In this document: positions 1-64,000 of the stretch, piece after piece
Layout: every line of letters starts with the position of its first letter
Numbering within the stretch: the stretch's first letter is position 1
Assembly (NCBI GenBank): GCA_902774245.1
Contig: CACYHQ010000010.1
Location: 1 to 64,000 of the forward strand
DNA from: an uncultured bacterium
GTDB lineage: Bacteria; Verrucomicrobiota; Lentisphaeria; Victivallales; UBA1829
Direction: 5' to 3'
DNA length: 64,000 nucleotides
Program-made: the position numbers and the translations under genes
Notes under the pieces: generated by a model
What the model was told of the DNA's origin: nothing
Database searches by the model: none
The model's input: only the letters and a program-made list of their open reading frames with translations

Positions 1-43
1 CTTATGACAAGAAACTCCGAAAAAAGATTTCCACGATATCGGA

Positions 44-56
44 TTTGAGTTCAAAA
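44..56. repeat. TTTGAGTTCAAAA motif, copy 1
   Basis: A near-palindrome (TTTGA, centre GT, TCAAA) that recurs three more times in intergenic DNA of this window. This copy sits in an 18-base block, CGGATTTGAGTTCAAAAA (40-57), that is identical at 2111-2128. The gene it would serve lies outside the window or is absent. A regulator site or 5'-leader element is inference only. Confidence 0.5.
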
Positions 57-331
57 ATAAAGCTCATAATCATTAGAATCGGGAGTATTTCGCCTCAAAA
101 CCGTGTTTTTAGAAATCAAAAATCGCATAATGCACCTTCGTTTGCATTATTTCCGGTCAAACTGCCCCGATTTTCCCCCTCAAATCGGCTCTCACGGCTA
201 CCACAAAACTGCTAAACCAGCCCTCGAAATCTTAGCAGAATGGCGCTTTTCGGGGCCGACAGGGAGTCAGAAAGGGGGATGCCGGATGATCCGGTTAGCA
301 GATTTTGAGCTCAATTTTGAGGACGAGACAC

Positions 332-361
332 GAAAAAAGCCCGGTGGAATCCATCGGGCTT
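332..361 (-). terminator. Rho-independent terminator of tRNA-Phe
   Basis: On the minus strand an 11-bp near-perfect stem (AGCCCGATGGA pairing with TCCACCGGGCT) is followed directly by six T residues. It lies 12 bases past the CCA end of tRNA-Phe, as expected for a single tRNA transcription unit. Confidence 0.8.
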
Positions 362-372
362 GAAGAATCGAA

Positions 373-448
373 TGGTGGCAAGGACCAGGATCGAACTGGT
401 GACACACGGATTTTCAATCCGTTGCTCTACCAACTGAGCTACCCCGCC
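373..448 (-). tRNA. tRNA-Phe (anticodon GAA)
   Basis: The minus strand folds into a full cloverleaf. The 7-bp acceptor stem (GGCGGGG with CCTTGCC) contains two G-U pairs, position 8/9 is TA, and the D arm is GCTCAGTTGGTAGAGC. The anticodon loop TTGAAAA carries GAA and the T loop reads TTCGATC. Discriminator A and the CCA tail are encoded (376-373). A promoter lies just upstream and a hairpin terminator just downstream, so it is probably transcribed alone. Confidence 0.97.
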
Positions 449-462
449 ACAGAATGATATTT

Positions 463-490
463 AATATACACCCCATCCAAGCTTTTTCAA
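463..490 (-). promoter_or_regulatory. Promoter of tRNA-Phe
   Basis: On the minus strand TTGAAA and TATATT are separated by 16 bp, ending 14 bases before the tRNA 5' end. The arrangement matches the promoter pattern seen throughout this window. Confidence 0.75.
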
Positions 491-529
491 GCCGAAACGC
501 GAAAAAAACGCGAAAAAAGTAGTGCAGAG

Positions 530-599
530 CGGGCTGATTTGAACAGGACCGATGTACAGCCAGGATTTGGCATTTGACCAGTATGTTTGGTTCAGCCCG
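530..599. repeat. Inverted repeat between kinase gene and tRNA
   Basis: CGGGCTGA (530-537) and TCAGCCCG (592-599) form 8-bp arms around a loop of more than 50 bases, just past the stop codon of the kinase gene. A T-rich stretch follows on the minus strand (about 510-520). It could end the kinase transcript, but the long loop makes this weak. Confidence 0.3.
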
Positions 600-613
600 A
601 ACCGAGGCTGAGA

Positions 614-1708
<1,095 letters not shown>

Positions 1709-1934
1709 GGTGAACTCCTTGTGTGGTTGAGCGTACCGGGTCGGGTTTTCTCAGAATTGACTTTATGAAAAGATACGCGGTATATTAAGGGAAAGGAAAA
1801 AGAAATATTGAGAAAACCAATCGTTTCCCGTCCGATAATATCAGCGGTTGGATGTGCTTGAAATGAATGCCGCCTGCGCATCATGAAAGAGGCTTGACAT
1901 CTCGAAATGAACGCAGGAAGCCCGATGATGTAAT

Positions 1935-1962
1935 ACTATAGCATCTTTCAACGGCTTTTCAA
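1935..1962 (-). promoter_or_regulatory. Promoter of the PfkB-family kinase
   Basis: Minus-strand TTGAAA and TATAGT are spaced by 16 bp. It leaves a long untranslated leader before the kinase start at 1708, so post-transcriptional control is possible. Confidence 0.55.
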
Positions 1963-2114
1963 GCGTTTTTCCCTGATATTGACACAAAATAGAAACAATA
2001 TACTTCGAAAAAAACGGTCCTGGCTTTTTTTCGGCAAAAGCATTTACCGATTCACCATAGAAATCTTAATCTCGACGGTTTGTCTGTCGGGCTTTTTTGC
2101 TTTTTCCCTTCGGA

Positions 2115-2127
2115 TTTGAGTTCAAAA
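2115..2127. repeat. TTTGAGTTCAAAA motif, copy 2
   Basis: This copy is identical to the left-edge copy over 18 bases. It is followed by ACTGCTGAAAGG, which is nearly matched after copy 4 (CAGCTGAAAGG). It lies about 48 bases upstream of the flavin reductase -35 box. Confidence 0.55.
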
Positions 2128-2174
2128 ACTGCTGAAAGGTTTGTGTTCATTTCCCGTTTTCTCCGAATTCCGAC

Positions 2175-2203
2175 TTGATTTCTCATGCATGAGAGTGTAT
2201 ATT
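2175..2203 (+). promoter_or_regulatory. Promoter of flavin reductase gene with palindromic spacer
   Basis: TTGATT and TATATT are separated by 17 bp, 46 bases before the start codon. The spacer contains the perfect 14-base palindrome TCTCATGCATGAGA (2181-2194). That is a natural position for a dimeric repressor to block RNA polymerase; an operator role is inference. Confidence 0.7.
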
Positions 2204-2249
2204 CAACGCGGTATCACCTGCATGAACCATCAGCAAGAAGAGCACACGG

Positions 2250-2783
2250 ATGAAAAAAATCATCAACGTTTTGGACTACGCGGAGCCCATTCTCAAGAGC
2301 GTCCGGAAAGGCGTGCTGCTCACGACGGTCGCGGACGGGAGAGTCAACACGATGGCGATCTCATGGGGAATGCTCGGCATCGAATGGGGACGTCTTCTCT
2401 TCAGTACATTTGTCCGTACCGGCCGGTTCACGCGGGAGCTTCTCGACAAAAATGGTGAGTTCACCGTGAATATCCCCATGCGTGGCAGCGATCCCGCCCT
2501 CGTAGGGAAATGCGGCATCTGTTCCGGCCGCGAGGTAGACAAGTTCGAACAGTTCGGATTGACGGCCGAGCCCGGAGAGAAAGTCGCGGTCCCCGGCATC
2601 CGCGAGTATCCGCTCGCGCTGGAGTGCCGCGTCGTCTGCCGGCAGGAACAGGACAGGGCGGCGATGCATGCCGCGGTCATCCGGGAATGCTACCCTGAAA
2701 ACGTCGGAAGCGAGAACTGGGGTGCAAACCATGACATCCACATCGCATACATCGGGGAGATCGTCAATGCCTATATCATCTGA
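2250..2783 (+). CDS. Flavin reductase-like FMN-binding protein
   Basis: A 177-residue single-domain protein of the flavin reductase-like split-barrel family (flavoredoxin type), expected to bind FMN and move electrons in the cytoplasm. The N-terminal half shows the family pattern, with a hydrophobic strand (GVLLTTVADGRVNTMAISWG, about 21-40) followed by FSTFVRTGRFTRELLD and FTVNIP. An N-terminal fusion partner is absent. Start at ATG 2250 has only a weak AGAAG-type ribosome site (2236-2240). It has its own promoter and a possible operator. The electron partner is unknown, but anaerobes use such proteins as small redox carriers. Directly after the stop codon, in-frame sequence continues with an acidic stretch (see findings). 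Confidence 0.85.
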   Translation: MKKIINVLDYAEPILKSVRKGVLLTTVADGRVNTMAISWGMLGIEWGRLLFSTFVRTGRFTRELLDKNGEFTVNIPMRGSDPALVGKCGICSGREVDKFEQFGLTAEPGEKVAVPGIREYPLALECRVVCRQEQDRAAMHAAVIRECYPENVGSENWGANHDIHIAYIGEIVNAYII

Positions 2784-2965
2784 AATGATGGTGTTTTGGA
2801 CGAAGATGATGAATCTGACGACAATGACATCCCTGATCATGATAAAATGCGGCAGGTTCCTGGATGAAGACGATTTTGATAGAATCGACGACGAGGACGA
2901 ATGAACACGGAAACCTCGCTTAACGGTAGAATCTGAACACAAACACAATCGAAAGGTTTTCCCTT

Positions 2966-4018
2966 ATGATTGACTGCCAGCACAACCAGAAACGTTTTTT
3001 CGCTTCGATGATCCCGCTCTTTGCCGTTCTGCTCATCCAGATTGCTTCCGGCTGTGTGTCCGGCAGGCCGCTGTCCCTCTGGAATGACGGCGCCCCCGCC
3101 AGAAACGCGCTGGTCGAGTATGTGAATGCGGTCACGGACGAGGATTCCGCCGATTACATCCCGGTCAAAAGCCGGATCGCCGTCTTTGATTTTGACGGCA
3201 CGCTCTTCCTGGAAACCGATCCGACCTACTTCGACTGGATGCTGTTCTCCCATCGTGTGCTGGAAGATTCGAACTATCATGCGACCGATGAAATGATATC
3301 CGCGGCGAAAGCGGCACTGAATGGACGGCTGCCGAAACTCGACAAGAGCCGCGAACGCATGGTCTCGCAGGCCTATCAGGGGATGACGCTGGACGAATTC
3401 GACGCATACGTTCGGGATTTCATGGCGGAAGACCAGCCGGGCTTCGTCGGTCTCAAACGGGGCGAAGCGTTCTACCGGCCGATGATCGAGGTCGTGGATT
3501 ATCTCCGGGACAACGGATTCACCGTGTACGTGATCAGCGGCACCGACCGCCTGACTGTGCGTCCGCTGCTCGAAATGCTGTGCCTGCCGCCCGCGCAGAT
3601 CATCGGTTCCGACAGCTCCATCGTATCCGATCACCAGACTGGTGACGCCCTGGATTATGTTTTCGTGAAAGGCGACACGCTGAAGCTCGGCGGCGAGAAT
3701 CTGGTTAAGGTCCTTCAGATGAACAAGGTGTCCGCCATCGTGCGGGAGATCGGCGCGAAGCCGGTGCTGGCGTTCGGCAACACCATGAGCGATGCGAGCA
3801 TGCTCAATTACACGATCAACGGAAATCCGTACCGGGCGCTCAGTTTCATGCTCCTGTGCGATGATCTGGAGCGCGAGTACGGCAATATGAAAAAGGCCGA
3901 CGACGCGCGCAACGATTGCGCTCGGTACGGCTGGATCCCCGTTTCCATGCGCGACGAATGGAAGACCATCTACGGCGACGGCGTCACAAAACGAAATCAT
4001 CCGGCTGCGAAGAAGTGA
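2966..4018 (+). CDS. HAD-superfamily phosphatase lipoprotein
   Basis: A 350-residue predicted lipoprotein. A basic, hydrophobic signal ends in a lipobox IASGC (Cys30), so the enzyme should be anchored to a membrane outside the cytoplasm. HAD motif I is FDFDGTLF with nucleophile Asp75 and acid Asp77, motif II is SGTD, and motif IV is GNTMSD. A helical cap lies between motifs I and II. The arrangement resembles phosphoserine phosphatase-like HAD enzymes, but the substrate is unknown. An AAAGG ribosome site precedes ATG 2966. The next gene begins 66 bases later on the same strand and may be co-transcribed. Confidence 0.8.
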   Translation: MIDCQHNQKRFFASMIPLFAVLLIQIASGCVSGRPLSLWNDGAPARNALVEYVNAVTDEDSADYIPVKSRIAVFDFDGTLFLETDPTYFDWMLFSHRVLEDSNYHATDEMISAAKAALNGRLPKLDKSRERMVSQAYQGMTLDEFDAYVRDFMAEDQPGFVGLKRGEAFYRPMIEVVDYLRDNGFTVYVISGTDRLTVRPLLEMLCLPPAQIIGSDSSIVSDHQTGDALDYVFVKGDTLKLGGENLVKVLQMNKVSAIVREIGAKPVLAFGNTMSDASMLNYTINGNPYRALSFMLLCDDLEREYGNMKKADDARNDCARYGWIPVSMRDEWKTIYGDGVTKRNHPAAKK

Positions 4019-4084
4019 AAATGACAACGGGATCGCAGAACATCCGCTGTCGAAGCTGAAAGAAACTGGGAGAACGCTGGAACG

Positions 4085-6091
4085 ATGACGGCATTCTTTT
4101 ATTTCTCGCTGGCAAACTTTCTGCTTTTCGTCCTGTACACGGTTTTCGGGATGACGCTGCTGCCCGCGTCCCTGCGACGCGAAGAGAAAAAGCAGTTCAG
4201 TTTTTTACTGGCTCCGCTTCTCGGCGCCGCCGTGTGGGTCGTGCTCAGTCCGTCCTGGCTGTTCTCCCAGAGTCCGTGGAATCTGCCGGTCCGTCTGCTT
4301 GTCGCGGCGGTCTGGTGCGGATTCAGGCGGAAAACTCTCTTCCTTCCGAAGGTAAAGACGCCATATCCGGTCCTCGCCGTCCTCTTTTTGTTTTCGGTTT
4401 GTTTGAGCCGCCTGGTCTATCCGTTCGAGATCGACGGCGGACTGTATTTTATTTTTGCCGTCTACGACCACGTCCGCTGCGCGATCGTCAGCTCCATCGC
4501 GGACTTCGGGATCCCTCCGGTCAATCCGTGGCTTGCGGACGACGGACAGCCGATCCCGCTGTTTTATTATTTCGGCTGGTATGCCTGGGCGGCGCAGCTT
4601 CCCATGCTGACGAAGGTTTCCACGCACTTTGCCGAGTGCTGCATGACGGGATTCTCGGCTCTGGTCTCGCTCTCCGGTCTGACCGGGATCGCCGGTCTCT
4701 GCGGACTTGGAAAGAAACAATACGGAATCCCCGCCTTTCTCTATTTCACGCTGTTTATCGTCAATTCCTCTCAATTAATAACTCCTCTTTTTCCGGAAAA
4801 GGTCTTTCATACTCTCAATCCCACATCTTTCATGGTGGGTTACTGGTCCCATATCGACAACTTCGTCTGGTCGCCGCATCACATGTTTTCCGCCGCGACC
4901 GTCGTGCTGCTTCTCTTCCTTTATTTTCAACTGTTCCGGGTAAAAGCGAAGGGCGAAAAATTGGGGATTGCGGTCCTGATCGGGATTCTGGGCGCTTCGG
5001 CGTCCTTCACCTCTGTCTACGCAGGTGCTTTCACGCTTGTTTATGCCGGTATCTCCACGCTGGTACTTTATCTCGCATGGGGCGCGTTTCGAAAGCGGGT
5101 CAACCGGAACATTGTTCCGCATGTGATGATGCTCGCCGTGTTCCTGCCGCTTTCCTTCTCCTATTTCCGCTATCTTACTTCGGTCAAATCGGAGACTTTC
5201 CCCCTCGCGTTCGGCATCATGCCTGCCTACGATCTGTCAAACAGCCTGTCCGGCTGGATCCGGTATCTGTTTTCTCTGTACATGTTCCAGCTCCCGAACA
5301 ATCTCGGTCTTTTTTTCCTTTTCGGAATGATCGCCTGCCTTGTGCCGCGGATCCTGCCCAAAAACGGCATGATGCTCTTTGCCCGGGTCTTCATTCTGGT
5401 TTCGCTCCTGAGCATCACGGTGATCCATAGCAGTTTTTATTCCAACGATTTCGGCTGGCGCACCTTCACTGCGCCGGCCATTCTGCTCAGTTTCTTCTCC
5501 GCATTTCTTCTGGTGAGATTCATTGGCTGGTTTCGTGCCGGAGGAAAAGGCCGGAAGGTTTTCGGGTACGGCATGATCGCCCTCCTGATCGTGTTCGAGT
5601 GTTTCCTCTACAAGGATGCTCCCGCCGGGATCAGACTGCCGAAAAACTACCCGGATCTGAGGCGACAGTTCGCCCGTTCCGTCGAAGGCTGGGACGTCGT
5701 TCACCGGAACACGAAGTCGAACGAACTGGTACAGTGTAATCCAAAAAGCTTTTATGAGCTTGGAGCGTTGTATGACATGAAGGATTGCTCCACGAATGTT
5801 TTTTTCTCGCTTTATTCCAAACGCGCTACGGCGGTCGGAGACCTGATCTTCTCCAAATGCTACTCCGAGTATTATCCGCAGGAAAAACTTCAGCGGCGTT
5901 ATGACCGGGTCTGCACGATCTTTGACGGCGATCCCACGGAGCAGGAGATCGCCTATCTCGCCGAAGACCTGAAGATCGGGGCGGTCCTCGTGACCCCGTA
6001 CGACGGCATGTGGGAAAAGCCCGGCGCGATCCGGACATATTATCCGCGTCTGATCGAGACTCCGGACTACAGGGTCTACCTCCCGGAATAA
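4085..6091 (+). CDS. Large polytopic membrane protein, GT-C-like, function unknown
   Basis: A 668-residue protein with roughly 10 to 13 hydrophobic segments spread over residues 1-510, followed by a soluble tail of about 150 residues. The overall plan resembles GT-C-type glycosyltransferases that use lipid-linked sugars, and an early loop carries acidic residues (FEIDGGLYF). I cannot identify a diagnostic family motif. The tail contains several aromatic and cysteine residues and ends YRVYLPE. It may be co-transcribed with the upstream HAD lipoprotein. The start at ATG 4085 follows GGGAGAACGCTGGAACG. Glycosyl transfer is inference from topology only. Confidence 0.7.
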   Translation: MTAFFYFSLANFLLFVLYTVFGMTLLPASLRREEKKQFSFLLAPLLGAAVWVVLSPSWLFSQSPWNLPVRLLVAAVWCGFRRKTLFLPKVKTPYPVLAVLFLFSVCLSRLVYPFEIDGGLYFIFAVYDHVRCAIVSSIADFGIPPVNPWLADDGQPIPLFYYFGWYAWAAQLPMLTKVSTHFAECCMTGFSALVSLSGLTGIAGLCGLGKKQYGIPAFLYFTLFIVNSSQLITPLFPEKVFHTLNPTSFMVGYWSHIDNFVWSPHHMFSAATVVLLLFLYFQLFRVKAKGEKLGIAVLIGILGASASFTSVYAGAFTLVYAGISTLVLYLAWGAFRKRVNRNIVPHVMMLAVFLPLSFSYFRYLTSVKSETFPLAFGIMPAYDLSNSLSGWIRYLFSLYMFQLPNNLGLFFLFGMIACLVPRILPKNGMMLFARVFILVSLLSITVIHSSFYSNDFGWRTFTAPAILLSFFSAFLLVRFIGWFRAGGKGRKVFGYGMIALLIVFECFLYKDAPAGIRLPKNYPDLRRQFARSVEGWDVVHRNTKSNELVQCNPKSFYELGALYDMKDCSTNVFFSLYSKRATAVGDLIFSKCYSEYYPQEKLQRRYDRVCTIFDGDPTEQEIAYLAEDLKIGAVLVTPYDGMWEKPGAIRTYYPRLIETPDYRVYLPE

Positions 6092-6123
6092 AGCGGAACG
6101 GAATCCTTGACTGTTACATCATT

Positions 6124-6741
6124 TCAGGACAGCGTCTGTTTTCTGCCTGCCGCCCTGATCGCGCCTGCACAATGGATCCTTACGACGCGGTTGCCGTCGG
6201 TCTCCGAGATCGTGCTCAGCATCTCAAGGCAGGGACGAACGAACTCCGGTCTGCGCTTGCCGAGTACGCGGAATATCTCCGGCGCTTCCATGCGGACTTT
6301 GTCGTCGCGGTCGTGCAGCAGTTCCGCGAATACATGCATATAGTTCCCATACGGTTCCGGCGTGTTCGTGGCGATGTTTTCCGATGCCCAGATGAAACTC
6401 AGCCTCACGTTGGCTTCCGGATCGGCGGCAAATCGGAACAAACCGGCCCAATACGGTTCGATCAGGGGAAAGTCGCTCCGCCCGATCCTGCCGAGCGCAT
6501 TGAGCGCGCGTTCGCGCAGAAGAGGTTCCGCACTGCCGCAGAACGATGCGATCGCGGGAACGCTGTCCCGGATGGCGGACGGATGCTTCAGCCCCATTTC
6601 TCCAAGCAGCCAGAGCGCCTTTGCTTTGACTTTGACGGAATCGAAAGCAAGAAGCGAAGAGACATACGGGATATTCGTTTCCCATTCGGCTTTGTTTCTG
6701 GTCAGCGCACCAAGACTTCTGTACAGTTCGGACTCGTTCAA
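6124..6741 (-). CDS. HEAT-repeat protein
   Basis: About 205 residues built from alpha-helical HEAT-like repeats, with recurring blocks such as VKAKALWLLGEMG, LRERALNALGRIG and VRMEAPEIFRVLGKR. Such repeats form a curved protein-binding scaffold, and no catalytic motif is visible. I chose the TTG start at 6741 because a GCGGAGG ribosome site lies just upstream and a consensus promoter (6776-6804) overlaps the more distal ATG at 6804, so that ATG cannot lie in the transcript. The stop faces the stop of the membrane protein gene 32 bases away. The partner is unknown. Confidence 0.75.
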   Translation of the reverse strand: MNESELYRSLGALTRNKAEWETNIPYVSSLLAFDSVKVKAKALWLLGEMGLKHPSAIRDSVPAIASFCGSAEPLLRERALNALGRIGRSDFPLIEPYWAGLFRFAADPEANVRLSFIWASENIATNTPEPYGNYMHVFAELLHDRDDKVRMEAPEIFRVLGKRRPEFVRPCLEMLSTISETDGNRVVRIHCAGAIRAAGRKQTLS

Positions 6742-6775
6742 TTTGCCATTTCCTCCGCGTTGTCGGCATGGTTTT

Positions 6776-6804
6776 ATTATACTCCCCGAAACGGGCTTTG
6801 TCAA
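6776..6804 (-). promoter_or_regulatory. Consensus promoter of HEAT-repeat gene
   Basis: Minus-strand TTGACA and TATAAT are spaced by exactly 17 bp, a perfect match to the sigma-70 consensus. Its position shows that translation of the HEAT gene begins downstream of 6769. Confidence 0.85.
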
Positions 6805-6891
6805 GCGCCGCTCAGGTTATGGTTTCGAGCTGCCGCAAAAAAACTGATATAAAATTTATCGGCTAAAGTGTTTTTTTTGACAGGAATCAAC

Positions 6892-6920
6892 TTGATTTTT
6901 CCTTTTTCAGGCGTTATACT
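6892..6920 (+). promoter_or_regulatory. Promoter of glycine-rich protein gene
   Basis: TTGATT and TATACT are separated by 17 bp, 110 bases before the start codon. The TTTGAGTTCAAAA motif (6949-6961) falls in the leader about 22 bases past the expected transcription start. Confidence 0.8.
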
Positions 6921-6948
6921 ATTCAGGAAAAAATGCCATCACTGTTTG

Positions 6949-6961
6949 TTTGAGTTCAAAA
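6949..6961. repeat. TTTGAGTTCAAAA motif, copy 3
   Basis: The third exact copy lies in the 5' leader of the glycine-rich secreted protein gene, 28 bases past the -10 box. Copy 4 has nearly the same spacing to its promoter on the other strand. Confidence 0.55.
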
Positions 6962-7030
6962 CGAGCCGTGATCCCGTTGAAAACCAATCGTTCCGTTTAC
7001 CTTATTAACCCCCAACATAATGGAGTTCTT

Positions 7031-8152
7031 ATGAATCGTTATGTACACTCGACTGTGATTTCCTGCTCGATCCTCGCAGGTGTCCTTTTGCTCGCATCTT
7101 CTCTCTCCGCGCAGGCTCCTGCCGGTGGCGCGGCTCCCGCTGGCGGCGCGCCCGCGATGGGCGGCTTCGGCGGTTTCGGCGGCGGCGCTCCTGCCGGCGG
7201 TGCACCTGCTATGGGCGGATTCGGCGGCTTTGGCGGCGGCTTCGGCGGCGGCGCTCCTGCCGGCGGTGCACCTGCTATGGGCGGATTCGGCGGCTTTGGC
7301 GGCGGCTTCGGCGGCGGCGCTCCTGCCGGCGGTGCACCCGCGATGGGTGGCTTCGGTGGCTTTGGCGGCGGTTTCGGCGGCGGCGCTCCTGCCGGCGCGG
7401 CTCCTGCCGGTGGCATGGGCGGCCAGCGTCCTGCCGGACAGCAGGGCCAGGGTGGCACGAATCGTCAGGGCGGCGTTCCCGCGGCCGGCGGTCAGCCCGG
7501 TAATCTTCCTGCCGGTGCTGCTCCTGTCGCCGGACAGGGCGGACAGCAGCGTCCGCGTCGTCAGGGCCAGGGCGGACAGGGCCAGGGTCAGCTCGGTCAG
7601 GGCGGTTTCGGTGGTTTCGGCGGCGGCGCTCCCGGCGCCGGTGCTGCTCCCGGAGCAGGCGGTAATCGTCCGCAGGGCCAGGGCGGTTTCGGCCAGGGGG
7701 GCCAGCGTCCGCAGGGCCAAGGCGGCTTCGGCCAGGGGGGCCAGCGTCCGCAGGGCCAGGGCGGCTTCGGCCAGGGCGGCCAGCGTCCGCAGGGGCAGGG
7801 CGGCTTCGGCCAGGGCGGCCAGCGTCCGCAGGGCCAGGGCGGCTTCGGCCAGGGGGGCCAGCGTCCGCAGGGCCAGGGCGGCTTCGGTCAGGGGGGCCAG
7901 CGTCCGCAGGGCCAGGGCGGTTTCGGCCAGGGGGGCCAGCGTCCGCAGGGCGGCATGGGCTTCGGCGGCTTCGGCGGTCAGCCCGGCATGGGCGGACAGC
8001 AGGGCGGCGCGGGTACTCCCAGCATCTCCAGCCAGATTCAGGAAAAGTATCCGGAAGAATACGCCGCGGCTCAGAAACTCCGCATTGAGAATCCCAAGGC
8101 CTATCGCGAGAAAATGCGCGAACTCCAGGGCAAGCTCACCGAGTCCAAGTAA
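7031..8152 (+). CDS. Secreted glycine-rich repeat protein
   Basis: A 373-residue protein with a clear signal peptide (cleavage near Ala27-Gln28), so it is exported. The mature part is mostly low-complexity. Four copies of an 18-22 residue unit, APAGGAPAMGGFGGFGGG..., span about 35-118. Seven exact 13-residue units, RPQGQGGFGQGGQ, span about 213-303. It ends in a short, charged, probably helical segment (about residues 327-373, EKYPEEYAAAQKLRIENPKA). The repeats are also near-identical at DNA level. ATG 7031 follows a GGAG site and a strong promoter, and a strong terminator follows. The function is not recognised; an extracellular matrix or surface role is speculation. It appears monocistronic. 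Confidence 0.8.
   Translation: MNRYVHSTVISCSILAGVLLLASSLSAQAPAGGAAPAGGAPAMGGFGGFGGGAPAGGAPAMGGFGGFGGGFGGGAPAGGAPAMGGFGGFGGGFGGGAPAGGAPAMGGFGGFGGGFGGGAPAGAAPAGGMGGQRPAGQQGQGGTNRQGGVPAAGGQPGNLPAGAAPVAGQGGQQRPRRQGQGGQGQGQLGQGGFGGFGGGAPGAGAAPGAGGNRPQGQGGFGQGGQRPQGQGGFGQGGQRPQGQGGFGQGGQRPQGQGGFGQGGQRPQGQGGFGQGGQRPQGQGGFGQGGQRPQGQGGFGQGGQRPQGGMGFGGFGGQPGMGGQQGGAGTPSISSQIQEKYPEEYAAAQKLRIENPKAYREKMRELQGKLTESK
7133..7384 (+). repeat. Tandem 54/66-bp repeats in glycine-rich gene
   Basis: One 54-bp and three 66-bp in-frame units (starts 7133, 7187, 7253, 7319) encode APAGGAPAMGGFGGFGGG with or without a GFGG extension. Units 2 and 3 are almost identical in sequence, which indicates recent duplication. 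Confidence 0.85.
7667..7939 (+). repeat. Seven tandem 39-bp repeats in glycine-rich gene
   Basis: CGTCCGCAG recurs every 39 bases at 7667, 7706, 7745, 7784, 7823, 7862 and 7901, with a partial eighth unit at 7940. Each unit encodes RPQGQGGFGQGGQ without any amino-acid change. Differences are only a few silent bases, so copy number is likely to vary between strains. Confidence 0.9.
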
Positions 8153-8190
8153 TCCGCGTCGGGTCTTCCCGATCTGAGATAACATCTGTA

Positions 8191-8224
8191 GTCAACCGGG
8201 TCGCACGGATCCGGTTGACTTTTT
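8191..8224 (+). terminator. Rho-independent terminator after glycine-rich gene
   Basis: A perfect 9-bp stem (GTCAACCGG with CCGGTTGAC), an 11-base loop and five T residues, starting 38 bases after the stop codon. Confidence 0.9.
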
Positions 8225-8319
8225 CGTCTCCTCAAAACGTCCGACTGCCGGAAAGACGGGCGCGAATGAGGAGAAAGCGGCAAAACCGTATGATATCTCC
8301 GAATTTGGCTCAATAATAC

Positions 8320-8347
8320 TTGTAAAAAGCGCAAGCCGGGATATATT
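8320..8347 (+). promoter_or_regulatory. Promoter of GH115 gene
   Basis: TTGTAA and TATATT are spaced by 16 bp and lie 69 bases before the GH115 start codon. Confidence 0.6.
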
Positions 8348-8416
8348 ATCCTGAAGTTTGTTTTTAACTCGTTATTTGATTCTTTTTTCACAAAAACATA
8401 CCCATTGGAGAACCCT

Positions 8417-11400
8417 ATGCACTCGTTGAGATTCCCCGGCCGTGTGACCGGATTCCTTGCCGGAGCACTCATCGCGGCAGGGACCGCCGTATCCGCCGCA
8501 TCGTTCGAAGACCTGGTCGTACGCTCGACCGACCAGACTGAAGCCATGTTCTGTATCGCGAACGGCGGTCAGGTCGCGTCGATTGTTCTGAGCGGGGTGG
8601 ATTACGGCCCCGTGATCCGCGCGGCGAAGGACCTGAGCGAGGACATAAAGCGCGTGACCGGCACGGCGTCGCCCGTCGAGACGGACGGCAAGGCGCGTCC
8701 GGGCGCGATCCTGGTCGGCACGGTCGGGAAAAGCCCGCTCATCGACGAGCTCGTCAAGGAGAACAAGCTCAACGTCGACGCGGTCAAAGGCAAGTGGGAA
8801 TCGTATCTGATCCAGGTCAGCAAGGACACGCTGGTGATCGCGGGCAGCGACAAACGCGGCACGATCTACGGCATCTACGAGCTGTCGAAGCGCATCGGCG
8901 TCTCCCCGTGGTACTGGTGGGCTGACGTGCCGGTAATCCATTCGGACACGCTGTATGCCTCGGCCGGGACCTACGTGCAGGACCCGCCGAAGGTGAAATA
9001 CCGCGGCATCTTCATCAACGACGAAGAGCCGTCGTTCGGCAACTGGTCGCGCGCCAACTTCGGCGGCATCAATTCCAAGATGTACGCGCACATGTTCGAG
9101 CTGATTCTGCGCCTCAAAGGCAACTATCTGTGGCCCGCGATGTGGGGCAAGGCGTTCAACGAGGACGACCCGCAGAACCCGGTCGTGGCCGACCAGTACG
9201 GCGTGATCATGGGCACCAGCCACCACGAGCCGCTGATGCGAAACCAGGAGGAATGGACGAAGCGCAGCCGCGAGCTCGGCGAGTGGAATTACCGTCAGAA
9301 CGGCGAGAACATGCGGAAGTTCTGGCTGGAGGGCCTGAAGCGCAACGCGAAGTACGACAACCTGCCGACCGTCGGCCTGCGCGGCGACGGCGACCTGCCG
9401 CTCGACCCGAACGCGAATTTCGACAGCAACAAGGAACTGCTGTACCAGCTCTTCCACGACCAGCGCGAGCTGATCCGCGAGGCGTACGGACGCGATCCCG
9501 CCACCGTGCCCGTGCGCCCGCCGGACGACGTCATCATGGCGTTCAGCGACAGCAATTTCGGCTATCTGCTGCAGCTCCCCGCCGAGGAGGACCGCAAACG
9601 CCCCGGATCGCTGGGGCTGTACTACCACATCGACATGAACGGCGGCCCGTGGAACGACCGCTGGATCAGCACGCGCCCGATCCCGCAGATCTGGCATCAG
9701 CTGTACATCGCATATCAGTACAATATCCGCGGGATGTGGATCATCAACGTGGGCGACCTGAAGCCGAAGGAGGCCGAGATCGACTTCATCCTGGATTACG
9801 CCTGGGACCCCGACAGGATCCCGTACTACAAGGTCGGGCACTGGATGGAAGACTGGTGCAGGACCATCTTCCCGGCGGAACACGCCAAAGCGTGCGCGTA
9901 TCTGATCTCGGAGTACATTCGCCTGAACTACATCCGCAAGCCGGAGATCCAGCAGACGCGCATCTGGAGCGCCGTGAATTACACCGAGGCGGACCGATTC
10001 GCCCGCGAATGGCGGAAGATCGCCGACCGCGCCGAGGAACTGAAGAAAAAGATGCCGCCCGAGTACACCGACGTGTTCTATCAGCTGGTGTACTATCCGG
10101 TCGTGGCGGGCGCGGGCACGGCGGAGATCTACACGGAGCTCGCCAAGGCCGACCAGTACGCGAAACAGGGCCGTTCCAGCGCGGCGGTCGCGCTCAAAAA
10201 AGCGCAGGACCTGTTCGAAAAGGACAAACAGCTCTCGGACTTCTACAACAGCGAGAAGATGGCGGGCGGCAAGTGGAAGAACATGATGTCGGACAAGCAC
10301 ATCGGCTACACGCAGTGGAGCATGCCGCAGAACAACTCCCTGCCGCGCATCTCGCGCATGCCGGAACCGGCCGCGGAACCGACGCTCGGCGTCGCCGTGG
10401 AGGGCAGCGAGAAGGCCGCGCCGCACCAGGTCGAAAGCCTGACGCTGCCGACGTTCGATATGCTCTCGGTATCAACGTATGACAAGCCTGCCGCCGGCGA
10501 ATATGGGTATGAGGTCTGGACCGTGTGGGACGGCGGATATCCCGTCACGCTGTTCAACCGTTCGGACAAAGGCTCGATCACCTGCATGATGAAGGCGGAC
10601 CAGCCGTGGGTGAAGACGCTCGAATTCGTGACCGTGGACGGCACGAACGACGTGACGGTCTTCGTCGGCATCGACTGGAGTAAATACCCCGGCGGGAAAG
10701 CGTCCGCGACGCTCACCGTAACGCCTGTAAACGGAGTGATCGAGGAAAAGCCGATCGGTGATCCGGTCAGGATCGCCGTGAACGCGGTCGCCCCCGAAAA
10801 GAACGCCCCCAAGTATCGTGAAGACATGAATGAAGTCTATGCGACCGCCGCTCCCGCTCCGATCGTGATCCCGGCGTGGGATTACGTGAACAAAACCGGC
10901 GCGAACGGCGCGAACTGGAAAGAGGTCGTCGGACTGGGCCGCTGGGGCAACATCGGCAGTTACGGCGGCGCGATGGCGGTGTTCCCCCTGCCGACGCCGG
11001 CCGTGCTGCCCCCGAATCCCGCGCCGACGCTCGAATACCGCGTTTACATCCCGGAACCCGGCAAGGTGACGGTCGACGTGGAGATCATGCCGATCTATCC
11101 CGAGAACCCGACCGCCGGGACGCTCAATATCCGCGAGCTCCGCATCGGCACGGCGTTCGACGACGATCCGGTGAAAGTCACCGACACGCTCGCACGCGAG
11201 TTCAAACGCCTGAACAACGAGGTATTCGAAAACGTCCGCAAGGTGCGCGTGACGCACGACGTGAAGGAAGCCGGACTGCACACGTTCAAAGTCGTGATGG
11301 TCGATCCCGTCGTCGCGGTCGAACGCCTCGTGTTCTACCCCGAACTGGTCCGCAGAAGCAACCTCGGCGCGCCGTTTACCAGGGCGGTCTCGCGCCGTAT

Positions 11401-11503
11401 ATTCGAGGATCCCCGTCCGCTCGAACCGAAAGATGAAAACCTGGGCGAGTATCTGCGCGGTCCCGACTGGCGCGAACAGCGGGAAAAACGCAGAATGAAG
11501 TAA
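8417..11503 (+). CDS. GH115 family glycoside hydrolase (alpha-glucuronidase), secreted
   Basis: A 1028-residue secreted enzyme with a signal peptide over about residues 1-28. Family GH115 removes (4-O-methyl)glucuronic acid from xylan side chains. Family-like segments include RGIFINDEEPSFGNWS, GNYLWPAMWGKAFNEDD, a histidine-rich GTSHHEPLMRNQEEW and IDMNGGPWNDRWISTRP. A beta-rich C-terminal region (about 650-1000) resembles the accessory domains usual in the family, and full length is consistent. The start at ATG 8417 follows GGAG; it has its own promoter. The GH43 lipoprotein gene follows on the same strand, suggesting joint work on glucuronoarabinoxylan. No SusC/SusD genes are nearby. Confidence 0.93.
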   Translation: MHSLRFPGRVTGFLAGALIAAGTAVSAASFEDLVVRSTDQTEAMFCIANGGQVASIVLSGVDYGPVIRAAKDLSEDIKRVTGTASPVETDGKARPGAILVGTVGKSPLIDELVKENKLNVDAVKGKWESYLIQVSKDTLVIAGSDKRGTIYGIYELSKRIGVSPWYWWADVPVIHSDTLYASAGTYVQDPPKVKYRGIFINDEEPSFGNWSRANFGGINSKMYAHMFELILRLKGNYLWPAMWGKAFNEDDPQNPVVADQYGVIMGTSHHEPLMRNQEEWTKRSRELGEWNYRQNGENMRKFWLEGLKRNAKYDNLPTVGLRGDGDLPLDPNANFDSNKELLYQLFHDQRELIREAYGRDPATVPVRPPDDVIMAFSDSNFGYLLQLPAEEDRKRPGSLGLYYHIDMNGGPWNDRWISTRPIPQIWHQLYIAYQYNIRGMWIINVGDLKPKEAEIDFILDYAWDPDRIPYYKVGHWMEDWCRTIFPAEHAKACAYLISEYIRLNYIRKPEIQQTRIWSAVNYTEADRFAREWRKIADRAEELKKKMPPEYTDVFYQLVYYPVVAGAGTAEIYTELAKADQYAKQGRSSAAVALKKAQDLFEKDKQLSDFYNSEKMAGGKWKNMMSDKHIGYTQWSMPQNNSLPRISRMPEPAAEPTLGVAVEGSEKAAPHQVESLTLPTFDMLSVSTYDKPAAGEYGYEVWTVWDGGYPVTLFNRSDKGSITCMMKADQPWVKTLEFVTVDGTNDVTVFVGIDWSKYPGGKASATLTVTPVNGVIEEKPIGDPVRIAVNAVAPEKNAPKYREDMNEVYATAAPAPIVIPAWDYVNKTGANGANWKEVVGLGRWGNIGSYGGAMAVFPLPTPAVLPPNPAPTLEYRVYIPEPGKVTVDVEIMPIYPENPTAGTLNIRELRIGTAFDDDPVKVTDTLAREFKRLNNEVFENVRKVRVTHDVKEAGLHTFKVVMVDPVVAVERLVFYPELVRRSNLGAPFTRAVSRRIFEDPRPLEPKDENLGEYLRGPDWREQREKRRMK

Positions 11504-11563
11504 CCGGATCATCCGGCCGCCGCGTGTGCGAGCGAAAGCAGCGCCGCCCGGCAGACATGCAAA

Positions 11564-11600
11564 GGGGCTGTTGCAAACCTCAGCGGCAAGCAGCAGCCCC
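11564..11600 (+). terminator. Hairpin after GH115, possible terminator
   Basis: An 11-bp stem with one G-U pair (GGGGCTGTTGC with GCAGCAGCCCC) and a 15-base loop is followed by GATCTTTTCC. The T run is weak, so termination is likely but not certain. Confidence 0.5.
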
Positions 11601-11661
11601 GATCTTTTCCTCCGGAGAAGCCCGGTATCGGATTATCGTTTCTTTTTGAGCATTTCCGTTT

Positions 11662-11689
11662 GCTTTTTGTGTTTGCGGCGGTATAGTAT
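11662..11689 (+). promoter_or_regulatory. Promoter of GH43 gene
   Basis: TTGCTT and TATAGT with a 16-bp spacer, 67 bases before the GH43 ATG. It implies that GH43 can be transcribed separately from GH115. Confidence 0.5.
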
Positions 11690-11756
11690 GGGTAACATTT
11701 TTGTTCCGACGGAATCGCGTCTCCGACGCCGCACCAACCAAAGAAAGACCGTAACA

Positions 11757-12890
11757 ATGAACGCACAGAACCGTACCTACAAACTTCGCACCACGATTTC
11801 CGCCCTGCTGCTCACAGCGGTTTGGTTCCCGTCTCTCGTTCAGGTCCTGAGCGGCTGCGCCTCGGAAACGCCGTCGGACGAAGCGCAGACCCCGGCCGCT
11901 CAGACGGCCGAGGCCGTTCAGTCTGCCGTCCAGGCGGCCGCCGCTCAAACTCAGGCTCCGGCGCAGGCTGCGTCCGACCTGAAGGAATACAAGCCGACCG
12001 GAAATCCGATGTTCTCCCACAAATTCACCGCGGACCCCGCGCCGGTCGTGATCGGCGACACGCTGTGGCTGATCACCAGCCACGACGAGACCGCGCCGAA
12101 CGGCAGGTTGAACCGGAATTTCAGGATGCGCGACTGGTGCCTCTTCTCCACGAAGGACATGAAGACGTGGACGGAATACCCGACTCCGCTCTCCGTGAGC
12201 GAGTTCAAGTGGGACGGCACGCACACGGCGTATGCGGCGCAGATGATCCCGCGCGACGGCAAGTATTACCTGTACATCAGCACCAACGGCAACGGCATCG
12301 GCGTGGCGGTCGCGGACAGGCCGGAAGGCCCGTACAAGGACCCCATCGGCAGGCAGCTCGTGACTCCGGCGCAGTGTTTCGCCACGACTCACTCGTGGGC
12401 GTGCATCGACCCGACCGTGTGGATCGACGAAGACGGGCAGGCGTGGCTCGTGTGGGGCAACCGGAAATGCTATTACGCAAAGCTCAAAAAGAACATGGTC
12501 GAGCTGGACGGCCCGGTGAAGACGCTGGACATCGACCTGAAGGACATGCCGTTCGAGGAAGGCCCGTGGATCTTCAAGCGCGACGGCAAGTACTATCTGA
12601 TCTACGCCTGCGGCAACCCCGAAAAGCTCGCCTACGCGATCGGCGACAGGGTCGACGGCCACTTCGAGGCGAAGGGCATCCTGATGGAACGTTCCGGCAA
12701 CTGCGGCTCCAACCATCCGGGCGTGGCGAACTTCAACGGCGAGTGGTATCTCTTCTACCACACCGGCGCCAACGGCGGCGACTTCAACCGCGCGGTCTGC
12801 GTCGACAAAATGACGTTCAACGCGGACGGCACCATCAATCCCGTGCCGTTCTCCAAAGAAGGCATCTTCGGCGCCGCCGAGCAGAAATAA
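11757..12890 (+). CDS. GH43-like glycosidase lipoprotein
   Basis: A 377-residue predicted lipoprotein: signal segment, then lipobox VLSGC (Cys34), then an Ala/Gln-rich linker (about 40-75) and a five-bladed beta-propeller hydrolase. The usual GH43 acidic triad can be placed: general base Asp in FTADPAPVV, pKa-modulating Asp in CIDPTVWID, and general acid Glu in FEEGPWIF. Family members release arabinose or xylose from plant polysaccharides; the exact substrate is not evident. ATG 11757 is preferred over upstream frames because the promoter at 11662-11689 and the signal peptide both point to it. A broken phosphatase gene follows 3 bases after the stop. Confidence 0.9.
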   Translation: MNAQNRTYKLRTTISALLLTAVWFPSLVQVLSGCASETPSDEAQTPAAQTAEAVQSAVQAAAAQTQAPAQAASDLKEYKPTGNPMFSHKFTADPAPVVIGDTLWLITSHDETAPNGRLNRNFRMRDWCLFSTKDMKTWTEYPTPLSVSEFKWDGTHTAYAAQMIPRDGKYYLYISTNGNGIGVAVADRPEGPYKDPIGRQLVTPAQCFATTHSWACIDPTVWIDEDGQAWLVWGNRKCYYAKLKKNMVELDGPVKTLDIDLKDMPFEEGPWIFKRDGKYYLIYACGNPEKLAYAIGDRVDGHFEAKGILMERSGNCGSNHPGVANFNGEWYLFYHTGANGGDFNRAVCVDKMTFNADGTINPVPFSKEGIFGAAEQK

Positions 12891-12893
12891 GCC

Positions 12894-13378
12894 GTGACCG
12901 AGCCAATCAGGTCCTCTTCGTCTGCCACGGGAACATCTGCCGCAGTCCCATGGCGGAATATGTGATGAAGGATCTGGTCCGCGGGAAGCACCTCGAAAAC
13001 CGGTTCGAGATCGCGTCCGCCGCGACCAGCCGCGAGGAACTCGGGAATCCGGTCTATCCGCCCGCCCGGAAGAAACTTGCCGAGCACGGGATCGCCTGCG
13101 GCGTTTACCACGCCTGCGTTCATAACATGCTCTATGAAAAGGACGAAGGCATCCTCCGCGGCCTGTATAAAACGGCGACCTTCACCGTCCGCGCGGCCGC
13201 ATACCGCCGTACCGGGATCTATTGCTCCCGCCTGGACGAGTTGTTACATCATGCGGATGCCGTCGACAAGGAGATCGTCCGATTCTATCTTTCCATGAAG
13301 TCCGGCGCTTCCGTTGATTTCGCCTCTGCCTCGAAACTGCTTTTCGCCTGGGCGAAAGCGAGTATCAATAACCAATAA
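12894..13378 (+). pseudogene. Broken low-molecular-weight protein-tyrosine phosphatase, chimeric
   Basis: The frame encodes an unmistakable LMW-PTP N-terminus: VLFVCHGNICRSPMAEYVM with the CX5R phosphate loop, then FEIASAATSREELGNPVYPPARKKLAEHGI. Two defects stand out. First, no start codon lies in this frame before the P-loop; GTG at 12894 is in another frame, and one extra base near 12909 would join it as VTEPIKVLFVC. Second, after about residue 68 (HGIACG) the family sequence stops, and the Asp-Pro general-acid loop is missing. About 90 unrelated residues follow (VYHACVHN...ASINNQ), whose AAAYRRTGIYCSRLDELL part faintly recalls HEPN proteins. I read this as a frameshifted, recombined remnant. 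Confidence 0.75.
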
Positions 13379-13379
13379 A

Positions 13380-13458
13380 AGCCGGAATAATCTCCCCAGT
13401 ACTACAACTGTCACATGCTGGTTACACTTAATACAGCATGCAAGGAGTTATTCCGGCT
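13380..13458. repeat. 79-bp nested inverted-repeat element
   Basis: Outer arms AGCCGGAATAATCTCC (13380-13395) and GGAGTTATTCCGGCT (13444-13458) pair except for one bulged T. Inside lies a second perfect pair, CATGCTG/CAGCATG, around a 13-base loop. The element begins directly after the broken phosphatase gene. It could be a miniature mobile element, a bidirectional terminator or a structured RNA. No T run follows on the plus strand. Confidence 0.7.
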
Positions 13459-13513
13459 CATAATTACCATAGCGTGTTTTTCCCAAAAAACAAACTGAGA
13501 TCTTTTTGGGGGC

Positions 13514-13541
13514 TTGAAATCCGATTAATAACAGCTATAGT
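13514..13541 (+). promoter_or_regulatory. Promoter of the orphan acidic gene
   Basis: TTGAAA and TATAGT with a 16-bp spacer, about 40 bases before the start codon of the following gene. Confidence 0.65.
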
Positions 13542-13580
13542 AATGGTACAAATAAACCATCAAAACGGGAGACGGTCATC

Positions 13581-14243
13581 ATGAAATACAAAAAGCCGGC
13601 ACACCTCAGCGATCCGATGCGTGATTTCTCACAGGAGGAACTGGCCGGGATCCTGTCGAAACAGGATACGGAGCTTGACTGGCATGACTTCGATTGTCTT
13701 TTTCAGGGGAAGCTGCCCGCCGGGACCTACGAGGAAGTGCGCTATTATATCCCCATCGCCTGCTCATACATTGAGAATCAGGCGGATGCCTGCGATTTCT
13801 TCGAACACTTTTCCATCTGGATCGAGGATAACAGTGAACGGTTGAAAGAGGATGATCTGCTCGCTCCGGTCGTTTCCGCATTCCGCAATCTTTTCCGGAA
13901 AGCGACTTCATCGTTTTTACTGGAAGAAAACGGCGATCATTGTCTCTATCCATCCGGCTGCAACTCGGTGGAAAGCCTGCTTGATGTGCTGTTCCGGCTG
14001 TCGCCGGCCGTTCCTGAATTCAGCCCGGACGCCCTGTTTGCCGAAATGAAAGAGAACCTGAGTTTTGTTCATGCGGAATGGATCGTCTACATCTCGACGG
14101 AAATGGATCTGCTGTCCCCCGAATGGATCCGTTCCGTGATCTCCGCGTCCGATTATCAGAAAGCGCTCGACATGCTCAATGAAAACATTGACGTCATCAT
14201 GGACGAAGAAAAGCTGTATGCCTTCTGGGGGAAAAGGATATAG
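13581..14243 (+). CDS. Hypothetical acidic protein
   Basis: I do not recognise this 220-residue protein. It is soluble, rich in Asp, Glu and aromatic residues, has no signal peptide or membrane segment, and appears mainly helical. Blocks such as DFFEHFSIWIEDNSERLKED and WIRSVISASDYQKALDML recall the style of small immunity or regulatory proteins, but no family motif supports that. A GGGAG ribosome site lies 8 bases before ATG 13581 and a promoter lies upstream. It sits beside a broken gene and an inverted-repeat element and faces the end of the heptosyltransferase operon, so it may have arrived by transfer. Confidence 0.7.
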   Translation: MKYKKPAHLSDPMRDFSQEELAGILSKQDTELDWHDFDCLFQGKLPAGTYEEVRYYIPIACSYIENQADACDFFEHFSIWIEDNSERLKEDDLLAPVVSAFRNLFRKATSSFLLEENGDHCLYPSGCNSVESLLDVLFRLSPAVPEFSPDALFAEMKENLSFVHAEWIVYISTEMDLLSPEWIRSVISASDYQKALDMLNENIDVIMDEEKLYAFWGKRI

Positions 14244-14260
14244 GGCAGACGCATCCTGCC

Positions 14261-15313
14261 TCAGAGTTTCGGGAGGGTCTTCAGCACGTCGGCGACCTTG
14301 ATCGCCTGCATGCAGGCGCGCGTGCCGAGCGGGCAGACGTGCTTGAAACACGGCGAGCAGGGTTCCTTCCGGTACAGGACGTTCCATTTCGGGGAAAGCG
14401 GCCCGGTGGCGGCCATGTCGGTGGAGCCGAAGACGGCGGTGCCGGGGGTGCCGATGGCGGCGGCGAGGTGCATGATGCCGCTGTCGTTCGCAACGCAGTA
14501 CGCGGCGCGCTTCAGGATGAACATGAGTGCGTGGAGCGAGGTCTTTCCGGCGAGGTTCAGCGTCAGGCCGGGCATCAGGCCCTCGGCGCATTTTTCGCAG
14601 ATCGGCGCTTCCGTCTTCGACCCCAGCAGGATCACGAATCCGTTGCGTTTCCGCTGCCAGTGATCCGCCACGGCGTGGAACGCGCCCGCGTCCCAGCGTT
14701 TGGCGTCGCCGAACGCCGCGCCCGGAGCGACCGCGAGGACCGGATGCTTTTCATCGGGGAAGGGACACTCGAATGCGAGTTCGAACCGCCGCGCGTCGAA
14801 ATCCGGGTGGATGGCTGGCATGGACACGCCGTCCCAGTCGTCGATGCCGAGCTTCTTCGCGACTTCGAGGCAGCGTCTCGCCTGATGCGGCGGATTGAGC
14901 TGGCCGGAGACGCGCTTGGGGAATGTGATCGGTTCGCGGAGCAGGATGGAGCGTCCGCGCGCCGCCGCGCCGTAGAGAGGCTTCACGCCCAGACGGCGCA
15001 TCACGACGGCGTCCCGGAGCGAGTTGTTGAACAGGATGCCCGCGCCGAAATGCCGGTGTACGAGCGGGAATAGTTCTTTTTTCGTCGGGAATGCGTGCGG
15101 ATCGGCGACGGGAACGATCTCGTCGACCGTCTCGTCCAAGGCGTCGAGCACGGGGGCGAGTCCGGCGGGACAGATCACGGTGAGAGCGCAGAATTCGGGG
15201 AGGAGGCGTTTCAGGAGCATGAGCGAGGGGAACGTCATCACGAGGTCGCCGAGCCAGTTCGGCGAACGCACGAGCAATCCTTCTTTCCAATGTTCGGGCT
15301 GAATGGCGGTCAT
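14261..15313 (-). CDS. Glycosyltransferase family 9, LPS heptosyltransferase II-like
   Basis: A 350-residue cytoplasmic GT9 enzyme that should transfer heptose from ADP-heptose to the LPS inner core. Family signatures are present: LLVRSPNWLGDLVMTFPS at the N-terminus (donor/acceptor cleft), APGAAFGDAKRWDAGAFHAV, and the C-terminal NDSGIMHLAAAIGTPGTAVFGSTD. A cysteine-rich end (CSPCFKHVCPLG) is common in the family. ATG 15313 overlaps the acpS stop by 4 bases (ATGA), so the two are translationally coupled. It is the last gene of a six-gene operon. The heptose-7-phosphate kinase at 26-27 kb would feed the same pathway. Confidence 0.9.
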   Translation of the reverse strand: MTAIQPEHWKEGLLVRSPNWLGDLVMTFPSLMLLKRLLPEFCALTVICPAGLAPVLDALDETVDEIVPVADPHAFPTKKELFPLVHRHFGAGILFNNSLRDAVVMRRLGVKPLYGAAARGRSILLREPITFPKRVSGQLNPPHQARRCLEVAKKLGIDDWDGVSMPAIHPDFDARRFELAFECPFPDEKHPVLAVAPGAAFGDAKRWDAGAFHAVADHWQRKRNGFVILLGSKTEAPICEKCAEGLMPGLTLNLAGKTSLHALMFILKRAAYCVANDSGIMHLAAAIGTPGTAVFGSTDMAATGPLSPKWNVLYRKEPCSPCFKHVCPLGTRACMQAIKVADVLKTLPKL

Positions 15314-15720
15314 AGCTGAACCTCCTTGTTGTCCGCGCTGTCGGCCGCTTCGAGCACGACGAACGCCGTCGCGAGTTCGCGTTCGTGGCTGATGGAGACG
15401 TGGATGCGGGTGATGCCGAGGCGTTTCGTGGTCTCGGCGGTTGCGGCGTACAGCTTCACGAACGGCTTGCCGCGTTCATCGGACAGCACCTCGATCTCCA
15501 CGAAGGCGCATTCCGCGCACATTCCGGTGCCGAGCGCCTTGGAGAACGCCTCCTTGGCGGCCCAGCGGCCCGCGATATATTCCTTCGGGTCCTTCAGCTC
15601 CGCCATGCGTTCGAGTTCGGCGGGAGTGAGGATGTTTTTGACGAAATGGAGGCCGTGCTTCGCGTAGATGGAGCCCACGCGGACACAGTCGGCGATGTCC
15701 GTTCCGATTCCGAAAATCAT
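15310..15720 (-). CDS. acpS: Holo-[acyl-carrier-protein] synthase
   Basis: A 136-residue AcpS that moves 4'-phosphopantetheine from CoA to a serine of acyl carrier protein. The magnesium-binding motifs are present: GIGTDI near the N-terminus and GRWAAKEAFSKALG in the middle. ATG 15720 is chosen over a TTG two codons upstream because GGAG lies 7 bases before it and the product then starts MIFGIGTDI, as in the family. It overlaps radC by 4 bases upstream and the heptosyltransferase by 4 bases downstream. Confidence 0.93.
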   Translation of the reverse strand: MIFGIGTDIADCVRVGSIYAKHGLHFVKNILTPAELERMAELKDPKEYIAGRWAAKEAFSKALGTGMCAECAFVEIEVLSDERGKPFVKLYAATAETTKRLGITRIHVSISHERELATAFVVLEAADSADNKEVQL

Positions 15721-16439
15721 GTGCAATCTCCTTCCAGCTTCGTCAGCAGATTGTTGCGCCCGCGTTCGTGTTCGTGCTCGCGGTAGCTGTAGAACCCGAA
15801 CCGCGACACGATCACATGGTCCAGCAGGACGATCCCGAGCGGCGCGAGCGCCTTGCAGATGCTGAACGTGATGGCGTCGTCATCGCGGGACGGCATGAAG
15901 TTTCCGCCGGGATGGTTGTGGCACAGGACGACCGAACGCGCGCCGCAGAGCAGGGCGTTTTTCGCGACTTCGGACGGGTAGATGCTGACGGAGTCGACCG
16001 AGCCGGACCCGGGCATGTCGCACCGGATCAGGCGGTTCTGCGTGTTCAGGTAGAAAATGAGGGTAACTTCGTTGCTTTTGTCGCCGAGCTTCATGCGGGC
16101 GTAGTCGGCGAAAATGCGCGGCGAATCCAGCAGCGGCAGCGACTCCATCGTCCGAGCCAGATACCGCACGTTCGCGCTGCGGATCAGTTTCAGCAGCGTG
16201 ACGGAATTCTGGCCGAGGCCGGGCACCTGCGCCAGGTCCTCGGGGCTGGCGTCCATGACGCCGGGGAACGTGTGGAACCGGTTCATCAGGTCCTTCGCAA
16301 TGGGCTTCACATCGCGGCGCGGGATGGAATACGTCAGGATCAGTTCCAGAAGCTCGTAATCCAGGAACGCTTCCTGTTCGTGTTTCCCGAACTTCTCGCG
16401 CAGGCGCTGTCTGTGTCCGAGCCTGTCTTCCGGCGTCAT
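15717..16439 (-). CDS. radC: RadC-family JAB/MPN domain protein
   Basis: A 240-residue RadC-like protein: an N-terminal helix-hairpin-helix region (about 60-85, SPEDLAQVPGLGQNSV) and a C-terminal JAB/MPN metalloprotease-like domain. The metal motif HNHPGGNFMPSRDD supplies His174, His176 and Asp187. Although named for DNA repair, the true biochemical role of RadC is unresolved. It overlaps the rlmD-like gene by 4 bases upstream and acpS by 4 bases downstream, which is tight coupling in an otherwise mixed operon. Confidence 0.92.
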   Translation of the reverse strand: MTPEDRLGHRQRLREKFGKHEQEAFLDYELLELILTYSIPRRDVKPIAKDLMNRFHTFPGVMDASPEDLAQVPGLGQNSVTLLKLIRSANVRYLARTMESLPLLDSPRIFADYARMKLGDKSNEVTLIFYLNTQNRLIRCDMPGSGSVDSVSIYPSEVAKNALLCGARSVVLCHNHPGGNFMPSRDDDAITFSICKALAPLGIVLLDHVIVSRFGFYSYREHEHERGRNNLLTKLEGDCT

Positions 16440-17611
16440 GGGCGCCTCCTGAAGAGCGTGACCGACTCGAAGTGGCCGGTGGCGGGGAACATGTCGATCA
16501 TGCCGGCGGATTGGATGCGGAAGCCGAATTCCGCGAGACGGTCGGCGTCGCGCCGCAGGGTGTCAGGACCGCAGGAGACGTACAGGACGGCCTCCGGGCC
16601 GAATTCCCCGATCTCGCGCGTCAGAGCGCCCGGAAGGCCCGTTCTCGGCGGATCCACGAGGACACAGCTCTTCGCCGGATCGCAGGAAGACGCCAGTGTG
16701 TGGAACGCTTCGCCCGCGTCTGCAACCAGAAACGAGCAGCGTCCGGCGACGCCGTGGTGTTTCGCATTGAACACGGCCGCGTCGATCGCCGCCATGTCCA
16801 ATTCGACCGCGTTTGCCGTGAGGCCGGGGATATGTTCCGTCGCGAGGATGGAGAAGACGCCCGAGCCGCAGTAGAGTTCGAGGATCTGTTCCGCGCCGAG
16901 CTCCTTCAGGAGCGTCAGGACGCGTTCCGCCAGCTTGGGCGCCATGTCCGGGTTGACCTGGAAAAACGACGCTTTCGGTACGCGGAACTCCCCGAATGCG
17001 CCGAGTTGTTCCGTCAGATGCGCGATCCCCTGCCACTTCTCCGAACCGGAATCCAGCGCGCCGTCATGAAGCGTCCGGCGGAACGTGCGTTTCTGTCCGT
17101 CGGCGCCGGGTTTTGCGGTCGCGAGGAGTTCGCGGATGTCAGGATGCCCGAGCGGGCAGTCCTGCACGGAGACCGCCGTTTTGTTGTCGAGTCCGCGGTA
17201 ACAGAACGCGTCGTTTTCGCAGACAAATGTGAGCTTGTTCCGGCAGCCGTTGCGGGACGGTGCACCCAGTGGCGGCAGGAATTGTATGTCCCCGGCGGCG
17301 GGATTGCCGCGCGTGAGGAAGTCGTGAAACTGGCGGTTCTTCCATTCCAGCTCGCAATCGTAGGAGGCGTGACGGTACACGCAGCCGGGACAGGTCCCGG
17401 CGAGCGGGCAGTCCGGCGTGATGCGTTCAGGCGAAGCCGTCAGTACGTCCAGAACTCTGGCGCGCGCAAACGACTTCGCCTCATGGGTGATCTCCGCGCG
17501 GACCGTTTCCCCGGGCAGGGCGCCCGGGACGAAACAGACCTTGCCGTCCGGGAGTCGGCCCACGCCGTCACCCCCGAACGCGATACGCGAAACCGGAACG
17601 GAACAATCCAT
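16436..17611 (-). CDS. TrmA/RumA-family RNA (uracil-5-)-methyltransferase
   Basis: A 391-residue SAM-dependent RNA methyltransferase of the TrmA/RlmCD group. An N-terminal TRAM-type RNA-binding barrel (about 1-58) is followed by a 4Fe-4S binding region (CPLAGTCPGC plus a later QDCPLGH). The methyltransferase core carries FFQVNPDMA, LELYCGSGVFSILA and DPPRTGLP, and the catalytic cysteine sits in YVSCGPDTLRRD. The cluster and TRAM domain favour 23S rRNA (RlmD/RlmC type) over tRNA as substrate, but I cannot decide the exact uridine. It overlaps the ACT gene by one base and radC by four. Confidence 0.9.
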   Translation of the reverse strand: MDCSVPVSRIAFGGDGVGRLPDGKVCFVPGALPGETVRAEITHEAKSFARARVLDVLTASPERITPDCPLAGTCPGCVYRHASYDCELEWKNRQFHDFLTRGNPAAGDIQFLPPLGAPSRNGCRNKLTFVCENDAFCYRGLDNKTAVSVQDCPLGHPDIRELLATAKPGADGQKRTFRRTLHDGALDSGSEKWQGIAHLTEQLGAFGEFRVPKASFFQVNPDMAPKLAERVLTLLKELGAEQILELYCGSGVFSILATEHIPGLTANAVELDMAAIDAAVFNAKHHGVAGRCSFLVADAGEAFHTLASSCDPAKSCVLVDPPRTGLPGALTREIGEFGPEAVLYVSCGPDTLRRDADRLAEFGFRIQSAGMIDMFPATGHFESVTLFRRRP

Positions 17612-18048
17612 CAGTTGGGAATATCCCGGAAGAGATCGAGCGGTTCGACGATCTTGAGCTCGCTCTTGATCTTTTCGATGGCATCGTCTGGGTCGGCGAA
17701 GCGGAAGATGATGGCGGCCTTGCCGTGGAGTCCGGCGGCGAACGCGTACAGGTATTCGATGTTGACCTGATGCTTGTCGAGGACTTCGAGGACCTTGCTG
17801 AGGCTGCCCGCGGCGTGGTCGACTTCGATCGCGACGACGTCGGTGATCTTGACCGCGAAGTTGTGCGCTTCGAGGAGTTCGCGCGCCTTCTCCCAGTCGC
17901 GGATCAGGAGGCGCAGCACGCCGAAGAACTTGCTGTCGCTGAGCGAGAGCGTCGAGATGTTGATCCCGTTGTCGGCCAGAAGTTTGAGCGCGGCGTTGAC
18001 CGTGCCGGGCTTGTTCTCGACGAAGAGAGAGATCTGTTTGAGTTTCAT
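17611..18048 (-). CDS. Tandem ACT-domain protein
   Basis: A 145-residue protein made of two ACT domains (about 1-66 and 68-140). The first begins KQISLFVENKPGTVNAALKLLADNGIN, the second VVAIEVDHAAGSLSKVLEVLDKHQVN, each with the glycine used for amino-acid binding. No catalytic domain is attached. Such stand-alone ACT pairs often sit beside phenylacetate-CoA ligase and indolepyruvate oxidoreductase genes and probably sense an amino acid. Here it lies 16 bases after paaK. An AGGAG site precedes ATG 18048. Confidence 0.88.
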   Translation of the reverse strand: MKLKQISLFVENKPGTVNAALKLLADNGINISTLSLSDSKFFGVLRLLIRDWEKARELLEAHNFAVKITDVVAIEVDHAAGSLSKVLEVLDKHQVNIEYLYAFAAGLHGKAAIIFRFADPDDAIEKIKSELKIVEPLDLFRDIPN

Positions 18049-18064
18049 TCTGACGTCTCCTGTG

Positions 18065-19393
18065 TTATGCGTTGAGGTTGCGGCGGTCGATCACGCGTTT
18101 GGCCTTGCCTTCGCTTCTCGGGATGGAGTTCGGGGCGCACATCTTGACGAAGACACGGATGCCGAGGATGCGTTCGATGGCGTGGCTGATGGTGTGGCGG
18201 ATGTCCTCGATGGCGGACACGCGGTCGTGGAAGATGGTCTCGTTGACCTCGATGTCGACCTCGATGTTGTCCAGGCCGTGGTCGCGGGTCAGGATGATCT
18301 GGTACACGGGCAGGACCGATTCCACGCTCAGGATCGCCGTTTCGATCTGCGTCGGGAAGACGTTCACGCCGCGGATGATGAACATGTCGTCGCTGCGGCG
18401 TCCGATCTTGCTGATGCGGCGGATCGTGCGTCCGCAGGCGCACTTCGAGGTCATGATGCTGGTGATGTCGCGTGTGCGGTAGCGGATCATGGGCATGGCG
18501 TGCTTCGCCAGCGTGGTGAGGACGAGTTCGCCTTCCTGGCCGTCCGGGAGGACTTCGCCGGTGGCGGGGTCGATGATCTCGGGATAGAAGAAGTCTTCGA
18601 AGATGTGCAGGCCTTCCTGTTCGAGACAGGAGCAGCCGACGCCGGGACCGACGATTTCGGAGAGGCCGTAGATGTCGTACGCCCGGATGCCGGATTTCTT
18701 CTCGATCTGGGAGCGCATGGCTTCGGTCCAGGGTTCCGCGCCGAAGATGCCGAGGCGGACGGGGAGCTCGCGCATGTCGACGCCCATCTTTTCGGCGGTC
18801 TCGATCATGTGCAGGAAGTAGCTCGGGGTGCAGGCCACGCAGGTCACGCCGAAGTCCTTCATCAGCATCACCTGGCGTTCCGTGTTGCCGCCTGAGGCCG
18901 GGATCACGGTCGCGCCGATCTTCTCGAATCCGCTGTGCGCGCCGAGGCCGCCGGTGAAGAGACCGTAGCCGTAGGAGATCTGCGCGATGTCGCCCTCATG
19001 GACGCCGACCGCGGCGAGGGCGCGCGCGACGGCCGTCGACCACACGTCGAGGTCCTGGCGGGTATATGCCACCACGATGGGCTTGCCGGTCGTGCCGCTG
19101 GATGCGTGGAGGCGCACGATGTCCTCCATCGGCGAGGCGAAGAGGCCGAAGGGATAGGTGTCGCGGAGGTCGGCCTTCACCGTAAACGGAAGCAGCCGGA
19201 TGTCCTCAAGCTTCTGGATGTCGTCGGGTTTGATGCCGCGCTCGTCCAGACGCGCCTTGAAGAGCGGGACGTTGGCGTAGGCGAGGTCGACCATTTCGCG
19301 GAGGCGTGCGAGCTGGAGCGAATGGAGCTGTTCCTGCGGGATGAAGTCCATCGCGCTGATGGGGTTCATCGGGACTGCCTTGGTGGGTTTCAT
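18065..19393 (-). CDS. paaK: Phenylacetate-CoA ligase family protein
   Basis: A 442-residue adenylate-forming enzyme that activates an aryl acid (phenylacetate, indoleacetate or similar) with ATP and CoA. Motifs are HASSGTTGKP (about 96-105), the AMP-binding YDIYGLSE, and RYRTRD with the C-terminal lid IGRRSDDMFIIRGVNVFP. ATG 19393 with an AAGG site is preferred over an upstream ATG that lies in atypical sequence. First gene of the operon; in fermenters this enzyme works after IorAB, which is encoded 4 kb away on the same strand. Direction in vivo may be toward ATP synthesis; that is inference. Confidence 0.9.
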   Translation of the reverse strand: MKPTKAVPMNPISAMDFIPQEQLHSLQLARLREMVDLAYANVPLFKARLDERGIKPDDIQKLEDIRLLPFTVKADLRDTYPFGLFASPMEDIVRLHASSGTTGKPIVVAYTRQDLDVWSTAVARALAAVGVHEGDIAQISYGYGLFTGGLGAHSGFEKIGATVIPASGGNTERQVMLMKDFGVTCVACTPSYFLHMIETAEKMGVDMRELPVRLGIFGAEPWTEAMRSQIEKKSGIRAYDIYGLSEIVGPGVGCSCLEQEGLHIFEDFFYPEIIDPATGEVLPDGQEGELVLTTLAKHAMPMIRYRTRDITSIMTSKCACGRTIRRISKIGRRSDDMFIIRGVNVFPTQIETAILSVESVLPVYQIILTRDHGLDNIEVDIEVNETIFHDRVSAIEDIRHTISHAIERILGIRVFVKMCAPNSIPRSEGKAKRVIDRRNLNA

Positions 19394-19480
19394 GATGGTG
19401 CCTTGGGTTAGTTTTTTGTTCTTCAGGGCGGGACGCATGAAGATGGCGCCCCTGCATTTCTACCTGAATCTTTAACTAAT

Positions 19481-19508
19481 AATATAGCCTCGGCGGTTGT
19501 TTTATCAA
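19481..19508 (-). promoter_or_regulatory. Promoter of the paaK operon
   Basis: Minus-strand TTGATA and TATATT with a 16-bp spacer, about 90 bases upstream of the paaK ATG. It would drive six genes down to the heptosyltransferase. Confidence 0.7.
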
Positions 19509-19637
19509 GGCGATGCGCGTGAAAAAAGAATAAAAAAACTCGTGTTTTATGATTAGAATCTTAAAAGAATGACAAAAGCTGTATTATCCGCGAAGTTGCA
19601 TTTCATGTCTTTTTCGGTCAGGTTTCCTGATTTCGAT

Positions 19638-19665
19638 TTGACTTTTCTAAAAAGCATGCTATTTT
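19638..19665 (+). promoter_or_regulatory. Promoter of the secretin-like pair
   Basis: TTGACT and TATTTT with a 16-bp spacer. It lies about 280 bases before the first secretin start codon and so predicts a long leader RNA. Confidence 0.5.
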
Positions 19666-19850
19666 ATTTACTCGTATATTTTACTGCAAACAGAGGCTGA
19701 TATGGTTTCTCACACTACAAATGATCTCGGCAGACATGACGGGGCCCGCTCCGCCGTGAGATCCCGCATTGTTTCCGCTCAGATCAGCCTTTTTGCGTTC
19801 ATCGCGATTGATATTATTATTTGACGAGCCGCCCGCTAACCCTTTGCCGG

Positions 19851-19895
19851 GGAAGATACGGGTGGCTTGGAGACGTTCATCCGTATCCGGCTTCC
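19851..19895 (+). promoter_or_regulatory. Strong hairpin in secretin leader
   Basis: GGAAG + ATACGGGTG pairs with CATCCGTAT + CTTCC with one 4-base bulge, 52 bases before the start codon. It may act as an attenuator or protect the leader; no riboswitch class is recognised. Confidence 0.4.
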
Positions 19896-19946
19896 TGATC
19901 TTTCCTGTGCAATCCCCAATACCCCTCACCATAAGGATTGCTACAA

Positions 19947-21464
19947 ATGAAAGACCCACAATCCACTCGAAAGACAAACGCAAACTGCCTGAAACATTTT
20001 GCTTTGTTGATCCTTGGCGCCAGCCTGGCCGGAACACAGTATCTCCCGGCGCAGGAACCCGCGAAGGAAGTCCGCACCATCAAACTGCTCCAGGACGATG
20101 CCCAGGTCCGCTTCGCCAGCAGGCTCTATGAGCTGAAATACACGAAGCCGACCGACGTCCGCCCGTTCATCCTCGCCGCAATCACCCGCTACAATGCGTT
20201 TTCGCTGGTGGACCGTGTGAACAACAACAATGCCGACAAGCACTATCTGCTTGTCTCGACCGGAGAGGACTTTATCCCCTACGTGGACGCGCTGATCGCC
20301 GGACTGGACGTGCCGGGCAAGCCGGACGAATACGGCTCCATCATCGAGGGGACCGGCGTCACCCGGGTGACCTATCACCCGAACTACCGCCTCGGGACCG
20401 AGATGCTCCGCATCATCAACGCCGGGTTGAGGAGCCCGGAAGGCACGATCTACCTGAACGAGGACACGAACACGATCTACTGGAAGGACGACCGGGCCGC
20501 CGCGATGGCCGCGCTCAACTGGATCAAGTATCTGGACCGGCCGCTTCCGCAGGTCAACCTCAAGCTCAAATACTACGAGATCCGCGAAAGCAAGCTGCGC
20601 GACATCGGGCTGGACTACCTGGCATGGAAGAACGGCCCCGGCCTCGACATCTTTTCCGCCGGATTCGACACCGGGAAGATCTTCTCCAACGAGGCGGTCT
20701 GGAATCTCGTCGGCGGGGCGACTCAGCTGGTTGACCTCACGAAAGATTTCTCTTCGGGCTGGGGCTACGGCGGATTCTTCACCGCGCCGAAGTTCGATCT
20801 GAGCTTCATCCGCGTGCTTCAGCAGTCCGGCAACGCGAAACTCGCCGCGGAAGCCGAACTCACGTTCGTGAATACGCCGGTCTACGAGACGGAAGAGCAG
20901 AACCAGCACCTGCCGAAAATCTACAAAGCCAGCCTCGTGCCCGGCTATGAGAACATCACGAAGGACGACGACGACCGCATGAGCGTGGTCACGGGCGGCG
21001 ACAGCAGCATCACGCTCTCCGTGATCAACCCGGTCATCTGTTTCGACGCCGCAAGGGAGGAACAGGCCGCGCTGAGGGGCCGTATCCCCTCCACGCAGGA
21101 ATATTATGAAACGTCCGACGGCGGGGTCGTGTTCGCCTACAAGCTCGCGTCGAAGAGCGTGACGGAGCGCAGCAACCGCGGCGACGAACTCGGCGACGTC
21201 GCCACAGCCTCCGGCGAGCTTACGCTCGGGTTCAAGACCGAAAAGCTCCTGGCGTCCTATGTCCGCGAAAACGACGTGGAGCAGACCGTAGGCATCCCGT
21301 TCCTGGTGAAGATCCCCGTGCTGAAATACCTCTTCGGCACCACCACCAGCATCAGGGAGCGGACCTACGTCGTCGTGACCGCCGAAGCCTCGCTCGTTCA
21401 CCCGGACGGCCCGATCCTGGCTGCCGAACCTATCGTCGAATCCGATTTCGGTCCCGACCGCTGA
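19947..21464 (+). CDS. Secretin-like protein (first paralogue)
   Basis: A 505-residue exported protein with a signal sequence (to about residue 36). It has N-domain-like repeats (VRFASRLYELKYTKPTDVRPFI, then ALIAGLDVPG) and a C-terminal secretin core. The core's signature is VGIPFLVKIPVLKYLFGTTTSIRERTYVVVTAE, close to the VPxLGDIPxLGxLF motif of GspD/PilQ secretins. It would form an outer-membrane ring. ATG 19947 has an AAGGA site and is preferred over TTG 19938. The second paralogue starts 20 bases later. No other secretion or pilus gene is present, so the system it serves is unknown. Confidence 0.8.
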   Translation: MKDPQSTRKTNANCLKHFALLILGASLAGTQYLPAQEPAKEVRTIKLLQDDAQVRFASRLYELKYTKPTDVRPFILAAITRYNAFSLVDRVNNNNADKHYLLVSTGEDFIPYVDALIAGLDVPGKPDEYGSIIEGTGVTRVTYHPNYRLGTEMLRIINAGLRSPEGTIYLNEDTNTIYWKDDRAAAMAALNWIKYLDRPLPQVNLKLKYYEIRESKLRDIGLDYLAWKNGPGLDIFSAGFDTGKIFSNEAVWNLVGGATQLVDLTKDFSSGWGYGGFFTAPKFDLSFIRVLQQSGNAKLAAEAELTFVNTPVYETEEQNQHLPKIYKASLVPGYENITKDDDDRMSVVTGGDSSITLSVINPVICFDAAREEQAALRGRIPSTQEYYETSDGGVVFAYKLASKSVTERSNRGDELGDVATASGELTLGFKTEKLLASYVRENDVEQTVGIPFLVKIPVLKYLFGTTTSIRERTYVVVTAEASLVHPDGPILAAEPIVESDFGPDR

Positions 21465-21484
21465 TCGGGAAAGGAGCATGAACC

Positions 21485-23110
21485 ATGAAAACCATGATGA
21501 AACATCTTTTCGCAACCGCGTTTCTCCTCGCAGCCGTCTCCGTGTTTTCCGATGATGATGTGTCGGTCGATTTCACCCCGCACGGGATTCCCGGCTCGCC
21601 CCAGGCGTACAACAACGCCCCCACGGAAGGCTACGGCAGCAGCACCGTCCAGACGCAGATCCGCGTGGACCTGAAGGACGGCGAAGATGCCGTTCATTTC
21701 ATCCGCGGCAATACCGACCCCTTCGTCATCACGAAGCTGTACGAGCTGAAACACACCAATCCCTATACGATCCGAGGCTATATTCAGGGCGTGGTGAATG
21801 CCACACAGGTCGTGGGAAACCCCGTTGCGGTTGACGCCGTCAGGTACAATGACGGACGCGGCATCGTGCTGGTTTCCGCCGAGGACTACCGGTTTGAGAA
21901 CCGCGGAAAAGGCGACAGCATCGACGAGATCATCGCGGGTCTGGATCAGCCCGGCATGGAGCTCATCACGGGCAAGGGCCTGTTCCTCTACTTCCCGAAA
22001 GCGAACACTGCCGCCAACCTCCGCGAAATGCTTCTGAGAGTCGGCGCGACCACCGAGGACGTCGAATTCTCGCACGGCGTGGACAAACTGGTCGTCGACG
22101 GCGGCCTGAACGCTCTCTTCGTCGCCTCGTCCTACTGGAGCTGGAACGGCATCAAGGAGCAGCTGGAATCGTATGACAAGCCGATGCCGGAAATCCGCCT
22201 CTCGTACTGCCTCTACGAGGTCAGCACGGAGAACGACGACAAACTCGGCGTCGACTTCCAGAGCTGGAAGAACAACGACGGGATCGACTTCTTCTCCGTC
22301 GGCGGCCGCTACCGCAACAACTGGGCGCGGACGTTCGCGGGCGGCATCGACGGCTCCCACAGCAGCCGCACCGATTACTTCAACTTCAACCCGAAGTGGA
22401 ACACGAAGTATTTCGACTTCCTGACCTCCACCGGACGCGCGAAGGTCGTCACGCAGGGCGTCATCACCGCGAAGAACCGCCGCAAATCGGAGATCTCCGT
22501 CGGCTCCGGCCTCTTCTACGAGGAGGAAGACCCGATCGATGACACCTCCATCAACGACGGCATCCTGATCGACGGCAAGCCGAAACTTCCCGCCGGCGCG
22601 GACGTCCCGATCGAACACGGCAACCGTCAGAACACGAAGGCGTCCGAAGGCTTCAAGTTCAGCATGGAGGTCACCCCGGTCGTGGCCGAAAAGGCGTCCG
22701 TCCTGCCGATCAAGGTCTCCGGCGTGAGCCTGCTCGGCTGGAACAGCGACGGTACGCCCCGCCTCAGCAGGTCCGATTTCGAGACGGAGGTCCACCTCGG
22801 ATACGAGGCGCGCGACTTCGTGATCGGCGGCATCAAGCGCAAGCAGATCGTCCGCAGCGTGTCCGGGCTTCCGATCCTGAAGGACATCCCGATCCTCGGC
22901 TGGGCCTTCTCCTCGGAATCCGAATCCGCCCGCGAGACAGAGCTGATCCTCTCCGTACACGCCGAATATGCCCGGCCGTCCGACAACGTGCCGGAATCGC
23001 TCCGCGACGAGCTGAACGCCACGGAGAACGATCTGATCCACGGCATCGAACATCCGATCACAAACCTCGGATTCGAGCAGTTCGGCCTGGATTCGAAGAC
23101 GATCGAATAA
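21485..23110 (+). CDS. Secretin-like protein (second paralogue)
   Basis: A 541-residue exported protein with a signal peptide ending near Ser22-Asp23. It parallels the upstream gene throughout: LYELKHTNPYTIRGYI matches LYELKYTKPTDVRPFI, GVDFQSWKNNDGIDFFS matches GLDYLAWKNGPGLDIFS, and the C-terminal secretin signature is VSGLPILKDIPILGWAFSS. The pair clearly arose by duplication but has diverged widely. An AAAGGAG site precedes ATG 21485. The two proteins may form a mixed ring or serve two machines. A bidirectional terminator follows. Confidence 0.8.
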   Translation: MKTMMKHLFATAFLLAAVSVFSDDDVSVDFTPHGIPGSPQAYNNAPTEGYGSSTVQTQIRVDLKDGEDAVHFIRGNTDPFVITKLYELKHTNPYTIRGYIQGVVNATQVVGNPVAVDAVRYNDGRGIVLVSAEDYRFENRGKGDSIDEIIAGLDQPGMELITGKGLFLYFPKANTAANLREMLLRVGATTEDVEFSHGVDKLVVDGGLNALFVASSYWSWNGIKEQLESYDKPMPEIRLSYCLYEVSTENDDKLGVDFQSWKNNDGIDFFSVGGRYRNNWARTFAGGIDGSHSSRTDYFNFNPKWNTKYFDFLTSTGRAKVVTQGVITAKNRRKSEISVGSGLFYEEEDPIDDTSINDGILIDGKPKLPAGADVPIEHGNRQNTKASEGFKFSMEVTPVVAEKASVLPIKVSGVSLLGWNSDGTPRLSRSDFETEVHLGYEARDFVIGGIKRKQIVRSVSGLPILKDIPILGWAFSSESESARETELILSVHAEYARPSDNVPESLRDELNATENDLIHGIEHPITNLGFEQFGLDSKTIE

Positions 23111-23138
23111 GATCTGTCCTGTTCGAGCAAAAAAACGT

Positions 23139-23166
23139 CCCCCGGAGCCTGTTGTGACTTCGGGGG
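23139..23166. terminator. Bidirectional terminator, secretin pair and iorB
   Basis: A 9-bp stem (CCCCCGGAG with CTTCGGGGG) flanked by an A run on the left and a T-rich stretch on the right. It lies between convergent genes, so it can end both transcripts. Confidence 0.75.
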
Positions 23167-23199
23167 CTTCGTTTTGCCTTGATTCGTACTTCGCGCGGA

Positions 23200-23673
23200 T
23201 CAGACGAGGTTTGCGCCGCGCCGGAACGCCTGGACATTGGCTTCGCCGATCGGACCGGCGAAATTCTCGCGGATCAGGGCTTCCCACAGGTCGGCGGGGA
23301 ACTTAAGGTAGCGGTTCAGTACGCCGAGCATCGCGATGTTCGCCATGCGGGACTTCGCGTCGTCGGCCGACAGGTCGGACGGACGCACGATGACCGTGGC
23401 GTCGTTCAGATACGGACGGGCGACCTCGATCTGGTCTTCGGAGACGGCCACGAGGTAGTCGGTCATGCCGACCGGGACCATCGGGCTGAGGACTTTCTTG
23501 CCGAAGCGGACGTCGCTGGAGACGGATCCGCCGCGCTGGCTCATGCCGTGGAGTTCGCTTTTCTTGACGTCGAAACCGAGGCGGAACGCCGCTTCGGTGA
23601 GCATATCGGATGCGCGGATGATACCCTGGCCGCCGATGCCGACGAACAGGACGTTGGTAATGTCACGACTCAT
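23200..23673 (-). CDS. iorB: Indolepyruvate:ferredoxin oxidoreductase, beta subunit
   Basis: A 157-residue subunit of the pyruvate/ketoisovalerate oxidoreductase gamma type. The signature VLFVGIGGQGIIRASDMLTEA is followed by KKSELHGMSQRGGSVSSDVRFG, both typical of IorB. With IorA it would oxidise aryl pyruvates from aromatic amino acids to acyl-CoA and reduce ferredoxin. ATG 23673 has a GAGGTG site and overlaps the iorA stop by four bases (ATGA). It is shorter than many IorB proteins but ends naturally before the shared terminator. Confidence 0.92.
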   Translation of the reverse strand: MSRDITNVLFVGIGGQGIIRASDMLTEAAFRLGFDVKKSELHGMSQRGGSVSSDVRFGKKVLSPMVPVGMTDYLVAVSEDQIEVARPYLNDATVIVRPSDLSADDAKSRMANIAMLGVLNRYLKFPADLWEALIRENFAGPIGEANVQAFRRGANLV

Positions 23674-25271
23674 TTTTTCACCTCGGTGGAATTGGCCATT
23701 TTCGCCATCTTTTTCATTTGCATCAGGCACGGACGGCGCACGATGATCACGGTGGCGTCGTTGGACGCCAGGCGTTCCTGCAGGAGCGCGCGGTAGCCGT
23801 CGTTGTCGCCGACCGGATCCACGACGTCGACGTGGTCGACGCCGAGCGAACGGCAGACGTCTTCGAGCTTGATCGGGACCGCCGGGGTTTTGTCCAAGTG
23901 GTAGCCGGTGGCGGCGTGTTCCTGAAGTCCGGTCATGGCGGTCGTGCCGTTGTCGAGCAGCAGGACCACGTGCCCGGTCGCGGGCTTGTTGTAGACCATG
24001 TCCACGACGCCGGTCAGGCCGCTGTGCAGGAACGTGCTGTCGCCGATCACGCTGACCACGCGGCGGGCTTCGGGCGTGTCGCCGAGCGAACGGCGGAGTC
24101 CGAGGCCCATGCCGATGCTCGCGCCCATGCATTCGGAGGCGTCCATGGCGCTGAACGGCGGGAGCACGCCGAGCGTGTAGCAGCCGATGTCGCCGAGCAC
24201 GGTCAGCTTCAGGTCGCTGAGGAGTTCGAAGGTCTTGCGGTGCGGACAGCCGGGGCAGAGCGCCGGGGGACGGCCCGGAGCGCCCGCGGGCGGCGGCGTG
24301 GTGTCGTGCGCGAGGAGCTGTTTCACGCGGCCCACGGAGAGTTCGCCGCATTCGAAAACGTCTTCCTTGCCCTCGACCGCGATCCCGGCCGCGCGGAGAT
24401 TTTCCTCCAGGAAACGGCTGCCTTCCTCGACGACCACGAAACGCTTCACGCCGGATGCGAACTTGCGGATGGCGTCCATCGGGAGCGGCCAGGTCATTTT
24501 CAGCTGGAGCACGGAGGCTTCCGGGGCGGCCTCCAGCACATGCTGGACGCTCACGCCGGAGCTGAGGACGCCGAGTTCGGCGGAACCGGGATTAAGGACC
24601 GTGTGGAGGTCGGAGGATTCGTTGTAGGCCGCGAGGTCATGCATGACCTGGATGAGGCGGACGTGGGCGCGGCGGGCGTAGGCCGGGATCATGACCTTGG
24701 TCGTGGGGTCGGCCTTGTACGGAGCCGGTCGGAACGCTTCGTCTTCCTTCCAGAGCGCGACGGGTCCCATGGAGTGGCAGACGCGGGTGGTCATGCGGAG
24801 GAGGACCGGCACTTTGAACTGTTCAGAAAGCTCGAACGCGCGGATTGTCAGGTCGTAGGCTTCCTGGCTGGAGGACGGCTCCAGCATCGGCATCTGCGCG
24901 AACTTCGCGTAATTGCGGTTGTCCTGTTCGTTCTGGCTCGAAACCATGCCCGGATCGTCCGCGGAGACGATCACGAGGCCGCCGTTGACGCCCATGTAGG
25001 TCAGCGTGAACAGCGGATCGGCCGCCACGTTCAGTCCGACGTGCTTCATGGTCACCAGCGCGCGCCCGTTGCCGAGCGAGACGCCCGTCGCGACTTCGAG
25101 CGCGACTTTCTCGTTGGGCGACCACTGGGCCGCGCCGCCGATGGATGTGAGGGTTTCAAGGATTTCCGTGGACGGCGTGCCGGGATAGCCCGCGCCGAGC
25201 GTCACGCCGCACGCTTTCGCGCCGTAGGCGATCGCGCCGTCGCCGCTCAAGATCATTTTTTTATCAGCCAT
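23670..25271 (-). CDS. iorA: Indolepyruvate:ferredoxin oxidoreductase, alpha subunit, without ferredoxin domain
   Basis: A 533-residue thiamine-diphosphate enzyme. N-terminal GYPGTPSTEILETL, central RMTTRVCHS and the C-terminal half CPGCPHRKTFELL, GDIGCYTLG and LDNGTTAMTG match IorA. The usual C-terminal 2[4Fe-4S] ferredoxin domain is absent: after RRPCLMQMKK the protein ends in about 14 residues, with no CxxCxxC cluster. Start at ATG 25271 is set by the promoter at 25337-25364, which overlaps the more distal ATG. The AGGG ribosome site is modest. Electron exit must therefore use another protein or route. Confidence 0.92.
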   Translation of the reverse strand: MADKKMILSGDGAIAYGAKACGVTLGAGYPGTPSTEILETLTSIGGAAQWSPNEKVALEVATGVSLGNGRALVTMKHVGLNVAADPLFTLTYMGVNGGLVIVSADDPGMVSSQNEQDNRNYAKFAQMPMLEPSSSQEAYDLTIRAFELSEQFKVPVLLRMTTRVCHSMGPVALWKEDEAFRPAPYKADPTTKVMIPAYARRAHVRLIQVMHDLAAYNESSDLHTVLNPGSAELGVLSSGVSVQHVLEAAPEASVLQLKMTWPLPMDAIRKFASGVKRFVVVEEGSRFLEENLRAAGIAVEGKEDVFECGELSVGRVKQLLAHDTTPPPAGAPGRPPALCPGCPHRKTFELLSDLKLTVLGDIGCYTLGVLPPFSAMDASECMGASIGMGLGLRRSLGDTPEARRVVSVIGDSTFLHSGLTGVVDMVYNKPATGHVVLLLDNGTTAMTGLQEHAATGYHLDKTPAVPIKLEDVCRSLGVDHVDVVDPVGDNDGYRALLQERLASNDATVIIVRRPCLMQMKKMAKMANSTEVKK

Positions 25272-25336
25272 GGTATGCCCTGTTGGTGATGATCTCTGTT
25301 TGAGGGAGATATTAGTTTTGTGAAAAAGATTATCTA

Positions 25337-25364
25337 AATATAACGCACGAATGCGATTTTTCAA
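25337..25364 (-). promoter_or_regulatory. Promoter of iorAB
   Basis: Minus-strand TTGAAA and TATATT with a 16-bp spacer, 65 bases upstream of the iorA start. Confidence 0.75.
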
Positions 25365-25399
25365 TAGCGGACGCGGAAAAAAGACCGGAGGAGCAGCGT

Positions 25400-25990
25400 T
25401 CAGGCGAGCTTCGTCAGATACTCGAACGTCTCTTTCAGGCGTTCCAGGGGGAGCCCGATGACGTTCGTGAGCGAGCCATTGATCTTCTCAATGATGTCCT
25501 CGCCGTGTTCCTGAATCGCGTACGCCCCGGCTTTGTCCAGCACATTGACGTCCCGCACATACTTGCCGATGATTTCGGGCGTCAGCGTGCGGAACGTAAC
25601 ATGGGTGATGTCTTCGAACCGGACGAGGACGTCGGCCTCGACGCAGCGGACGCAGACGCCGGTCGCCACGTCGTGCGTGCGGCCGGAGAGCATCGCAAGG
25701 ATCCGTTTTGCGTCTTTGAGATCGGCTGGCTTGCCGATCGTCTTGCCCTCGAACCGGATCACGGTGTCCGCGCCGATCACGAACGCTTGCGGGTTCATCT
25801 GCGCGACCGCCTCGGCCTTGCGCATGGCATTTTCCAGCGGGTCGTTGCCCTCTTCGACATGCGAGGTCAGGATTTGCATGGATGCAAATACCGGGCCCGC
25901 TTCCCGGAGCAGGGCGGACCTGCGCGGCGAAGCGGAGGCGAGGATGATCGTACGTGAGGCGGAACCGGTTCCGTCCGTCCGGTCAGGCAT
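25400..25990 (-). CDS. maf: Maf-family nucleoside triphosphate pyrophosphatase
   Basis: A 196-residue house-cleaning pyrophosphatase that hydrolyses non-canonical or methylated NTPs, most often dTTP/UTP-type. Maf signatures are ILASASPRRSALLREAG at the N-terminus, VIGADTVIRFEGKTIGKP in the centre and LDKAGAYAIQEHGEDIIEKINGSLTNVIGLPL near the C-terminus. ATG 25990 follows a GGAG site inside the end of the upstream kinase gene, and the two overlap by 8 bases. Last gene of the ROK kinase/TM protein/heptose kinase/maf operon. Confidence 0.93.
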   Translation of the reverse strand: MPDRTDGTGSASRTIILASASPRRSALLREAGPVFASMQILTSHVEEGNDPLENAMRKAEAVAQMNPQAFVIGADTVIRFEGKTIGKPADLKDAKRILAMLSGRTHDVATGVCVRCVEADVLVRFEDITHVTFRTLTPEIIGKYVRDVNVLDKAGAYAIQEHGEDIIEKINGSLTNVIGLPLERLKETFEYLTKLA

Positions 25991-27029
25991 TAAGTTTCTC
26001 CGTTTCCAGCTTGAACGACGCGGCGATCTCCGCCGGATCGGTCGTGGCGGTGCCCGCCTTGCCGACGACGATGCCCGCCGCCTGGTTCGAGATGAGCGCC
26101 GCCTCGCGGTCGGTCGCGCCTGCGGCGTGGTACAGCGTGAACGCGGAAATGACGGTGTCGCCCGCGCCGGAGACGTCGAAGACTTCGCGCGCAATGGTCG
26201 GGATCACGAATCCGCGCGGCTCCTTCTCGGAGTACAGCGCCATCCCCTGATGGCCGAGCGTGATGAGCAGGATGTCGGGAGCCCATTCCTTGCGGATTTT
26301 CTTCGCGACATCCTGCAGGGCCGCGTCTTTCGCCGGATCGCCCGCGGGGTCGGCGTGATAGACGCCGGCCAGCGCGAACGCTTCGGCGCGGTTCGGGGTC
26401 ATGAGGGAAAGCCCCTTGGTCCGGACCGGGTTGCCGGGATGCGGATCAAGCGCGATGAAAATGCCCTCGTGCGACGAGGTCGACACGATCGCATCGAGCA
26501 TCTCCTGTCCGATCAGTCCCTTCGCGTAGTCCTCGATGACGACCGCGTCCACCTCGTGCAGGCGGATCTTCTTGGTCAGGGTTTCGATGAGGCGGTCGCG
26601 GACCTCGGTGTCGACGGGTGCGGTCTCTTCGAAGTCCATGCGGACGATCTGCTGGTTCCCGGCGATCACGCGTTGTTTTTCGATGGTGACGCGGCCGGGC
26701 ACGCCGACGATGCCGTTGGTGTTGATGCGGGCTCCGGCGAGCAGCGCGCGGAGCTTTTCGCCGGGCTCGTCGACGCCGACGATGCCGAATGCGAAGATCT
26801 TCGCCTCGGGCGAAAGCGCCTTCAGGTTGCGCATGACGTTCGCCGCGCCGCCCAGACGGATGTTCTTGTCGCGGACGCGGAGCACGGGTACGGGGGCCTC
26901 CTGGGAGAGGCGCGACGCGCTGCCGGAGATGTAGGTGTCGAGCATGAGGTCGCCGAGCACGGCGATGCGAAGCTGTTTGGAGGCGCTGACGAGCGCGGAG
27001 AAACGTTCGGAGGAGATAATCGGGGGCAT
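25983..27029 (-). CDS. D-glycero-beta-D-manno-heptose-7-phosphate kinase (RfaE1/HldE kinase domain)
   Basis: A 348-residue PfkB-family kinase. LGDLMLDTYISGSASRLSQEAPVPVL, the GGAANVMRNL sugar-binding segment and FDVSGAGDTVISAF near the C-terminus match the kinase domain of HldE (RfaE1), which makes heptose-1,7-bisphosphate for ADP-heptose. The adenylyltransferase domain of bifunctional HldE is absent, so that step must be encoded elsewhere. The GT9 heptosyltransferase at 14-15 kb would use the product. It starts 12 bases after the membrane protein gene and overlaps maf by 8 bases. Confidence 0.88.
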   Translation of the reverse strand: MPPIISSERFSALVSASKQLRIAVLGDLMLDTYISGSASRLSQEAPVPVLRVRDKNIRLGGAANVMRNLKALSPEAKIFAFGIVGVDEPGEKLRALLAGARINTNGIVGVPGRVTIEKQRVIAGNQQIVRMDFEETAPVDTEVRDRLIETLTKKIRLHEVDAVVIEDYAKGLIGQEMLDAIVSTSSHEGIFIALDPHPGNPVRTKGLSLMTPNRAEAFALAGVYHADPAGDPAKDAALQDVAKKIRKEWAPDILLITLGHQGMALYSEKEPRGFVIPTIAREVFDVSGAGDTVISAFTLYHAAGATDREAALISNQAAGIVVGKAGTATTDPAEIAASFKLETEKLNA

Positions 27030-27041
27030 ATTGAATTAACC

Positions 27042-27524
27042 TCAGTGTGTGTTCAGAATACTGGTTTCGATCGTCCGGGCGTAGGGGGTCGTGTCGAGCA
27101 TGTCCTGCCGGATATGGTAGTTGTCGGTCTTCTTTTCCTTCCAGGTCATTACTGTCAGCTCGTAGCGCGACAGCACGTTCCGCATTTCGGCTACCTGCTC
27201 CAGGTTCATTTCCTTGCCGTTTTCGCGCACATGAAGCGCGAACTGGTCGAGGATGCCTTCGACGAGTTTGACCTCGCCTTTCTGCGCGAAGTCCTTCCCC
27301 CTCGTGGCGCGGATGGCGTCGCGGATGCGGTCGATCTGCTCGTACATCTCGTCCTTCTCCATTTCGAGGATCAGAAACTTCTGGTGACGCAGCTGAAGCG
27401 GGAAAACGATCGTGATGTAGAGCTGGAACAGGATCAGGATTCCGAACAGCGCGATGGCGGCGCCGGTCACGACGTCGCGTTTGCGCTTCGTGGAGTAATA
27501 CTGCTTGATATTGACTGTGCTCAT
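27042..27524 (-). CDS. Small single-pass membrane protein with coiled-coil tail
   Basis: I do not recognise this 160-residue protein. A basic N-terminus (KQYYSTKRKRD) is followed by one membrane segment (about 20-42, TGAAIALFGILILFQLYITI) and then a charged, mostly helical region of about 115 residues suited to a coiled coil. The topology should place the tail outside the cytoplasm. It is encoded 14 bases after the ROK kinase and 12 bases before the heptose kinase, so it is co-expressed with sugar kinases and may relate to envelope assembly. The ribosome site is weak. Confidence 0.7.
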   Translation of the reverse strand: MSTVNIKQYYSTKRKRDVVTGAAIALFGILILFQLYITIVFPLQLRHQKFLILEMEKDEMYEQIDRIRDAIRATRGKDFAQKGEVKLVEGILDQFALHVRENGKEMNLEQVAEMRNVLSRYELTVMTWKEKKTDNYHIRQDMLDTTPYARTIETSILNTH

Positions 27525-27538
27525 CGGAAAGAAACCGT

Positions 27539-28543
27539 TCAGTTGTTCTGCCAGGGCAGATCCCATTCGCCGAGCTCGTGGAGCGCGTAGAGCGCGACGG
27601 ACGCGCCCGCGTATTCGCCGAGCTTGCCGCCGAGTTTGCCGGGCACGATGGAACATGCCTCGCGCGGCTGCTTCCAGCCGTACTTCTTGACGCGTTCGAG
27701 GAGCGGCTTCATGAAGAGGTCGCCGCACTGGATGGCGATGGTGCCGAGGGCGATGATCGACGGATTGAAGACGTTGTGGAGCATGCCGATCGCCTGCGCA
27801 TGACGTTCCATCATTTCGTCCCAGACCGCGCACGCATACGGATCGTTCGCCTCGACGGCATCGGAAATCGTCTTCATGTCGATGTTTTCGATGTTGCCGC
27901 CCGCAAGTTGAACGACGGCGCTGTTCGGGCTGTTCGCGAGTTCACGCTGCACGCGCTGGGCGATGGCGCGTCCGCCGGAGAACGCTTCCCAGCAACCGCG
28001 CAGCCCGCAGTTGCAGAGAGGTCCGTTCGCGTCGAGGACCATGTGCCCGACTTCTCCTGCGTCGCATGTGGCGCCGCGTACAAGACGCCCGTTTGCGATG
28101 ACGCCCGCGCCGATGCCCGTGCTGATGGAAATATACAGCATGTCCTGCACGCCCACGCCGGATCCGAAGAGCCATTCGGCCAGCCCGGACGCATTGGAGT
28201 CGTTGTCGAAGAACGCACGCACTCCGAACGCCTCGGACAGGTAGTCTCGGATGGGGACGTGCTTCCATTTTTTGAGGTTGGAGGGGGCCATCACGATCCC
28301 GTTCTTAAAGTCGAGCGGCGACGGCGTGCAGACGCCGACAGCCTTCAGGTTCTCACGGGTCATTCCTGCATCCGCGAGCAGGGATTTCCCTGCGGAGACC
28401 ATTGCAGGGAGGACATCGTCCGGTTCACGTTCTTTGTTCGGGACGCGGGCGGATGCAACAAGCGTTCCGTCGCTGAGGACGAGCGAGACGGCGACCTTCG
28501 TACCGCCGACGTCGAAACCGAGAATCGGGAATGGGGTTTCCAT
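27539..28543 (-). CDS. ROK-family sugar kinase, glucokinase-like
   Basis: A 334-residue ROK kinase. The ATP site DVGGTK opens the protein (about 11-16). The catalytic Asp is in FFDNDSN (Asp115), and the zinc motif is GEVGHMVLDANGPLCNCGLRGCWE with His167, Cys177, Cys179 and Cys184. Substrate is probably glucose or a related hexose; N-acetylmannosamine is an alternative. No DNA-binding domain is attached, so it is an enzyme rather than a ROK repressor. ATG 28543 follows AAGGAG. It heads a four-gene operon from promoter 28595-28623. Confidence 0.9.
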   Translation of the reverse strand: METPFPILGFDVGGTKVAVSLVLSDGTLVASARVPNKEREPDDVLPAMVSAGKSLLADAGMTRENLKAVGVCTPSPLDFKNGIVMAPSNLKKWKHVPIRDYLSEAFGVRAFFDNDSNASGLAEWLFGSGVGVQDMLYISISTGIGAGVIANGRLVRGATCDAGEVGHMVLDANGPLCNCGLRGCWEAFSGGRAIAQRVQRELANSPNSAVVQLAGGNIENIDMKTISDAVEANDPYACAVWDEMMERHAQAIGMLHNVFNPSIIALGTIAIQCGDLFMKPLLERVKKYGWKQPREACSIVPGKLGGKLGEYAGASVALYALHELGEWDLPWQNN

Positions 28544-28594
28544 GATTTGGGGCTCCTTCCGGAAAAAAATAAAAAAAAACAGAAAAACCGATAC

Positions 28595-28623
28595 AATATA
28601 CATTGAAAAATCGGTCTTGGCAA
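28595..28623 (-). promoter_or_regulatory. Promoter of the ROK kinase operon
   Basis: Minus-strand TTGCCA and TATATT with a 17-bp spacer. It overlaps the plus-strand promoter of the TolQ operon almost completely, so the two cannot easily fire at once. Confidence 0.7.
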
Positions 28624-28631
28624 AGTAATTT
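28603..28631 (+). promoter_or_regulatory. Promoter of the TolQ-TolR-TonB operon
   Basis: TTGAAA and TAATTT with a 17-bp spacer, 42 bases before the TolQ start. It lies within the divergent ROK promoter. Confidence 0.55.
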
Positions 28632-28673
28632 ATAGAGTTTTTAAGATTTTTTTCCCAAAAAGAGGTTCCTTTC

Positions 28674-29414
28674 ATGTTTTCCAGTGTCGTTCTGTCTGTC
28701 CCTCCCCTCCTCGCATCCAACGGTATTGTTTACGCTTTTAAAGAAAGCGACGGCGTCGGGCAGGGGATTTGCGTATTGCTCCTCCTCATCTCCATCGCGG
28801 TCTGGTATATCATGCTCGAAAAAGCCGGCAACCTGATCTCCGCCATGAAAAAAAGCCAGGCGTTCCTGCGCGCCTTCCGCGAAAAACGCAATCCGCTCGG
28901 CTTGAAGGAGAAAGCAGCCGAATCCAAATCGCCCGCCGCGGCTGTTTACCTCGCCGCGTGCGAACGCATCGAGTCGTTCCACCTGGAACAGCCCGGCGGC
29001 GGACGCCGCGCGATGAGCGACGATGAGCTGGAAGTGATGCGTTCGGCGATGAACCAGGCGGTCGAGGACCAGCTCGTGATCCTGCAGAGCCGGACCATGG
29101 TCCTGGCGACCGCTGTCAGCGGCAGCCCGTTCCTCGGCCTGTTCGGCACGGTCTGGGGCATCACGGTAGCGTTCACGAAGCTCGCGCAGGCGGGCAAGGC
29201 CGACGTCCAGACGCTTGCGCCCGGCGTTTCCGGCGCTCTGCTCACCACCGTGATCGCACTGTTCGTGGCCCTGCCGTCCATGGTCGGCCTGAACATCATC
29301 TCGTCCAAGATCAAGGACATCACGGTCCACCTCGATTCCTTCGTCGACGAGGTCTACGCCAAGTTCAAGATCGAACAGCTCGATTCCTACCGCGCCGCCG
29401 CGGACCAGGAATAA
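28674..29414 (+). CDS. MotA/TolQ/ExbB proton-channel family protein
   Basis: A 246-residue inner-membrane protein of the ExbB/TolQ family. Three membrane segments can be placed (about 30-50, 138-160, 180-200). The conserved core SGSPFLGLFGTVWGITVAF and PGVSGALLTTVIALFVALPSM carries the family glycine, proline and threonine pattern. With the ExbD/TolR partner encoded next it forms a proton-driven motor that energises an outer-membrane or envelope process through the TonB-like protein. An AGAGG site precedes ATG 28674. First gene of a three-gene operon. Confidence 0.92.
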   Translation: MFSSVVLSVPPLLASNGIVYAFKESDGVGQGICVLLLLISIAVWYIMLEKAGNLISAMKKSQAFLRAFREKRNPLGLKEKAAESKSPAAAVYLAACERIESFHLEQPGGGRRAMSDDELEVMRSAMNQAVEDQLVILQSRTMVLATAVSGSPFLGLFGTVWGITVAFTKLAQAGKADVQTLAPGVSGALLTTVIALFVALPSMVGLNIISSKIKDITVHLDSFVDEVYAKFKIEQLDSYRAAADQE

Positions 29415-29429
29415 GGGAGCGCCCCAACC

Positions 29430-29843
29430 ATGCCGCCGAAACGCAGATCGCTCCAAGTCCCGATATACGATCAGATCAACCTCACGAACCTGATCGACAC
29501 GCTCTTTTTCCTCCTGATCATCTTCATGATCACCGCGCCGCTCCTGGAGTATTCCGTCGACGTCACGCCGCCGGAGATGAACGCCGACCCCATCAAGCCG
29601 GATTCCGACTCCAAGATCATCAACGTGAAGGAAGACGGCTCCATCGTCTACAACCGGCAGACCATTACAGAGGCGGAGCTTCAGATCGAGCTGTCCCGCA
29701 TCGAACAGCAGAGCGGCCGCGACACCGCCATCTTCCTGCGCGGCGACCGTGACCTCAGATACGGCGTCGTGATGAACGTGATGAAGCTCATCCGCGCGGC
29801 CGGATTCCGCAACGTCAACCTTGTCATGCAGGAGGAGCAATAA
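29430..29843 (+). CDS. ExbD/TolR family biopolymer transport protein
   Basis: A 137-residue protein with one membrane segment (about 17-40). The proton-path Asp lies in NLTNLIDTLFFLLIIFMI, as in ExbD/TolR, and the periplasmic domain (about 45-137) includes the family-type FLRGDRDLRYGVVMNVMKLI. It pairs with the upstream TolQ/ExbB homologue. The stop overlaps the next start by one base (TAATG), so translation is coupled. Confidence 0.92.
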   Translation: MPPKRRSLQVPIYDQINLTNLIDTLFFLLIIFMITAPLLEYSVDVTPPEMNADPIKPDSDSKIINVKEDGSIVYNRQTITEAELQIELSRIEQQSGRDTAIFLRGDRDLRYGVVMNVMKLIRAAGFRNVNLVMQEEQ

Positions 29844-30805
29844 TGGGCAGCCCGTTCAGCAAAGATCCGTACTGCAACCCGAAGCGGGCGCGTGCGATCC
29901 TCACAGGCGTGCTGATGATGCACGTCGGCCTCATCGCCGTCCCGCTCATCTATTCCTCGCTTACGGATTACTTCGATCCGCCGCTCATCGTGATGAAGGT
30001 CGGGCTTGCCGATCTTCCCCCCGGAGATTCCCCGGACGCCGGAGCGGTCGCCGACGTGTCGACGCCTAAATCGTCCGAGGCGGAACCGGTGCTCGATCTT
30101 CCTCCCGATCCGCAGAAGGTCGATGATCTGCCGCCCATTCCGCCGCCGCCGAAAGTCCAGAATCCGCCGCCTAAGCCGAAGACGGATACGAAAGCGCCTG
30201 TCGAGGAGCCTCCGCCGAAACAGAAGCCCGACACGTCGAAACCGAAGGTCACGCCGCCGAAAGTCGAGAATCCCCCGAAGACGCAGACGAAGACCGATCC
30301 GCCGAAGTCGAATCTGCTGAAGCCGGAAGACATCATCAAGCCGAAAAACACGAAGACGCAGGCGCAGATCGAGGCCGAACGCCGCGCACGCGAGGCCGCC
30401 GAGGCCAGGGCGAAAGCCGAAGCCGAGGCACGTCGGCGTGCCATTGCCGATATCCGCGCCGCCGCAGGAACGCAGCAGGGGCGTTACGGCACGACGGATC
30501 CCGGTCAGCAGGGCATTCTCGCGTCCAGGGAGATGCGCGACTACTACGAAACGCTGAACGCGTACATCCGCCCGAAATGGAACGCCGTTTCCCCGTCCAG
30601 CGTCGAGCTCAGCGGCAAGGTCGCCAACTGGCCGACCATCCACCTCACGATCGCGAAGGACGGCCGCATCACGAAAGCTGTCATCGTCAAAAAGTCCGGC
30701 AACAAGGCGATCGACACTGCGGTCGAGGCCCTGCTTAAAGACCTGAATGTCGCCCCCGTGCCGCCGCAGGCCGCGACCATCCCCGTCACGCTCGAGATCC
30801 GTTGA
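29843..30805 (+). CDS. TonB/TolA-type energy transducer
   Basis: A 320-residue protein with an N-terminal membrane anchor (about 19-40), a long Pro/Lys-rich periplasmic linker (about 50-175), a charged helical segment (AQIEAERRAREAAEARAKAE, TolA-like) and a C-terminal TonB-family domain (about 232-320, LSGKVANWPTIHLTIAKDGR). It links the ExbB/ExbD motor to the outer membrane. The mixture of TonB-like proline linker and TolA-like helix means I cannot say which system it serves; no TolB, Pal or TonB-dependent receptor gene is nearby. A strong terminator follows. Confidence 0.85.
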   Translation: MGSPFSKDPYCNPKRARAILTGVLMMHVGLIAVPLIYSSLTDYFDPPLIVMKVGLADLPPGDSPDAGAVADVSTPKSSEAEPVLDLPPDPQKVDDLPPIPPPPKVQNPPPKPKTDTKAPVEEPPPKQKPDTSKPKVTPPKVENPPKTQTKTDPPKSNLLKPEDIIKPKNTKTQAQIEAERRAREAAEARAKAEAEARRRAIADIRAAAGTQQGRYGTTDPGQQGILASREMRDYYETLNAYIRPKWNAVSPSSVELSGKVANWPTIHLTIAKDGRITKAVIVKKSGNKAIDTAVEALLKDLNVAPVPPQAATIPVTLEIR

Positions 30806-30830
30806 TCCGGGCTCATTTCTCCGAACACGA

Positions 30831-30865
30831 AAAACTCCGCATGGCATGACCCCGTGCGGAGTTTT
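30831..30865. terminator. Bidirectional terminator, TonB operon and folB
   Basis: A perfect 11-bp stem (AAAACTCCGCA with TGCGGAGTTTT) with a 13-base loop; the arms themselves supply A and T runs for both directions. Confidence 0.92.
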
Positions 30866-30891
30866 CTGTTTTCAGTGTTTTGTGCGGAGGC

Positions 30892-31248
30892 TCAGGAGCG
30901 ATTGAGCGTGACCTCCAGCTCGATGCTCTCCGATTCCACCGGGGCGTCCGGCTTGCGGATCCTGAGCGTGATCCGGTCGAGAAGCGGGAACTGTGCCAGC
31001 AGTTTTTCTCCGCAGGCATAGGCGAGGCGTTCGAGCAGATGGAACGACGTTCCGGCGGCGTACTCCTTCACGCAGCGTTCGACCGCGGTGTAGTCGACGG
31101 CGTCGCTGAGGTCGTCGGTCCGTCCGGCGCTGGAGAAATCCCCGCACAGTTCGAGGTCGAAAAAAAGGGTCTGCTGTGCGGTGCGTTCGGCGGGAAGCGT
31201 CCCGATCACGCAGCCGACGGGCAGACCTTTCAGAATGATCCTGTCCAT
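30892..31248 (-). CDS. folB: Dihydroneopterin aldolase
   Basis: A 118-residue FolB-type enzyme of folate synthesis that cleaves dihydroneopterin to 6-hydroxymethyldihydropterin and glycolaldehyde. It opens IILKGLPVGCVIGTLPAERTAQQTLFFDLEL, with the family DAVDYTAV and FHLLERLAYACGEKLL segments that shape the pterin site (Glu in LLERLA). Length is normal. It lies 15 bases downstream of the exported hypothetical protein gene and probably shares its transcript. It faces the TonB operon across a shared terminator. Confidence 0.9.
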   Translation of the reverse strand: MDRIILKGLPVGCVIGTLPAERTAQQTLFFDLELCGDFSSAGRTDDLSDAVDYTAVERCVKEYAAGTSFHLLERLAYACGEKLLAQFPLLDRITLRIRKPDAPVESESIELEVTLNRS

Positions 31249-31263
31249 TCGGAGAGAAGACGG

Positions 31264-31944
31264 TTATTTCGTTTCGTCCTTCTTCGTGATGCCCTCGTAC
31301 TGTTTCTTCGCGGCTTCTTCGCGGAGCTTGATCTCACGGGCGCGCGCCTCTTCCTTTTCCTTGTTTTCAGCGGCTTCACGGGCGCGGTCCTCGGCGCTCT
31401 CGGCGATAATCTGTTTTTCACGCTCGAAGGAGAGACGGTCCACGTCGCTTTCGCCGCGGATGAGGCGGGCGATGCTGGTGGCGAGTACGACCGCGGGCAG
31501 TTCGCTTTCGCGGATGGAGGAGATGGGCACGCTCAGCGGATCGTATTTCTTGCCGGTCTTGTCGTATACGGTTACCTGGACGTTCTTCACGTCTTTCTTC
31601 TCCTTATCCGGGATGATGGTGAGGAGAACCAGATAGTCGCCCTTCGCACCGGCGAGGATGTCCTTGACCTCGTTTTCCGTGAGCGTGGCGCCGAGTTTGT
31701 GCTTGATGCGGAAATCCTTCATGGTTTTTTCCACAGTGTCCGCGTTGCACAGTGCGATCTGGGAGTGCGTGACGAGCTCGGATTTCAGATACTCGATCAG
31801 GAGCGATGTCGTGCGGTTGTCCTGCTGGTCGGCGGACACGGGGCGGGAGAGGTCGTCGAAAACGAGCACGGAATAGGGCTTGCCCGCGAATGCCGTGAGG
31901 GAAACGAGCATGGCGGCGGCGATGACTGCGATATGCTTGAACAT
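31264..31944 (-). CDS. Exported hypothetical protein with charged C-terminus
   Basis: I do not recognise a family for this 226-residue protein. It has a signal peptide (cleavage near Ala20-Gly21, LTAFAGKP), a globular part (about 22-165) with alternating strands and helices (SVLVFDDLSRP, DYLVLLTIIPDKEK), and a strongly charged helical tail (about 175-226, rich in Glu, Lys, Arg, Ala). The globular part recalls envelope proteins of the CsgG/LpoB style that bind or sense, but this is loose. The start at ATG 31944 has an AAGGA site, and the promoter at 32008-32037 excludes a longer form. Confidence 0.7.
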   Translation of the reverse strand: MFKHIAVIAAAMLVSLTAFAGKPYSVLVFDDLSRPVSADQQDNRTTSLLIEYLKSELVTHSQIALCNADTVEKTMKDFRIKHKLGATLTENEVKDILAGAKGDYLVLLTIIPDKEKKDVKNVQVTVYDKTGKKYDPLSVPISSIRESELPAVVLATSIARLIRGESDVDRLSFEREKQIIAESAEDRAREAAENKEKEEARAREIKLREEAAKKQYEGITKKDETK

Positions 31945-32007
31945 GGCTGGATTCCTTTCAGTCCGGATGATTTGCGTCTGCCGGAAACAGATAGTTTGTC
32001 TACCGTA

Positions 32008-32037
32008 ATTATAATAATCTACCACGCAAAAACGCAA
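32008..32037 (-). promoter_or_regulatory. Promoter of exported protein-folB operon
   Basis: Minus-strand TTGCGT and TATAAT with an 18-bp spacer, about 65 bases before the start codon. Confidence 0.6.
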
Positions 32038-32106
32038 CTTTCAAGCCGTTCCGCGTTTTTTTCCGCTGTTTTTTCGTCCTTTCGCGCGTTTTTTTCCGTT
32101 TTCCGT

Positions 32107-32135
32107 TTGGAATCCCTTCTTTTTCGTGCTATAGT
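32107..32135 (+). promoter_or_regulatory. Promoter of cupin-tyrA operon
   Basis: TTGGAA and TATAGT with a 17-bp spacer, 50 bases before the cupin start. Confidence 0.7.
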
Positions 32136-32184
32136 TTTAGCATAGTTTTTACACTGAAAAAGCATAACCTCCAAGGATTCTCCC

Positions 32185-32544
32185 ATGTTCAAACAGCATG
32201 CCGCTTTCTCGTCCGAAATCCGTACCGCCATGCGCGGCGGCGACGGCTCCGTCACCATCGAACACATCTGGAAGCCAGGCGTCGAAATGGGCTCCCCCGC
32301 CCGCATGTTCTCCCGCCTGATCCTCCGCCCCGGATGTTCCATCGGGTGGCACGTCCATGAGAACGAGGAGGAGATTTTCTACATCCTCGCGGGTCAGGCG
32401 TGCATCGACGACAACGGCACCGAGGTCATCGCGTCTGTCGGCGACTCCGTCATCACGCGGTCCGGCGAAGGGCACTCCGTGGCCTGCGAAGGCACTGACA
32501 CGCTCGAAATCCTGGCGTGCATCGTCCGCTATGTCAACGAGTAA
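32185..32544 (+). CDS. Cupin-domain protein
   Basis: A 119-residue single cupin barrel. Motif 1, GCSIGWHVHENEEEIFYILAG, provides two His and one Glu metal ligands; motif 2 includes GDSVITRSGEGHSV with the fourth ligand His. Small metal-binding cupins act as isomerases, dioxygenases or sensors, and the substrate cannot be told. It overlaps tyrA by 14 bases, so it may influence tyrosine synthesis, but that is only context. An AAGGA site precedes ATG 32185. Confidence 0.9.
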   Translation: MFKQHAAFSSEIRTAMRGGDGSVTIEHIWKPGVEMGSPARMFSRLILRPGCSIGWHVHENEEEIFYILAGQACIDDNGTEVIASVGDSVITRSGEGHSVACEGTDTLEILACIVRYVNE

Positions 32545-33433
32545 TTCTTCCGGCGTGACGAACGTTGCGATCATCGGCTTCGGCCTCCTCGGCGCGTCCT
32601 TCGGGCTTGCGCTCGACGGCGTGCCAGGCATCCGGCGTCTCTGCTGCACGCGCAACGCCGCCGCCCGCGAATGGGCGCTGGCCGAACACGCGGCGGACTT
32701 CGCCTCTGCCGATCCCGCCGAAGTCATCCCGCAGGCCGACGTCACGTTCCTGTCGCTCCCGCTCCCCGTCATCGTCCGCTACCTCACCGACTACGCGCAC
32801 CTCTGGCGGCCCGGCACCATCGTGACGGATATGGGCAGCGTGAAGGGGGCGATCCTGAACGTGGCGGAACGCACCGTGGTCCCGCGCGGCGTTGTGTTCG
32901 TCGGCGGACACCCGATGGCCGGCACCGAATACTCCGGGCACGTCCACGCGTTCCCCACGATGTTCCGCGGCGCGGACGTCTTCCTCTGTCCCGCCTCGAA
33001 CGCAAAAGACGCGGACGTCGAGACCGTCGCCGGGTTCTGGCGCGCGGTGAAGACGAACGTGATCCGCATCGACCCGAAGGAGCACGACGACCTCGTGGCG
33101 CACACCAGCCACGTCCAGCACATCGTGGCGTCCGCGCTCGCGCTCACCATCCTCGGCAGCGAGGACCCGCGCGAGAAGATGCTCCGCGACGCCGGCTGCG
33201 CGGGCGGTTTCCGCGACACCAGCCGCATCGCGTCCAGCAATCCCGTCATGTGGCGCGAGATCATCGAGTTCAACACCCCCGCCATCCTGAACGCACTCGA
33301 CAACTTCCAGAAGAAGCTCGACGTCCTGCGCGGCGAGATCGCGTCCGGCGATTACGACGCCTTCCAGCGCGAATTTGCCCGCGGGAAGGAGCTCCGCGAT
33401 GCCTGGCTCGTGAAGCACATGCGGAACAAATAA
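32531..33433 (+). CDS. tyrA: Prephenate dehydrogenase family protein
   Basis: A 300-residue NAD(P)-dependent TyrA-type enzyme of tyrosine synthesis, converting prephenate or arogenate. The Rossmann motif IIGFGLLGASFGLAL lies at the N-terminus, followed by DMGSVKG and the catalytic-histidine region FVGGHPMAGTEYSG, then HDDLVAHTSHVQHIVASALA. No chorismate mutase or ACT domain is fused. ATG 32531 lies within the end of the cupin gene, and the weak ribosome site fits coupled translation. A terminator follows 30 bases after the stop. Confidence 0.9.
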   Translation: MSTSNSSGVTNVAIIGFGLLGASFGLALDGVPGIRRLCCTRNAAAREWALAEHAADFASADPAEVIPQADVTFLSLPLPVIVRYLTDYAHLWRPGTIVTDMGSVKGAILNVAERTVVPRGVVFVGGHPMAGTEYSGHVHAFPTMFRGADVFLCPASNAKDADVETVAGFWRAVKTNVIRIDPKEHDDLVAHTSHVQHIVASALALTILGSEDPREKMLRDAGCAGGFRDTSRIASSNPVMWREIIEFNTPAILNALDNFQKKLDVLRGEIASGDYDAFQREFARGKELRDAWLVKHMRNK

Positions 33434-33462
33434 ACCGTTTGATTTAAGTTCAGAAAAACATC

Positions 33463-33500
33463 GGGCGCGCCTCCGGTTTCAGAGACGCGCCCATTCTTTT
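33463..33500 (+). terminator. Terminator after tyrA
   Basis: A perfect 7-bp stem (GGGCGCG with CGCGCCC), extendable by CTC/GAG past a mismatch, is followed by ATTCTTTT. Confidence 0.7.
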
Positions 33501-33554
33501 GCGAGTAAAACAGAGAAATCTGTAGGCTGTATATGGACTTTGTCTATTTAGTCC

Positions 33555-33902
33555 CTAAAAATGCTTTTCAACTGCTTCAGCATGTTTTCTTTTTGCCTCG
33601 GAAACGATCTGCGATAACAACTCTTGATCGACGGAGATGGTGTAACTTAAAAGATGCTGTTTTCTATTTGTTTTGCACGTTTTGTATTCAAAACCGTCCG
33701 AAAACAAAACCGTTGTCTCATATTTCGCACCATTTTTTAAATACTGAACTTCATTAGAGTGAACATCAATGATATGAGCGTTGATATCCGGTTTTGCACC
33801 ATCGCGCCAAGAACAATGGTCAAAACATGAATCAACAGCCTTAAAAAGATTCCAAAACATGAATCCAAAAAATATTAATACAAGAACAAAAATTATTGGC
33901 AT
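33555..33902 (-). CDS. Small AT-rich membrane-anchored protein
   Basis: A 115-residue protein not assigned to a family. An N-terminal membrane segment (about 2-22, PIIFVLVLIFFGFMFWNLF) is followed by two nearby cysteines (SCFDHCSW) and a soluble domain with a beta-rich part (YETTVLFSDGFEYKTCK). It ends in a helix (QELLSQIVSEAKRKHAEAVE). Base composition and codon use are clearly richer in A and T than the neighbours, which suggests acquisition from elsewhere. An AAAGGA site lies directly before ATG 33902, and a promoter with a perfect inverted repeat lies upstream. Confidence 0.7.
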   Translation of the reverse strand: MPIIFVLVLIFFGFMFWNLFKAVDSCFDHCSWRDGAKPDINAHIIDVHSNEVQYLKNGAKYETTVLFSDGFEYKTCKTNRKQHLLSYTISVDQELLSQIVSEAKRKHAEAVEKHF

Positions 33903-33947
33903 TGTCCTTTACTCCTCAACAAGGCAGATGACATAATGTTTTGTTGT

Positions 33948-33976
33948 AATATACATTTGAAAAAAGTTTTTTTCAA
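33948..33976 (-). promoter_or_regulatory. Promoter with inverted repeat upstream of small membrane protein
   Basis: Minus-strand TTGAAA and TATATT with a 17-bp spacer. The -35 box sits inside a perfect inverted repeat with 10-bp arms (TTTGAAAAAA and TTTTTTCAAA, centre GT, 33956-33977). The outer TTTGA/TCAAA and GT centre echo the window's TTTGAGTTCAAAA motif. Confidence 0.7.
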
Positions 33977-34008
33977 ATCATTTACTGCAGAAATATAAGT
34001 GAGTCGGC

Positions 34009-35079
34009 TTACTTCGACGCGAGCTCGTCCGCGAACTTCACGATGCCGTCCGCATAGCGGCTGATGGAATCCAGTTCCACGTATTCGCCCGCGGAATGCT
34101 CATTGCCGCCGCGCACGCCGAGCACGGGGACCGGGACTCCGAGCTTGCGCCAATGCCGCGAATCGGTCGCGCCGCAGATGCGCGCCAGCGGGATTTCCTG
34201 CCCGCCCCTGACTTCGTCGGAGAGCACACGCTGAAGGAGGAGGAACACCGGATGGTCCTTGTCGAACGACACGGGCGGGATGTCTTCGCCGAGCGTGACC
34301 TCGCATCCGGTCGTTTCCTTCAGGTCGCGCAGGATCACGTCGCGGGACGCCTCGTCGACGAGCCGGAAATTGATGGTCATGGTCGCCTCGGCGGGGATTT
34401 GGTTCGGCGCGGAGCCGGCGGACATCATGCACGCCGCCATGCTGTTCCGCCAGTCGGTTTCCGAGGCCGGGTTCTCCCATTTCGCGCGGAACTTCGCGTA
34501 TCCCGCCATGAGCTTGTCGATCGGGTTGTCGTATTTCCACGGGTACGCGGCGTGGCCGTCGCGCCCCTTCGCGGTCAGGTGAACGATCAGGATCCCCTTC
34601 TGTTCGTAGATGATGGTCGGATCGTCGCCGGAATCCAGGATCAGGACGGCGTGTTTCGCCTTGTATCCGAGGTCGACCATGTGCTTCGTGGTCCTGCCGC
34701 CCGTCTCCTCGTCGGCGGAGAAGACTGCCGCGACGTGAACGTTTGCCTTCAGCAGGATTTCCGTCAGGCAGACCGCGTTGCCGAGGCAGTCGCAGGCCCC
34801 GCGCCCGTACAGGATGCCGTCGCGGATCACCGGTTCGAACTGTTCGTCCAACGCCGGGACAACGTCCATGTGCGAGTTCAGGATGATTTCCGGCGTGCCG
34901 GATTCGCGGTTCGACGCGTACAGGATTCTGCGTCCGTCGAACTCCTCGACACGACAGAAGACGCCGCGCGTTTCGAGGTAATCGTGCATGATCGCGGTCG
35001 CGGCGTTGACGCGTTCCGGGTTGGTCGTGACGGGGCGGGTGCGGATGAGTTGTTCGAGCAGTGCGATCGTATCGTTCAT
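34009..35079 (-). CDS. M20-family metallopeptidase (ArgE/DapE-like)
   Basis: A 356-residue zinc-dependent amidohydrolase of the M20 family, which removes acyl groups or N-terminal residues from small peptides or amino acids. Metal-site segments are ILNSHMDVVPA (His, Asp), YGRGACDCLGN (bridging Asp, although the usual DMKG is changed to DCLG) and FSADEETGG (base and ligand Glu). A lid domain lies between about 170 and 280. The substrate is uncertain. GGAG precedes ATG 35079. It follows GH95 by 44 bases on the same strand and likely shares its promoter. Confidence 0.87.
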   Translation of the reverse strand: MNDTIALLEQLIRTRPVTTNPERVNAATAIMHDYLETRGVFCRVEEFDGRRILYASNRESGTPEIILNSHMDVVPALDEQFEPVIRDGILYGRGACDCLGNAVCLTEILLKANVHVAAVFSADEETGGRTTKHMVDLGYKAKHAVLILDSGDDPTIIYEQKGILIVHLTAKGRDGHAAYPWKYDNPIDKLMAGYAKFRAKWENPASETDWRNSMAACMMSAGSAPNQIPAEATMTINFRLVDEASRDVILRDLKETTGCEVTLGEDIPPVSFDKDHPVFLLLQRVLSDEVRGGQEIPLARICGATDSRHWRKLGVPVPVLGVRGGNEHSAGEYVELDSISRYADGIVKFADELASK

Positions 35080-35123
35080 GAGGCGGATTCTCCGTTTATT
35101 TGAGTTTCGATGTGATATGTTTT

Positions 35124-37529
35124 TTAATGCTCCGGCGCGGTCAGGACGACTTCGTTCTGTTCATTCTGCGGGATCGTGAACGATGTGCCGACCTTGCCGT
35201 TCCACACCATCGGCGTCCGCGTGCGGAGCTTCAGCCCATCTTCGGGCCAATTCCAGGCATAAATTTCAATGCGGACGGGACGTCCGTTTTTCCACTCCGC
35301 CGAGACCCGTTGTCCGCCGTGAATGCGAAGCCCGTTGAACGAGCCGTCGGGCCAGTCCGGGAGTTCGACCGGGAGCACGAAAACGCCGCCGGAATCGTTC
35401 TGCACGAGCATTTCGCAGATCGCGCCGACGATCCCGAGGTTGCCGTCGATCTGGAACGGCGGATGCGTGGTGAAGAGGTTTTCGAGCGTGTTGTAGCGCA
35501 GGAGGCTGTTGACCATTTCGGTGGCTTTCGCGCCGTCGCCGAGCCGCGCCCACAACGCCGCGCGCCACGGCCAGGTCCACGACCGCCGGGCGTCCCCGGT
35601 GAGCGCGCGCCCTTCCAGCGCAACGCGCGCCGCCTGGAAGAGTTCGGGCGTCTTCACGGCGTCGATGGAGCTGCCGGGGTAGACGGCGAAAAGGTGCGAG
35701 GTGTGGCGGTGGTCGTCGCCCTTCCGGTCGCGGTCGGTCTCCCATTCCTGAAGCTGGCCCCAGGAGCCGATCTTGTTTCCGAGCAGATGCGCCCGGATTT
35801 CCGCCGCCTTTTTCGTGTCGTCGTTTTCGATCTTGAGCTCGCGGGCGATGTCCAGATACTGGTCGAAGAACTCCGCCACGATCTGCTGGTCGTGCGTCAC
35901 GCCGTCCTCGGTCGGGCCGTGTTCGGGCGACCACCCCTGCGGGACGACATACGTGCCGTCGGCGCGTTTCTTCAGGCGCTTGAACCAGAATTTCGCGACC
36001 CCCTGATAATACGACCACGCGTCGCTCTTCAGAAAATTACGGTCGCGGCTGTACTGCCAATGCCGGTAGAAATGCTGCGCGATCCACGCCGCGCTCGGCC
36101 AGTTCCAGCGCCAGCCGCCCGCGCCGTAGCTGTTCATGCTGGTGCGGAACGTGAAGCCGCTGTCCTCGCCCAGGACGGTCGCGGTGTCTTTTCCCGCGAC
36201 TGGCATCGCCGCAAGCATGAAGTCGAACAGCGGCTCATGGCATTCGGGGAGCGCGGCGGGCTCCGCGCCCCAGTAGTTCATCTGGATGTTGATGTTCGTG
36301 TGGTAGTCGCTGTGCCAGGCGGGGGTGTTGCTGTTGTTCCAGATGCCCTGCAGGTTCGCGGGCAGCGTGCCGGGCGCGCTGGACGAGAGCAGCAGGTAGC
36401 GGCCGTACTGGAACATCAGCGCGACCAGCCCGGGGTCGGATTTCCCCTCGCGGCAGCGTTTCACACGCTGGGCGAGCGTGAGCTTCTCCAGCTCCGGATC
36501 GCCGCCAAGGTCGAGCTGCACGTTGTTGATGCGCGAACTGAACCAGACGCTGCTGCTGTTTTTGAGCTTGGTATAACCGAGTTTTATGGCGTCGGCGATG
36601 CGTTTTTCCGGCAGCGCGAGCTTCGCGATTTTTTCTTCGCGTGTGAACTCCGCCAGCTTCGGATTGTAGTCGGACTCCGCGGCAAACAGGACTGTGATCT
36701 CGCGGCAGTCCCTGAACTCCACGCCGTCCTCCGCCGTGCGGAGCCAGCCGTCCGCGACGACCCGCGCCCGGACCTCGTATCTCAGACTCTTGCGGCCGTT
36801 AAGCGCAAACATCCGCACATCGCGGATGTTTTCTATTTCGAACTGGTAGTCAAGATAACGGTCCGGCACGTTCGGCTCCTTGAACTTTTCGGGGATGACC
36901 CCGGAGAAGGAGAACCCGTCCGCAGAATATTTCGTCGTGCGGGTGGAAGGAATCGGATCAATCCTGTTCGTGTTCGGGACCAACAAGCCGAAACGTTCCC
37001 TGTATTCTTCGATGACGGTGATTCCCTCGCGGGCGTCGCGGTACTCCACGCGGCCGGAGACGGGTGTTTCGGAGGAGACATGGTAGACGAGCACGTTGGA
37101 TCTGGATATGGCGCTGGCGAACGCCTCGCGGGTCTGTTTCTTGCCGTCGATCTCGAATTCGACCGTGTGGACGGCGTCGGAGATATTGAGGGCACGGCTG
37201 TAGTTCTTCACCTCTGATTCCTTCATGCCGTCGAACTTCACCTTCAGCGTGCCGAGCGGCAGATAACAGCCCATCTCCGCGTAATTCGCGTCGGGATTGG
37301 GGTTTTTCGGCGGGTTGCCGTCGCCGCTCCACAGCGAATCGAGATTCAGCTGGAGTTCGTCCTCCGCGATGCCGCCGTTGAGCATCGCCCCGAGCGAGCC
37401 GTTGCCGATCGGGAAATACTGCGATTCCCAGTCCTTCGCGGGCGCATCCTGCCGGAGCAGGAGGTCTTTTGCCGAGGCGGTATAAAATACTGCGAGGAAA
37501 GCGAGCGCGGCGAGCAGTGTCTTTTTCAT
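35124..37529 (-). CDS. GH95 family glycoside hydrolase (alpha-L-fucosidase), secreted
   Basis: An 801-residue exported enzyme with a signal peptide ending near Ala20-Lys21. GH95 enzymes remove alpha-1,2-linked L-fucose (or L-galactose) by inversion. The N-terminal beta-sandwich opens with FPIGNGSLGAMLNGGIAEDELQLNLDSLWSG. In the catalytic helical barrel, water-activating asparagines lie in HTNINIQMNYW, the acid Glu in GWSPEHGPTEDG and the Asp in FQIDGNLG. Length is typical. ATG 37529 has an AAGGA site and a strong promoter upstream. Targets could be mucin or plant xyloglucan. Confidence 0.94.
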   Translation of the reverse strand: MKKTLLAALAFLAVFYTASAKDLLLRQDAPAKDWESQYFPIGNGSLGAMLNGGIAEDELQLNLDSLWSGDGNPPKNPNPDANYAEMGCYLPLGTLKVKFDGMKESEVKNYSRALNISDAVHTVEFEIDGKKQTREAFASAISRSNVLVYHVSSETPVSGRVEYRDAREGITVIEEYRERFGLLVPNTNRIDPIPSTRTTKYSADGFSFSGVIPEKFKEPNVPDRYLDYQFEIENIRDVRMFALNGRKSLRYEVRARVVADGWLRTAEDGVEFRDCREITVLFAAESDYNPKLAEFTREEKIAKLALPEKRIADAIKLGYTKLKNSSSVWFSSRINNVQLDLGGDPELEKLTLAQRVKRCREGKSDPGLVALMFQYGRYLLLSSSAPGTLPANLQGIWNNSNTPAWHSDYHTNINIQMNYWGAEPAALPECHEPLFDFMLAAMPVAGKDTATVLGEDSGFTFRTSMNSYGAGGWRWNWPSAAWIAQHFYRHWQYSRDRNFLKSDAWSYYQGVAKFWFKRLKKRADGTYVVPQGWSPEHGPTEDGVTHDQQIVAEFFDQYLDIARELKIENDDTKKAAEIRAHLLGNKIGSWGQLQEWETDRDRKGDDHRHTSHLFAVYPGSSIDAVKTPELFQAARVALEGRALTGDARRSWTWPWRAALWARLGDGAKATEMVNSLLRYNTLENLFTTHPPFQIDGNLGIVGAICEMLVQNDSGGVFVLPVELPDWPDGSFNGLRIHGGQRVSAEWKNGRPVRIEIYAWNWPEDGLKLRTRTPMVWNGKVGTSFTIPQNEQNEVVLTAPEH

Positions 37530-37574
37530 GGTCCGGGATCCTTTTTCAGCAGGTGAACATCTCATTTTCAGTAG

Positions 37575-37603
37575 AATATACCACCCGTGCGAGGAAAAGT
37601 CAA
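37575..37603 (-). promoter_or_regulatory. Promoter of GH95-M20 operon
   Basis: Minus-strand TTGACT and TATATT with a 17-bp spacer, 46 bases before the GH95 start. Confidence 0.8.
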
Positions 37604-37647
37604 GAGACGGCGGAACTTTATCAGGATATTAACGTTGCGCCGGAACG

Positions 37648-37680
37648 AAAAACGCGCCCGGGGCGGAAACCCCGGACGCG
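37648..37680 (-). terminator. Terminator of EF-G-like gene
   Basis: On the minus strand CGCGTCCGGGG pairs with CCCCGGGCGCG (one G-U pair) around a 6-base loop and is followed by five T residues, about 30 bases after the stop codon. Confidence 0.9.
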
Positions 37681-37711
37681 CTGAAGTTCATTCGAACTGA
37701 CCGAAAACGGA

Positions 37712-39742
37712 TTATTCGTCCTCGTCGGAATCGTCGTGGAACTTGCTGATGATGTCGTTCATGACGTTCGGCGGAACGGTCTCGTAGCGCGCGAAATCGA
37801 CTTCGTAGGAGCCCTGTCCCTGGGTCATGGAGCGGAGTTCGGTGGCGAACTTCTGGATTTCGGCTTCGGGGACTTCTGCTTCGAGGACCTGGAGACCGTC
37901 CTTCATGCTCATGCCGAGGATGCGGCCGCGCTTGTGGTTGAGCGCGCCGTTGACGTCGCCGGTGAAGGCGTCGGGGATCATGACCTTGATGTCCATGATG
38001 GGCTCGAGCAGGGCGGGGCGGGACTTCGCCATGGCGTCCTTGAAGGCGCGGCGTGTGGCGATCTTGAACGCCATTTCGGAGGAGTCGACTTCGTGGTACT
38101 TGCCGTCGAACACGGTCACGCGCATGTTTTCGACCACGCAGCCTGCGAGCGGGCCGCGTTCCATGGCTTCGTGGATGCCTTTTTCGACCGCGGGGATGAA
38201 GTTCTTCGGGATGGCGCCGCCGACGATGGCGTTGACGAATTCATAGCCGCCCTCGAAGGGTTCCATGCGGAGGTGCACTTCGGCGAACTGGCCGTGGCCG
38301 CCGGACTGCTTTTTGTGGCGGTAGGCGGCCTCGCCGCGGCCCTGGATGGTCTCGCGGTAGGCGATCTTCGGGAGCTCGAGGCGGACGTCGACCTTTGCGG
38401 TCGCCTTGAGGTTCTTGATGGCGATGTTGATGTGCTGTTCGCCCATGCCCTTGAGCAGGGATTCGTGGGTCTCGTCGTTGCGCTCGATGTAGAGGGTCGG
38501 GTCGCATTCGGAGAGGCGCTGGAGGCCCTGGATGATCTTGTCCTCGTCGCCGCTCTTGGTGGCGTACAGGGCGAAGGAGATGACGGGCTTCGGATAGACC
38601 TGGCGCGGCATCGCGTGGTTGTCCTTGGTCGCGCCGAGGGTGTCGCCGGTGGTGGTGCCTTTGAGCTTGGCGACGCCGACGATGCAGCCGGGGCAGACTT
38701 CCTCGACGGGGATCTGGTTCTTGCCCTGGAGCAGGACGAGCTGGCCGACGCGTTCCTTGGTGCCTTTGCTGAGGTTCAGCATGTCGGTGTTGCACGCGAT
38801 CTTGCCGGTGAGGACGCGGAGGTATGCCATCTGGCCGATGAAGGGGTCGAGGGCGCTCTTGAAGACGTAGGCGGCCGCGGGGCCGTCTTCGGCCGGGACG
38901 ATCTCGGTGCCGTCTTCGGCCTTGCGGACGCGTTCGAGCGGGTTCGGCATGAGGGAGACGACGCCGTCCATGAGTTCGGCGACGCCGAGGTCCTTGGCGG
39001 TGGAGCCTGCGAACACGGGGACGAGGCTGCCGGAGAAGATGGCCTTGTGGAGGCCCTTGGCGATCTCTTCGCCGGTGAGCTCTTCACCTTCGAGGTAGCG
39101 TTCCATGAGCGCTTCATCGGATTCCGCGGCGGCGTCCTTCAGCATGGTGCGGTATTCTTCCACGGCGTCCTTCAGGTCGGCCGGGATCTCGCTGTCCGGC
39201 GTGTCGAGCACGCTGATGACCTTGGAGAAATTGCCTTCCTTGCCGACGGGGAGGGTCATCGGGACGCAGACGGTCTTGCCATAGGCTTCCTGGAGGTGTT
39301 CCAGGATGGTGTCGAAGCTGGCGCGTTCGCGGTCGAGGCGGTTCACGAAGATCATGCGCGGGAGCAGGAAGTCGCGGGAGAAGGCCCAGGCGCGGGTGGA
39401 GCCGATCTGGATGCCGTCGACGCCGTCGAGGACGATCACGGCGAAGCCGCAGGAGCGGAACGAGGAAATGACTTCGCCGACGAACTCGCCGTAGCCGGGA
39501 GTGTCGGTCAGGAAGAGCTTGTGGCCCTTCCAGTCGCAGTGCATGAACGAGGCGTAGATGCTGGAACGTTTGTCCTGCTCGTCGGGGGTGAAGTCGGAAA
39601 CGCTGGTCTTGGCGTCGACGGAGCCGAGGCGGTCGACTGCGCCGGCCTTGAACAGCATGAGGTCGCAAAGCGTGGTTTTGCCGCAGCCGTTGTGACCGGC
39701 GACGACGAAGTTGCGGATCTGCGCGGGATTGGTGATCTTCAT
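37712..39742 (-). CDS. EF-G-like translational GTPase (FusA2 type)
   Basis: A 676-residue EF-G homologue. G1 is GHNGCGKTT (16-24), G3 is DTPGYGEF and G4 is NRLD where canonical EF-G has NKMD. Domains II to V follow in order, including the domain IV segment KQSGGHGQFAEV and the C-terminal TQGQGSYEVDF. The changed G4, the variable switch I and the acidic tail (DDSDEDE) place it with the FusA2/EF-G-like paralogues rather than the essential elongation factor. No ribosomal protein genes are nearby. Such paralogues may act in stress or recycling. It has its own promoter with a palindrome and its own terminator. Confidence 0.88.
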   Translation of the reverse strand: MKITNPAQIRNFVVAGHNGCGKTTLCDLMLFKAGAVDRLGSVDAKTSVSDFTPDEQDKRSSIYASFMHCDWKGHKLFLTDTPGYGEFVGEVISSFRSCGFAVIVLDGVDGIQIGSTRAWAFSRDFLLPRMIFVNRLDRERASFDTILEHLQEAYGKTVCVPMTLPVGKEGNFSKVISVLDTPDSEIPADLKDAVEEYRTMLKDAAAESDEALMERYLEGEELTGEEIAKGLHKAIFSGSLVPVFAGSTAKDLGVAELMDGVVSLMPNPLERVRKAEDGTEIVPAEDGPAAAYVFKSALDPFIGQMAYLRVLTGKIACNTDMLNLSKGTKERVGQLVLLQGKNQIPVEEVCPGCIVGVAKLKGTTTGDTLGATKDNHAMPRQVYPKPVISFALYATKSGDEDKIIQGLQRLSECDPTLYIERNDETHESLLKGMGEQHINIAIKNLKATAKVDVRLELPKIAYRETIQGRGEAAYRHKKQSGGHGQFAEVHLRMEPFEGGYEFVNAIVGGAIPKNFIPAVEKGIHEAMERGPLAGCVVENMRVTVFDGKYHEVDSSEMAFKIATRRAFKDAMAKSRPALLEPIMDIKVMIPDAFTGDVNGALNHKRGRILGMSMKDGLQVLEAEVPEAEIQKFATELRSMTQGQGSYEVDFARYETVPPNVMNDIISKFHDDSDEDE

Positions 39743-39879
39743 TTGGTTTTGTGCTCCTTATGTGAGTTTGAATTGTTTCCGAAAGCAACGGCCGCGAGCT
39801 CGAAACACGCGGGGTTCCGCAGGGACGGAATGCGCGTGCGACACCCCTTTCAGATGCGGCTGTATTTTTTCATCCTCTA

Positions 39880-39908
39880 ATAATAGCACGTCTTTCCGCG
39901 TATGTCAA
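39880..39908 (-). promoter_or_regulatory. Promoter of EF-G-like gene with palindrome over -35
   Basis: Minus-strand TTGACA and TATTAT with a 17-bp spacer. The -35 box forms one arm of the 19-base palindrome TGTCAAACCGGGTTTGACA (39903-39921; 8-bp arms), a likely operator. The leader to ATG 39742 is about 130 bases. Confidence 0.75.
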
Positions 39909-40008
39909 ACCGGGTTTGACACAAAATGATACTTTTCTTTGGCGTTCCGGCGGTTTTGACGGGGAAGGACGGCGGATGGGACGGCGTTTCGGAAGACCTT
40001 CGACGGCG

Positions 40009-41382
40009 TTACAGAAGCTCGTCGTCCTTCACGACGTTCGGCACCTGGAAATCGCTCAGCTCGACGAACTCGTTCCGTTTGTAGTTCAGCACGGCGCGGA
40101 CCAGCGACGGGATCGGGAGCGTGGTGATGATCGACAGGATGATGATGGCGTTGAAGAAACGGTCGTCGAGGATGCCCGTGTCCTTGCCGATGGCCGCTGC
40201 GGCGAGCGTAGCGGAGAGCTGCGGCACAGTCATGAGCCCGGCGGCGAGGCTGGCCTTGTTGCTGTAGCCGGAGAGCTTCATGGCGGCGAATCCGCTGCCG
40301 ACCTTGCTGCCGATGAGACCGGCCACGGTCAGAAGTACGATCACGATGTTCCCCATCTGGAAAAACGCGCTGAAATCGGTCTTCATGCCGATGGAAATGA
40401 AGAGGAACGGGATCAGGAACCCGTAGCCGATGCTCTCGAACCGCTTGAACAGCAGCTGGTCGCGTTCGCGCACCACACGCGCCAGCCCCAGGCCCGCGAT
40501 GAACGCGCCGACCACAAGGTTGATGCCGAAGAGCTCGCCGACGATGACCGTGATCAGGATCATGAAGAGCAGGAGCGTGATCACGATGTCGTCGCTGAGC
40601 TTGAAGTGCGACAGCACCCAGCGTCCGAAGCAGTTCGTGATGAAGATCATCGCGCCGAGGTACACCAGCACGATCAGCAGAAAGACCGGCAGAAAGCTGT
40701 TCCCCAGCAGGTGCGTGTCCATGTGGTCGAAGATCGACAGGGTGCCGCGTCCGACCATGTGCGAGATGTTCTGCGACTGCCGGAAGAGCTGCACGCTGAC
40801 CGCCAGCAGGATGATCGAGGCGATGTCCGTGATGACCGTGGAGATCAGGACCGCCGCGCCGAACCGCGTGTGCGACAGCTTCAGTTCGCGGATGACCGGA
40901 AACACGATGCCGACCGAGTGCGAGGCGAAAAGCGAGGCGTACAGCACCTTCCCGGCGAGTTCGTCCGGGCAGAAGTGCCAGTAGATCATGTAGCCCGCCA
41001 CGGCTGGGATGAAGAACGTCAGGACGCTCAGCATGGCCACGGCCTTGCGCGCGGACCGGATCAGCCGGAAATCCGCCTCCATCCCGGCGAGCGCCATCAG
41101 GAACATCAGCCCGAGCGAGCCGAGCGAATCCACGAACGTCTTGAACTGCGCCGCCGTGTTCGCCGCGGTCTGCGCCTCCTCGCCCGGCGTGCCGAGGAAA
41201 CTCAGCCATTTGGAGAGGACCGCCACCAGGTCGAATCCGAGCAGTCCGTTCGACCCGATGAGCATTCCGACCACCAGCAATGCGATTACGTTCGGGATAT
41301 GGTATTTGCGGAGCAGAAACGGGAATATCGCCATGAGTGCGGTCAGTGCGATGAAGAGGATCAGGAAGGAAGAGTCGTTCAT
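40009..41382 (-). CDS. Cation:proton antiporter (CPA2-like)
   Basis: A 457-residue inner-membrane protein with about 11 to 13 membrane segments, matching the sodium/hydrogen exchanger fold of the CPA2 family. Typical segments are HIPNVIALLVVGMLIGSNGLL near the N-terminus, FASHSVGIVFPVIRELKLS in the exchange core, NLVVGAFIAGLGLA and a late FLFISIGMKTDF. The C-terminal TrkA-N domain of KefB/KefC is missing; only a short soluble tail remains. The ion (Na or K) cannot be told. It has a separate promoter, and the pyrophosphatase gene is divergent from it, so the two ion-moving proteins share a control region. Confidence 0.88.
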   Translation of the reverse strand: MNDSSFLILFIALTALMAIFPFLLRKYHIPNVIALLVVGMLIGSNGLLGFDLVAVLSKWLSFLGTPGEEAQTAANTAAQFKTFVDSLGSLGLMFLMALAGMEADFRLIRSARKAVAMLSVLTFFIPAVAGYMIYWHFCPDELAGKVLYASLFASHSVGIVFPVIRELKLSHTRFGAAVLISTVITDIASIILLAVSVQLFRQSQNISHMVGRGTLSIFDHMDTHLLGNSFLPVFLLIVLVYLGAMIFITNCFGRWVLSHFKLSDDIVITLLLFMILITVIVGELFGINLVVGAFIAGLGLARVVRERDQLLFKRFESIGYGFLIPFLFISIGMKTDFSAFFQMGNIVIVLLTVAGLIGSKVGSGFAAMKLSGYSNKASLAAGLMTVPQLSATLAAAAIGKDTGILDDRFFNAIIILSIITTLPIPSLVRAVLNYKRNEFVELSDFQVPNVVKDDELL

Positions 41383-41448
41383 GGTGTTCCGGCGTTTCGG
41401 TTGGTTCAGGCGGCGGGGAAAAAAGGCACGGTTTCCGCGCCATCCCGT

Positions 41449-41476
41449 ACTATATCACCGTTTGATGTTTTTTCAA
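41449..41476 (-). promoter_or_regulatory. Promoter of antiporter gene
   Basis: Minus-strand TTGAAA and TATAGT with a 16-bp spacer, 67 bases upstream of the antiporter ATG. Confidence 0.7.
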
Positions 41477-41615
41477 GGAGATATGCCGGAAAACCCGGAA
41501 AAAAGACGGACGCATTCTGTTTCCTGCCGGGGAGTCCCAAGACTTCCTGGACTAAAAAGACGACAGCCCTTGTCTTCTTTTCGGATATCGGGATCGGAAA
41601 AACACATGTTTCCTC

Positions 41616-41644
41616 TTGAAAAAAGCCCTCATACGGTGTATTTT
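41616..41644 (+). promoter_or_regulatory. Promoter of pyrophosphatase gene
   Basis: TTGAAA and TATTTT with a 17-bp spacer, about 67 bases before the hppA start. Confidence 0.55.
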
Positions 41645-41710
41645 AAATAGCATAGTCTTTTGCATTTTCTTCAACATTTTTTGATGTTCTTTTAACATCC
41701 GGAGGTTCTT

Positions 41711-44056
41711 ATGTTCGGATCTACGTCCATCTGGTGGATCGCTCCTGTCTGCTCCATCATCGCCCTTCTTTCCGCCGCCTTCTGCTACATCCTGATGAAG
41801 CGCGCCGGCACGGGCAACGAACGCATGGAGGAGATCGCCGGATACGTGCGCGACGGCGCGATGGCGTACTTGAAACAGCAGTATTCACGCGTCGGCATCG
41901 TCTTCGCCGTGCTCTTCGTGATCTTCGCGATCCTGGCGGTCCTGAAGCTCCAGAACCCCTTCGTCCCGGTCGCGTTCCTGACCGGCGGCTTCTTCTCCGG
42001 CCTCTGCGGCTTCGTGGGCATGAAGACCGCCACCTGCGCGTCCAGCCGCACGGCGCAGGGCGCGAGCGAAAGCCTGAACCGCGGCCTTCAGGTGGCGTTC
42101 CGCTCCGGCGCGGTCATGGGACTCGCCGTGGTCGGGTTCGGCCTCTTTGACATCACCGCGTGGTATTTCATTCTTGACCGTCTGGTCTACACGCCCGAGC
42201 ACATGGCGCAGGGCCTTTCGTTCCTCGGATTCCAGCTCGTCGCGCCCGGATTCGACGTTTCGCACAAGTTCATCGAGATCACGACCACCATGCTGACCTT
42301 CGGCATGGGCGCGTCCACGCAGGCGCTTTTCGCCCGCGTCGGCGGCGGCATCTACACGAAGGCGGCTGACGTCGGCGCGGACCTTGTCGGCAAGGTCGAG
42401 GCGGGCATCCCCGAGGACGACCCGCGCAACCCCGCCACCATCGCGGACAACGTCGGCGACAACGTCGGCGACGTCGCGGGCATGGGCGCGGACCTCTACG
42501 AATCCTACTGCGGCTCCATCCTTTCCACCGCCGCCCTCGGCGCTGCCATCCCCGCCGCGATGAAGACCACCTGCGGCTCCATCCTCTCCACCGCCGACCT
42601 CGGCGCGGCCATCCCCGCCGCGATGAAGACCACGGTCGCCTACGTGAACGCCCCGATGATCGTCGCGGGCATCGGCGTGGTGCTGTCGCTGATCGGCATC
42701 TTCGCGGTGCGCTGCAAGGAAGGTGCGAGCATGGGCACGCTGCTCCGCGCATTGCGTCTCGGCACCTGGGGCAGTTCCGTCCTGATCGTCGTCGCATGCG
42801 CGATCCTCGCCGGATGCGGCATCCTCACCTGGGGCGTGTTCGGCGCGATCGTCTCCGGCCTGATCGCCGGCGTGGTGATCGGCTACAGCACCGAATACTA
42901 CACCTCGGACGAATACGGCCCGACCAAGGAACTCGCCGCGCAGGCGCAGATGGGCCCGGCCCCGACCATCATCTACGGTCTTTCCCTCGGCATGCTCTCC
43001 GCCGCGATCCCGGTCGTCGCGACCGTCGCCGCGATCATCAGTTCGTTCGCCTTCGCGGGCGGTTTCACGCAGGGCACGATCTTCGGCCTCTACGGCATCG
43101 GATTCGCCGCCGTCGGCATGCTCGCCACGCTCGGTATCACGCTTGCCACGGACGCCTACGGGCCCATCGCCGACAACGCCGGCGGCAACGCCGAGATGTC
43201 CGCGCTCCCGCCGCACGTCCGCGAACGCACTGACGCCCTCGACATGCTCGGCAACACCACGGCCGCCACGGGCAAGGGATTCGCCATCGGGTCCGCCGCC
43301 CTCACCGCCATGGCGCTGCTCGCCGCCGAAATCCAGGAGATCGAGATCTGGGGCGGCAAGTTCAACGCGTTCCCGATGGAGGTGAAGGCGAAACTCCTGC
43401 TGGATTCCGATCACTTCGCCATCCTCGTCGATTTCTTCAAGATCAACGTCATGAACCCGATGTTCCTTTGCGGATGCTTCCTCGGCGCCATGATGGCGTT
43501 TGTCTTCTGCGCGCTCACCATGAAGGCCGTCGGCCGCGCCGCCGGGCGCATGGTCGAGGAGGTCCGCCGCCAGTTCCGCACCATCCCCGGCATCATGGAC
43601 GGAACCGGCAAGCCCGATTACGCCCGCTGCGTGGCGATCTCAACCAAGGGCGCGCAGCACGAGATGATGCTCCCCGCGCTCCTTGCCATCATCATCCCGG
43701 TCGCAACCGGCCTGATCCTCGGCGTGGCCGGCATCATGGGCCTGCTCATCGGCGGCCTCACCTGCGGTTTCTCCCTCGCCTGCATGCTGAACAACGCCGG
43801 CGGCGCGTGGGACAACGCCAAGAAGCACATCGAAAAAGGCAATTTCGGCGGCAAGAAGCTCCCGGACGGCACCAAGAACCCCGTCCACGGCGCGGCCGTC
43901 ATCGGCGACACCGTCGGCGATCCCTGCAAGGACACCAGCGGTCCGGCCCTGAACATCCTCGTGAAGCTCATGAGCATGGTCGCGGTCGTCTTCACGCCGC
44001 TCTTCATCAAGGTCGCGCCCGCCATTCAGGAATGGCTCGGCCTCATCCAGAAGTGA
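41711..44056 (+). CDS. hppA: Membrane-bound ion-pumping pyrophosphatase with internal duplication
   Basis: A 781-residue polytopic enzyme that hydrolyses pyrophosphate and pumps protons or sodium ions. Active-site motifs are [38 protein letters not shown] and [35 protein letters not shown] has alanine where potassium-independent enzymes have lysine, so it belongs to the potassium-dependent group; the pumped ion is not decided. Just after the first active-site motif a 21-residue segment ([21 protein letters not shown]) is repeated in tandem with one change (A to D). GGAGG precedes ATG 41711, and a strong terminator follows. Confidence 0.94.
42509..42634 (+). repeat. 63-bp in-frame tandem duplication inside hppA
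   Basis: Unit 1 (42509-42571) and unit 2 (42572-42634) encode the same 21 residues except one Ala/Asp change. Several silent differences (for example TCCTTTCC versus TCCTCTCC) show that the copies have begun to diverge. Confidence 0.9.
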
Positions 44057-44084
44057 CGCCGACCGCGTTTTTCAGCAAAAAGAT

Positions 44085-44124
44085 ACCGGATACAACTGCC
44101 TTTTACGAGCCGTATCCGGTTTTT
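44085..44124. terminator. Terminator between hppA and larE
   Basis: A perfect 9-bp stem (ACCGGATAC with GTATCCGGT) with an 18-base loop and five T residues. An A run precedes it, so it may serve the convergent larE transcript too. Confidence 0.85.
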
Positions 44125-44140
44125 CTGTCTGTCGCGAGTT

Positions 44141-44962
44141 TTACGCTTGTTTGTTAAGAAGCGGTTCGTCCATGCTGCCGGACCGGAATCCCTCCATGTC
44201 GAGCGTGACGTACGGGAATCCCTCTTTGCGGAGCGCGAACGCGATCTCGAAGCGTCTGGCGGCGGCCAGTTCGAATCCGGCGGGATCGGTCTCGATGCGC
44301 GCGACGTCGCCGTGGACGCGCAGCCGCACCACCTTCAGCCCGAATTCGCGCAAAACTGCCTCGCCGTGTTCCACCCGGCGCAGCGCCTCGTCCGTCATGA
44401 CCGTGCCGTAGGGGAACCGTGTCGCGAGGCACGGCGTGGACGGCTTGTCCGCGACGGGGATCAGGAGCTCGCGGGCGGCGGCGCGGATCTCGTCCTTCAT
44501 GAAGCCGCAGAGCGCCAGCGGACTCAGTACGCCGAGTTCCTCCAGCGCCTTGCGTCCGGGGCGGTACACCTTCGTGTCGTCGGCGTTGGTGCCGTCCACG
44601 AGGTTTTTGATGCCGTGCGCCTCGGCGATTTGTTTCATCTCGGAGAACAGCCTGCGCTTGCAGCGGTAGCAGCGGTCCTTCGGGTTTTCGCGCAGCACCG
44701 GGTCGGACAGCACGTCACGTTCGACGAGTTCCGCAGGCACGCCGAGTTCCTCCGCCTGTTTCATCGCGGACGCGGTCTCCTCGGCAGTGTGGAACGCCGT
44801 GGCGAATACGACCGCAAGCAGAGGAAACGGTTTCCGCGCATTGATCTCGGAGAGGACGGTCAGGAGCAGGGAGCTGTCAACGCCGCCGGAAAACGCCGCG
44901 CATACGCCGTCCGCGCTCAAAACCTCCAGCATCCGCCGGAGTTCGTTCAACTTATCTTTCAT
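44141..44962 (-). CDS. larE: LarE, sulfur transferase of nickel-pincer cofactor synthesis
   Basis: A 273-residue PP-loop ATPase with the motif AFSGGVDSSLLL (23-34). LarE adenylates the cofactor intermediate made by LarB and inserts sulfur. Cys98, Cys101 (DRCYRCKRRLF) and Cys178 (PSTPCLATRF) form the three-cysteine set of LarE proteins that hold a [4Fe-4S] cluster and can act repeatedly, rather than the single-cysteine sacrificial type. The assignment to that type is from family knowledge. Its start overlaps the larC end by 11 bases. Last gene of larB-larC-larE. Confidence 0.93.
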   Translation of the reverse strand: MKDKLNELRRMLEVLSADGVCAAFSGGVDSSLLLTVLSEINARKPFPLLAVVFATAFHTAEETASAMKQAEELGVPAELVERDVLSDPVLRENPKDRCYRCKRRLFSEMKQIAEAHGIKNLVDGTNADDTKVYRPGRKALEELGVLSPLALCGFMKDEIRAAARELLIPVADKPSTPCLATRFPYGTVMTDEALRRVEHGEAVLREFGLKVVRLRVHGDVARIETDPAGFELAAARRFEIAFALRKEGFPYVTLDMEGFRSGSMDEPLLNKQA

Positions 44963-46295
44963 CGTTTGCCCTCGCAGTCTCCGCGGCGTCGCGGAAGAGA
45001 TCGGCGAACGGTACGCCGGAAGCGGCCGCCAGCGCCTTGACGCTTTCGTATTCGGGGTAGTAGAACGTCTGCCCGTCGAAGGTGCATTTCTTGACCTTCG
45101 CGGACCCGGCGGGAAGTGTCACGTCCACGACCGTACGTGCGAGGCAGGTGCGCCCGGCGGGGAGCTTGCGAATGCCGATGGAACTGGTTTCCGTGAAGAT
45201 GACGCGTTCCATCGCGGGCACGTCGGCCGCGCGGCAGATCACGCGCAGAAGCCACGCCGGACGGTTTTTCTTCATGAAGGCGGGAATGTAATGCACGTCC
45301 AGCGCCCCGGCGGCGAGCAGGGAATCCATCGCCAGGCCGAGCGTTTCGCCCGTGGAATCGTCGATGTTGGTTTCCAGAATCATGATCTCGGCGGGCGGCG
45401 CGTCCGCGGCGGCGGTCTCTTCGATCAGCATCGCGCGGAGCACGTTCGGCATGCCGAAATCGCGTTTGCCCGTGCCGAGGCCGATCTTTCTGATTGTGAA
45501 GGATTCGGGCAGGGCGGAACGCGTCCGGATCGCGGCGGCGATGGCCGCGCCGGTCGGGGTGACCATTTCGCCCTCCACGGGGAGGATGCGGAGCGGGAGC
45601 CCGCTCGCGGCGGCGATGTTCGCCACGGCGGGCACGGGGATCGGGAGCAGGCCGTGCTGGCACTCCACGAATCCGGTCCCCTCGCTCAGCGCCGTCACGA
45701 CGACGTCGTCGATCCCGAGGTCGTCGAGGCAGACCGCGGCGGCCGCGATGTCGACGATGGAGTCGATCGCGCCGACCTCGTGGAAATGCACCTCGTCGAC
45801 CGGTTTGCCGTGCGCCTTGGATTCCGCCTCGGCCACGATGCCGAATATCTTCAGCGCAAGTTCGCGGGCGTGAGGCGTCAGATCGCCGCTGTTCAGGATA
45901 GCGGTCACGTCCGCCAGATTGCGGTGTACGTGCGGATGATGATGCTCGTGTCCGTGTTCATGCCCGTGCTCGTGTTCATGTCCGTGATGGTGTTCATGGG
46001 TTTCGTGCGCGTGCTCGTGTTCGAGCGCCGCATGGCCGTGATGATGCCCGTGTTCGTGCTCATGGTCGTAGTGGTGTTCATGCTCGTTTTCATGTTCCAG
46101 TTCGACGTCGAACGAACATGCGTCCACGCCGTGCGAATTGGCGCGTCTGACCGTGACGGAATACCCCTCCACGTTCAGGCTGTCGAGGGCGGCGAGGAGT
46201 TTGACTTTGGAAGCGCCGAGGTCGAGCAGCGCGGCCACGGTCATGTCGCCGCTGATCCCGGTGGCGCATTCGAGGTAAAGGATGGTATTGCTCAT
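44952..46295 (-). CDS. larC: LarC, nickel-inserting protein of pincer cofactor synthesis
   Basis: A 447-residue single-frame LarC, which uses CTP to insert nickel into the pyridinium-bis-thiocarboxylate mononucleotide. The N-terminus LYLECATGISGDMTVAALLDLG and HFHEVGAIDSIVDI are typical. A histidine-rich insert (about 68-124, roughly half His) should store or bind nickel. The C-terminal half contains LETNIDDSTGETLG. In some lactobacilli larC is split and needs a frameshift; here it is continuous. ATG 46295 overlaps the larB stop (ATGA) and its end overlaps larE. Confidence 0.94.
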   Translation of the reverse strand: MSNTILYLECATGISGDMTVAALLDLGASKVKLLAALDSLNVEGYSVTVRRANSHGVDACSFDVELEHENEHEHHYDHEHEHGHHHGHAALEHEHAHETHEHHHGHEHEHGHEHGHEHHHPHVHRNLADVTAILNSGDLTPHARELALKIFGIVAEAESKAHGKPVDEVHFHEVGAIDSIVDIAAAAVCLDDLGIDDVVVTALSEGTGFVECQHGLLPIPVPAVANIAAASGLPLRILPVEGEMVTPTGAAIAAAIRTRSALPESFTIRKIGLGTGKRDFGMPNVLRAMLIEETAAADAPPAEIMILETNIDDSTGETLGLAMDSLLAAGALDVHYIPAFMKKNRPAWLLRVICRAADVPAMERVIFTETSSIGIRKLPAGRTCLARTVVDVTLPAGSAKVKKCTFDGQTFYYPEYESVKALAAASGVPFADLFRDAAETARANDER

Positions 46296-47047
46296 GGACG
46301 GTTCCCCTGTGTGACGAGCGAGTTGATGCGGGCGGCGAGATAGCCCGCGCCGAATCCGTTGTCGATGTTCACGACGGACATGCCTTCGGCGCAGGAATTG
46401 AGCATGGTCAGGAGCGGGGCGATTCCGGCGAAGGACGCGCCGTAGCCCACGGACGTCGGCACGGCTACGACCGGCACGGAGACAAGCCCGGCAATCACGC
46501 CGCCGAGCGCGCCCTCCATCCCGGCGACGGCGACCACGGCGTTCGCGGTCCGGATCTCGTCCAGACAGGCGAACAGACGGTGGATTCCGGCGATGCCGAC
46601 GTCGTAACAGCGTATTACGTTCGCGCCGAAGAACTCGGCGGTTTTTGCGGCCTCCTCGGCGACCGGCTGGTCGGACGTGCCGCCCGTGCAGACCGCCACG
46701 CATCCGGTCCGCGGCTTCGGATTGCCCATGATGTACAGCAGACGCGACACGGGATCGTACTGGACGTCGGGCAGGGCCGCGCGGACGTATTCGGCCTGTT
46801 CGGGGGTGGCGCGCGTCCCGATGGCGTTTCCGCCCGCGGAGATGAAGCGTTCGAAGATGGCGCGAACCTGTTCGGCGGTCTTGCCCGCGCAGAACACGGT
46901 TTCGATGCCGCCGCGCCGGATCTGTCTGTGGTGGTCGAGTTTAGCGAAGCCGATGTCCTCGTATGGGAGTTTGTTCAGAAGCGAAAGCGCCTCTTCGCGG
47001 GTGATGGCTCCGCTGCGGAAATCGTCGAGTATTCTGCCTGCATCCAT
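46292..47047 (-). CDS. larB: LarB, NaAD carboxylase of pincer cofactor synthesis
   Basis: A 251-residue LarB, which carboxylates and hydrolyses nicotinic acid adenine dinucleotide in the first step to the nickel-pincer cofactor. The C-terminal PurE-like domain carries CTGGTSDQPVAEEAA and GMEGALGGVIAGL. The N-terminal part includes DHHRQIRRGGIETVF. It is followed without gap by larC and larE. No larA racemase lies in the window, so the cofactor's client enzyme is encoded elsewhere. Confidence 0.94.
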   Translation of the reverse strand: MDAGRILDDFRSGAITREEALSLLNKLPYEDIGFAKLDHHRQIRRGGIETVFCAGKTAEQVRAIFERFISAGGNAIGTRATPEQAEYVRAALPDVQYDPVSRLLYIMGNPKPRTGCVAVCTGGTSDQPVAEEAAKTAEFFGANVIRCYDVGIAGIHRLFACLDEIRTANAVVAVAGMEGALGGVIAGLVSVPVVAVPTSVGYGASFAGIAPLLTMLNSCAEGMSVVNIDNGFGAGYLAARINSLVTQGNRP

Positions 47048-47116
47048 GATAAAGGTTCCGTTTTTACTGGTGGTGCTTGTTGCGAACGTATGTCATCCTG
47101 TATTGCAGGACAAATC

Positions 47117-47151
47117 GGGCGGAGCGAATGCCGATGCGACGCGCTCCGCCC
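47117..47151 (-). terminator. Hairpin between solute-binding protein gene and larB
   Basis: A perfect 10-bp stem (GGGCGGAGCG with CGCTCCGCCC). On the minus strand only GATTTG follows, so termination may be partial and allow some read-through into larBCE. Confidence 0.5.
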
Positions 47152-47170
47152 CGAAATCTATGCGGCGGGA

Positions 47171-48649
47171 TCAGATCCCGTTCGATTCGATCGCTTTGTA
47201 GCGGGTGTTGTAACGGCGGAAGAGCGCCTGCAGTTCGCCGTTTTCGCGTTTTTTGTCAATGATCTTGTCCGCGGCGGCTTTCGCCACGTCGTTGCCGTTC
47301 TGGAACGCGAATCCGTATTCTTCGGCGGGGATGGCAATGTTCAGCATTTTGACTCTGCCGATATATTTGCCCGCGGCCAGGTCGGCCTCGCCCTCGTCGT
47401 CGATGTAGGCTTCGATCTCGTTGTTGAGGAGTCCCATGATGCCTTGCGTGGCGTTGTCGTAGTGGTAGAAATCTCTTGCGTGGAGCTGGTTGACCGCGAA
47501 ATCCTCGTTCGTGGTACCCTTCTTGGCGCCGATGACTTTGCCGAACAGGTCTTCGAGCTGTTCGTACGTCGCATCGTCCTTCACGAGGATCCTGCGCACG
47601 CCGCTCTCGTAGGACTTGGAGAAGGTCACCATGGCGGAACGTTCCGGCGTGATGGAGACGCCGGACGCGCCCATGTCGGCGGCTCCGGTCATGACGAGCG
47701 GGATCACCTCGGTGAACGGCACGATCCTGAGCTCGAGCGGGCGCTTGAGTTCTTTTGCGATGGCCTCGGCCAGCTCGATATCCACGCCGACCAGACGGTT
47801 GTTGTCCACGAAGACGAACGGCGCGAACGAGGTCTCGAGGCAGACGATGAACGGCTTGACCTCTTCCTTTATCTTGGCCCCGGAGGGAAGCGCGCCGAGG
47901 ATGTCGAGGTGTTTGGTGCGGCTGTTCTGAAGCGCGTCCGACATTTTGAACTTGTCAATGATCGCGTTGGCGGCTTCCGCGAGAGCGGTATCCTTCTTGT
48001 TGAAGACAAGCCCGTACTGGTCCTTGGTCAGCGCCTTTTCGAGGATCTTGAACATGTCTCCGGTCGCGCGGACCAGAAGCTCCGCCTGCATGCGGTCCAT
48101 CACGGCGGCGTCGGCGCGTCTGTCGACGAGTGCGGCGTTCACTTCCTCCTGCGTGAGGAACGGCAGGACGATCCTCGGTCTGATGCGTTCACGCAGAAGT
48201 GTGAGGTCGCTGGTTCCTTCCTGGGCGGCCACGCGGGCAGTCTTCAGGGAGGCCTCGTCAGTGAGCGCGGAGTTCTTCGGCACGACGATTACCTGGGCGG
48301 AGACATCGTAGACCGTGGAGAAGAGGACGCGTTCGGCACGCTGCGGCGTGATGGTGATGCCGGCTGCGCCGATATCGGCCTTGCCCATGGAGACGAGCGT
48401 GAAGATCTGCTGGAACGGCACGATCTTGTACTGGACCGGACGTCCGAGTTCCTTTCCGATCTGTTCGACGAGGTCGATGTCGACGCCGGCGACCGGATGG
48501 GCCTCCTTTCCCGTATAGTAGCAGTAGGGCGATGTGGACGCTTCGCAGGCGACGATCAGCGGTTTCTCTTTGTTTTCGGACTTGGAACAGCCCGGCAGCA
48601 GAGCGATGCCAAGAAGCAGTACGGCGAAGAGACGGAAGATTCTATTCAT
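47171..48649 (-). CDS. Tandem family-3 solute-binding lipoprotein
   Basis: A 492-residue lipoprotein (signal, then LLPGC with Cys21) containing two complete family-3 (amino-acid type) solute-binding domains in one chain. Domain 1 spans about 31-240 (VACEASTSPYCYYTGKEAHPVAGVDIDLVE) and domain 2 about 264-490 (VCLETSFAPFVFVDNNRLVGVDIELAE). Both keep the TITPQRAERVLFS / SITPERSAMVTFS binding-site segment. No permease or ATPase gene is adjacent. Ligands are probably amino acids, possibly two different ones. AAAGG precedes ATG 48649. Confidence 0.88.
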   Translation of the reverse strand: MNRIFRLFAVLLLGIALLPGCSKSENKEKPLIVACEASTSPYCYYTGKEAHPVAGVDIDLVEQIGKELGRPVQYKIVPFQQIFTLVSMGKADIGAAGITITPQRAERVLFSTVYDVSAQVIVVPKNSALTDEASLKTARVAAQEGTSDLTLLRERIRPRIVLPFLTQEEVNAALVDRRADAAVMDRMQAELLVRATGDMFKILEKALTKDQYGLVFNKKDTALAEAANAIIDKFKMSDALQNSRTKHLDILGALPSGAKIKEEVKPFIVCLETSFAPFVFVDNNRLVGVDIELAEAIAKELKRPLELRIVPFTEVIPLVMTGAADMGASGVSITPERSAMVTFSKSYESGVRRILVKDDATYEQLEDLFGKVIGAKKGTTNEDFAVNQLHARDFYHYDNATQGIMGLLNNEIEAYIDDEGEADLAAGKYIGRVKMLNIAIPAEEYGFAFQNGNDVAKAAADKIIDKKRENGELQALFRRYNTRYKAIESNGI

Positions 48650-48681
48650 GATAAACCTTTCTCCGTAGCGGATGAAGATAT

Positions 48682-48694
48682 TTTGAGTTCAAAA
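48682..48694. repeat. TTTGAGTTCAAAA motif, copy 4
   Basis: It lies in the leader of the tandem solute-binding protein gene (minus strand), 27 bases past the -10 box, and is followed on the plus strand by CAGCTGAAAGG as in copy 2. Confidence 0.55.
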
Positions 48695-48721
48695 CAGCTG
48701 AAAGGGGGTGTTTTTCCCATA

Positions 48722-48749
48722 AAGTATCACGTTTTTTCGCGATTTCAAG
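48722..48749 (-). promoter_or_regulatory. Promoter of tandem solute-binding protein gene
   Basis: Minus-strand TTGAAA and TACTTT with a 16-bp spacer, about 73 bases before the start codon. Confidence 0.6.
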
Positions 48750-48818
48750 CGATATTTAATGTTTTAAAGACTTTTATTCCGGTTTTTTCTCGCACGCGCG
48801 GAAGACCGGCCTTAGCGA

Positions 48819-49502
48819 TCAGACAAAAAGACGGTGTTTTTTTCCGGCATCGTAGTCCGGGACCGCATACGCCGCCGTCCAAATGCCGTCCCGTCCGCGT
48901 GTCAGCAGCACGCCGTGCAGATAGCCGCACCAGTCTTCGATCAGAAATCCGCGGACGCCCAGCGCGCTCAGGATCGACATCGCCAGCACGTCGTGGGACA
49001 CGATGACTGTGCGCGAGGCGGGGAAGGTCGTTCCGGTGAGGAACGACAGAAGCTCTTCGGCGAATGGGCGCATGTCCTTCAGGCCTTCCGCATGCCCCGT
49101 GGAAAAATACTCGCGCATCACATTCTCCGTATTGCGTGTACGGAGCATGGCCTCGAAATTGACCGGATGCGCGAAGATGGTGAGGTCGCTGAGCTCGGGG
49201 CAATCGCCGATGTCCCGCCTCGGGAATCCGCCGCCCTCCATCATGCACTGCGCCGTCCGGCGTGTGCGTGTCCGGGGCGACGCGGCGAAGAAAACGTCGT
49301 GGCCCAGCCCGGAAATCAGACGCCCGCAGCGCTGTGCCAGTTCCGCGCCTTCCGGGGTCAGATCGGGATCGACCGAGCCCGCCCGGAGCGATTCGCGGAT
49401 GGAATGCCGCACGACGAGGACGGTCCGGTCCGAGGCGTCCGCGAGAGCCGGGACGTCTCCGAGGAGGACGGGTTCGCGGTTGACGGAGATTGTGTTCAGC
49501 AT
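48819..49502 (-). CDS. Histidine phosphatase superfamily protein
   Basis: A 227-residue cytoplasmic protein of the phosphoglycerate mutase-like histidine phosphatase fold. The phosphohistidine motif is VVRHSIRES, where the usual RHGE glycine is Ser. The second conserved arginine lies in FFAASPRTRTRRTAQ, and the C-terminal histidine is in VIVSHDVLAMSI. It should be a small-molecule phosphatase with unknown substrate. ATG 49502 has no clear ribosome site and lies 27 bases after the thioredoxin-like gene, so translation may depend on it. Confidence 0.85.
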   Translation of the reverse strand: MLNTISVNREPVLLGDVPALADASDRTVLVVRHSIRESLRAGSVDPDLTPEGAELAQRCGRLISGLGHDVFFAASPRTRTRRTAQCMMEGGGFPRRDIGDCPELSDLTIFAHPVNFEAMLRTRNTENVMREYFSTGHAEGLKDMRPFAEELLSFLTGTTFPASRTVIVSHDVLAMSILSALGVRGFLIEDWCGYLHGVLLTRGRDGIWTAAYAVPDYDAGKKHRLFV

Positions 49503-49529
49503 CGGGGGGATGATTCGTCAGCTCACGGC

Positions 49530-50660
49530 TCAATCCGCGGTTCTCCGGGCGTCGAACTCGTCCGATATGCTGCCGCCGACCTTGAAGCCGCTCTGTTTTT
49601 TTTCTTTTGTTTCACGCTCCGGCACGATCTTTTCGGCCTTTTCCACGAACGTCGAAACCGTCGCATTGGTATTGGTGTCGAGGCGGCCGATTTCCTTGCC
49701 CGTGGAATCCAGAATGATGACCGTGGGATAGTTCGAGACATGGAATTTCTCGGCGATCCGCGTATTGTGCTGCACCTGTTCGCGGTAGCGCTTGTCTTTC
49801 CTGGTGTCGGCGTCGTTCGGATAATCCATGTAGAGAACGAGCAGACGGTCGCGCATTTTGTTCTTGAACCTGTTGTTCTCCATGCGCTCGGTCTTGAACT
49901 TGCGCGAATTGTCGTTGTCGGACGAATGGAAGAACACCGCGACCGCTTTCCCGGTCTGCTGCGCCTTCTCCATCACGTCGTCGTAGTCGCAGAACCAGCC
50001 GTTCGGCGCGCGCGTCCAGCGGGTCGGCGTCGTGGGTGCCTCCAGCGCTGCGCTGCGTGCGGAATTGTGGATCAGTTCGTCCGCCTTCGAGTCGACCATC
50101 ACCTTCGGCACGCCTTCGCCGAGGACATCTTTGATCTTTTGGCGCATTTCATCAAATTCCGGACGGGTCCTGTTGGGCTGGTAGTCCGTATCTTTGTACT
50201 TGTAGTTATTCTGGAACGGCTTGAAATCGGGATCGAACGTGTCCCGGTCGAAGCCGGATTCCGGTTTTTCTTTCTTCTCTTCCGGATAGCGTTCCGAATA
50301 CGGAATATAGACCCCGTCGTCGGTGAAACTCTTCGACCTCGTTGAAGATGAGGAGGACGAGGAAGACGCGCTGCTGTTTTTTGTTGAAGTCGAGGAGGAG
50401 GAGGAAGACGACTTGGACGACGGTTTCTTTTCCGGCGCGGAGGTCTCTTTGTCGCGGGCGCCCCAGGTGTCGGTCGCGCTGTCATCGACGAGCTGGGCGG
50501 ATCGCGACACGGACGGTTTGCGTGTGCTTTCGCCCGGCAGCTCGATGAGCGAGTCGTCGTAGGGTTTGATGAGGTCGTCCATCAGGCCGGATCCGGCGAA
50601 CAGGACCGGCGCGGCGCAGACGGATGCCGCGAATGTAACTGTAATCAGAATGTATTTCAT
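49530..50660 (-). CDS. Exported thioredoxin-fold protein without CxxC, Ser-rich linker
   Basis: A 376-residue exported protein with a signal peptide ending near Ala22-Gly23. A Ser-rich linker (about 80-110) is followed by a thioredoxin-like domain (about 225-345). The domain has AVAVFFHSSDNDNSRKF where redox members have WCxxC, and keeps the cis-proline NYPTVIIL, so it lacks the disulfide active site. It is more likely a binding or structural protein than an oxidoreductase. GGAG precedes ATG 50660, and a promoter lies at 50728-50756. The histidine phosphatase follows in the same transcript. Confidence 0.8.
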   Translation of the reverse strand: MKYILITVTFAASVCAAPVLFAGSGLMDDLIKPYDDSLIELPGESTRKPSVSRSAQLVDDSATDTWGARDKETSAPEKKPSSKSSSSSSSTSTKNSSASSSSSSSSTRSKSFTDDGVYIPYSERYPEEKKEKPESGFDRDTFDPDFKPFQNNYKYKDTDYQPNRTRPEFDEMRQKIKDVLGEGVPKVMVDSKADELIHNSARSAALEAPTTPTRWTRAPNGWFCDYDDVMEKAQQTGKAVAVFFHSSDNDNSRKFKTERMENNRFKNKMRDRLLVLYMDYPNDADTRKDKRYREQVQHNTRIAEKFHVSNYPTVIILDSTGKEIGRLDTNTNATVSTFVEKAEKIVPERETKEKKQSGFKVGGSISDEFDARRTAD

Positions 50661-50727
50661 GGTGAAAGCTCCGTTTTGAACCGGGTATCGGGCCGGATTT
50701 CATCTCAAAAGTCGCTGTATTTGCTAT

Positions 50728-50756
50728 ACTATAAACCTATTTTGCGGAAAAATCAA
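50728..50756 (-). promoter_or_regulatory. Promoter of thioredoxin-like gene
   Basis: Minus-strand TTGATT and TATAGT with a 17-bp spacer, 67 bases upstream of ATG. Confidence 0.75.
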
Positions 50757-50801
50757 ATCCAAATAGAATCTTTCTCTGATTAATTTGGAAGAAAAAAGCG
50801 T

Positions 50802-53057
50802 TTAGAGCAGTGAAAGAGCGTCGACGTCCACGTACAGGTCCACGTCCTTGACCGTTCGCCGCCAGTTCATGACCTCCGCGCGCAGAAACGCGCGGAACGC
50901 GGCGTTGGGCGGCGTCCGGACCGTGGAGAGATACCGGTAGCGCCCCTTGATGCGCTCGATCGGCGCAGGGGTCGCGTCGCTGATCTCCAGCGGCGCGGGG
51001 AAACGTTCCGCGACGCGGTTCACGAGCTCGGCGGCCTTCGCCTCGATGAGCACGGGGTCTTCGCCGTCGAAATGCAGGACGGTGAGGTGCGAGAACGGCG
51101 GGAACAGAAGCTCCTTGCGGACCGGGAGTTCCTCCTCGAAAAAGTCTTTGCAGGAGTGTTCCGCCGCGCACAGGATCGCGGGATTCTCCGGCGAAAACGT
51201 CTGGATGAGCACCTGCCCGTGGACCTCGCCGCGTCCCGCGCGTCCGGCGACCTGCGCCAGCAGCTGGAACGTTCGTTCAAGCGCGCGGAAATCCGGCAGA
51301 TAAAGCCCCATGTCGGCGTTCAGCACGCCCACGAGCGTGACGTTCGGGAAATCCAGTCCCTTCGCGATCATCTGCGTGCCGATGAGGATGTCGAGGTCGC
51401 CGCCGCGGAATTTCGACAGCACCTCCTCGTATTTCTGCGGATTCGTCATGGTGTCCGAGTCCATGCGCGCGATGCGCGCGCCCTGGAACAGCGCCGCAGC
51501 GAGACTTTCGACGCGTTCGGTTCCGGTGCCGACGTAGTGGAATTCGGACTGGCCGCAGACGGGGCACGCCGTGATCGCGGGGATGATCCGGCCGCAGAAA
51601 TGGCAGATCAGCGATGCGTTCTTTTTGTGGTAAGTGTAAGCGACGGAGCAGTCCGGGCAGGTCGGGACATATCCGCAGGCACACTGAAGCTGGCGCGAGT
51701 AGCCGCGTTTGTTCAGGAAGAGGATGCTCTGTTCCCCTGCCTGAATCCGGCTGCGCACGGCGTCGATGAGGCGTTTGGAGAACATCGGGATGCGGTCCTC
51801 GTCGTCCTTTTCGAGGCGCAAGTCAACGATCTCGACCGCGGGCAGCACGATCGACGGATCCCAGCGGTTCGGCATGGACGCCAGCGCGTATTTCCCCGTG
51901 ACTGCGTTCTGCCAGGATTCCAGCGAGGGCGTGGCGGACCCGAGGATCACGAGCGCGCCTTCCATGCGGCCGCGGACCACCGCCACGTCGCGTGCGTTGT
52001 AGCGCGGCGCTTCGGACTGCTTGTAGGAGGAATCGTGTTCCTCGTCGACGATGATGAGTTTGAGTTTGCGGAACGGCGCGAAGAGCGCGGACCGCGCGCC
52101 GACCGCGATGTCGACCTCGCCGCGGTACACCTTCATCCATTCGTCGTAGCGTTCGCCCTGCGTGAGCCCGCTGTGAAGCACGCTGACGCGTTCGCCGAAC
52201 CGCGCGCGGAACCGCGTCACGGTCTGCGGCGTGAGGGATATCTCCGGCACCAGCACGATCGCGTTGCCGCCCTGTTCCAGGACGCGCGCGATGGCCTGCA
52301 GATATACCTCGGTCTTGCCGCTGCAGGTCACGCCGTGCAGCAGGAGCACATGCGGTGAGGCGGGCGGACGGTCCGGCGCGAGCATGGAGAATATCTTGTC
52401 CAGCGCCGCGCCCTGTTCGCCCGTGAGCTTGTGCGGAGTCGTCGGGACGATCTTGATGTTGCGGAGCGGGTCGCGGTCGAGCCGGACTTCCTCGATGTTC
52501 AGGATGCCGTCCTTTTCGAGCGCGCGGAGCTGGGGCATCTTCGCCCCGGTCATGGCCTGGACCGAGTCCGGCGTCGTGCCGGGATGAAGCGTGATGAACT
52601 GGATCGCCTGCGCCCGAACCTTGGCGCGCGCGCCGGATTTTTCCAGGTAGGCGGCGGCTTTCTCCGGGGACGCCAGATAGCACCGGCGGATCTTTTTAGG
52701 CTTGATCTTACCGCTGCGGACGGCCGACGGCAGCAGCGCGCGCAGGGCCTGTTCGCGCGTACAGCAGTAGTAATCGGCGATCCATGCGCCGAGTTTCGAG
52801 AGGGAATCGGGTATCCGCGGCACGTCTCCGCAGATGTCGATGATCTCCTTCAGGTCGCCGCGGTCGGGACGGGGGATGAGGCGCGTTACGGTCGCCGGGC
52901 GCGGCTTGCGGCCCTTGCCGAACGGCACGTTGACCTTCATGCCGGGCTGAATGCGCCCGATGAGGTGCGGCGGGATTAAATAATCGAAGGTCCTGTCAAG
53001 CGATAAGTTGACAAGAACCTCCACTGCCGGAAGAGATTGTGCGTCTCCGTCTGGCAT
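50802..53057 (-). CDS. priA: Primosomal protein N' (replication restart helicase PriA)
   Basis: A 751-residue PriA, which reloads the replisome at stalled forks. The 3'-DNA-binding domain opens VLVNLSLDRTFDYLIP. The helicase core has Walker A GVTCSGKTEVYL, DEEHDSSYKQ (motif II), GSATPSLES and a late QVAGRAGRGEV. Between the two lobes a zinc-binding insert has eight cysteines (CACGYVPTCPDC, then CHFC and CPVCG). Length is normal. No good ribosome site is visible at ATG 53057, but the family N-terminus supports this start. Confidence 0.95.
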   Translation of the reverse strand: MPDGDAQSLPAVEVLVNLSLDRTFDYLIPPHLIGRIQPGMKVNVPFGKGRKPRPATVTRLIPRPDRGDLKEIIDICGDVPRIPDSLSKLGAWIADYYCCTREQALRALLPSAVRSGKIKPKKIRRCYLASPEKAAAYLEKSGARAKVRAQAIQFITLHPGTTPDSVQAMTGAKMPQLRALEKDGILNIEEVRLDRDPLRNIKIVPTTPHKLTGEQGAALDKIFSMLAPDRPPASPHVLLLHGVTCSGKTEVYLQAIARVLEQGGNAIVLVPEISLTPQTVTRFRARFGERVSVLHSGLTQGERYDEWMKVYRGEVDIAVGARSALFAPFRKLKLIIVDEEHDSSYKQSEAPRYNARDVAVVRGRMEGALVILGSATPSLESWQNAVTGKYALASMPNRWDPSIVLPAVEIVDLRLEKDDEDRIPMFSKRLIDAVRSRIQAGEQSILFLNKRGYSRQLQCACGYVPTCPDCSVAYTYHKKNASLICHFCGRIIPAITACPVCGQSEFHYVGTGTERVESLAAALFQGARIARMDSDTMTNPQKYEEVLSKFRGGDLDILIGTQMIAKGLDFPNVTLVGVLNADMGLYLPDFRALERTFQLLAQVAGRAGRGEVHGQVLIQTFSPENPAILCAAEHSCKDFFEEELPVRKELLFPPFSHLTVLHFDGEDPVLIEAKAAELVNRVAERFPAPLEISDATPAPIERIKGRYRYLSTVRTPPNAAFRAFLRAEVMNWRRTVKDVDLYVDVDALSLL

Positions 53058-53078
53058 ATATCTGAAAAATGGTGTTAT

Positions 53079-53101
53079 GCCGGGGAGACGCGCTCCCCGG
53101 C
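53079..53101 (-). terminator. Hairpin after TIGR04073-family gene
   Basis: A perfect 9-bp stem (GCCGGGGAG with CTCCCCGGC), 17 bases after the stop codon. A T-rich stretch appears only about 12 bases later, so it may reduce rather than stop transcription into priA. Confidence 0.5.
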
Positions 53102-53118
53102 AGGGAATTCATCCGCTC

Positions 53119-53586
53119 TTACTTGACGACGCCAGTCTGCGGATAGAAGAAGTTCTGGTAGTTGTGGGCAGGCGAGATGATCCATTCCGGAGTCAGGATC
53201 GGGCCGTAACCCCACTGGGAGCGGTTCGGATCCATCGGATCGTTCGGGCTGCTCGGGAGCGGGAAGGGGAAGGTGAGAAGCTCAAGGATGCCGACGCCTT
53301 CACGGATCAGGAAGTAGCCGACGCCGCCGATGACGCCGTAGGTGGCGCCGGCGAGGTTGCCGTCTTCAAACTGAACGTGGGCCATGAAAGCCGGGACTTC
53401 CAGCACGCCGAACGCAACGTCGCAGATACCGCGGCCGAGCTTGCGGGTGATACGGTTCCAGAGGTTCTCGTATCCGGGCGGGTTCTCGGGAGACAGATTG
53501 AGGTTGTCGATGGCGAGAGCCTGGGTCATTCCGCCGATCATGGCGAAGAAGACGATGCTCAGGACGATTTTTTTCCACTGTTTCAT
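53119..53586 (-). CDS. TIGR04073-family exosortase system-associated protein
   Basis: A 155-residue exported protein with a signal peptide to about Ala25. The core KLGRGICDVAFGVLEVPAFM, then GATYGVIGGVGYFLIREGVGILELLTFPFPLP, matches the TIGR04073 pattern found in PVC and related bacteria with PEP-CTERM/exosortase sorting. The function is unknown; it may sit in or at a membrane. No exosortase or PEP-CTERM substrate is seen in this window. AAGGAG precedes ATG 53586, and a promoter lies upstream. Confidence 0.8.
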   Translation of the reverse strand: MKQWKKIVLSIVFFAMIGGMTQALAIDNLNLSPENPPGYENLWNRITRKLGRGICDVAFGVLEVPAFMAHVQFEDGNLAGATYGVIGGVGYFLIREGVGILELLTFPFPLPSSPNDPMDPNRSQWGYGPILTPEWIISPAHNYQNFFYPQTGVVK

Positions 53587-53677
53587 TTGGTACTCCTTGA
53601 AGGGTTGTCTGAGTATGTTTTAAGAAAAAGTATCGTTTTTTTTGATGTTTTCACTGGAAAAATCGGAAAACGCGTTT

Positions 53678-53706
53678 AATATATTCTTATATCCTTCATC
53701 AATCAA
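53678..53706 (-). promoter_or_regulatory. Promoter of TIGR04073-family gene
   Basis: Minus-strand TTGATT and TATATT with a 17-bp spacer, about 90 bases before the start codon. No equally clear promoter is seen for queF on the other strand of this AT-rich gap. Confidence 0.7.
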
Positions 53707-53786
53707 GTTGAATTCGCGTTTTTTTTTGAATTTTTTTCGAAAAAAACCGATTTCATCTGCAAATAACGTCTGAAAGGCCGTAAAAA

Positions 53787-54239
53787 ATGCCCAAAAACGA
53801 AAAAAAGTCGAAAAAAAGTCAGACCGGTGTCATTCCGCATCCGTCCCTGACCCTGCTTTCCCGCAGCCATACCGAGTATCCCGATACTCCGGACAAGGCG
53901 AAACTCGAGACCTTCGTCAACGCCTATCCGCAGCGCGACTACGAGATCCTGTTCGACTGCCCCGAGTTCACCAGCCTGTGCCCCGTGACCGGACAGCCCG
54001 ACTTCGGACACATCCGCGTCCGGTATGTCGCGAACAAACGATGCATCGAAAGCAAGTCCCTCAAGCTCTACCTCTATTCCTTCCGCAATCACCACACGTT
54101 CCACGAGGAGGCAGTCAACCGCATCCTCACCGACCTCGTGAAGGCGTGCAAACCGCGCTGGATGGAGGTCAACGGCGAGTTCCGTCCGCGCGGCGGCATC
54201 GCCCTGACCATCACCGCGACCGAGGGCAAAAAGCCCTGA
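53787..54239 (+). CDS. queF: NADPH-dependent preQ0 reductase
   Basis: A 150-residue unimodular QueF, which reduces 7-cyano-7-deazaguanine to preQ1 for queuosine in tRNA. The catalytic Cys65 and Asp72 lie in EFTSLCPVTGQPDFG, and the NADPH-binding ESKSLKLYLYSFRNH follows. The lysine-rich N-terminus is short. The leader shows no recognisable preQ1 riboswitch. The argJ gene starts 62 bases later on the same strand. Confidence 0.94.
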   Translation: MPKNEKKSKKSQTGVIPHPSLTLLSRSHTEYPDTPDKAKLETFVNAYPQRDYEILFDCPEFTSLCPVTGQPDFGHIRVRYVANKRCIESKSLKLYLYSFRNHHTFHEEAVNRILTDLVKACKPRWMEVNGEFRPRGGIALTITATEGKKP

Positions 54240-54301
54240 TCCGGCCCAAACAAATAATACAACAAATCTTTATTCAAAACAATACTTAGGAGATACCTGA
54301 A

Positions 54302-55549
54302 TTGAACCAGAACATCCCGTCTTTCGAGGTGATCGAAGGCGGCGGCGTGACATCCGCAACCGGATTCGAGGCCGCCGGCGTCACCTGCGGACTCAAACGG
54401 AGCGGCAAGGCCGACCTCGCCCTCCTTTACTCCAGGACCGGCTGCAACAGCGCCGGGACCTTCACATCCAATCTCTTTCCCGCCGCCCCGGTCGTGCTCT
54501 GCAAGGAACGCGTCGCCGGACCCGCCGGGATCCGCGCCGTTGTGGTGAACAGCGGCGTTGCGAACGCATGCACGGGCGAACTCGGTATGGAAAATGCGCG
54601 CGCGGTTACTAAGCTCGCCGCCGAAGCGCTCGGCATTGAGGAAGACCAGGCACTGTCCTGCTCCACGGGCAGGATCGGCGTCCAGCTCCCGATGGACAAG
54701 CTCGCCGCCGGGATCAAGGCCGCCGCCGCCGCGAAGAAGCCGGACGGAGGCCACGAGGCCGCGCTTGCCATCATGACCACCGACACGCGCCCGAAAGAGT
54801 GCGCCGTGAGCTTCTTCCTTGACGGAAAGAAGGTCACCGTCGGCGGCATGACCAAGGGCGCCGGCATGATCGCGCCGCACATGTACCCCGCCGTGCCGCA
54901 CGCCACCATGCTCTGCTTCATCACGACCGACGCCGCGTCCGACAACGCCAGCCTCACGCGCTTCCTCGCCGACGCCGTCGAAGTCTCGTTCAACCGCATC
55001 ACGGTCGACAACGACATGAGCACGAACGACACCTGCATGCTGTTCGCGAACGGCGAATCCGGCGCGAAGATCGCGTACGACGGTTCCGAGGCGGCGCAGC
55101 TCTTCGCCGATGCGCTCCGCCACGTGGTGCAGACGCTCGCCAAGGGCATGGTCATGGACGGGGAAGGCTCCTCGAAGTTCGTCGAAGTCCTCGTGACCGG
55201 CGCGAAGGACGCCGCCCAGGCGCATATCTGCGCGAAGGCCATCTCCGATTCCATGCTCTGCAAGACCGCCTGGTTCGGCTGCGATCCGAACTGGGGACGC
55301 ATCCTCGCCGCCGCCGGGTATTCCGGCGCGCAGTTCAGCCCGGAGAACGTCTCGCTGGACTACAACGACAAGCCGGTCGTGCGCGGCGGCATGGACGCCG
55401 GGACTCCGGAAGCCGAGCTTTCCGAACTCATGAAGGCCGGCAGCTTCACAGTTCACATCGACCTCGGCGCGGGCGTCGCGTCCGACACCATGTGGACGAG
55501 CGACATTACCTACGACTACGTCAAGATCAACGCGGATTACCACACCTGA
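54302..55549 (+). CDS. argJ: Ornithine acetyltransferase / N-acetylglutamate synthase
   Basis: A 415-residue ArgJ of the recycling arginine pathway. It is made as a precursor that cuts itself before the nucleophile Thr (Thr202 in HATMLCF). The region reads KGAGMIAPHMYPAVPHATML: compared with the usual KGxGMIxPxMATML it has six extra residues (195-200) before the cut. The C-terminal CDPNWGRILAA is typical. The start is TTG 54302, with AGGAG eight bases upstream; no ATG fits. argB follows 31 bases later. Confidence 0.94.
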   Translation: MNQNIPSFEVIEGGGVTSATGFEAAGVTCGLKRSGKADLALLYSRTGCNSAGTFTSNLFPAAPVVLCKERVAGPAGIRAVVVNSGVANACTGELGMENARAVTKLAAEALGIEEDQALSCSTGRIGVQLPMDKLAAGIKAAAAAKKPDGGHEAALAIMTTDTRPKECAVSFFLDGKKVTVGGMTKGAGMIAPHMYPAVPHATMLCFITTDAASDNASLTRFLADAVEVSFNRITVDNDMSTNDTCMLFANGESGAKIAYDGSEAAQLFADALRHVVQTLAKGMVMDGEGSSKFVEVLVTGAKDAAQAHICAKAISDSMLCKTAWFGCDPNWGRILAAAGYSGAQFSPENVSLDYNDKPVVRGGMDAGTPEAELSELMKAGSFTVHIDLGAGVASDTMWTSDITYDYVKINADYHT

Positions 55550-55580
55550 TTCCGCCCGAACAAACCAAGGAAACCCAATC

Positions 55581-56471
55581 ATGGATCTGAACTATAAGGA
55601 AAAACTCATCCACAAGGCGGACGTCCTCATGGAGGCGCTCCCCTACATCCAGCAGTTCCGCGACTCCATCGCCGTCATCAAGTTCGGCGGCAGCGCCATG
55701 GAAGATCCCGAACTCACCGCCCGCACCATGCGCGACATCGTCCTGCTCGAAGCCATCGGCATGAAAGTCGTCGTTGTGCACGGCGGCGGCAAGGCCATCA
55801 CTGCCCGCCTCAAGGAACTCAACATCGAAACGAAGTTCGTGAACGGCCTCCGCTTCACCGACGCCGCGACCATCGGCGTCGTGGACGATGTGCTGCACAA
55901 CCAGGTCAACCGCACCCTCGTTGACGCCATCCTGAAAACCGGCGGCATCGGCGCCCAGATCTCCGGCAAAAAGATCCTCCGCTGCGAAAAGACGCTTTCC
56001 CGCGACCCGGTCACCGGCGTGGAGTCGGACGTCGGTTTCGTCGGCCGCGTGATCGGCGTCGACGCGCGTCCCATCCTCGACTCCCTCAACTTCCGCATCA
56101 TCCCGGTCATCACGCCGCTCGCCATGGACTTCCACGGCCAGCCGTACAACATTAACGCCGACCTCGCCGCCTGCGAGATCGCCATGGCGCTTCACGCCCG
56201 CAAGCTCGTCTTCATCAGCGACGTCCCCGGCGTGCTCCGCGATCCGAAGGACGAATCCACGCTCATCTCCGAGATCCGCACCTCCGCGGTCCCCGGCCTG
56301 ATCGAATCCGGCGTCCTCTCCGGCGGCATGCTCCCGAAGATCCGCAGCTGCGTCAACGCCATCGAAAACGGCGTCACGCAGGTCCACATGGCCGACGGCC
56401 GTCTGCCTCACTCGCTCCTGCTCGAAATCTTCACGAATACCGGCGTCGGCACCCAGATCATCAAGGGATGA
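55581..56471 (+). CDS. argB: Acetylglutamate kinase
   Basis: A 296-residue amino-acid kinase that phosphorylates N-acetylglutamate. Substrate and ATP sites are IKFGGSAMEDPEL, VVVHGGGKAI and NINADLAACEIA. The N-terminal helix (YKEKLIHKADVLMEALPYIQQF) is of the extended type found in arginine-inhibited hexameric enzymes, so feedback control is plausible. It follows argJ directly and overlaps the next gene by 4 bases (ATGA). Confidence 0.95.
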   Translation: MDLNYKEKLIHKADVLMEALPYIQQFRDSIAVIKFGGSAMEDPELTARTMRDIVLLEAIGMKVVVVHGGGKAITARLKELNIETKFVNGLRFTDAATIGVVDDVLHNQVNRTLVDAILKTGGIGAQISGKKILRCEKTLSRDPVTGVESDVGFVGRVIGVDARPILDSLNFRIIPVITPLAMDFHGQPYNINADLAACEIAMALHARKLVFISDVPGVLRDPKDESTLISEIRTSAVPGLIESGVLSGGMLPKIRSCVNAIENGVTQVHMADGRLPHSLLLEIFTNTGVGTQIIKG

Positions 56472-57700
56472 ACGGTTCCGGTCTGCTGGCCTCAATGAAC
56501 TCCGGCCCCTGCTTTCGGCGGCGGGTCGCGCATGCTTTCGCCCTGACGGCGGCGCTTCTCTGCGCGCTGTTTGCGACCGCATGCTCCACGCCACGGGAAT
56601 ATCCCCGGACGGAAGCCGGAGTCCGGCAGCTTCTTCAGGATTTTGCCGACGACTACATCCGCAGCACGGACAGCGTGGGGATTGTCGCCGGCGTGATCCT
56701 GCCGGATGATGCGGAGCTTATTTCAGTTTCCGGGCAGTCCGACGTGCTCGACCCGGAAAAAGAACTCACGCCCGACACCATCTTCCCGATCGGCTCCCTC
56801 ACGAAGAACATGGTCTTCGAAATGGTGACCGAGCTGGAGCGAACGGGGCAGATCGATCTCGACACGCCGTTGAAGGACTGCCCCGGACTGGACCTGCCGC
56901 CGGAATACGACCCGATCACGGTCCGCGACTTGCTTCTGCACCGATCTGGCCTGCCGCGCGAAAGTTACACGCTCACCAACCTCTGGCCGGTCATTTCCGC
57001 CGAGATATGGGACTCGAACGTGTACGAGAATTTCTGCACGCGCGAGGGGCTGCTCGAAACCCTTTCCAACTCCGAATGCAGGTCCGCCGTCTCGCATCCG
57101 CGCAGCCGTTACAGCAACCTCGGATACGGCCTGCTCGGACTTGCTCTCGAATCCATTACGGGCGAGATCGTCCCCGGTCTCATGGAACGCGTCATCATCC
57201 GTCCATGGGGTTTGCAGGATACCTCGTTCGGTCCGCCCGAAGGCAAGGAGGACCGCATCGCCGGGACGCATTCCGGCGATATCCCGTTCTTCTGGTTCCG
57301 CGGACGCCATGTGCGCTCGCACTACCTCGGCGAAGGACTCCGCACCGCGGGCGGCGTGTGGTCGAGCGCGTCCGACCAGATGCTCTGCCTGCGCAAATAC
57401 CGCGAACGCTTCCTCGCCATGGACCGCGAACATCCCTTTGATACTCCGAGGGGAGAGGACGAGGTGCATTACAACTACTACCTCGTTGATTCGCCCGCCG
57501 GGCACCGCTGTCTCATCCGCTACGGCATGACCTTCGGCGTGGCGTCGTTTTTCGGCATCGACCTCGACACCCGCGTCGCGATCCTGATCCTCCGCAACAA
57601 CTGCGACTGGCCGGACGATGTCGGGATGGACCTGCTGGAACGCCTCGAACAAGTGATCCCTGACGCGGAATCTTGGGGCAAAGAATCCCCGGCCCACTGA
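56468..57700 (+). CDS. Beta-lactamase-fold serine hydrolase lipoprotein
   Basis: A 410-residue predicted lipoprotein (ATAC, Cys39) with the class C beta-lactamase/DD-peptidase fold. The nucleophile motif SLTK (Ser110-Lys113) and the YSN motif (Tyr214-Asn216, RYSNLGYGLLGLALE) are both present. Members act as esterases, DD-peptidases or D-aminopeptidases, and resistance to antibiotics cannot be inferred. It is translationally coupled to argB by a 4-base overlap, which is an unusual partner. It converges on pyrH. Confidence 0.87.
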   Translation: MNGSGLLASMNSGPCFRRRVAHAFALTAALLCALFATACSTPREYPRTEAGVRQLLQDFADDYIRSTDSVGIVAGVILPDDAELISVSGQSDVLDPEKELTPDTIFPIGSLTKNMVFEMVTELERTGQIDLDTPLKDCPGLDLPPEYDPITVRDLLLHRSGLPRESYTLTNLWPVISAEIWDSNVYENFCTREGLLETLSNSECRSAVSHPRSRYSNLGYGLLGLALESITGEIVPGLMERVIIRPWGLQDTSFGPPEGKEDRIAGTHSGDIPFFWFRGRHVRSHYLGEGLRTAGGVWSSASDQMLCLRKYRERFLAMDREHPFDTPRGEDEVHYNYYLVDSPAGHRCLIRYGMTFGVASFFGIDLDTRVAILILRNNCDWPDDVGMDLLERLEQVIPDAESWGKESPAH

Positions 57701-57743
57701 AGATGCGGGATTTTACGGAATTGTATTTGAGGAGAGAACCTGC

Positions 57744-58457
57744 TTAGGAGACGATCGTGCCGGCGGAGAAGTCGCCGGTCAGGACGCGTCCGAGCGCGCC
57801 GGGCTCCTCGAACTTGCAAACCACGATCGCGAGGTTGTTGTCCGCGCAGAGGGAGAACGCCGCGGCGTCCATGATCCTGTAGTGTCCCTCGATGGCCTGC
57901 TTGAACGAGAGTTCGTCGAACTTCTTCGCGGTCGGGTCCTTCATCGGATCGGCGGTGTAGATGCCGTTGACCTTGGTCGCCTTCACGAGCGCCTGGCAGT
58001 TGGATTCCAGCGCGCGGAGCGCTGCCGTGGTGTCGGTGGTGAAGAACGGGCAGCCGGTGCCGCCCGCGTAGATCACGATCTCGCCGCGGGAAAGCTGGTC
58101 CAGCGCGGCGTCTCGGTCGAACCTCGGCGCGAAGGGACGCAGGTCGGCGGATGCGTGGATGTTGACTGGGATATTGGCCTTCTGAAACGCGTCTTTCAGG
58201 CGCAGGGCATTCATGACGGTGCCGAGCATGCCCATGTGGTCGGCGGTCACGCGGTCCATGCCCACGGCGGATCCGCCGCGCCAGATGTTTCCGGCGCCGA
58301 CGACGAGTGCGATCTGCACGCCGAGTTCACGGGCTTCCGCGATGCGTGCGACAGTTGCTTCCACGGCGGCGGGATCGTACCCGAATTCGCGGTCGCCCTT
58401 GAGGGCTTCGCCGCTGATTTTGAGGAGGACGCGCTGATAACGAAGTTTGGTGGACAT
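57744..58457 (-). CDS. pyrH: Uridylate kinase
   Basis: A 237-residue bacterial UMP kinase: LLKISGEALKGD at the N-terminus, VVGAGNIWRGG, the regulatory DRVTADHMGMLGTVMNALRL and the nucleotide-binding YAGGTGCPFFTTDTTAALRA. It makes UDP from UMP and is normally hexameric with GTP activation. The start at ATG 58457 has a GGGAG site. It stands alone with its own promoter, not next to tsf or frr as in many genomes. Confidence 0.95.
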   Translation of the reverse strand: MSTKLRYQRVLLKISGEALKGDREFGYDPAAVEATVARIAEARELGVQIALVVGAGNIWRGGSAVGMDRVTADHMGMLGTVMNALRLKDAFQKANIPVNIHASADLRPFAPRFDRDAALDQLSRGEIVIYAGGTGCPFFTTDTTAALRALESNCQALVKATKVNGIYTADPMKDPTAKKFDELSFKQAIEGHYRIMDAAAFSLCADNNLAIVVCKFEEPGALGRVLTGDFSAGTIVS

Positions 58458-58499
58458 GGACTGCTCCCGGTTGGTCGTGATTAAAAAACTGACTGAATT

Positions 58500-58528
58500 A
58501 GTATATCACGGATTTGCTCGTTCGTCAA
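58500..58528 (-). promoter_or_regulatory. Promoter of pyrH
   Basis: Minus-strand TTGACG and TATACT with a 17-bp spacer, 42 bases before the start codon. Confidence 0.8.
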
Positions 58529-58584
58529 GTGAAGAGACGTTTTTTCTTTCGTCTCTTTTCCGCGCTGTTTCTCCCGTTTTGCGC

Positions 58585-58612
58585 TTTAAATCCGCCGGTT
58601 TCGTTGTATATT
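58585..58612 (+). promoter_or_regulatory. Promoter of ankyrin gene and downstream operon
   Basis: TTTAAA and TATATT with a 16-bp spacer, 80 bases before the start. A small perfect hairpin (CCGGCAC/GTGCCGG, 58629-58644) lies in the leader. Confidence 0.5.
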
Positions 58613-58692
58613 AAGATATGCGCGCTCTCCGGCACACGTGCCGGGACTGTATCATTGAGCAAAAACGAAGAACGAACCTTCCGAGGTGTTTT

Positions 58693-59928
58693 ATGAAGAT
58701 CAGAACGTTGTTGGTTTCCGTTATGACGATGACGGCTCTGGGCGTTCTTCATGCCGCCGATCCGGACCTGGGGCTGGAGAAAGAATATAAGCGCGAAATC
58801 GCGTTGTACCATATCCGCCCTGACCAGTCGCGCTCGCTCAAACGCGATTCCGACGGCACGCCTGTTTCCGAATCGCAGTTGAAACAGACTGTCCGGAGCT
58901 TTTACGACCGGCTTTATCCGCTGGATCCCGCTTTCCTGAAGCGTTTTCAGCTCAAAGACGTGGTCTTCAAGGATACCGTGTACGATTATGACGGCGACAC
59001 ATACCAGCATCGCAGGATCGGCAACAGCCTGTACCTCGACGCCGATTTGAACACCCAGCAGTTTTATGTGAACATGTTCTATCTGCAGCTGGGCGTGATG
59101 TCGCGGACGTATCTTGAGCATTGGAACAAGCTCAATCCTGACGGGTTCAAGTATGAAGATACGCGAGGAAGCCTTTCGAACAGCGCGCAGAAGAAACTGG
59201 ACGCGGTCCTGGCCGAATGGGATAAGTATTTCGTGAGCCGCACGGGGATGTACTCGACGGAAATGGACATGGCGGTGACGTTTGCCTATATGGTCGAAAA
59301 GGGCCCCGATGCCACAAGGTTCGTGAAGGAAAACAGCCCTTCCGTGCAAAAGAAATTCGACTTGATCGTCGAAATCCTGGAGTCGGTCAAGGCGGTCGAA
59401 CGCGGCTACATGCAGACCCTTCTCGCGGATGACCTTTCCAAGCTCAAAAACTACGTGCCGCACGCGCTCGCCGTGCGGCTGGAACGCGAGTATACCGGCG
59501 TGTGGTCCGCGCAGAAAGACGACGGGGATTGGCTGGAAACGGAAGCAAAGCCCTCGCGCAAGCCCGGCGAACCGGTCGAAGTCGCCGGACGCAAGATCAA
59601 TCCGCTGATCCTCGCGCTCGAGACGAAGAACAGCCACCTGTTCAAGGTGCTGATGGAAAATAAGGTGGATCCGAACGTCGCCAACGACAAAAAAGTCAGC
59701 GCTCTCATGCTTGCGATCGCCAACAACGACCCGGAACAGGTGAAGGCGCTTCTCAAGGCTGGCGCGAAAGTCACGCAGGAGGCCGCCCGCGCGGGCACTG
59801 CGTCCGGCGTCAATGCCGAGATCGTGAAGGTGATGAATTCCTATCTCCCCGGAGTTCGGCAGTCTGCTCAGCCGGAAAAGAGTTCCGCAACAGGCAAAAA
59901 GACCGGTTTCACGAAAGGGAGACCGTGA
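58693..59928 (+). CDS. Exported protein with C-terminal ankyrin repeats
   Basis: A 411-residue protein with a signal peptide (cleavage near Ala21-Ala22). A central region of about 250 residues, mostly helical, is not recognised. At least two ankyrin repeats follow near residues 297-360 (NPLILALETKNSHLFKVLMENKVDPN and SALMLAIANNDPEQVKALLKAGAKV). Exported ankyrin proteins usually bind other proteins in the periplasm. ATG 58693 has a GAGGT site and agrees with the signal peptide. ribF starts 10 bases after the stop. Confidence 0.75.
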   Translation: MKIRTLLVSVMTMTALGVLHAADPDLGLEKEYKREIALYHIRPDQSRSLKRDSDGTPVSESQLKQTVRSFYDRLYPLDPAFLKRFQLKDVVFKDTVYDYDGDTYQHRRIGNSLYLDADLNTQQFYVNMFYLQLGVMSRTYLEHWNKLNPDGFKYEDTRGSLSNSAQKKLDAVLAEWDKYFVSRTGMYSTEMDMAVTFAYMVEKGPDATRFVKENSPSVQKKFDLIVEILESVKAVERGYMQTLLADDLSKLKNYVPHALAVRLEREYTGVWSAQKDDGDWLETEAKPSRKPGEPVEVAGRKINPLILALETKNSHLFKVLMENKVDPNVANDKKVSALMLAIANNDPEQVKALLKAGAKVTQEAARAGTASGVNAEIVKVMNSYLPGVRQSAQPEKSSATGKKTGFTKGRP

Positions 59929-59938
59929 CGGTGCGCGT

Positions 59939-60946
59939 ATGAACTGGAATTCCTCTGAACTCATCTGCTGCGACACTCCCGCCGAACTGGCGGAACACGG
60001 CGTCCGTGACGTCGTGTTCGCGATCGGGACGTTCGACGGCCTGCACCGCGGACATGTTGCGGTCGTGCAAGCTATGCTTGAGGAGAGCCGCCATCTGAAC
60101 GCCGCTCCGGCCGTCCTGACCTTTCAGCCGCATCCTCGCGCCGTACTCAATCCCGACAATCCGCCTCCGCTTCTGATGTCCCGCGAACGCAAGCTCAGCA
60201 TCCTCGCCTCGCTCGGCGTTCGCGCGGTGGTCTCTCTGCCGTTCACGAGGAAGTTCGCCTCGCTTTCGCCAGACGACTTCCTCTCCCGCTGTCTGCTTTC
60301 CGGTCCGGTACGTGTGCGCGGCGTCTGCGTCGGCTCCCTGTGGCAGTTTGGCGCAAAGGGCGCCGGGGACATCGCATTCCTGCAACAACGTGCAAACGAG
60401 CTCGGATTCGTCTGCCGTGCGGTCCCGGAGATCCGCGACGAACGCGGGATCGTGAGCAGCACGAAGATCCGCGAGGCGCTCGCCGCGGGCGACGTGGAGT
60501 TTGCCGCGCACTGTCTCGGCAGACGGCCCGCCGTTTCAGGCGTGGTCGTCAGCGGATACGGCATCGCGGGAAACACCCTGCACTGCGCGACGGCGAATCT
60601 GGACGTGCGCTGCGGCATGCTTCCGGCGAACGGCGTCTACGCGGCCTTCGCGGTCGTCGGAAACGAACGGTTTCCCGCCGTGGTGAACATCGGCGTCGCC
60701 CCGACGTTCGATTCCTACGGCAACGGCGGGCAGGTCCGTGTTGAGGCGCATCTGCTGACGGACGGAGCGCCCGACCTCTACGGGAAAGAAATGGCGCTCG
60801 GGTTTGCCGCCCGGATCCGCGGCGAACATAAATTCGCCTCGCCGGAAGAGCTCGCCGCCCGCATTCAGGACGACATCCGCCTGACCCGCGCCGCTTTGAA
60901 CGAACAAAATCAATCTTCCGCAAAGGAGGAGCTTGTCTTATCATGA
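59939..60946 (+). CDS. ribF: Bifunctional riboflavin kinase/FAD synthetase
   Basis: A 335-residue RibF that makes FMN and then FAD. The adenylyltransferase half has FAIGTFDGLHRGHVAVV and the later ISSTKIREAL-type segment (IVSSTKIREALAAG). The riboflavin kinase half (about 195-325) has ATANLDV where most enzymes have PTANL; the Pro-to-Ala change is in the nucleotide/flavin loop, but the rest (NIGVAPTF, VEAHLL) is intact. No FMN riboswitch is near. It overlaps the next gene by 4 bases (ATGA). Confidence 0.92.
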   Translation: MNWNSSELICCDTPAELAEHGVRDVVFAIGTFDGLHRGHVAVVQAMLEESRHLNAAPAVLTFQPHPRAVLNPDNPPPLLMSRERKLSILASLGVRAVVSLPFTRKFASLSPDDFLSRCLLSGPVRVRGVCVGSLWQFGAKGAGDIAFLQQRANELGFVCRAVPEIRDERGIVSSTKIREALAAGDVEFAAHCLGRRPAVSGVVVSGYGIAGNTLHCATANLDVRCGMLPANGVYAAFAVVGNERFPAVVNIGVAPTFDSYGNGGQVRVEAHLLTDGAPDLYGKEMALGFAARIRGEHKFASPEELAARIQDDIRLTRAALNEQNQSSAKEELVLS

Positions 60947-62223
60947 ATCCCGATAATCAGAATCTTTATTCGATCAGCGACCTCGCCGATCAGGTCGGCG
61001 TGCCGCGTACGACCATCACCGACTGGCTCGGCAAGTATTCCCGCTTCATCGAGCTCCAGACGCAGGGACGCCGCCGTTTCTACACCGACCGCACGCTCTC
61101 CGTCCTCTGCAAGGTCGCCGAACTCCGCACCGCCGGACGTTCCATCGGCGACATCGACGGCGAACTGGAACGCATCTTCCCCGTTCATCCGACCGTGGAG
61201 CCGCCGGACGCCGCCGGGACGGAACAGAACCCGGCGGAGACTCCCGCCGGACCGGATGCTGCGAACCCGGATCATCAGAACTATCCCATGGTGAAACAGG
61301 AAAACTTCGACGAACTGTACGATCTGCTCGGTTCGAAGTTCACCGACCTCTGCGACGCGATGAGCGCGGTCAACAAAAAAGCCGACGTTTCCGCGCGCCG
61401 TCTGCGGCTTATGCTCGCCGTGGCCGTCATGATCATCGTGGTCCTGGCCGGGTTCCTGGCGCTTTTCTACATCAACTTTCTCGTCCAGCGTGACAACACT
61501 GCCGCCAGCCGCGACGCCGCGTCCGCGATCGCCGCGCTTACCGCGGGTTCGGAAACGCGCGAAAACGCCCTTCGGACCGACGTCGGCAATCTCTCCGGCA
61601 GCGTGTCCGGTATGGAGGGACGTATGTCCGGTCTCGCGGGCAGCGTGTCCGGCATGGAGGGACGTGTTTCGAATATGAACGACGAGCTTCAGAAACTTCG
61701 CGCCGATCTCCCTGCCCAGCGGGCGGCGTTCGAGGCGGCAATCGAGGAGATGAAACGTGCCAGCGGTTCCGCGATGGAGGCGCAGCAGGCGCAGTTCGAG
61801 GCGCGGATCGCGCTCGAAAAAGAACAGTTCGCCGCCGAACGCCTCAAGCTCCTTCAGCAGATCGACTCCCTGCAGGAACGCCTGAAACAGGCTGCAGAAA
61901 ACGAACCCGTTCGCGACGAAGAGCTCCGCAAACTCCGCGAAGAGCTTGCCGCCCAGACCGAACGCGGTCAGGAAGTTGACAGGCTCAATGAAGAGCTGAA
62001 TATCGTTTCCGGCAAGATCGCCGACCTTCGGGAGAAAAACCAGACGCTTTCCCACGAACTTGCCGCCGCGAACAAACGCGCCGCAGACGAGACGGAAGCC
62101 CGGAAGAAAGCCGAAGCGGACGCCGAAAACGCCCGCCGCGCCGCCAATCCCAATTCCAATCCAGTTCAGAATCAGAACAACCAGTTCCCGCAACTCGGCG
62201 GGTATCCCTATCAGGGAATGTAA
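60943..62223 (+). CDS. Membrane-tethered MerR-like protein with long coiled coil
   Basis: A 426-residue protein of unusual plan. Residues about 8-75 form a MerR-like winged helix (YSISDLADQVGVPRTTITDWL, then QGRRRFYTDRTLSVLCKVAEL). A Pro-rich linker (80-115), one membrane segment (about 156-180) and a long coiled coil (about 185-405) with a tandem GSVSGMEGR repeat follow, and the protein ends NQFPQLGGYPYQGM. The DNA-binding part should be cytoplasmic and the coiled coil periplasmic. It may sense envelope state and act on DNA; that is inference. Coupled to ribF by overlap and followed 16 bases later by the dehydrogenase gene. Confidence 0.8.
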   Translation: MNPDNQNLYSISDLADQVGVPRTTITDWLGKYSRFIELQTQGRRRFYTDRTLSVLCKVAELRTAGRSIGDIDGELERIFPVHPTVEPPDAAGTEQNPAETPAGPDAANPDHQNYPMVKQENFDELYDLLGSKFTDLCDAMSAVNKKADVSARRLRLMLAVAVMIIVVLAGFLALFYINFLVQRDNTAASRDAASAIAALTAGSETRENALRTDVGNLSGSVSGMEGRMSGLAGSVSGMEGRVSNMNDELQKLRADLPAQRAAFEAAIEEMKRASGSAMEAQQAQFEARIALEKEQFAAERLKLLQQIDSLQERLKQAAENEPVRDEELRKLREELAAQTERGQEVDRLNEELNIVSGKIADLREKNQTLSHELAAANKRAADETEARKKAEADAENARRAANPNSNPVQNQNNQFPQLGGYPYQGM

Positions 62224-62239
62224 GTCAGGAGATCCCGTT

Positions 62240-63538
62240 ATGAAATTACTGCCGATCCCTCCCGGAATGGAGACCGAAGCCTTCGTGATGGATTCCGGTG
62301 CGCTGCGCGACGTGCCGGAACTGATCCGCCGCTGTTTCCAGTCGCGCCGCCCCTGGATCGTGGCTGACGAAAACACCTGGAAAGCCGCCGGTGCCGCGTT
62401 GTTCGATATCCTCAAATCCGCCGGACTCGACCCGCACGAACCGTTCATCTTCCCCGCTGTGCCGATGATCCATGCGGACAATGCCCTGACCCCGCGCCTG
62501 ACCGATGCCATGCCGTTCGACTGCGTGCCCGTCTCGGTCGGCGGCGGCACGATCAACGACCTTGTGAAACGCGCCTCGGCGGTTACGCGGCATCGTTATC
62601 TCTGCGTCCCGACCGCCAGCTCCGTGGACGGCTATACGTCTTACGGCGCGGCCATGACCGACAACGGCCTGAAAAAGACGCTGCCCTGCCTCGCCCCGCT
62701 TGCTGTCGCAGCCGACACCGACGTCCTGAAGGCCGCTCCCGCGCCGATGGCCGCGTCCGGTTACGCCGACCTCGCCGCGAAGGTCGCGGGCGGCGCGGAC
62801 TGGGTGATCGCCGACGAGCTCGGCATCGAGCCGATCCGTGCCGATGTTTGGGAACTGGTGCAGAAGGATCTGCGCAAGTGGATCTCCGACCCCGCTGACA
62901 TCGGCGCGATCTTCCTTGGGCTTGCCGCAACGGGCTATTCCATGCAGATGTACCGCGAATCCCGTCCTGCAAGCGGCGCCGAGCACATGATCAGCCACCT
63001 GTGGGAAATGGAGAATCTTGAGTTCAAGGGAATCCCCGTGTCGCACGGGTTCAAGGTCGGTATCGGCACGCTCGCCTCCACCGCCCTGATGGAATGGCTC
63101 TTCAACGGCCACGATGCGGCTTGGGCGCGCGCCAACGCACGTCCGCCCCGTACGGAATCCGAACGTCGCGCCGAGGTCGACGTGCTGCTTGTCCGCGGGT
63201 GCTACGGCGCGAAGACCGGCGAGATCGCGATGGGCAAGTTCCTGATCGGCGATGCTATGGCCGCGCGCCGCGAGCTCATTTTCGCCCATTGGGACGCGCT
63301 CGCGAAACGCACCGCCGAATGCCTGATCCCGTTCGATACGCTGAAAGCCATGTTCCGCGCCGCGTCCTGCCCGGTCGTGCCCGCCGAGATCGGTCTCGAC
63401 GCTACCCAGTTCGAACACGGCGTCCTGGCGGCCCAGCTGATCCGGAACCGCTACACGATCCTGGACGTTCTGGACGAACTCGGTCTCCTGCGTGAAGCCG
63501 CCGATGCCGTTACGGCGCGAATGACCGCGCAGCCTTGA
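62240..63538 (+). CDS. sn-Glycerol-1-phosphate dehydrogenase (AraM/EgsA-like)
   Basis: A 432-residue iron-alcohol-dehydrogenase-fold enzyme. The NAD site is VSVGGGTINDLVKR. PTASSVDGYTSYGAAMT, SGAEHMISHLWEM and SHGFKVGIGTLAST carry the expected metal-binding Asp and His residues of the glycerol-1-phosphate dehydrogenase family. The reaction reduces dihydroxyacetone phosphate to sn-glycerol-1-phosphate, the archaeal-type stereoisomer. Such enzymes are known from Bacillus (AraM) and some other bacteria. ATG 62240 follows an AGGAG site. Confidence 0.87.
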   Translation: MKLLPIPPGMETEAFVMDSGALRDVPELIRRCFQSRRPWIVADENTWKAAGAALFDILKSAGLDPHEPFIFPAVPMIHADNALTPRLTDAMPFDCVPVSVGGGTINDLVKRASAVTRHRYLCVPTASSVDGYTSYGAAMTDNGLKKTLPCLAPLAVAADTDVLKAAPAPMAASGYADLAAKVAGGADWVIADELGIEPIRADVWELVQKDLRKWISDPADIGAIFLGLAATGYSMQMYRESRPASGAEHMISHLWEMENLEFKGIPVSHGFKVGIGTLASTALMEWLFNGHDAAWARANARPPRTESERRAEVDVLLVRGCYGAKTGEIAMGKFLIGDAMAARRELIFAHWDALAKRTAECLIPFDTLKAMFRAASCPVVPAEIGLDATQFEHGVLAAQLIRNRYTILDVLDELGLLREAADAVTARMTAQP

Positions 63539-63562
63539 TTTTTCACGAATTCATGCTATTGT
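63535..63562 (+). promoter_or_regulatory. Promoter of SurA-like gene
   Basis: TTGATT (overlapping the stop codon of the upstream gene) and TATTGT with a 16-bp spacer, 60 bases before the start of the chaperone gene. Confidence 0.5.
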
Positions 63563-63622
63563 AATTCAATCTTTTTTCAGAACAGACGAACCGATTAAAT
63601 CGAAAACGAGGACGTGAGAACC

Positions 63623-64000
63623 ATGACGATCAGAAAAATCCTGCTGGCACTGGCCTGTGCTGTCTGCGCCGTCCCGTTTGCGTCGGTTTTTGCCGACGAG
63701 CCTGCCGCGGCGTCTCCCTCCGCCGCCGTGCCCGTTCCGCTCTCCGGCACGCGCATTGACTCGGTCCTGGTGTCCGTGAACGGCGAACCGATCACCCTGC
63801 TGGATGTCATCCTGGAAACGGGCAGCCGGGAGAAGGAGCTCGCCGGGATTTACTCCGGGGAACGCCTCCTTTCCGAAACGCGCAAGCTCCGCATGGAGAC
63901 GGTCGAGCAGATCGTGTTCCGCAAGCTCATTTACGAGAAATACAAGACGGAACCGTTCGACATCCCGCGTCAGGAGATCGAAAACCTGCTGGACGAATTC
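63623..64000 (+). CDS. SurA-like periplasmic chaperone/peptidyl-prolyl isomerase, 5' part
   Basis: The first 126 residues of a protein cut by the window edge. A signal peptide ends near Ala24-Asp25 (FASVFADEP), followed by a Pro/Ala linker. The SurA N-terminal domain then begins: IDSVLVSVNGEPITLLDVI, TVEQIVFRKLIYEKYK and IPRQEIENLLDEF. SurA binds unfolded outer-membrane proteins in the periplasm; the rotamase domains would lie beyond the edge. ATG 63623 has a weak GAGG-type site. Confidence 0.8.
   Translation, partial: MTIRKILLALACAVCAVPFASVFADEPAAASPSAAVPVPLSGTRIDSVLVSVNGEPITLLDVILETGSREKELAGIYSGERLLSETRKLRMETVEQIVFRKLIYEKYKTEPFDIPRQEIENLLDEF

Follow-up and report, generated by a model that had tools for sequence, protein, structure and literature searches.

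Which part of a protein that consists largely of glycine-rich repeats is conserved, and what could this part do? In this study, we explored the question for a gene of an uncultured bacterium at positions 7031 to 8152 of the window, a term that denotes the whole stretch of 64,000 nucleotides analysed here. The window is part of contig 10 of a host genome that spans 2.84 Mb on 41 contigs and is 86% complete; we infer its lineage to be a rumen genus of the Victivallales. Comparisons covered 13 genomes of this genus, 197 genomes of the class and a phylum sample of 387 genomes. The original prediction of an exported repeat protein was right in this respect, but the conserved part is the C-terminal tail and not the repeats. 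It missed that the tail is, from its homologies, common to exported enzymes and related to a segment of a protein whose gene heads an operon for the type II secretion system (T2SS).

Architecture and expression signals of the repeat gene

The features discussed below are as follows.

6892–6920, + strand: promoter-like site TTGATT-17-TATACT, 9/12 matches, conserved in orthologues
7022–7025, + strand: ribosome-binding site GGAG, read from the sequence
7031–8152, + strand: open reading frame of the window gene, 373 residues, translated
7031–7117, + strand: signal-peptide-like start, residues 1–29, with a hydrophobic core and a cleavage site placed by eye between AQA and P
7168–7397, + strand: 66-bp repeat array encoding 22-residue GAPAGGAPAMGGFGGFGGGFGG-type units, 3.5 copies, 95% matches (TRF)
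7667–7951, + strand: 39-bp repeat array encoding 13-residue QRPQGQGGFGQGG units, 7.3 copies, 95% matches (TRF)
8012–8149, + strand: C-terminal tail of 46 residues, a shared module with homologues at four other places of the genome and three predicted helices
8190–8220, + strand: terminator-like hairpin, a 13-pair stem followed by TTTTTC
8417–11503, + strand: neighbouring GH115 family protein (PF15979, E 1.7e-113), by family a xylan side-chain enzyme, probably exported
11526–12890, + strand: neighbouring GH43-like gene, given as the longest open reading frame, the true start probably lying later

The protein runs from the signal-peptide-like start through two Gly-rich repeat arrays into the charged tail. 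Export can be retained as probable on the basis of this start, which reaches a KD(19) peak of 2.1 within the first 40 residues, as judged by hydropathy rather than by a dedicated predictor, and which is kept in the loci L040, L094 and L097. The two predicted repeat families were recovered as the 66-bp and 39-bp arrays, and the seven 13-residue units said to be free of amino-acid changes correspond to residues 217–307, a tandem of seven identical QGGFGQGGQRPQG units. The low complexity of the protein is evident from these arrays and from its 295-residue spacer, in which 136 G, 47 Q and 22 F were counted. The tail, described beforehand as charged and conserved-looking, contains nine K+R and seven D+E, and homologues of it were found in 13 of 13 genomes of the genus.

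The gene had also been credited with a strong promoter and a terminator of its own. CTTGA and TATACTAT of the promoter are kept in 4 of 4 orthologous loci, as is AACATAATGGAG at the ribosome-binding site in 4 of 4 orthologues; the -35 and -10 elements and GGAG are present in all four orthologues having upstream sequence, and the terminator stem is recognisable at 5 of 5 orthologous loci. Since the scan for terminator-like sites, with 3 sites against 2.5 expected, is not significant by itself, it is this conservation and not the scan scores that better supports a promoter and terminator belonging to the gene. Both are its own and conserved, but the word strong could not be sustained for a promoter matching at only 9 of 12 positions. 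On the minus strand, a perfect 12/12 match to a sigma-70-type promoter (6776–6804) lies upstream of a divergent HEAT-like gene.

The window gene sits between this HEAT-like gene and the GH115 gene, outside the T2SS operon and with no T2SS core genes near it. Partners of the neighbouring GH43 with 83–88% identity adjoin the tail gene in L040, L041, L048 and L094, where GH43 follows the tail gene with no GH115 match in between; the upstream HEAT-like gene is found again in L094. Further along the window, two adjacent genes (19938–21464 and 21485–23110) both show secretin-domain matches, of which all 13 genus genomes contain 8–15 each, and positions 42508–42633 hold two copies of a 63-bp tandem repeat with 95% matches.

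Tail carriers and their evolution

Searching with the tail alone, as had been proposed at the outset, yielded relatives with other repeats and other domains. Four further places were found in the host genome (E 8.4e-14 to 8.4e-8), so that the carriers number five: an esterase-family protein (Pfam Abhydrolase_2, DLH), a GH43 protein (137.6 bits against a cut-off of 32.2), two helical Gly-rich proteins and the window protein. The genus holds 44 copies, spread over 13 of 13 genomes, and the match ends 0–8 residues before the C-terminus in all 44. Nine copies are cut by contig ends and were left out of the type assignment; the others comprise 5 repeat-only proteins (L041 being counted here because of the GH43 beside it), 13 esterases (7 single, 4 double and 2 with N-terminal repeats like those of the window gene), 15 helical Gly-rich proteins, one GH43 and one Sel1-repeat protein. 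The initial concern that the tail might have no homologue anywhere is thereby removed for genome and genus alike.

Neither Pfam nor NCBIfam has a family that covers the tail, and NCBIfam returned none for the window protein. At E 1e-10, the genus tail profile finds only two more genomes among the 197 of the class. The tail is missing from the GH115 protein, from the GH43-like neighbour and from four genus esterases that were read (L209–L212). As esterase relatives from outside the genus end without a Gly-rich tail in 8 of 8 proteins read (12 fetched), tail and spacer were probably added within the genus lineage. A weak tail match (E 1.76) was further noted in L113 on contig 21 of the genome, a GGFGG-rich protein that looks exported and contains charged, hairpin-like helices.

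In 10 of 10 orthologue pairs, dN/dS of the tail is below 1 (0.11–0.63, rough values from 46 codons), indicating purifying selection; the tail tree comprises about 46 columns and omits L024, L033 and the duplicate loci L006–L021. The spacer behaves differently, since the length change predicted from near-identical DNA repeats is seen between species: orthologues beginning with MNRYVHS have 373, 360, 205 and 163 residues and differ in their repeat units. To judge from sequence, the Gly/Gln/Phe repeats form a spacer that can be extended and evolves fast. Differing repeat units would also be expected from a neutral history, in which Gly-rich DNA spreads by repeat recombination and carries the tail along, the window gene being what is left of an esterase gene after loss of the enzyme. 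L048, beside the corresponding GH43, agrees with such a history in combining an esterase and a tail of the esterase type with N-terminal repeats like those of the window gene, as do two tailed single-esterase genes, L185 (contig 5) and L186 (G001), which are frame-broken at different points inside the Gly-rich linker, be it by phase variation or by assembly error. We nevertheless judge a relic improbable, given that the repeat-only form occurs in five species with conserved promoter, ribosome-binding site, terminator and tail, and that neither the dN/dS values nor the C-terminal position in 44 of 44 copies fits mere hitchhiking.

AlphaFold2 models the tail as three helices (7–14, 16–28 and 30–47; mean pLDDT 83.6, pTM 0.56) and the related region of the operon protein described below as helices around a low-confidence linker (pLDDT 78.5, pTM 0.44). 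The compact three-helix prediction, and the Gly-rich sequence that always precedes the tail in the copies read, would suit a cap for the folding, stability or protection from proteolysis of low-complexity C-termini, unrelated to localisation. We regard such a cap as quite improbable, because it leaves the linkage to the T2SS operon unexplained and other GGFGG proteins of the genome end without the tail. Foldseek against the PDB gave no match at E 0.001 for either model (two matches each, E 7.4–9.4). Three candidate relationships were dismissed: YnzC, the best match of the A1 profile against PDB sequences (E 0.053), was not taken as homology; a Pfam scan of 16 rows of A3 gave 69 scattered weak families, judged to be chance matches on charged helices (the best in the listed matches being PBC, 2e-5 in 2 rows); and for the helical proteins NCBIfam gave PTPDL as best match, with 16 bits against a cut-off of 200.

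Linkage to the type II secretion operon

One of the tail relatives in the host genome (E 8.4e-8, 53% over 43 residues) is a helical protein on contig 3, whose gene directly precedes gspL, followed by gspM, -C, -D, -E and -F. The tail is homologous to the last hairpin of this exported protein. GspD, GspE and GspF score above the Pfam cut-offs; GspL, GspM and GspC were assigned by similarity and gene order, with Pfam scores (for a relative) that were weak and below cut-off or absent. With regard to the family of T2SS-linked hairpin proteins as defined here, the window protein shares the homology of its tail with the gspL-upstream protein but not the location in the operon.

Proteins containing two to four related hairpins were retrieved beyond the genus by profile A1 or A3, with E values of tail-profile matches from 1e-8 to 8e-3. 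A3 matches 98 of the 197 class genomes, 85 of these outside the genus, and the surroundings of gspL were read in 34 of the 85. In 29 of these 34, the hairpin gene immediately precedes gspL and shares its strand, the alignment starts of hairpin protein and gspL being 4–236 nt apart; in four it is not beside gspL (G040, G020, G124 and G195), and in G189 it is cut by the contig end. Across the phylum sample, 69 of 387 genomes have a hairpin match. All but one belong to the order, the exception being a partial match (E 1.9e-7).

Six of the 13 genus genomes show the linkage. The other seven lack a full-length GspL match in the assembly, and secretins are found in 13 of 13. Among nine gspD contigs checked, eight start in the Gly-rich end of gspC, and six of these eight belong to the seven genomes without GspL, so that the missing GspL probably reflects a failure to assemble Gly-rich DNA. 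More generally, contigs repeatedly stop inside Gly-rich genes (L247–L253, L255), which removes these genes and those next to them from the metagenome-assembled genomes.

The operon linkage bears directly on a second way of reading the tail, namely surface assembly with no role in secretion. Tails would associate among themselves or with a partner on the surface, and a hydrated matrix of Gly-rich repeats would hold esterases, GH43 and the repeat protein on the cell, in the manner of a scaffold but lacking cohesin and dockerin; the hairpin protein of the operon would be an anchor, incidentally co-expressed with the T2SS. Tails on xylan-type accessory enzymes, the existence of a repeat-only carrier, the CAZyme neighbours and a genome without a cohesin match all agree with this, and Gly/Phe-rich sequence is reported elsewhere to phase-separate. 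Taken alone, however, surface assembly leaves the hairpin gene before gspL in 29 of 34 genomes unexplained, and no surface-binding domain was seen, leaving it a possible but rather doubtful reading. The matrix, adhesion or phase-separating protein suggested at the outset may likewise be what the gene encodes.

Glycine-rich sequence is also a feature of the secretion system itself. GspC ends in it in 12 of 13 genus genomes (G003 was not determinable), whereas its end outside the genus is rich in Q, M, N and R; the highest Gly share over 60 residues is 0.53–0.75 in the genus versus 0.12–0.42 outside. The Gly contents of GspC and hairpin protein show a rank correlation of 0.66 (n=29), or 0.47 outside the genus (n=25), to which little weight is given as relatedness is ignored; two cut GspC rows were left out. 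A second GspC-like gene (L105:1473–2783 / L151; contig 1, about 283856), with 23.9 bits against a cut-off of 27, ends in 12 GGFGG repeats and has no other T2SS core gene within 14 kb. The GGFGG pattern occurs in nine genes of the genome, by eye seven with an export or membrane feature and two cut or frame-broken. At the DNA level, 17 matches face 13 for the reversed pattern, a control that is not independent because GGFGG repeats read much alike backwards, and no significance is claimed. The informative finding is the difference between genomes: all 13 of the genus have 5–32 matches, compared with a single match in each of 4 among 48 others. A GGFGG stretch and two T2SS-linked hairpins lie inside a GH9-like cellulase, interrupting it, in all three genomes read (L150:3644–7036 on contig 1, L152 and L216; six further matches have the same extent), the call GH9-like resting on CelD_N above its cut-off and on GH9 below its cut-off and aligned only in its first part.

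Proposed role of the tail

Sequence sharing, C-terminal position and operon linkage lead us to regard the tail as a portable part tied to the T2SS, and they suggest a previously undescribed tag that ties enzymes to it. We give about an even chance to a model in which the tail acts as a portable module that links certain exported enzymes of fibre degradation to the T2SS, for passage or for surface retention; the window protein would be exported as a carrier of this small helical module, with no catalysis of its own. The tail would derive from, or share an ancestor with, the last hairpin of the exported protein at the operon head. The window protein would cross the inner membrane by its signal peptide, and in the periplasm its tail may dock on the T2SS, via the operon hairpin protein or via the platform with the Gly-rich GspC end. 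The tailed protein would then pass the outer membrane and be released or, more likely, be kept at the surface together with tailed enzymes, the Gly/Gln/Phe repeats serving as an extendable spacer. The tail cannot be a general T2SS signal, since the genome has only five tailed proteins and also many exported enzymes without it.

Known systems offer partial parallels. T2SS pilotins, for example AspS, are small helical exported proteins encoded with the T2SS. The operon hairpin protein resembles them in these respects, but differs in its type I-looking signal peptide, its Gly/Arg-rich sequence, its several hairpins and the recurrence of its hairpin on enzymes; it could be pilotin-like or an unrelated envelope factor. 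As in the cellulosome dockerin, one C-terminal module is found on several plant-fibre enzymes; a cellulosome itself was rejected, as the tail proteins scanned contain no dockerin and cohesin gave 0 matches in the 86% complete genome.

Recruitment of T2SS cargo is described as elusive (PMC7949064) and its recognition as poorly understood (PMC12369372). In Vibrio, the C-terminal PDZ domain of GspC (EpsC) selects one substrate, VesB, whose Ig-fold is reported to be graftable (PMC12369372). Taken together with the Pel3 loops (PMC7949064), this resembles our case in that part of the cargo decides recruitment, flexible regions matter and, for EpsC, a GspC C-terminal domain selects a cargo subset. 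It differs in that the module here is dedicated and homologous to a T2SS-operon protein, and in that the GspC end in the genus is Gly-rich low-complexity sequence instead of a PDZ domain. There is also a formal likeness to GlyGly-CTERM/rhombosortase proteins, in which a short C-terminal module behind an unstructured linker is found on unrelated exported proteins and is tied to the T2SS and the cell surface; there the C-terminal motif is reported to give membrane association, whereas outer-membrane passage needs a second signal (PMC13393428). Unlike GlyGly-CTERM, the tail is a charged helical hairpin without a hydrophobic segment and without an NCBIfam match, and membership was rejected since 39 of 39 tail ORFs have KD(19) of at most 0.41 in the last 60 residues and no C-terminal transmembrane segment.

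Our literature search, with subscription journals mostly outside its reach, found no description of the tail module. With its homology to a secretion-operon protein and its presence on several enzymes, this short module makes a concrete candidate for a tag that recruits or retains proteins. FG repeats act at nuclear pores, and a comparable matching of low-complexity sequence might act as a secretion gate here, with the Gly/Phe-rich repeats of GspC drawing like repeats of the cargo and the tail as the specific docking part. We consider this gate unlikely; if it existed, repeat expansion in GspC, operon hairpin protein and cargo would constitute one co-evolving recruitment code. For rumen Lentisphaeria, the tail hints at a so far undescribed organisation of fibre-degrading enzymes.
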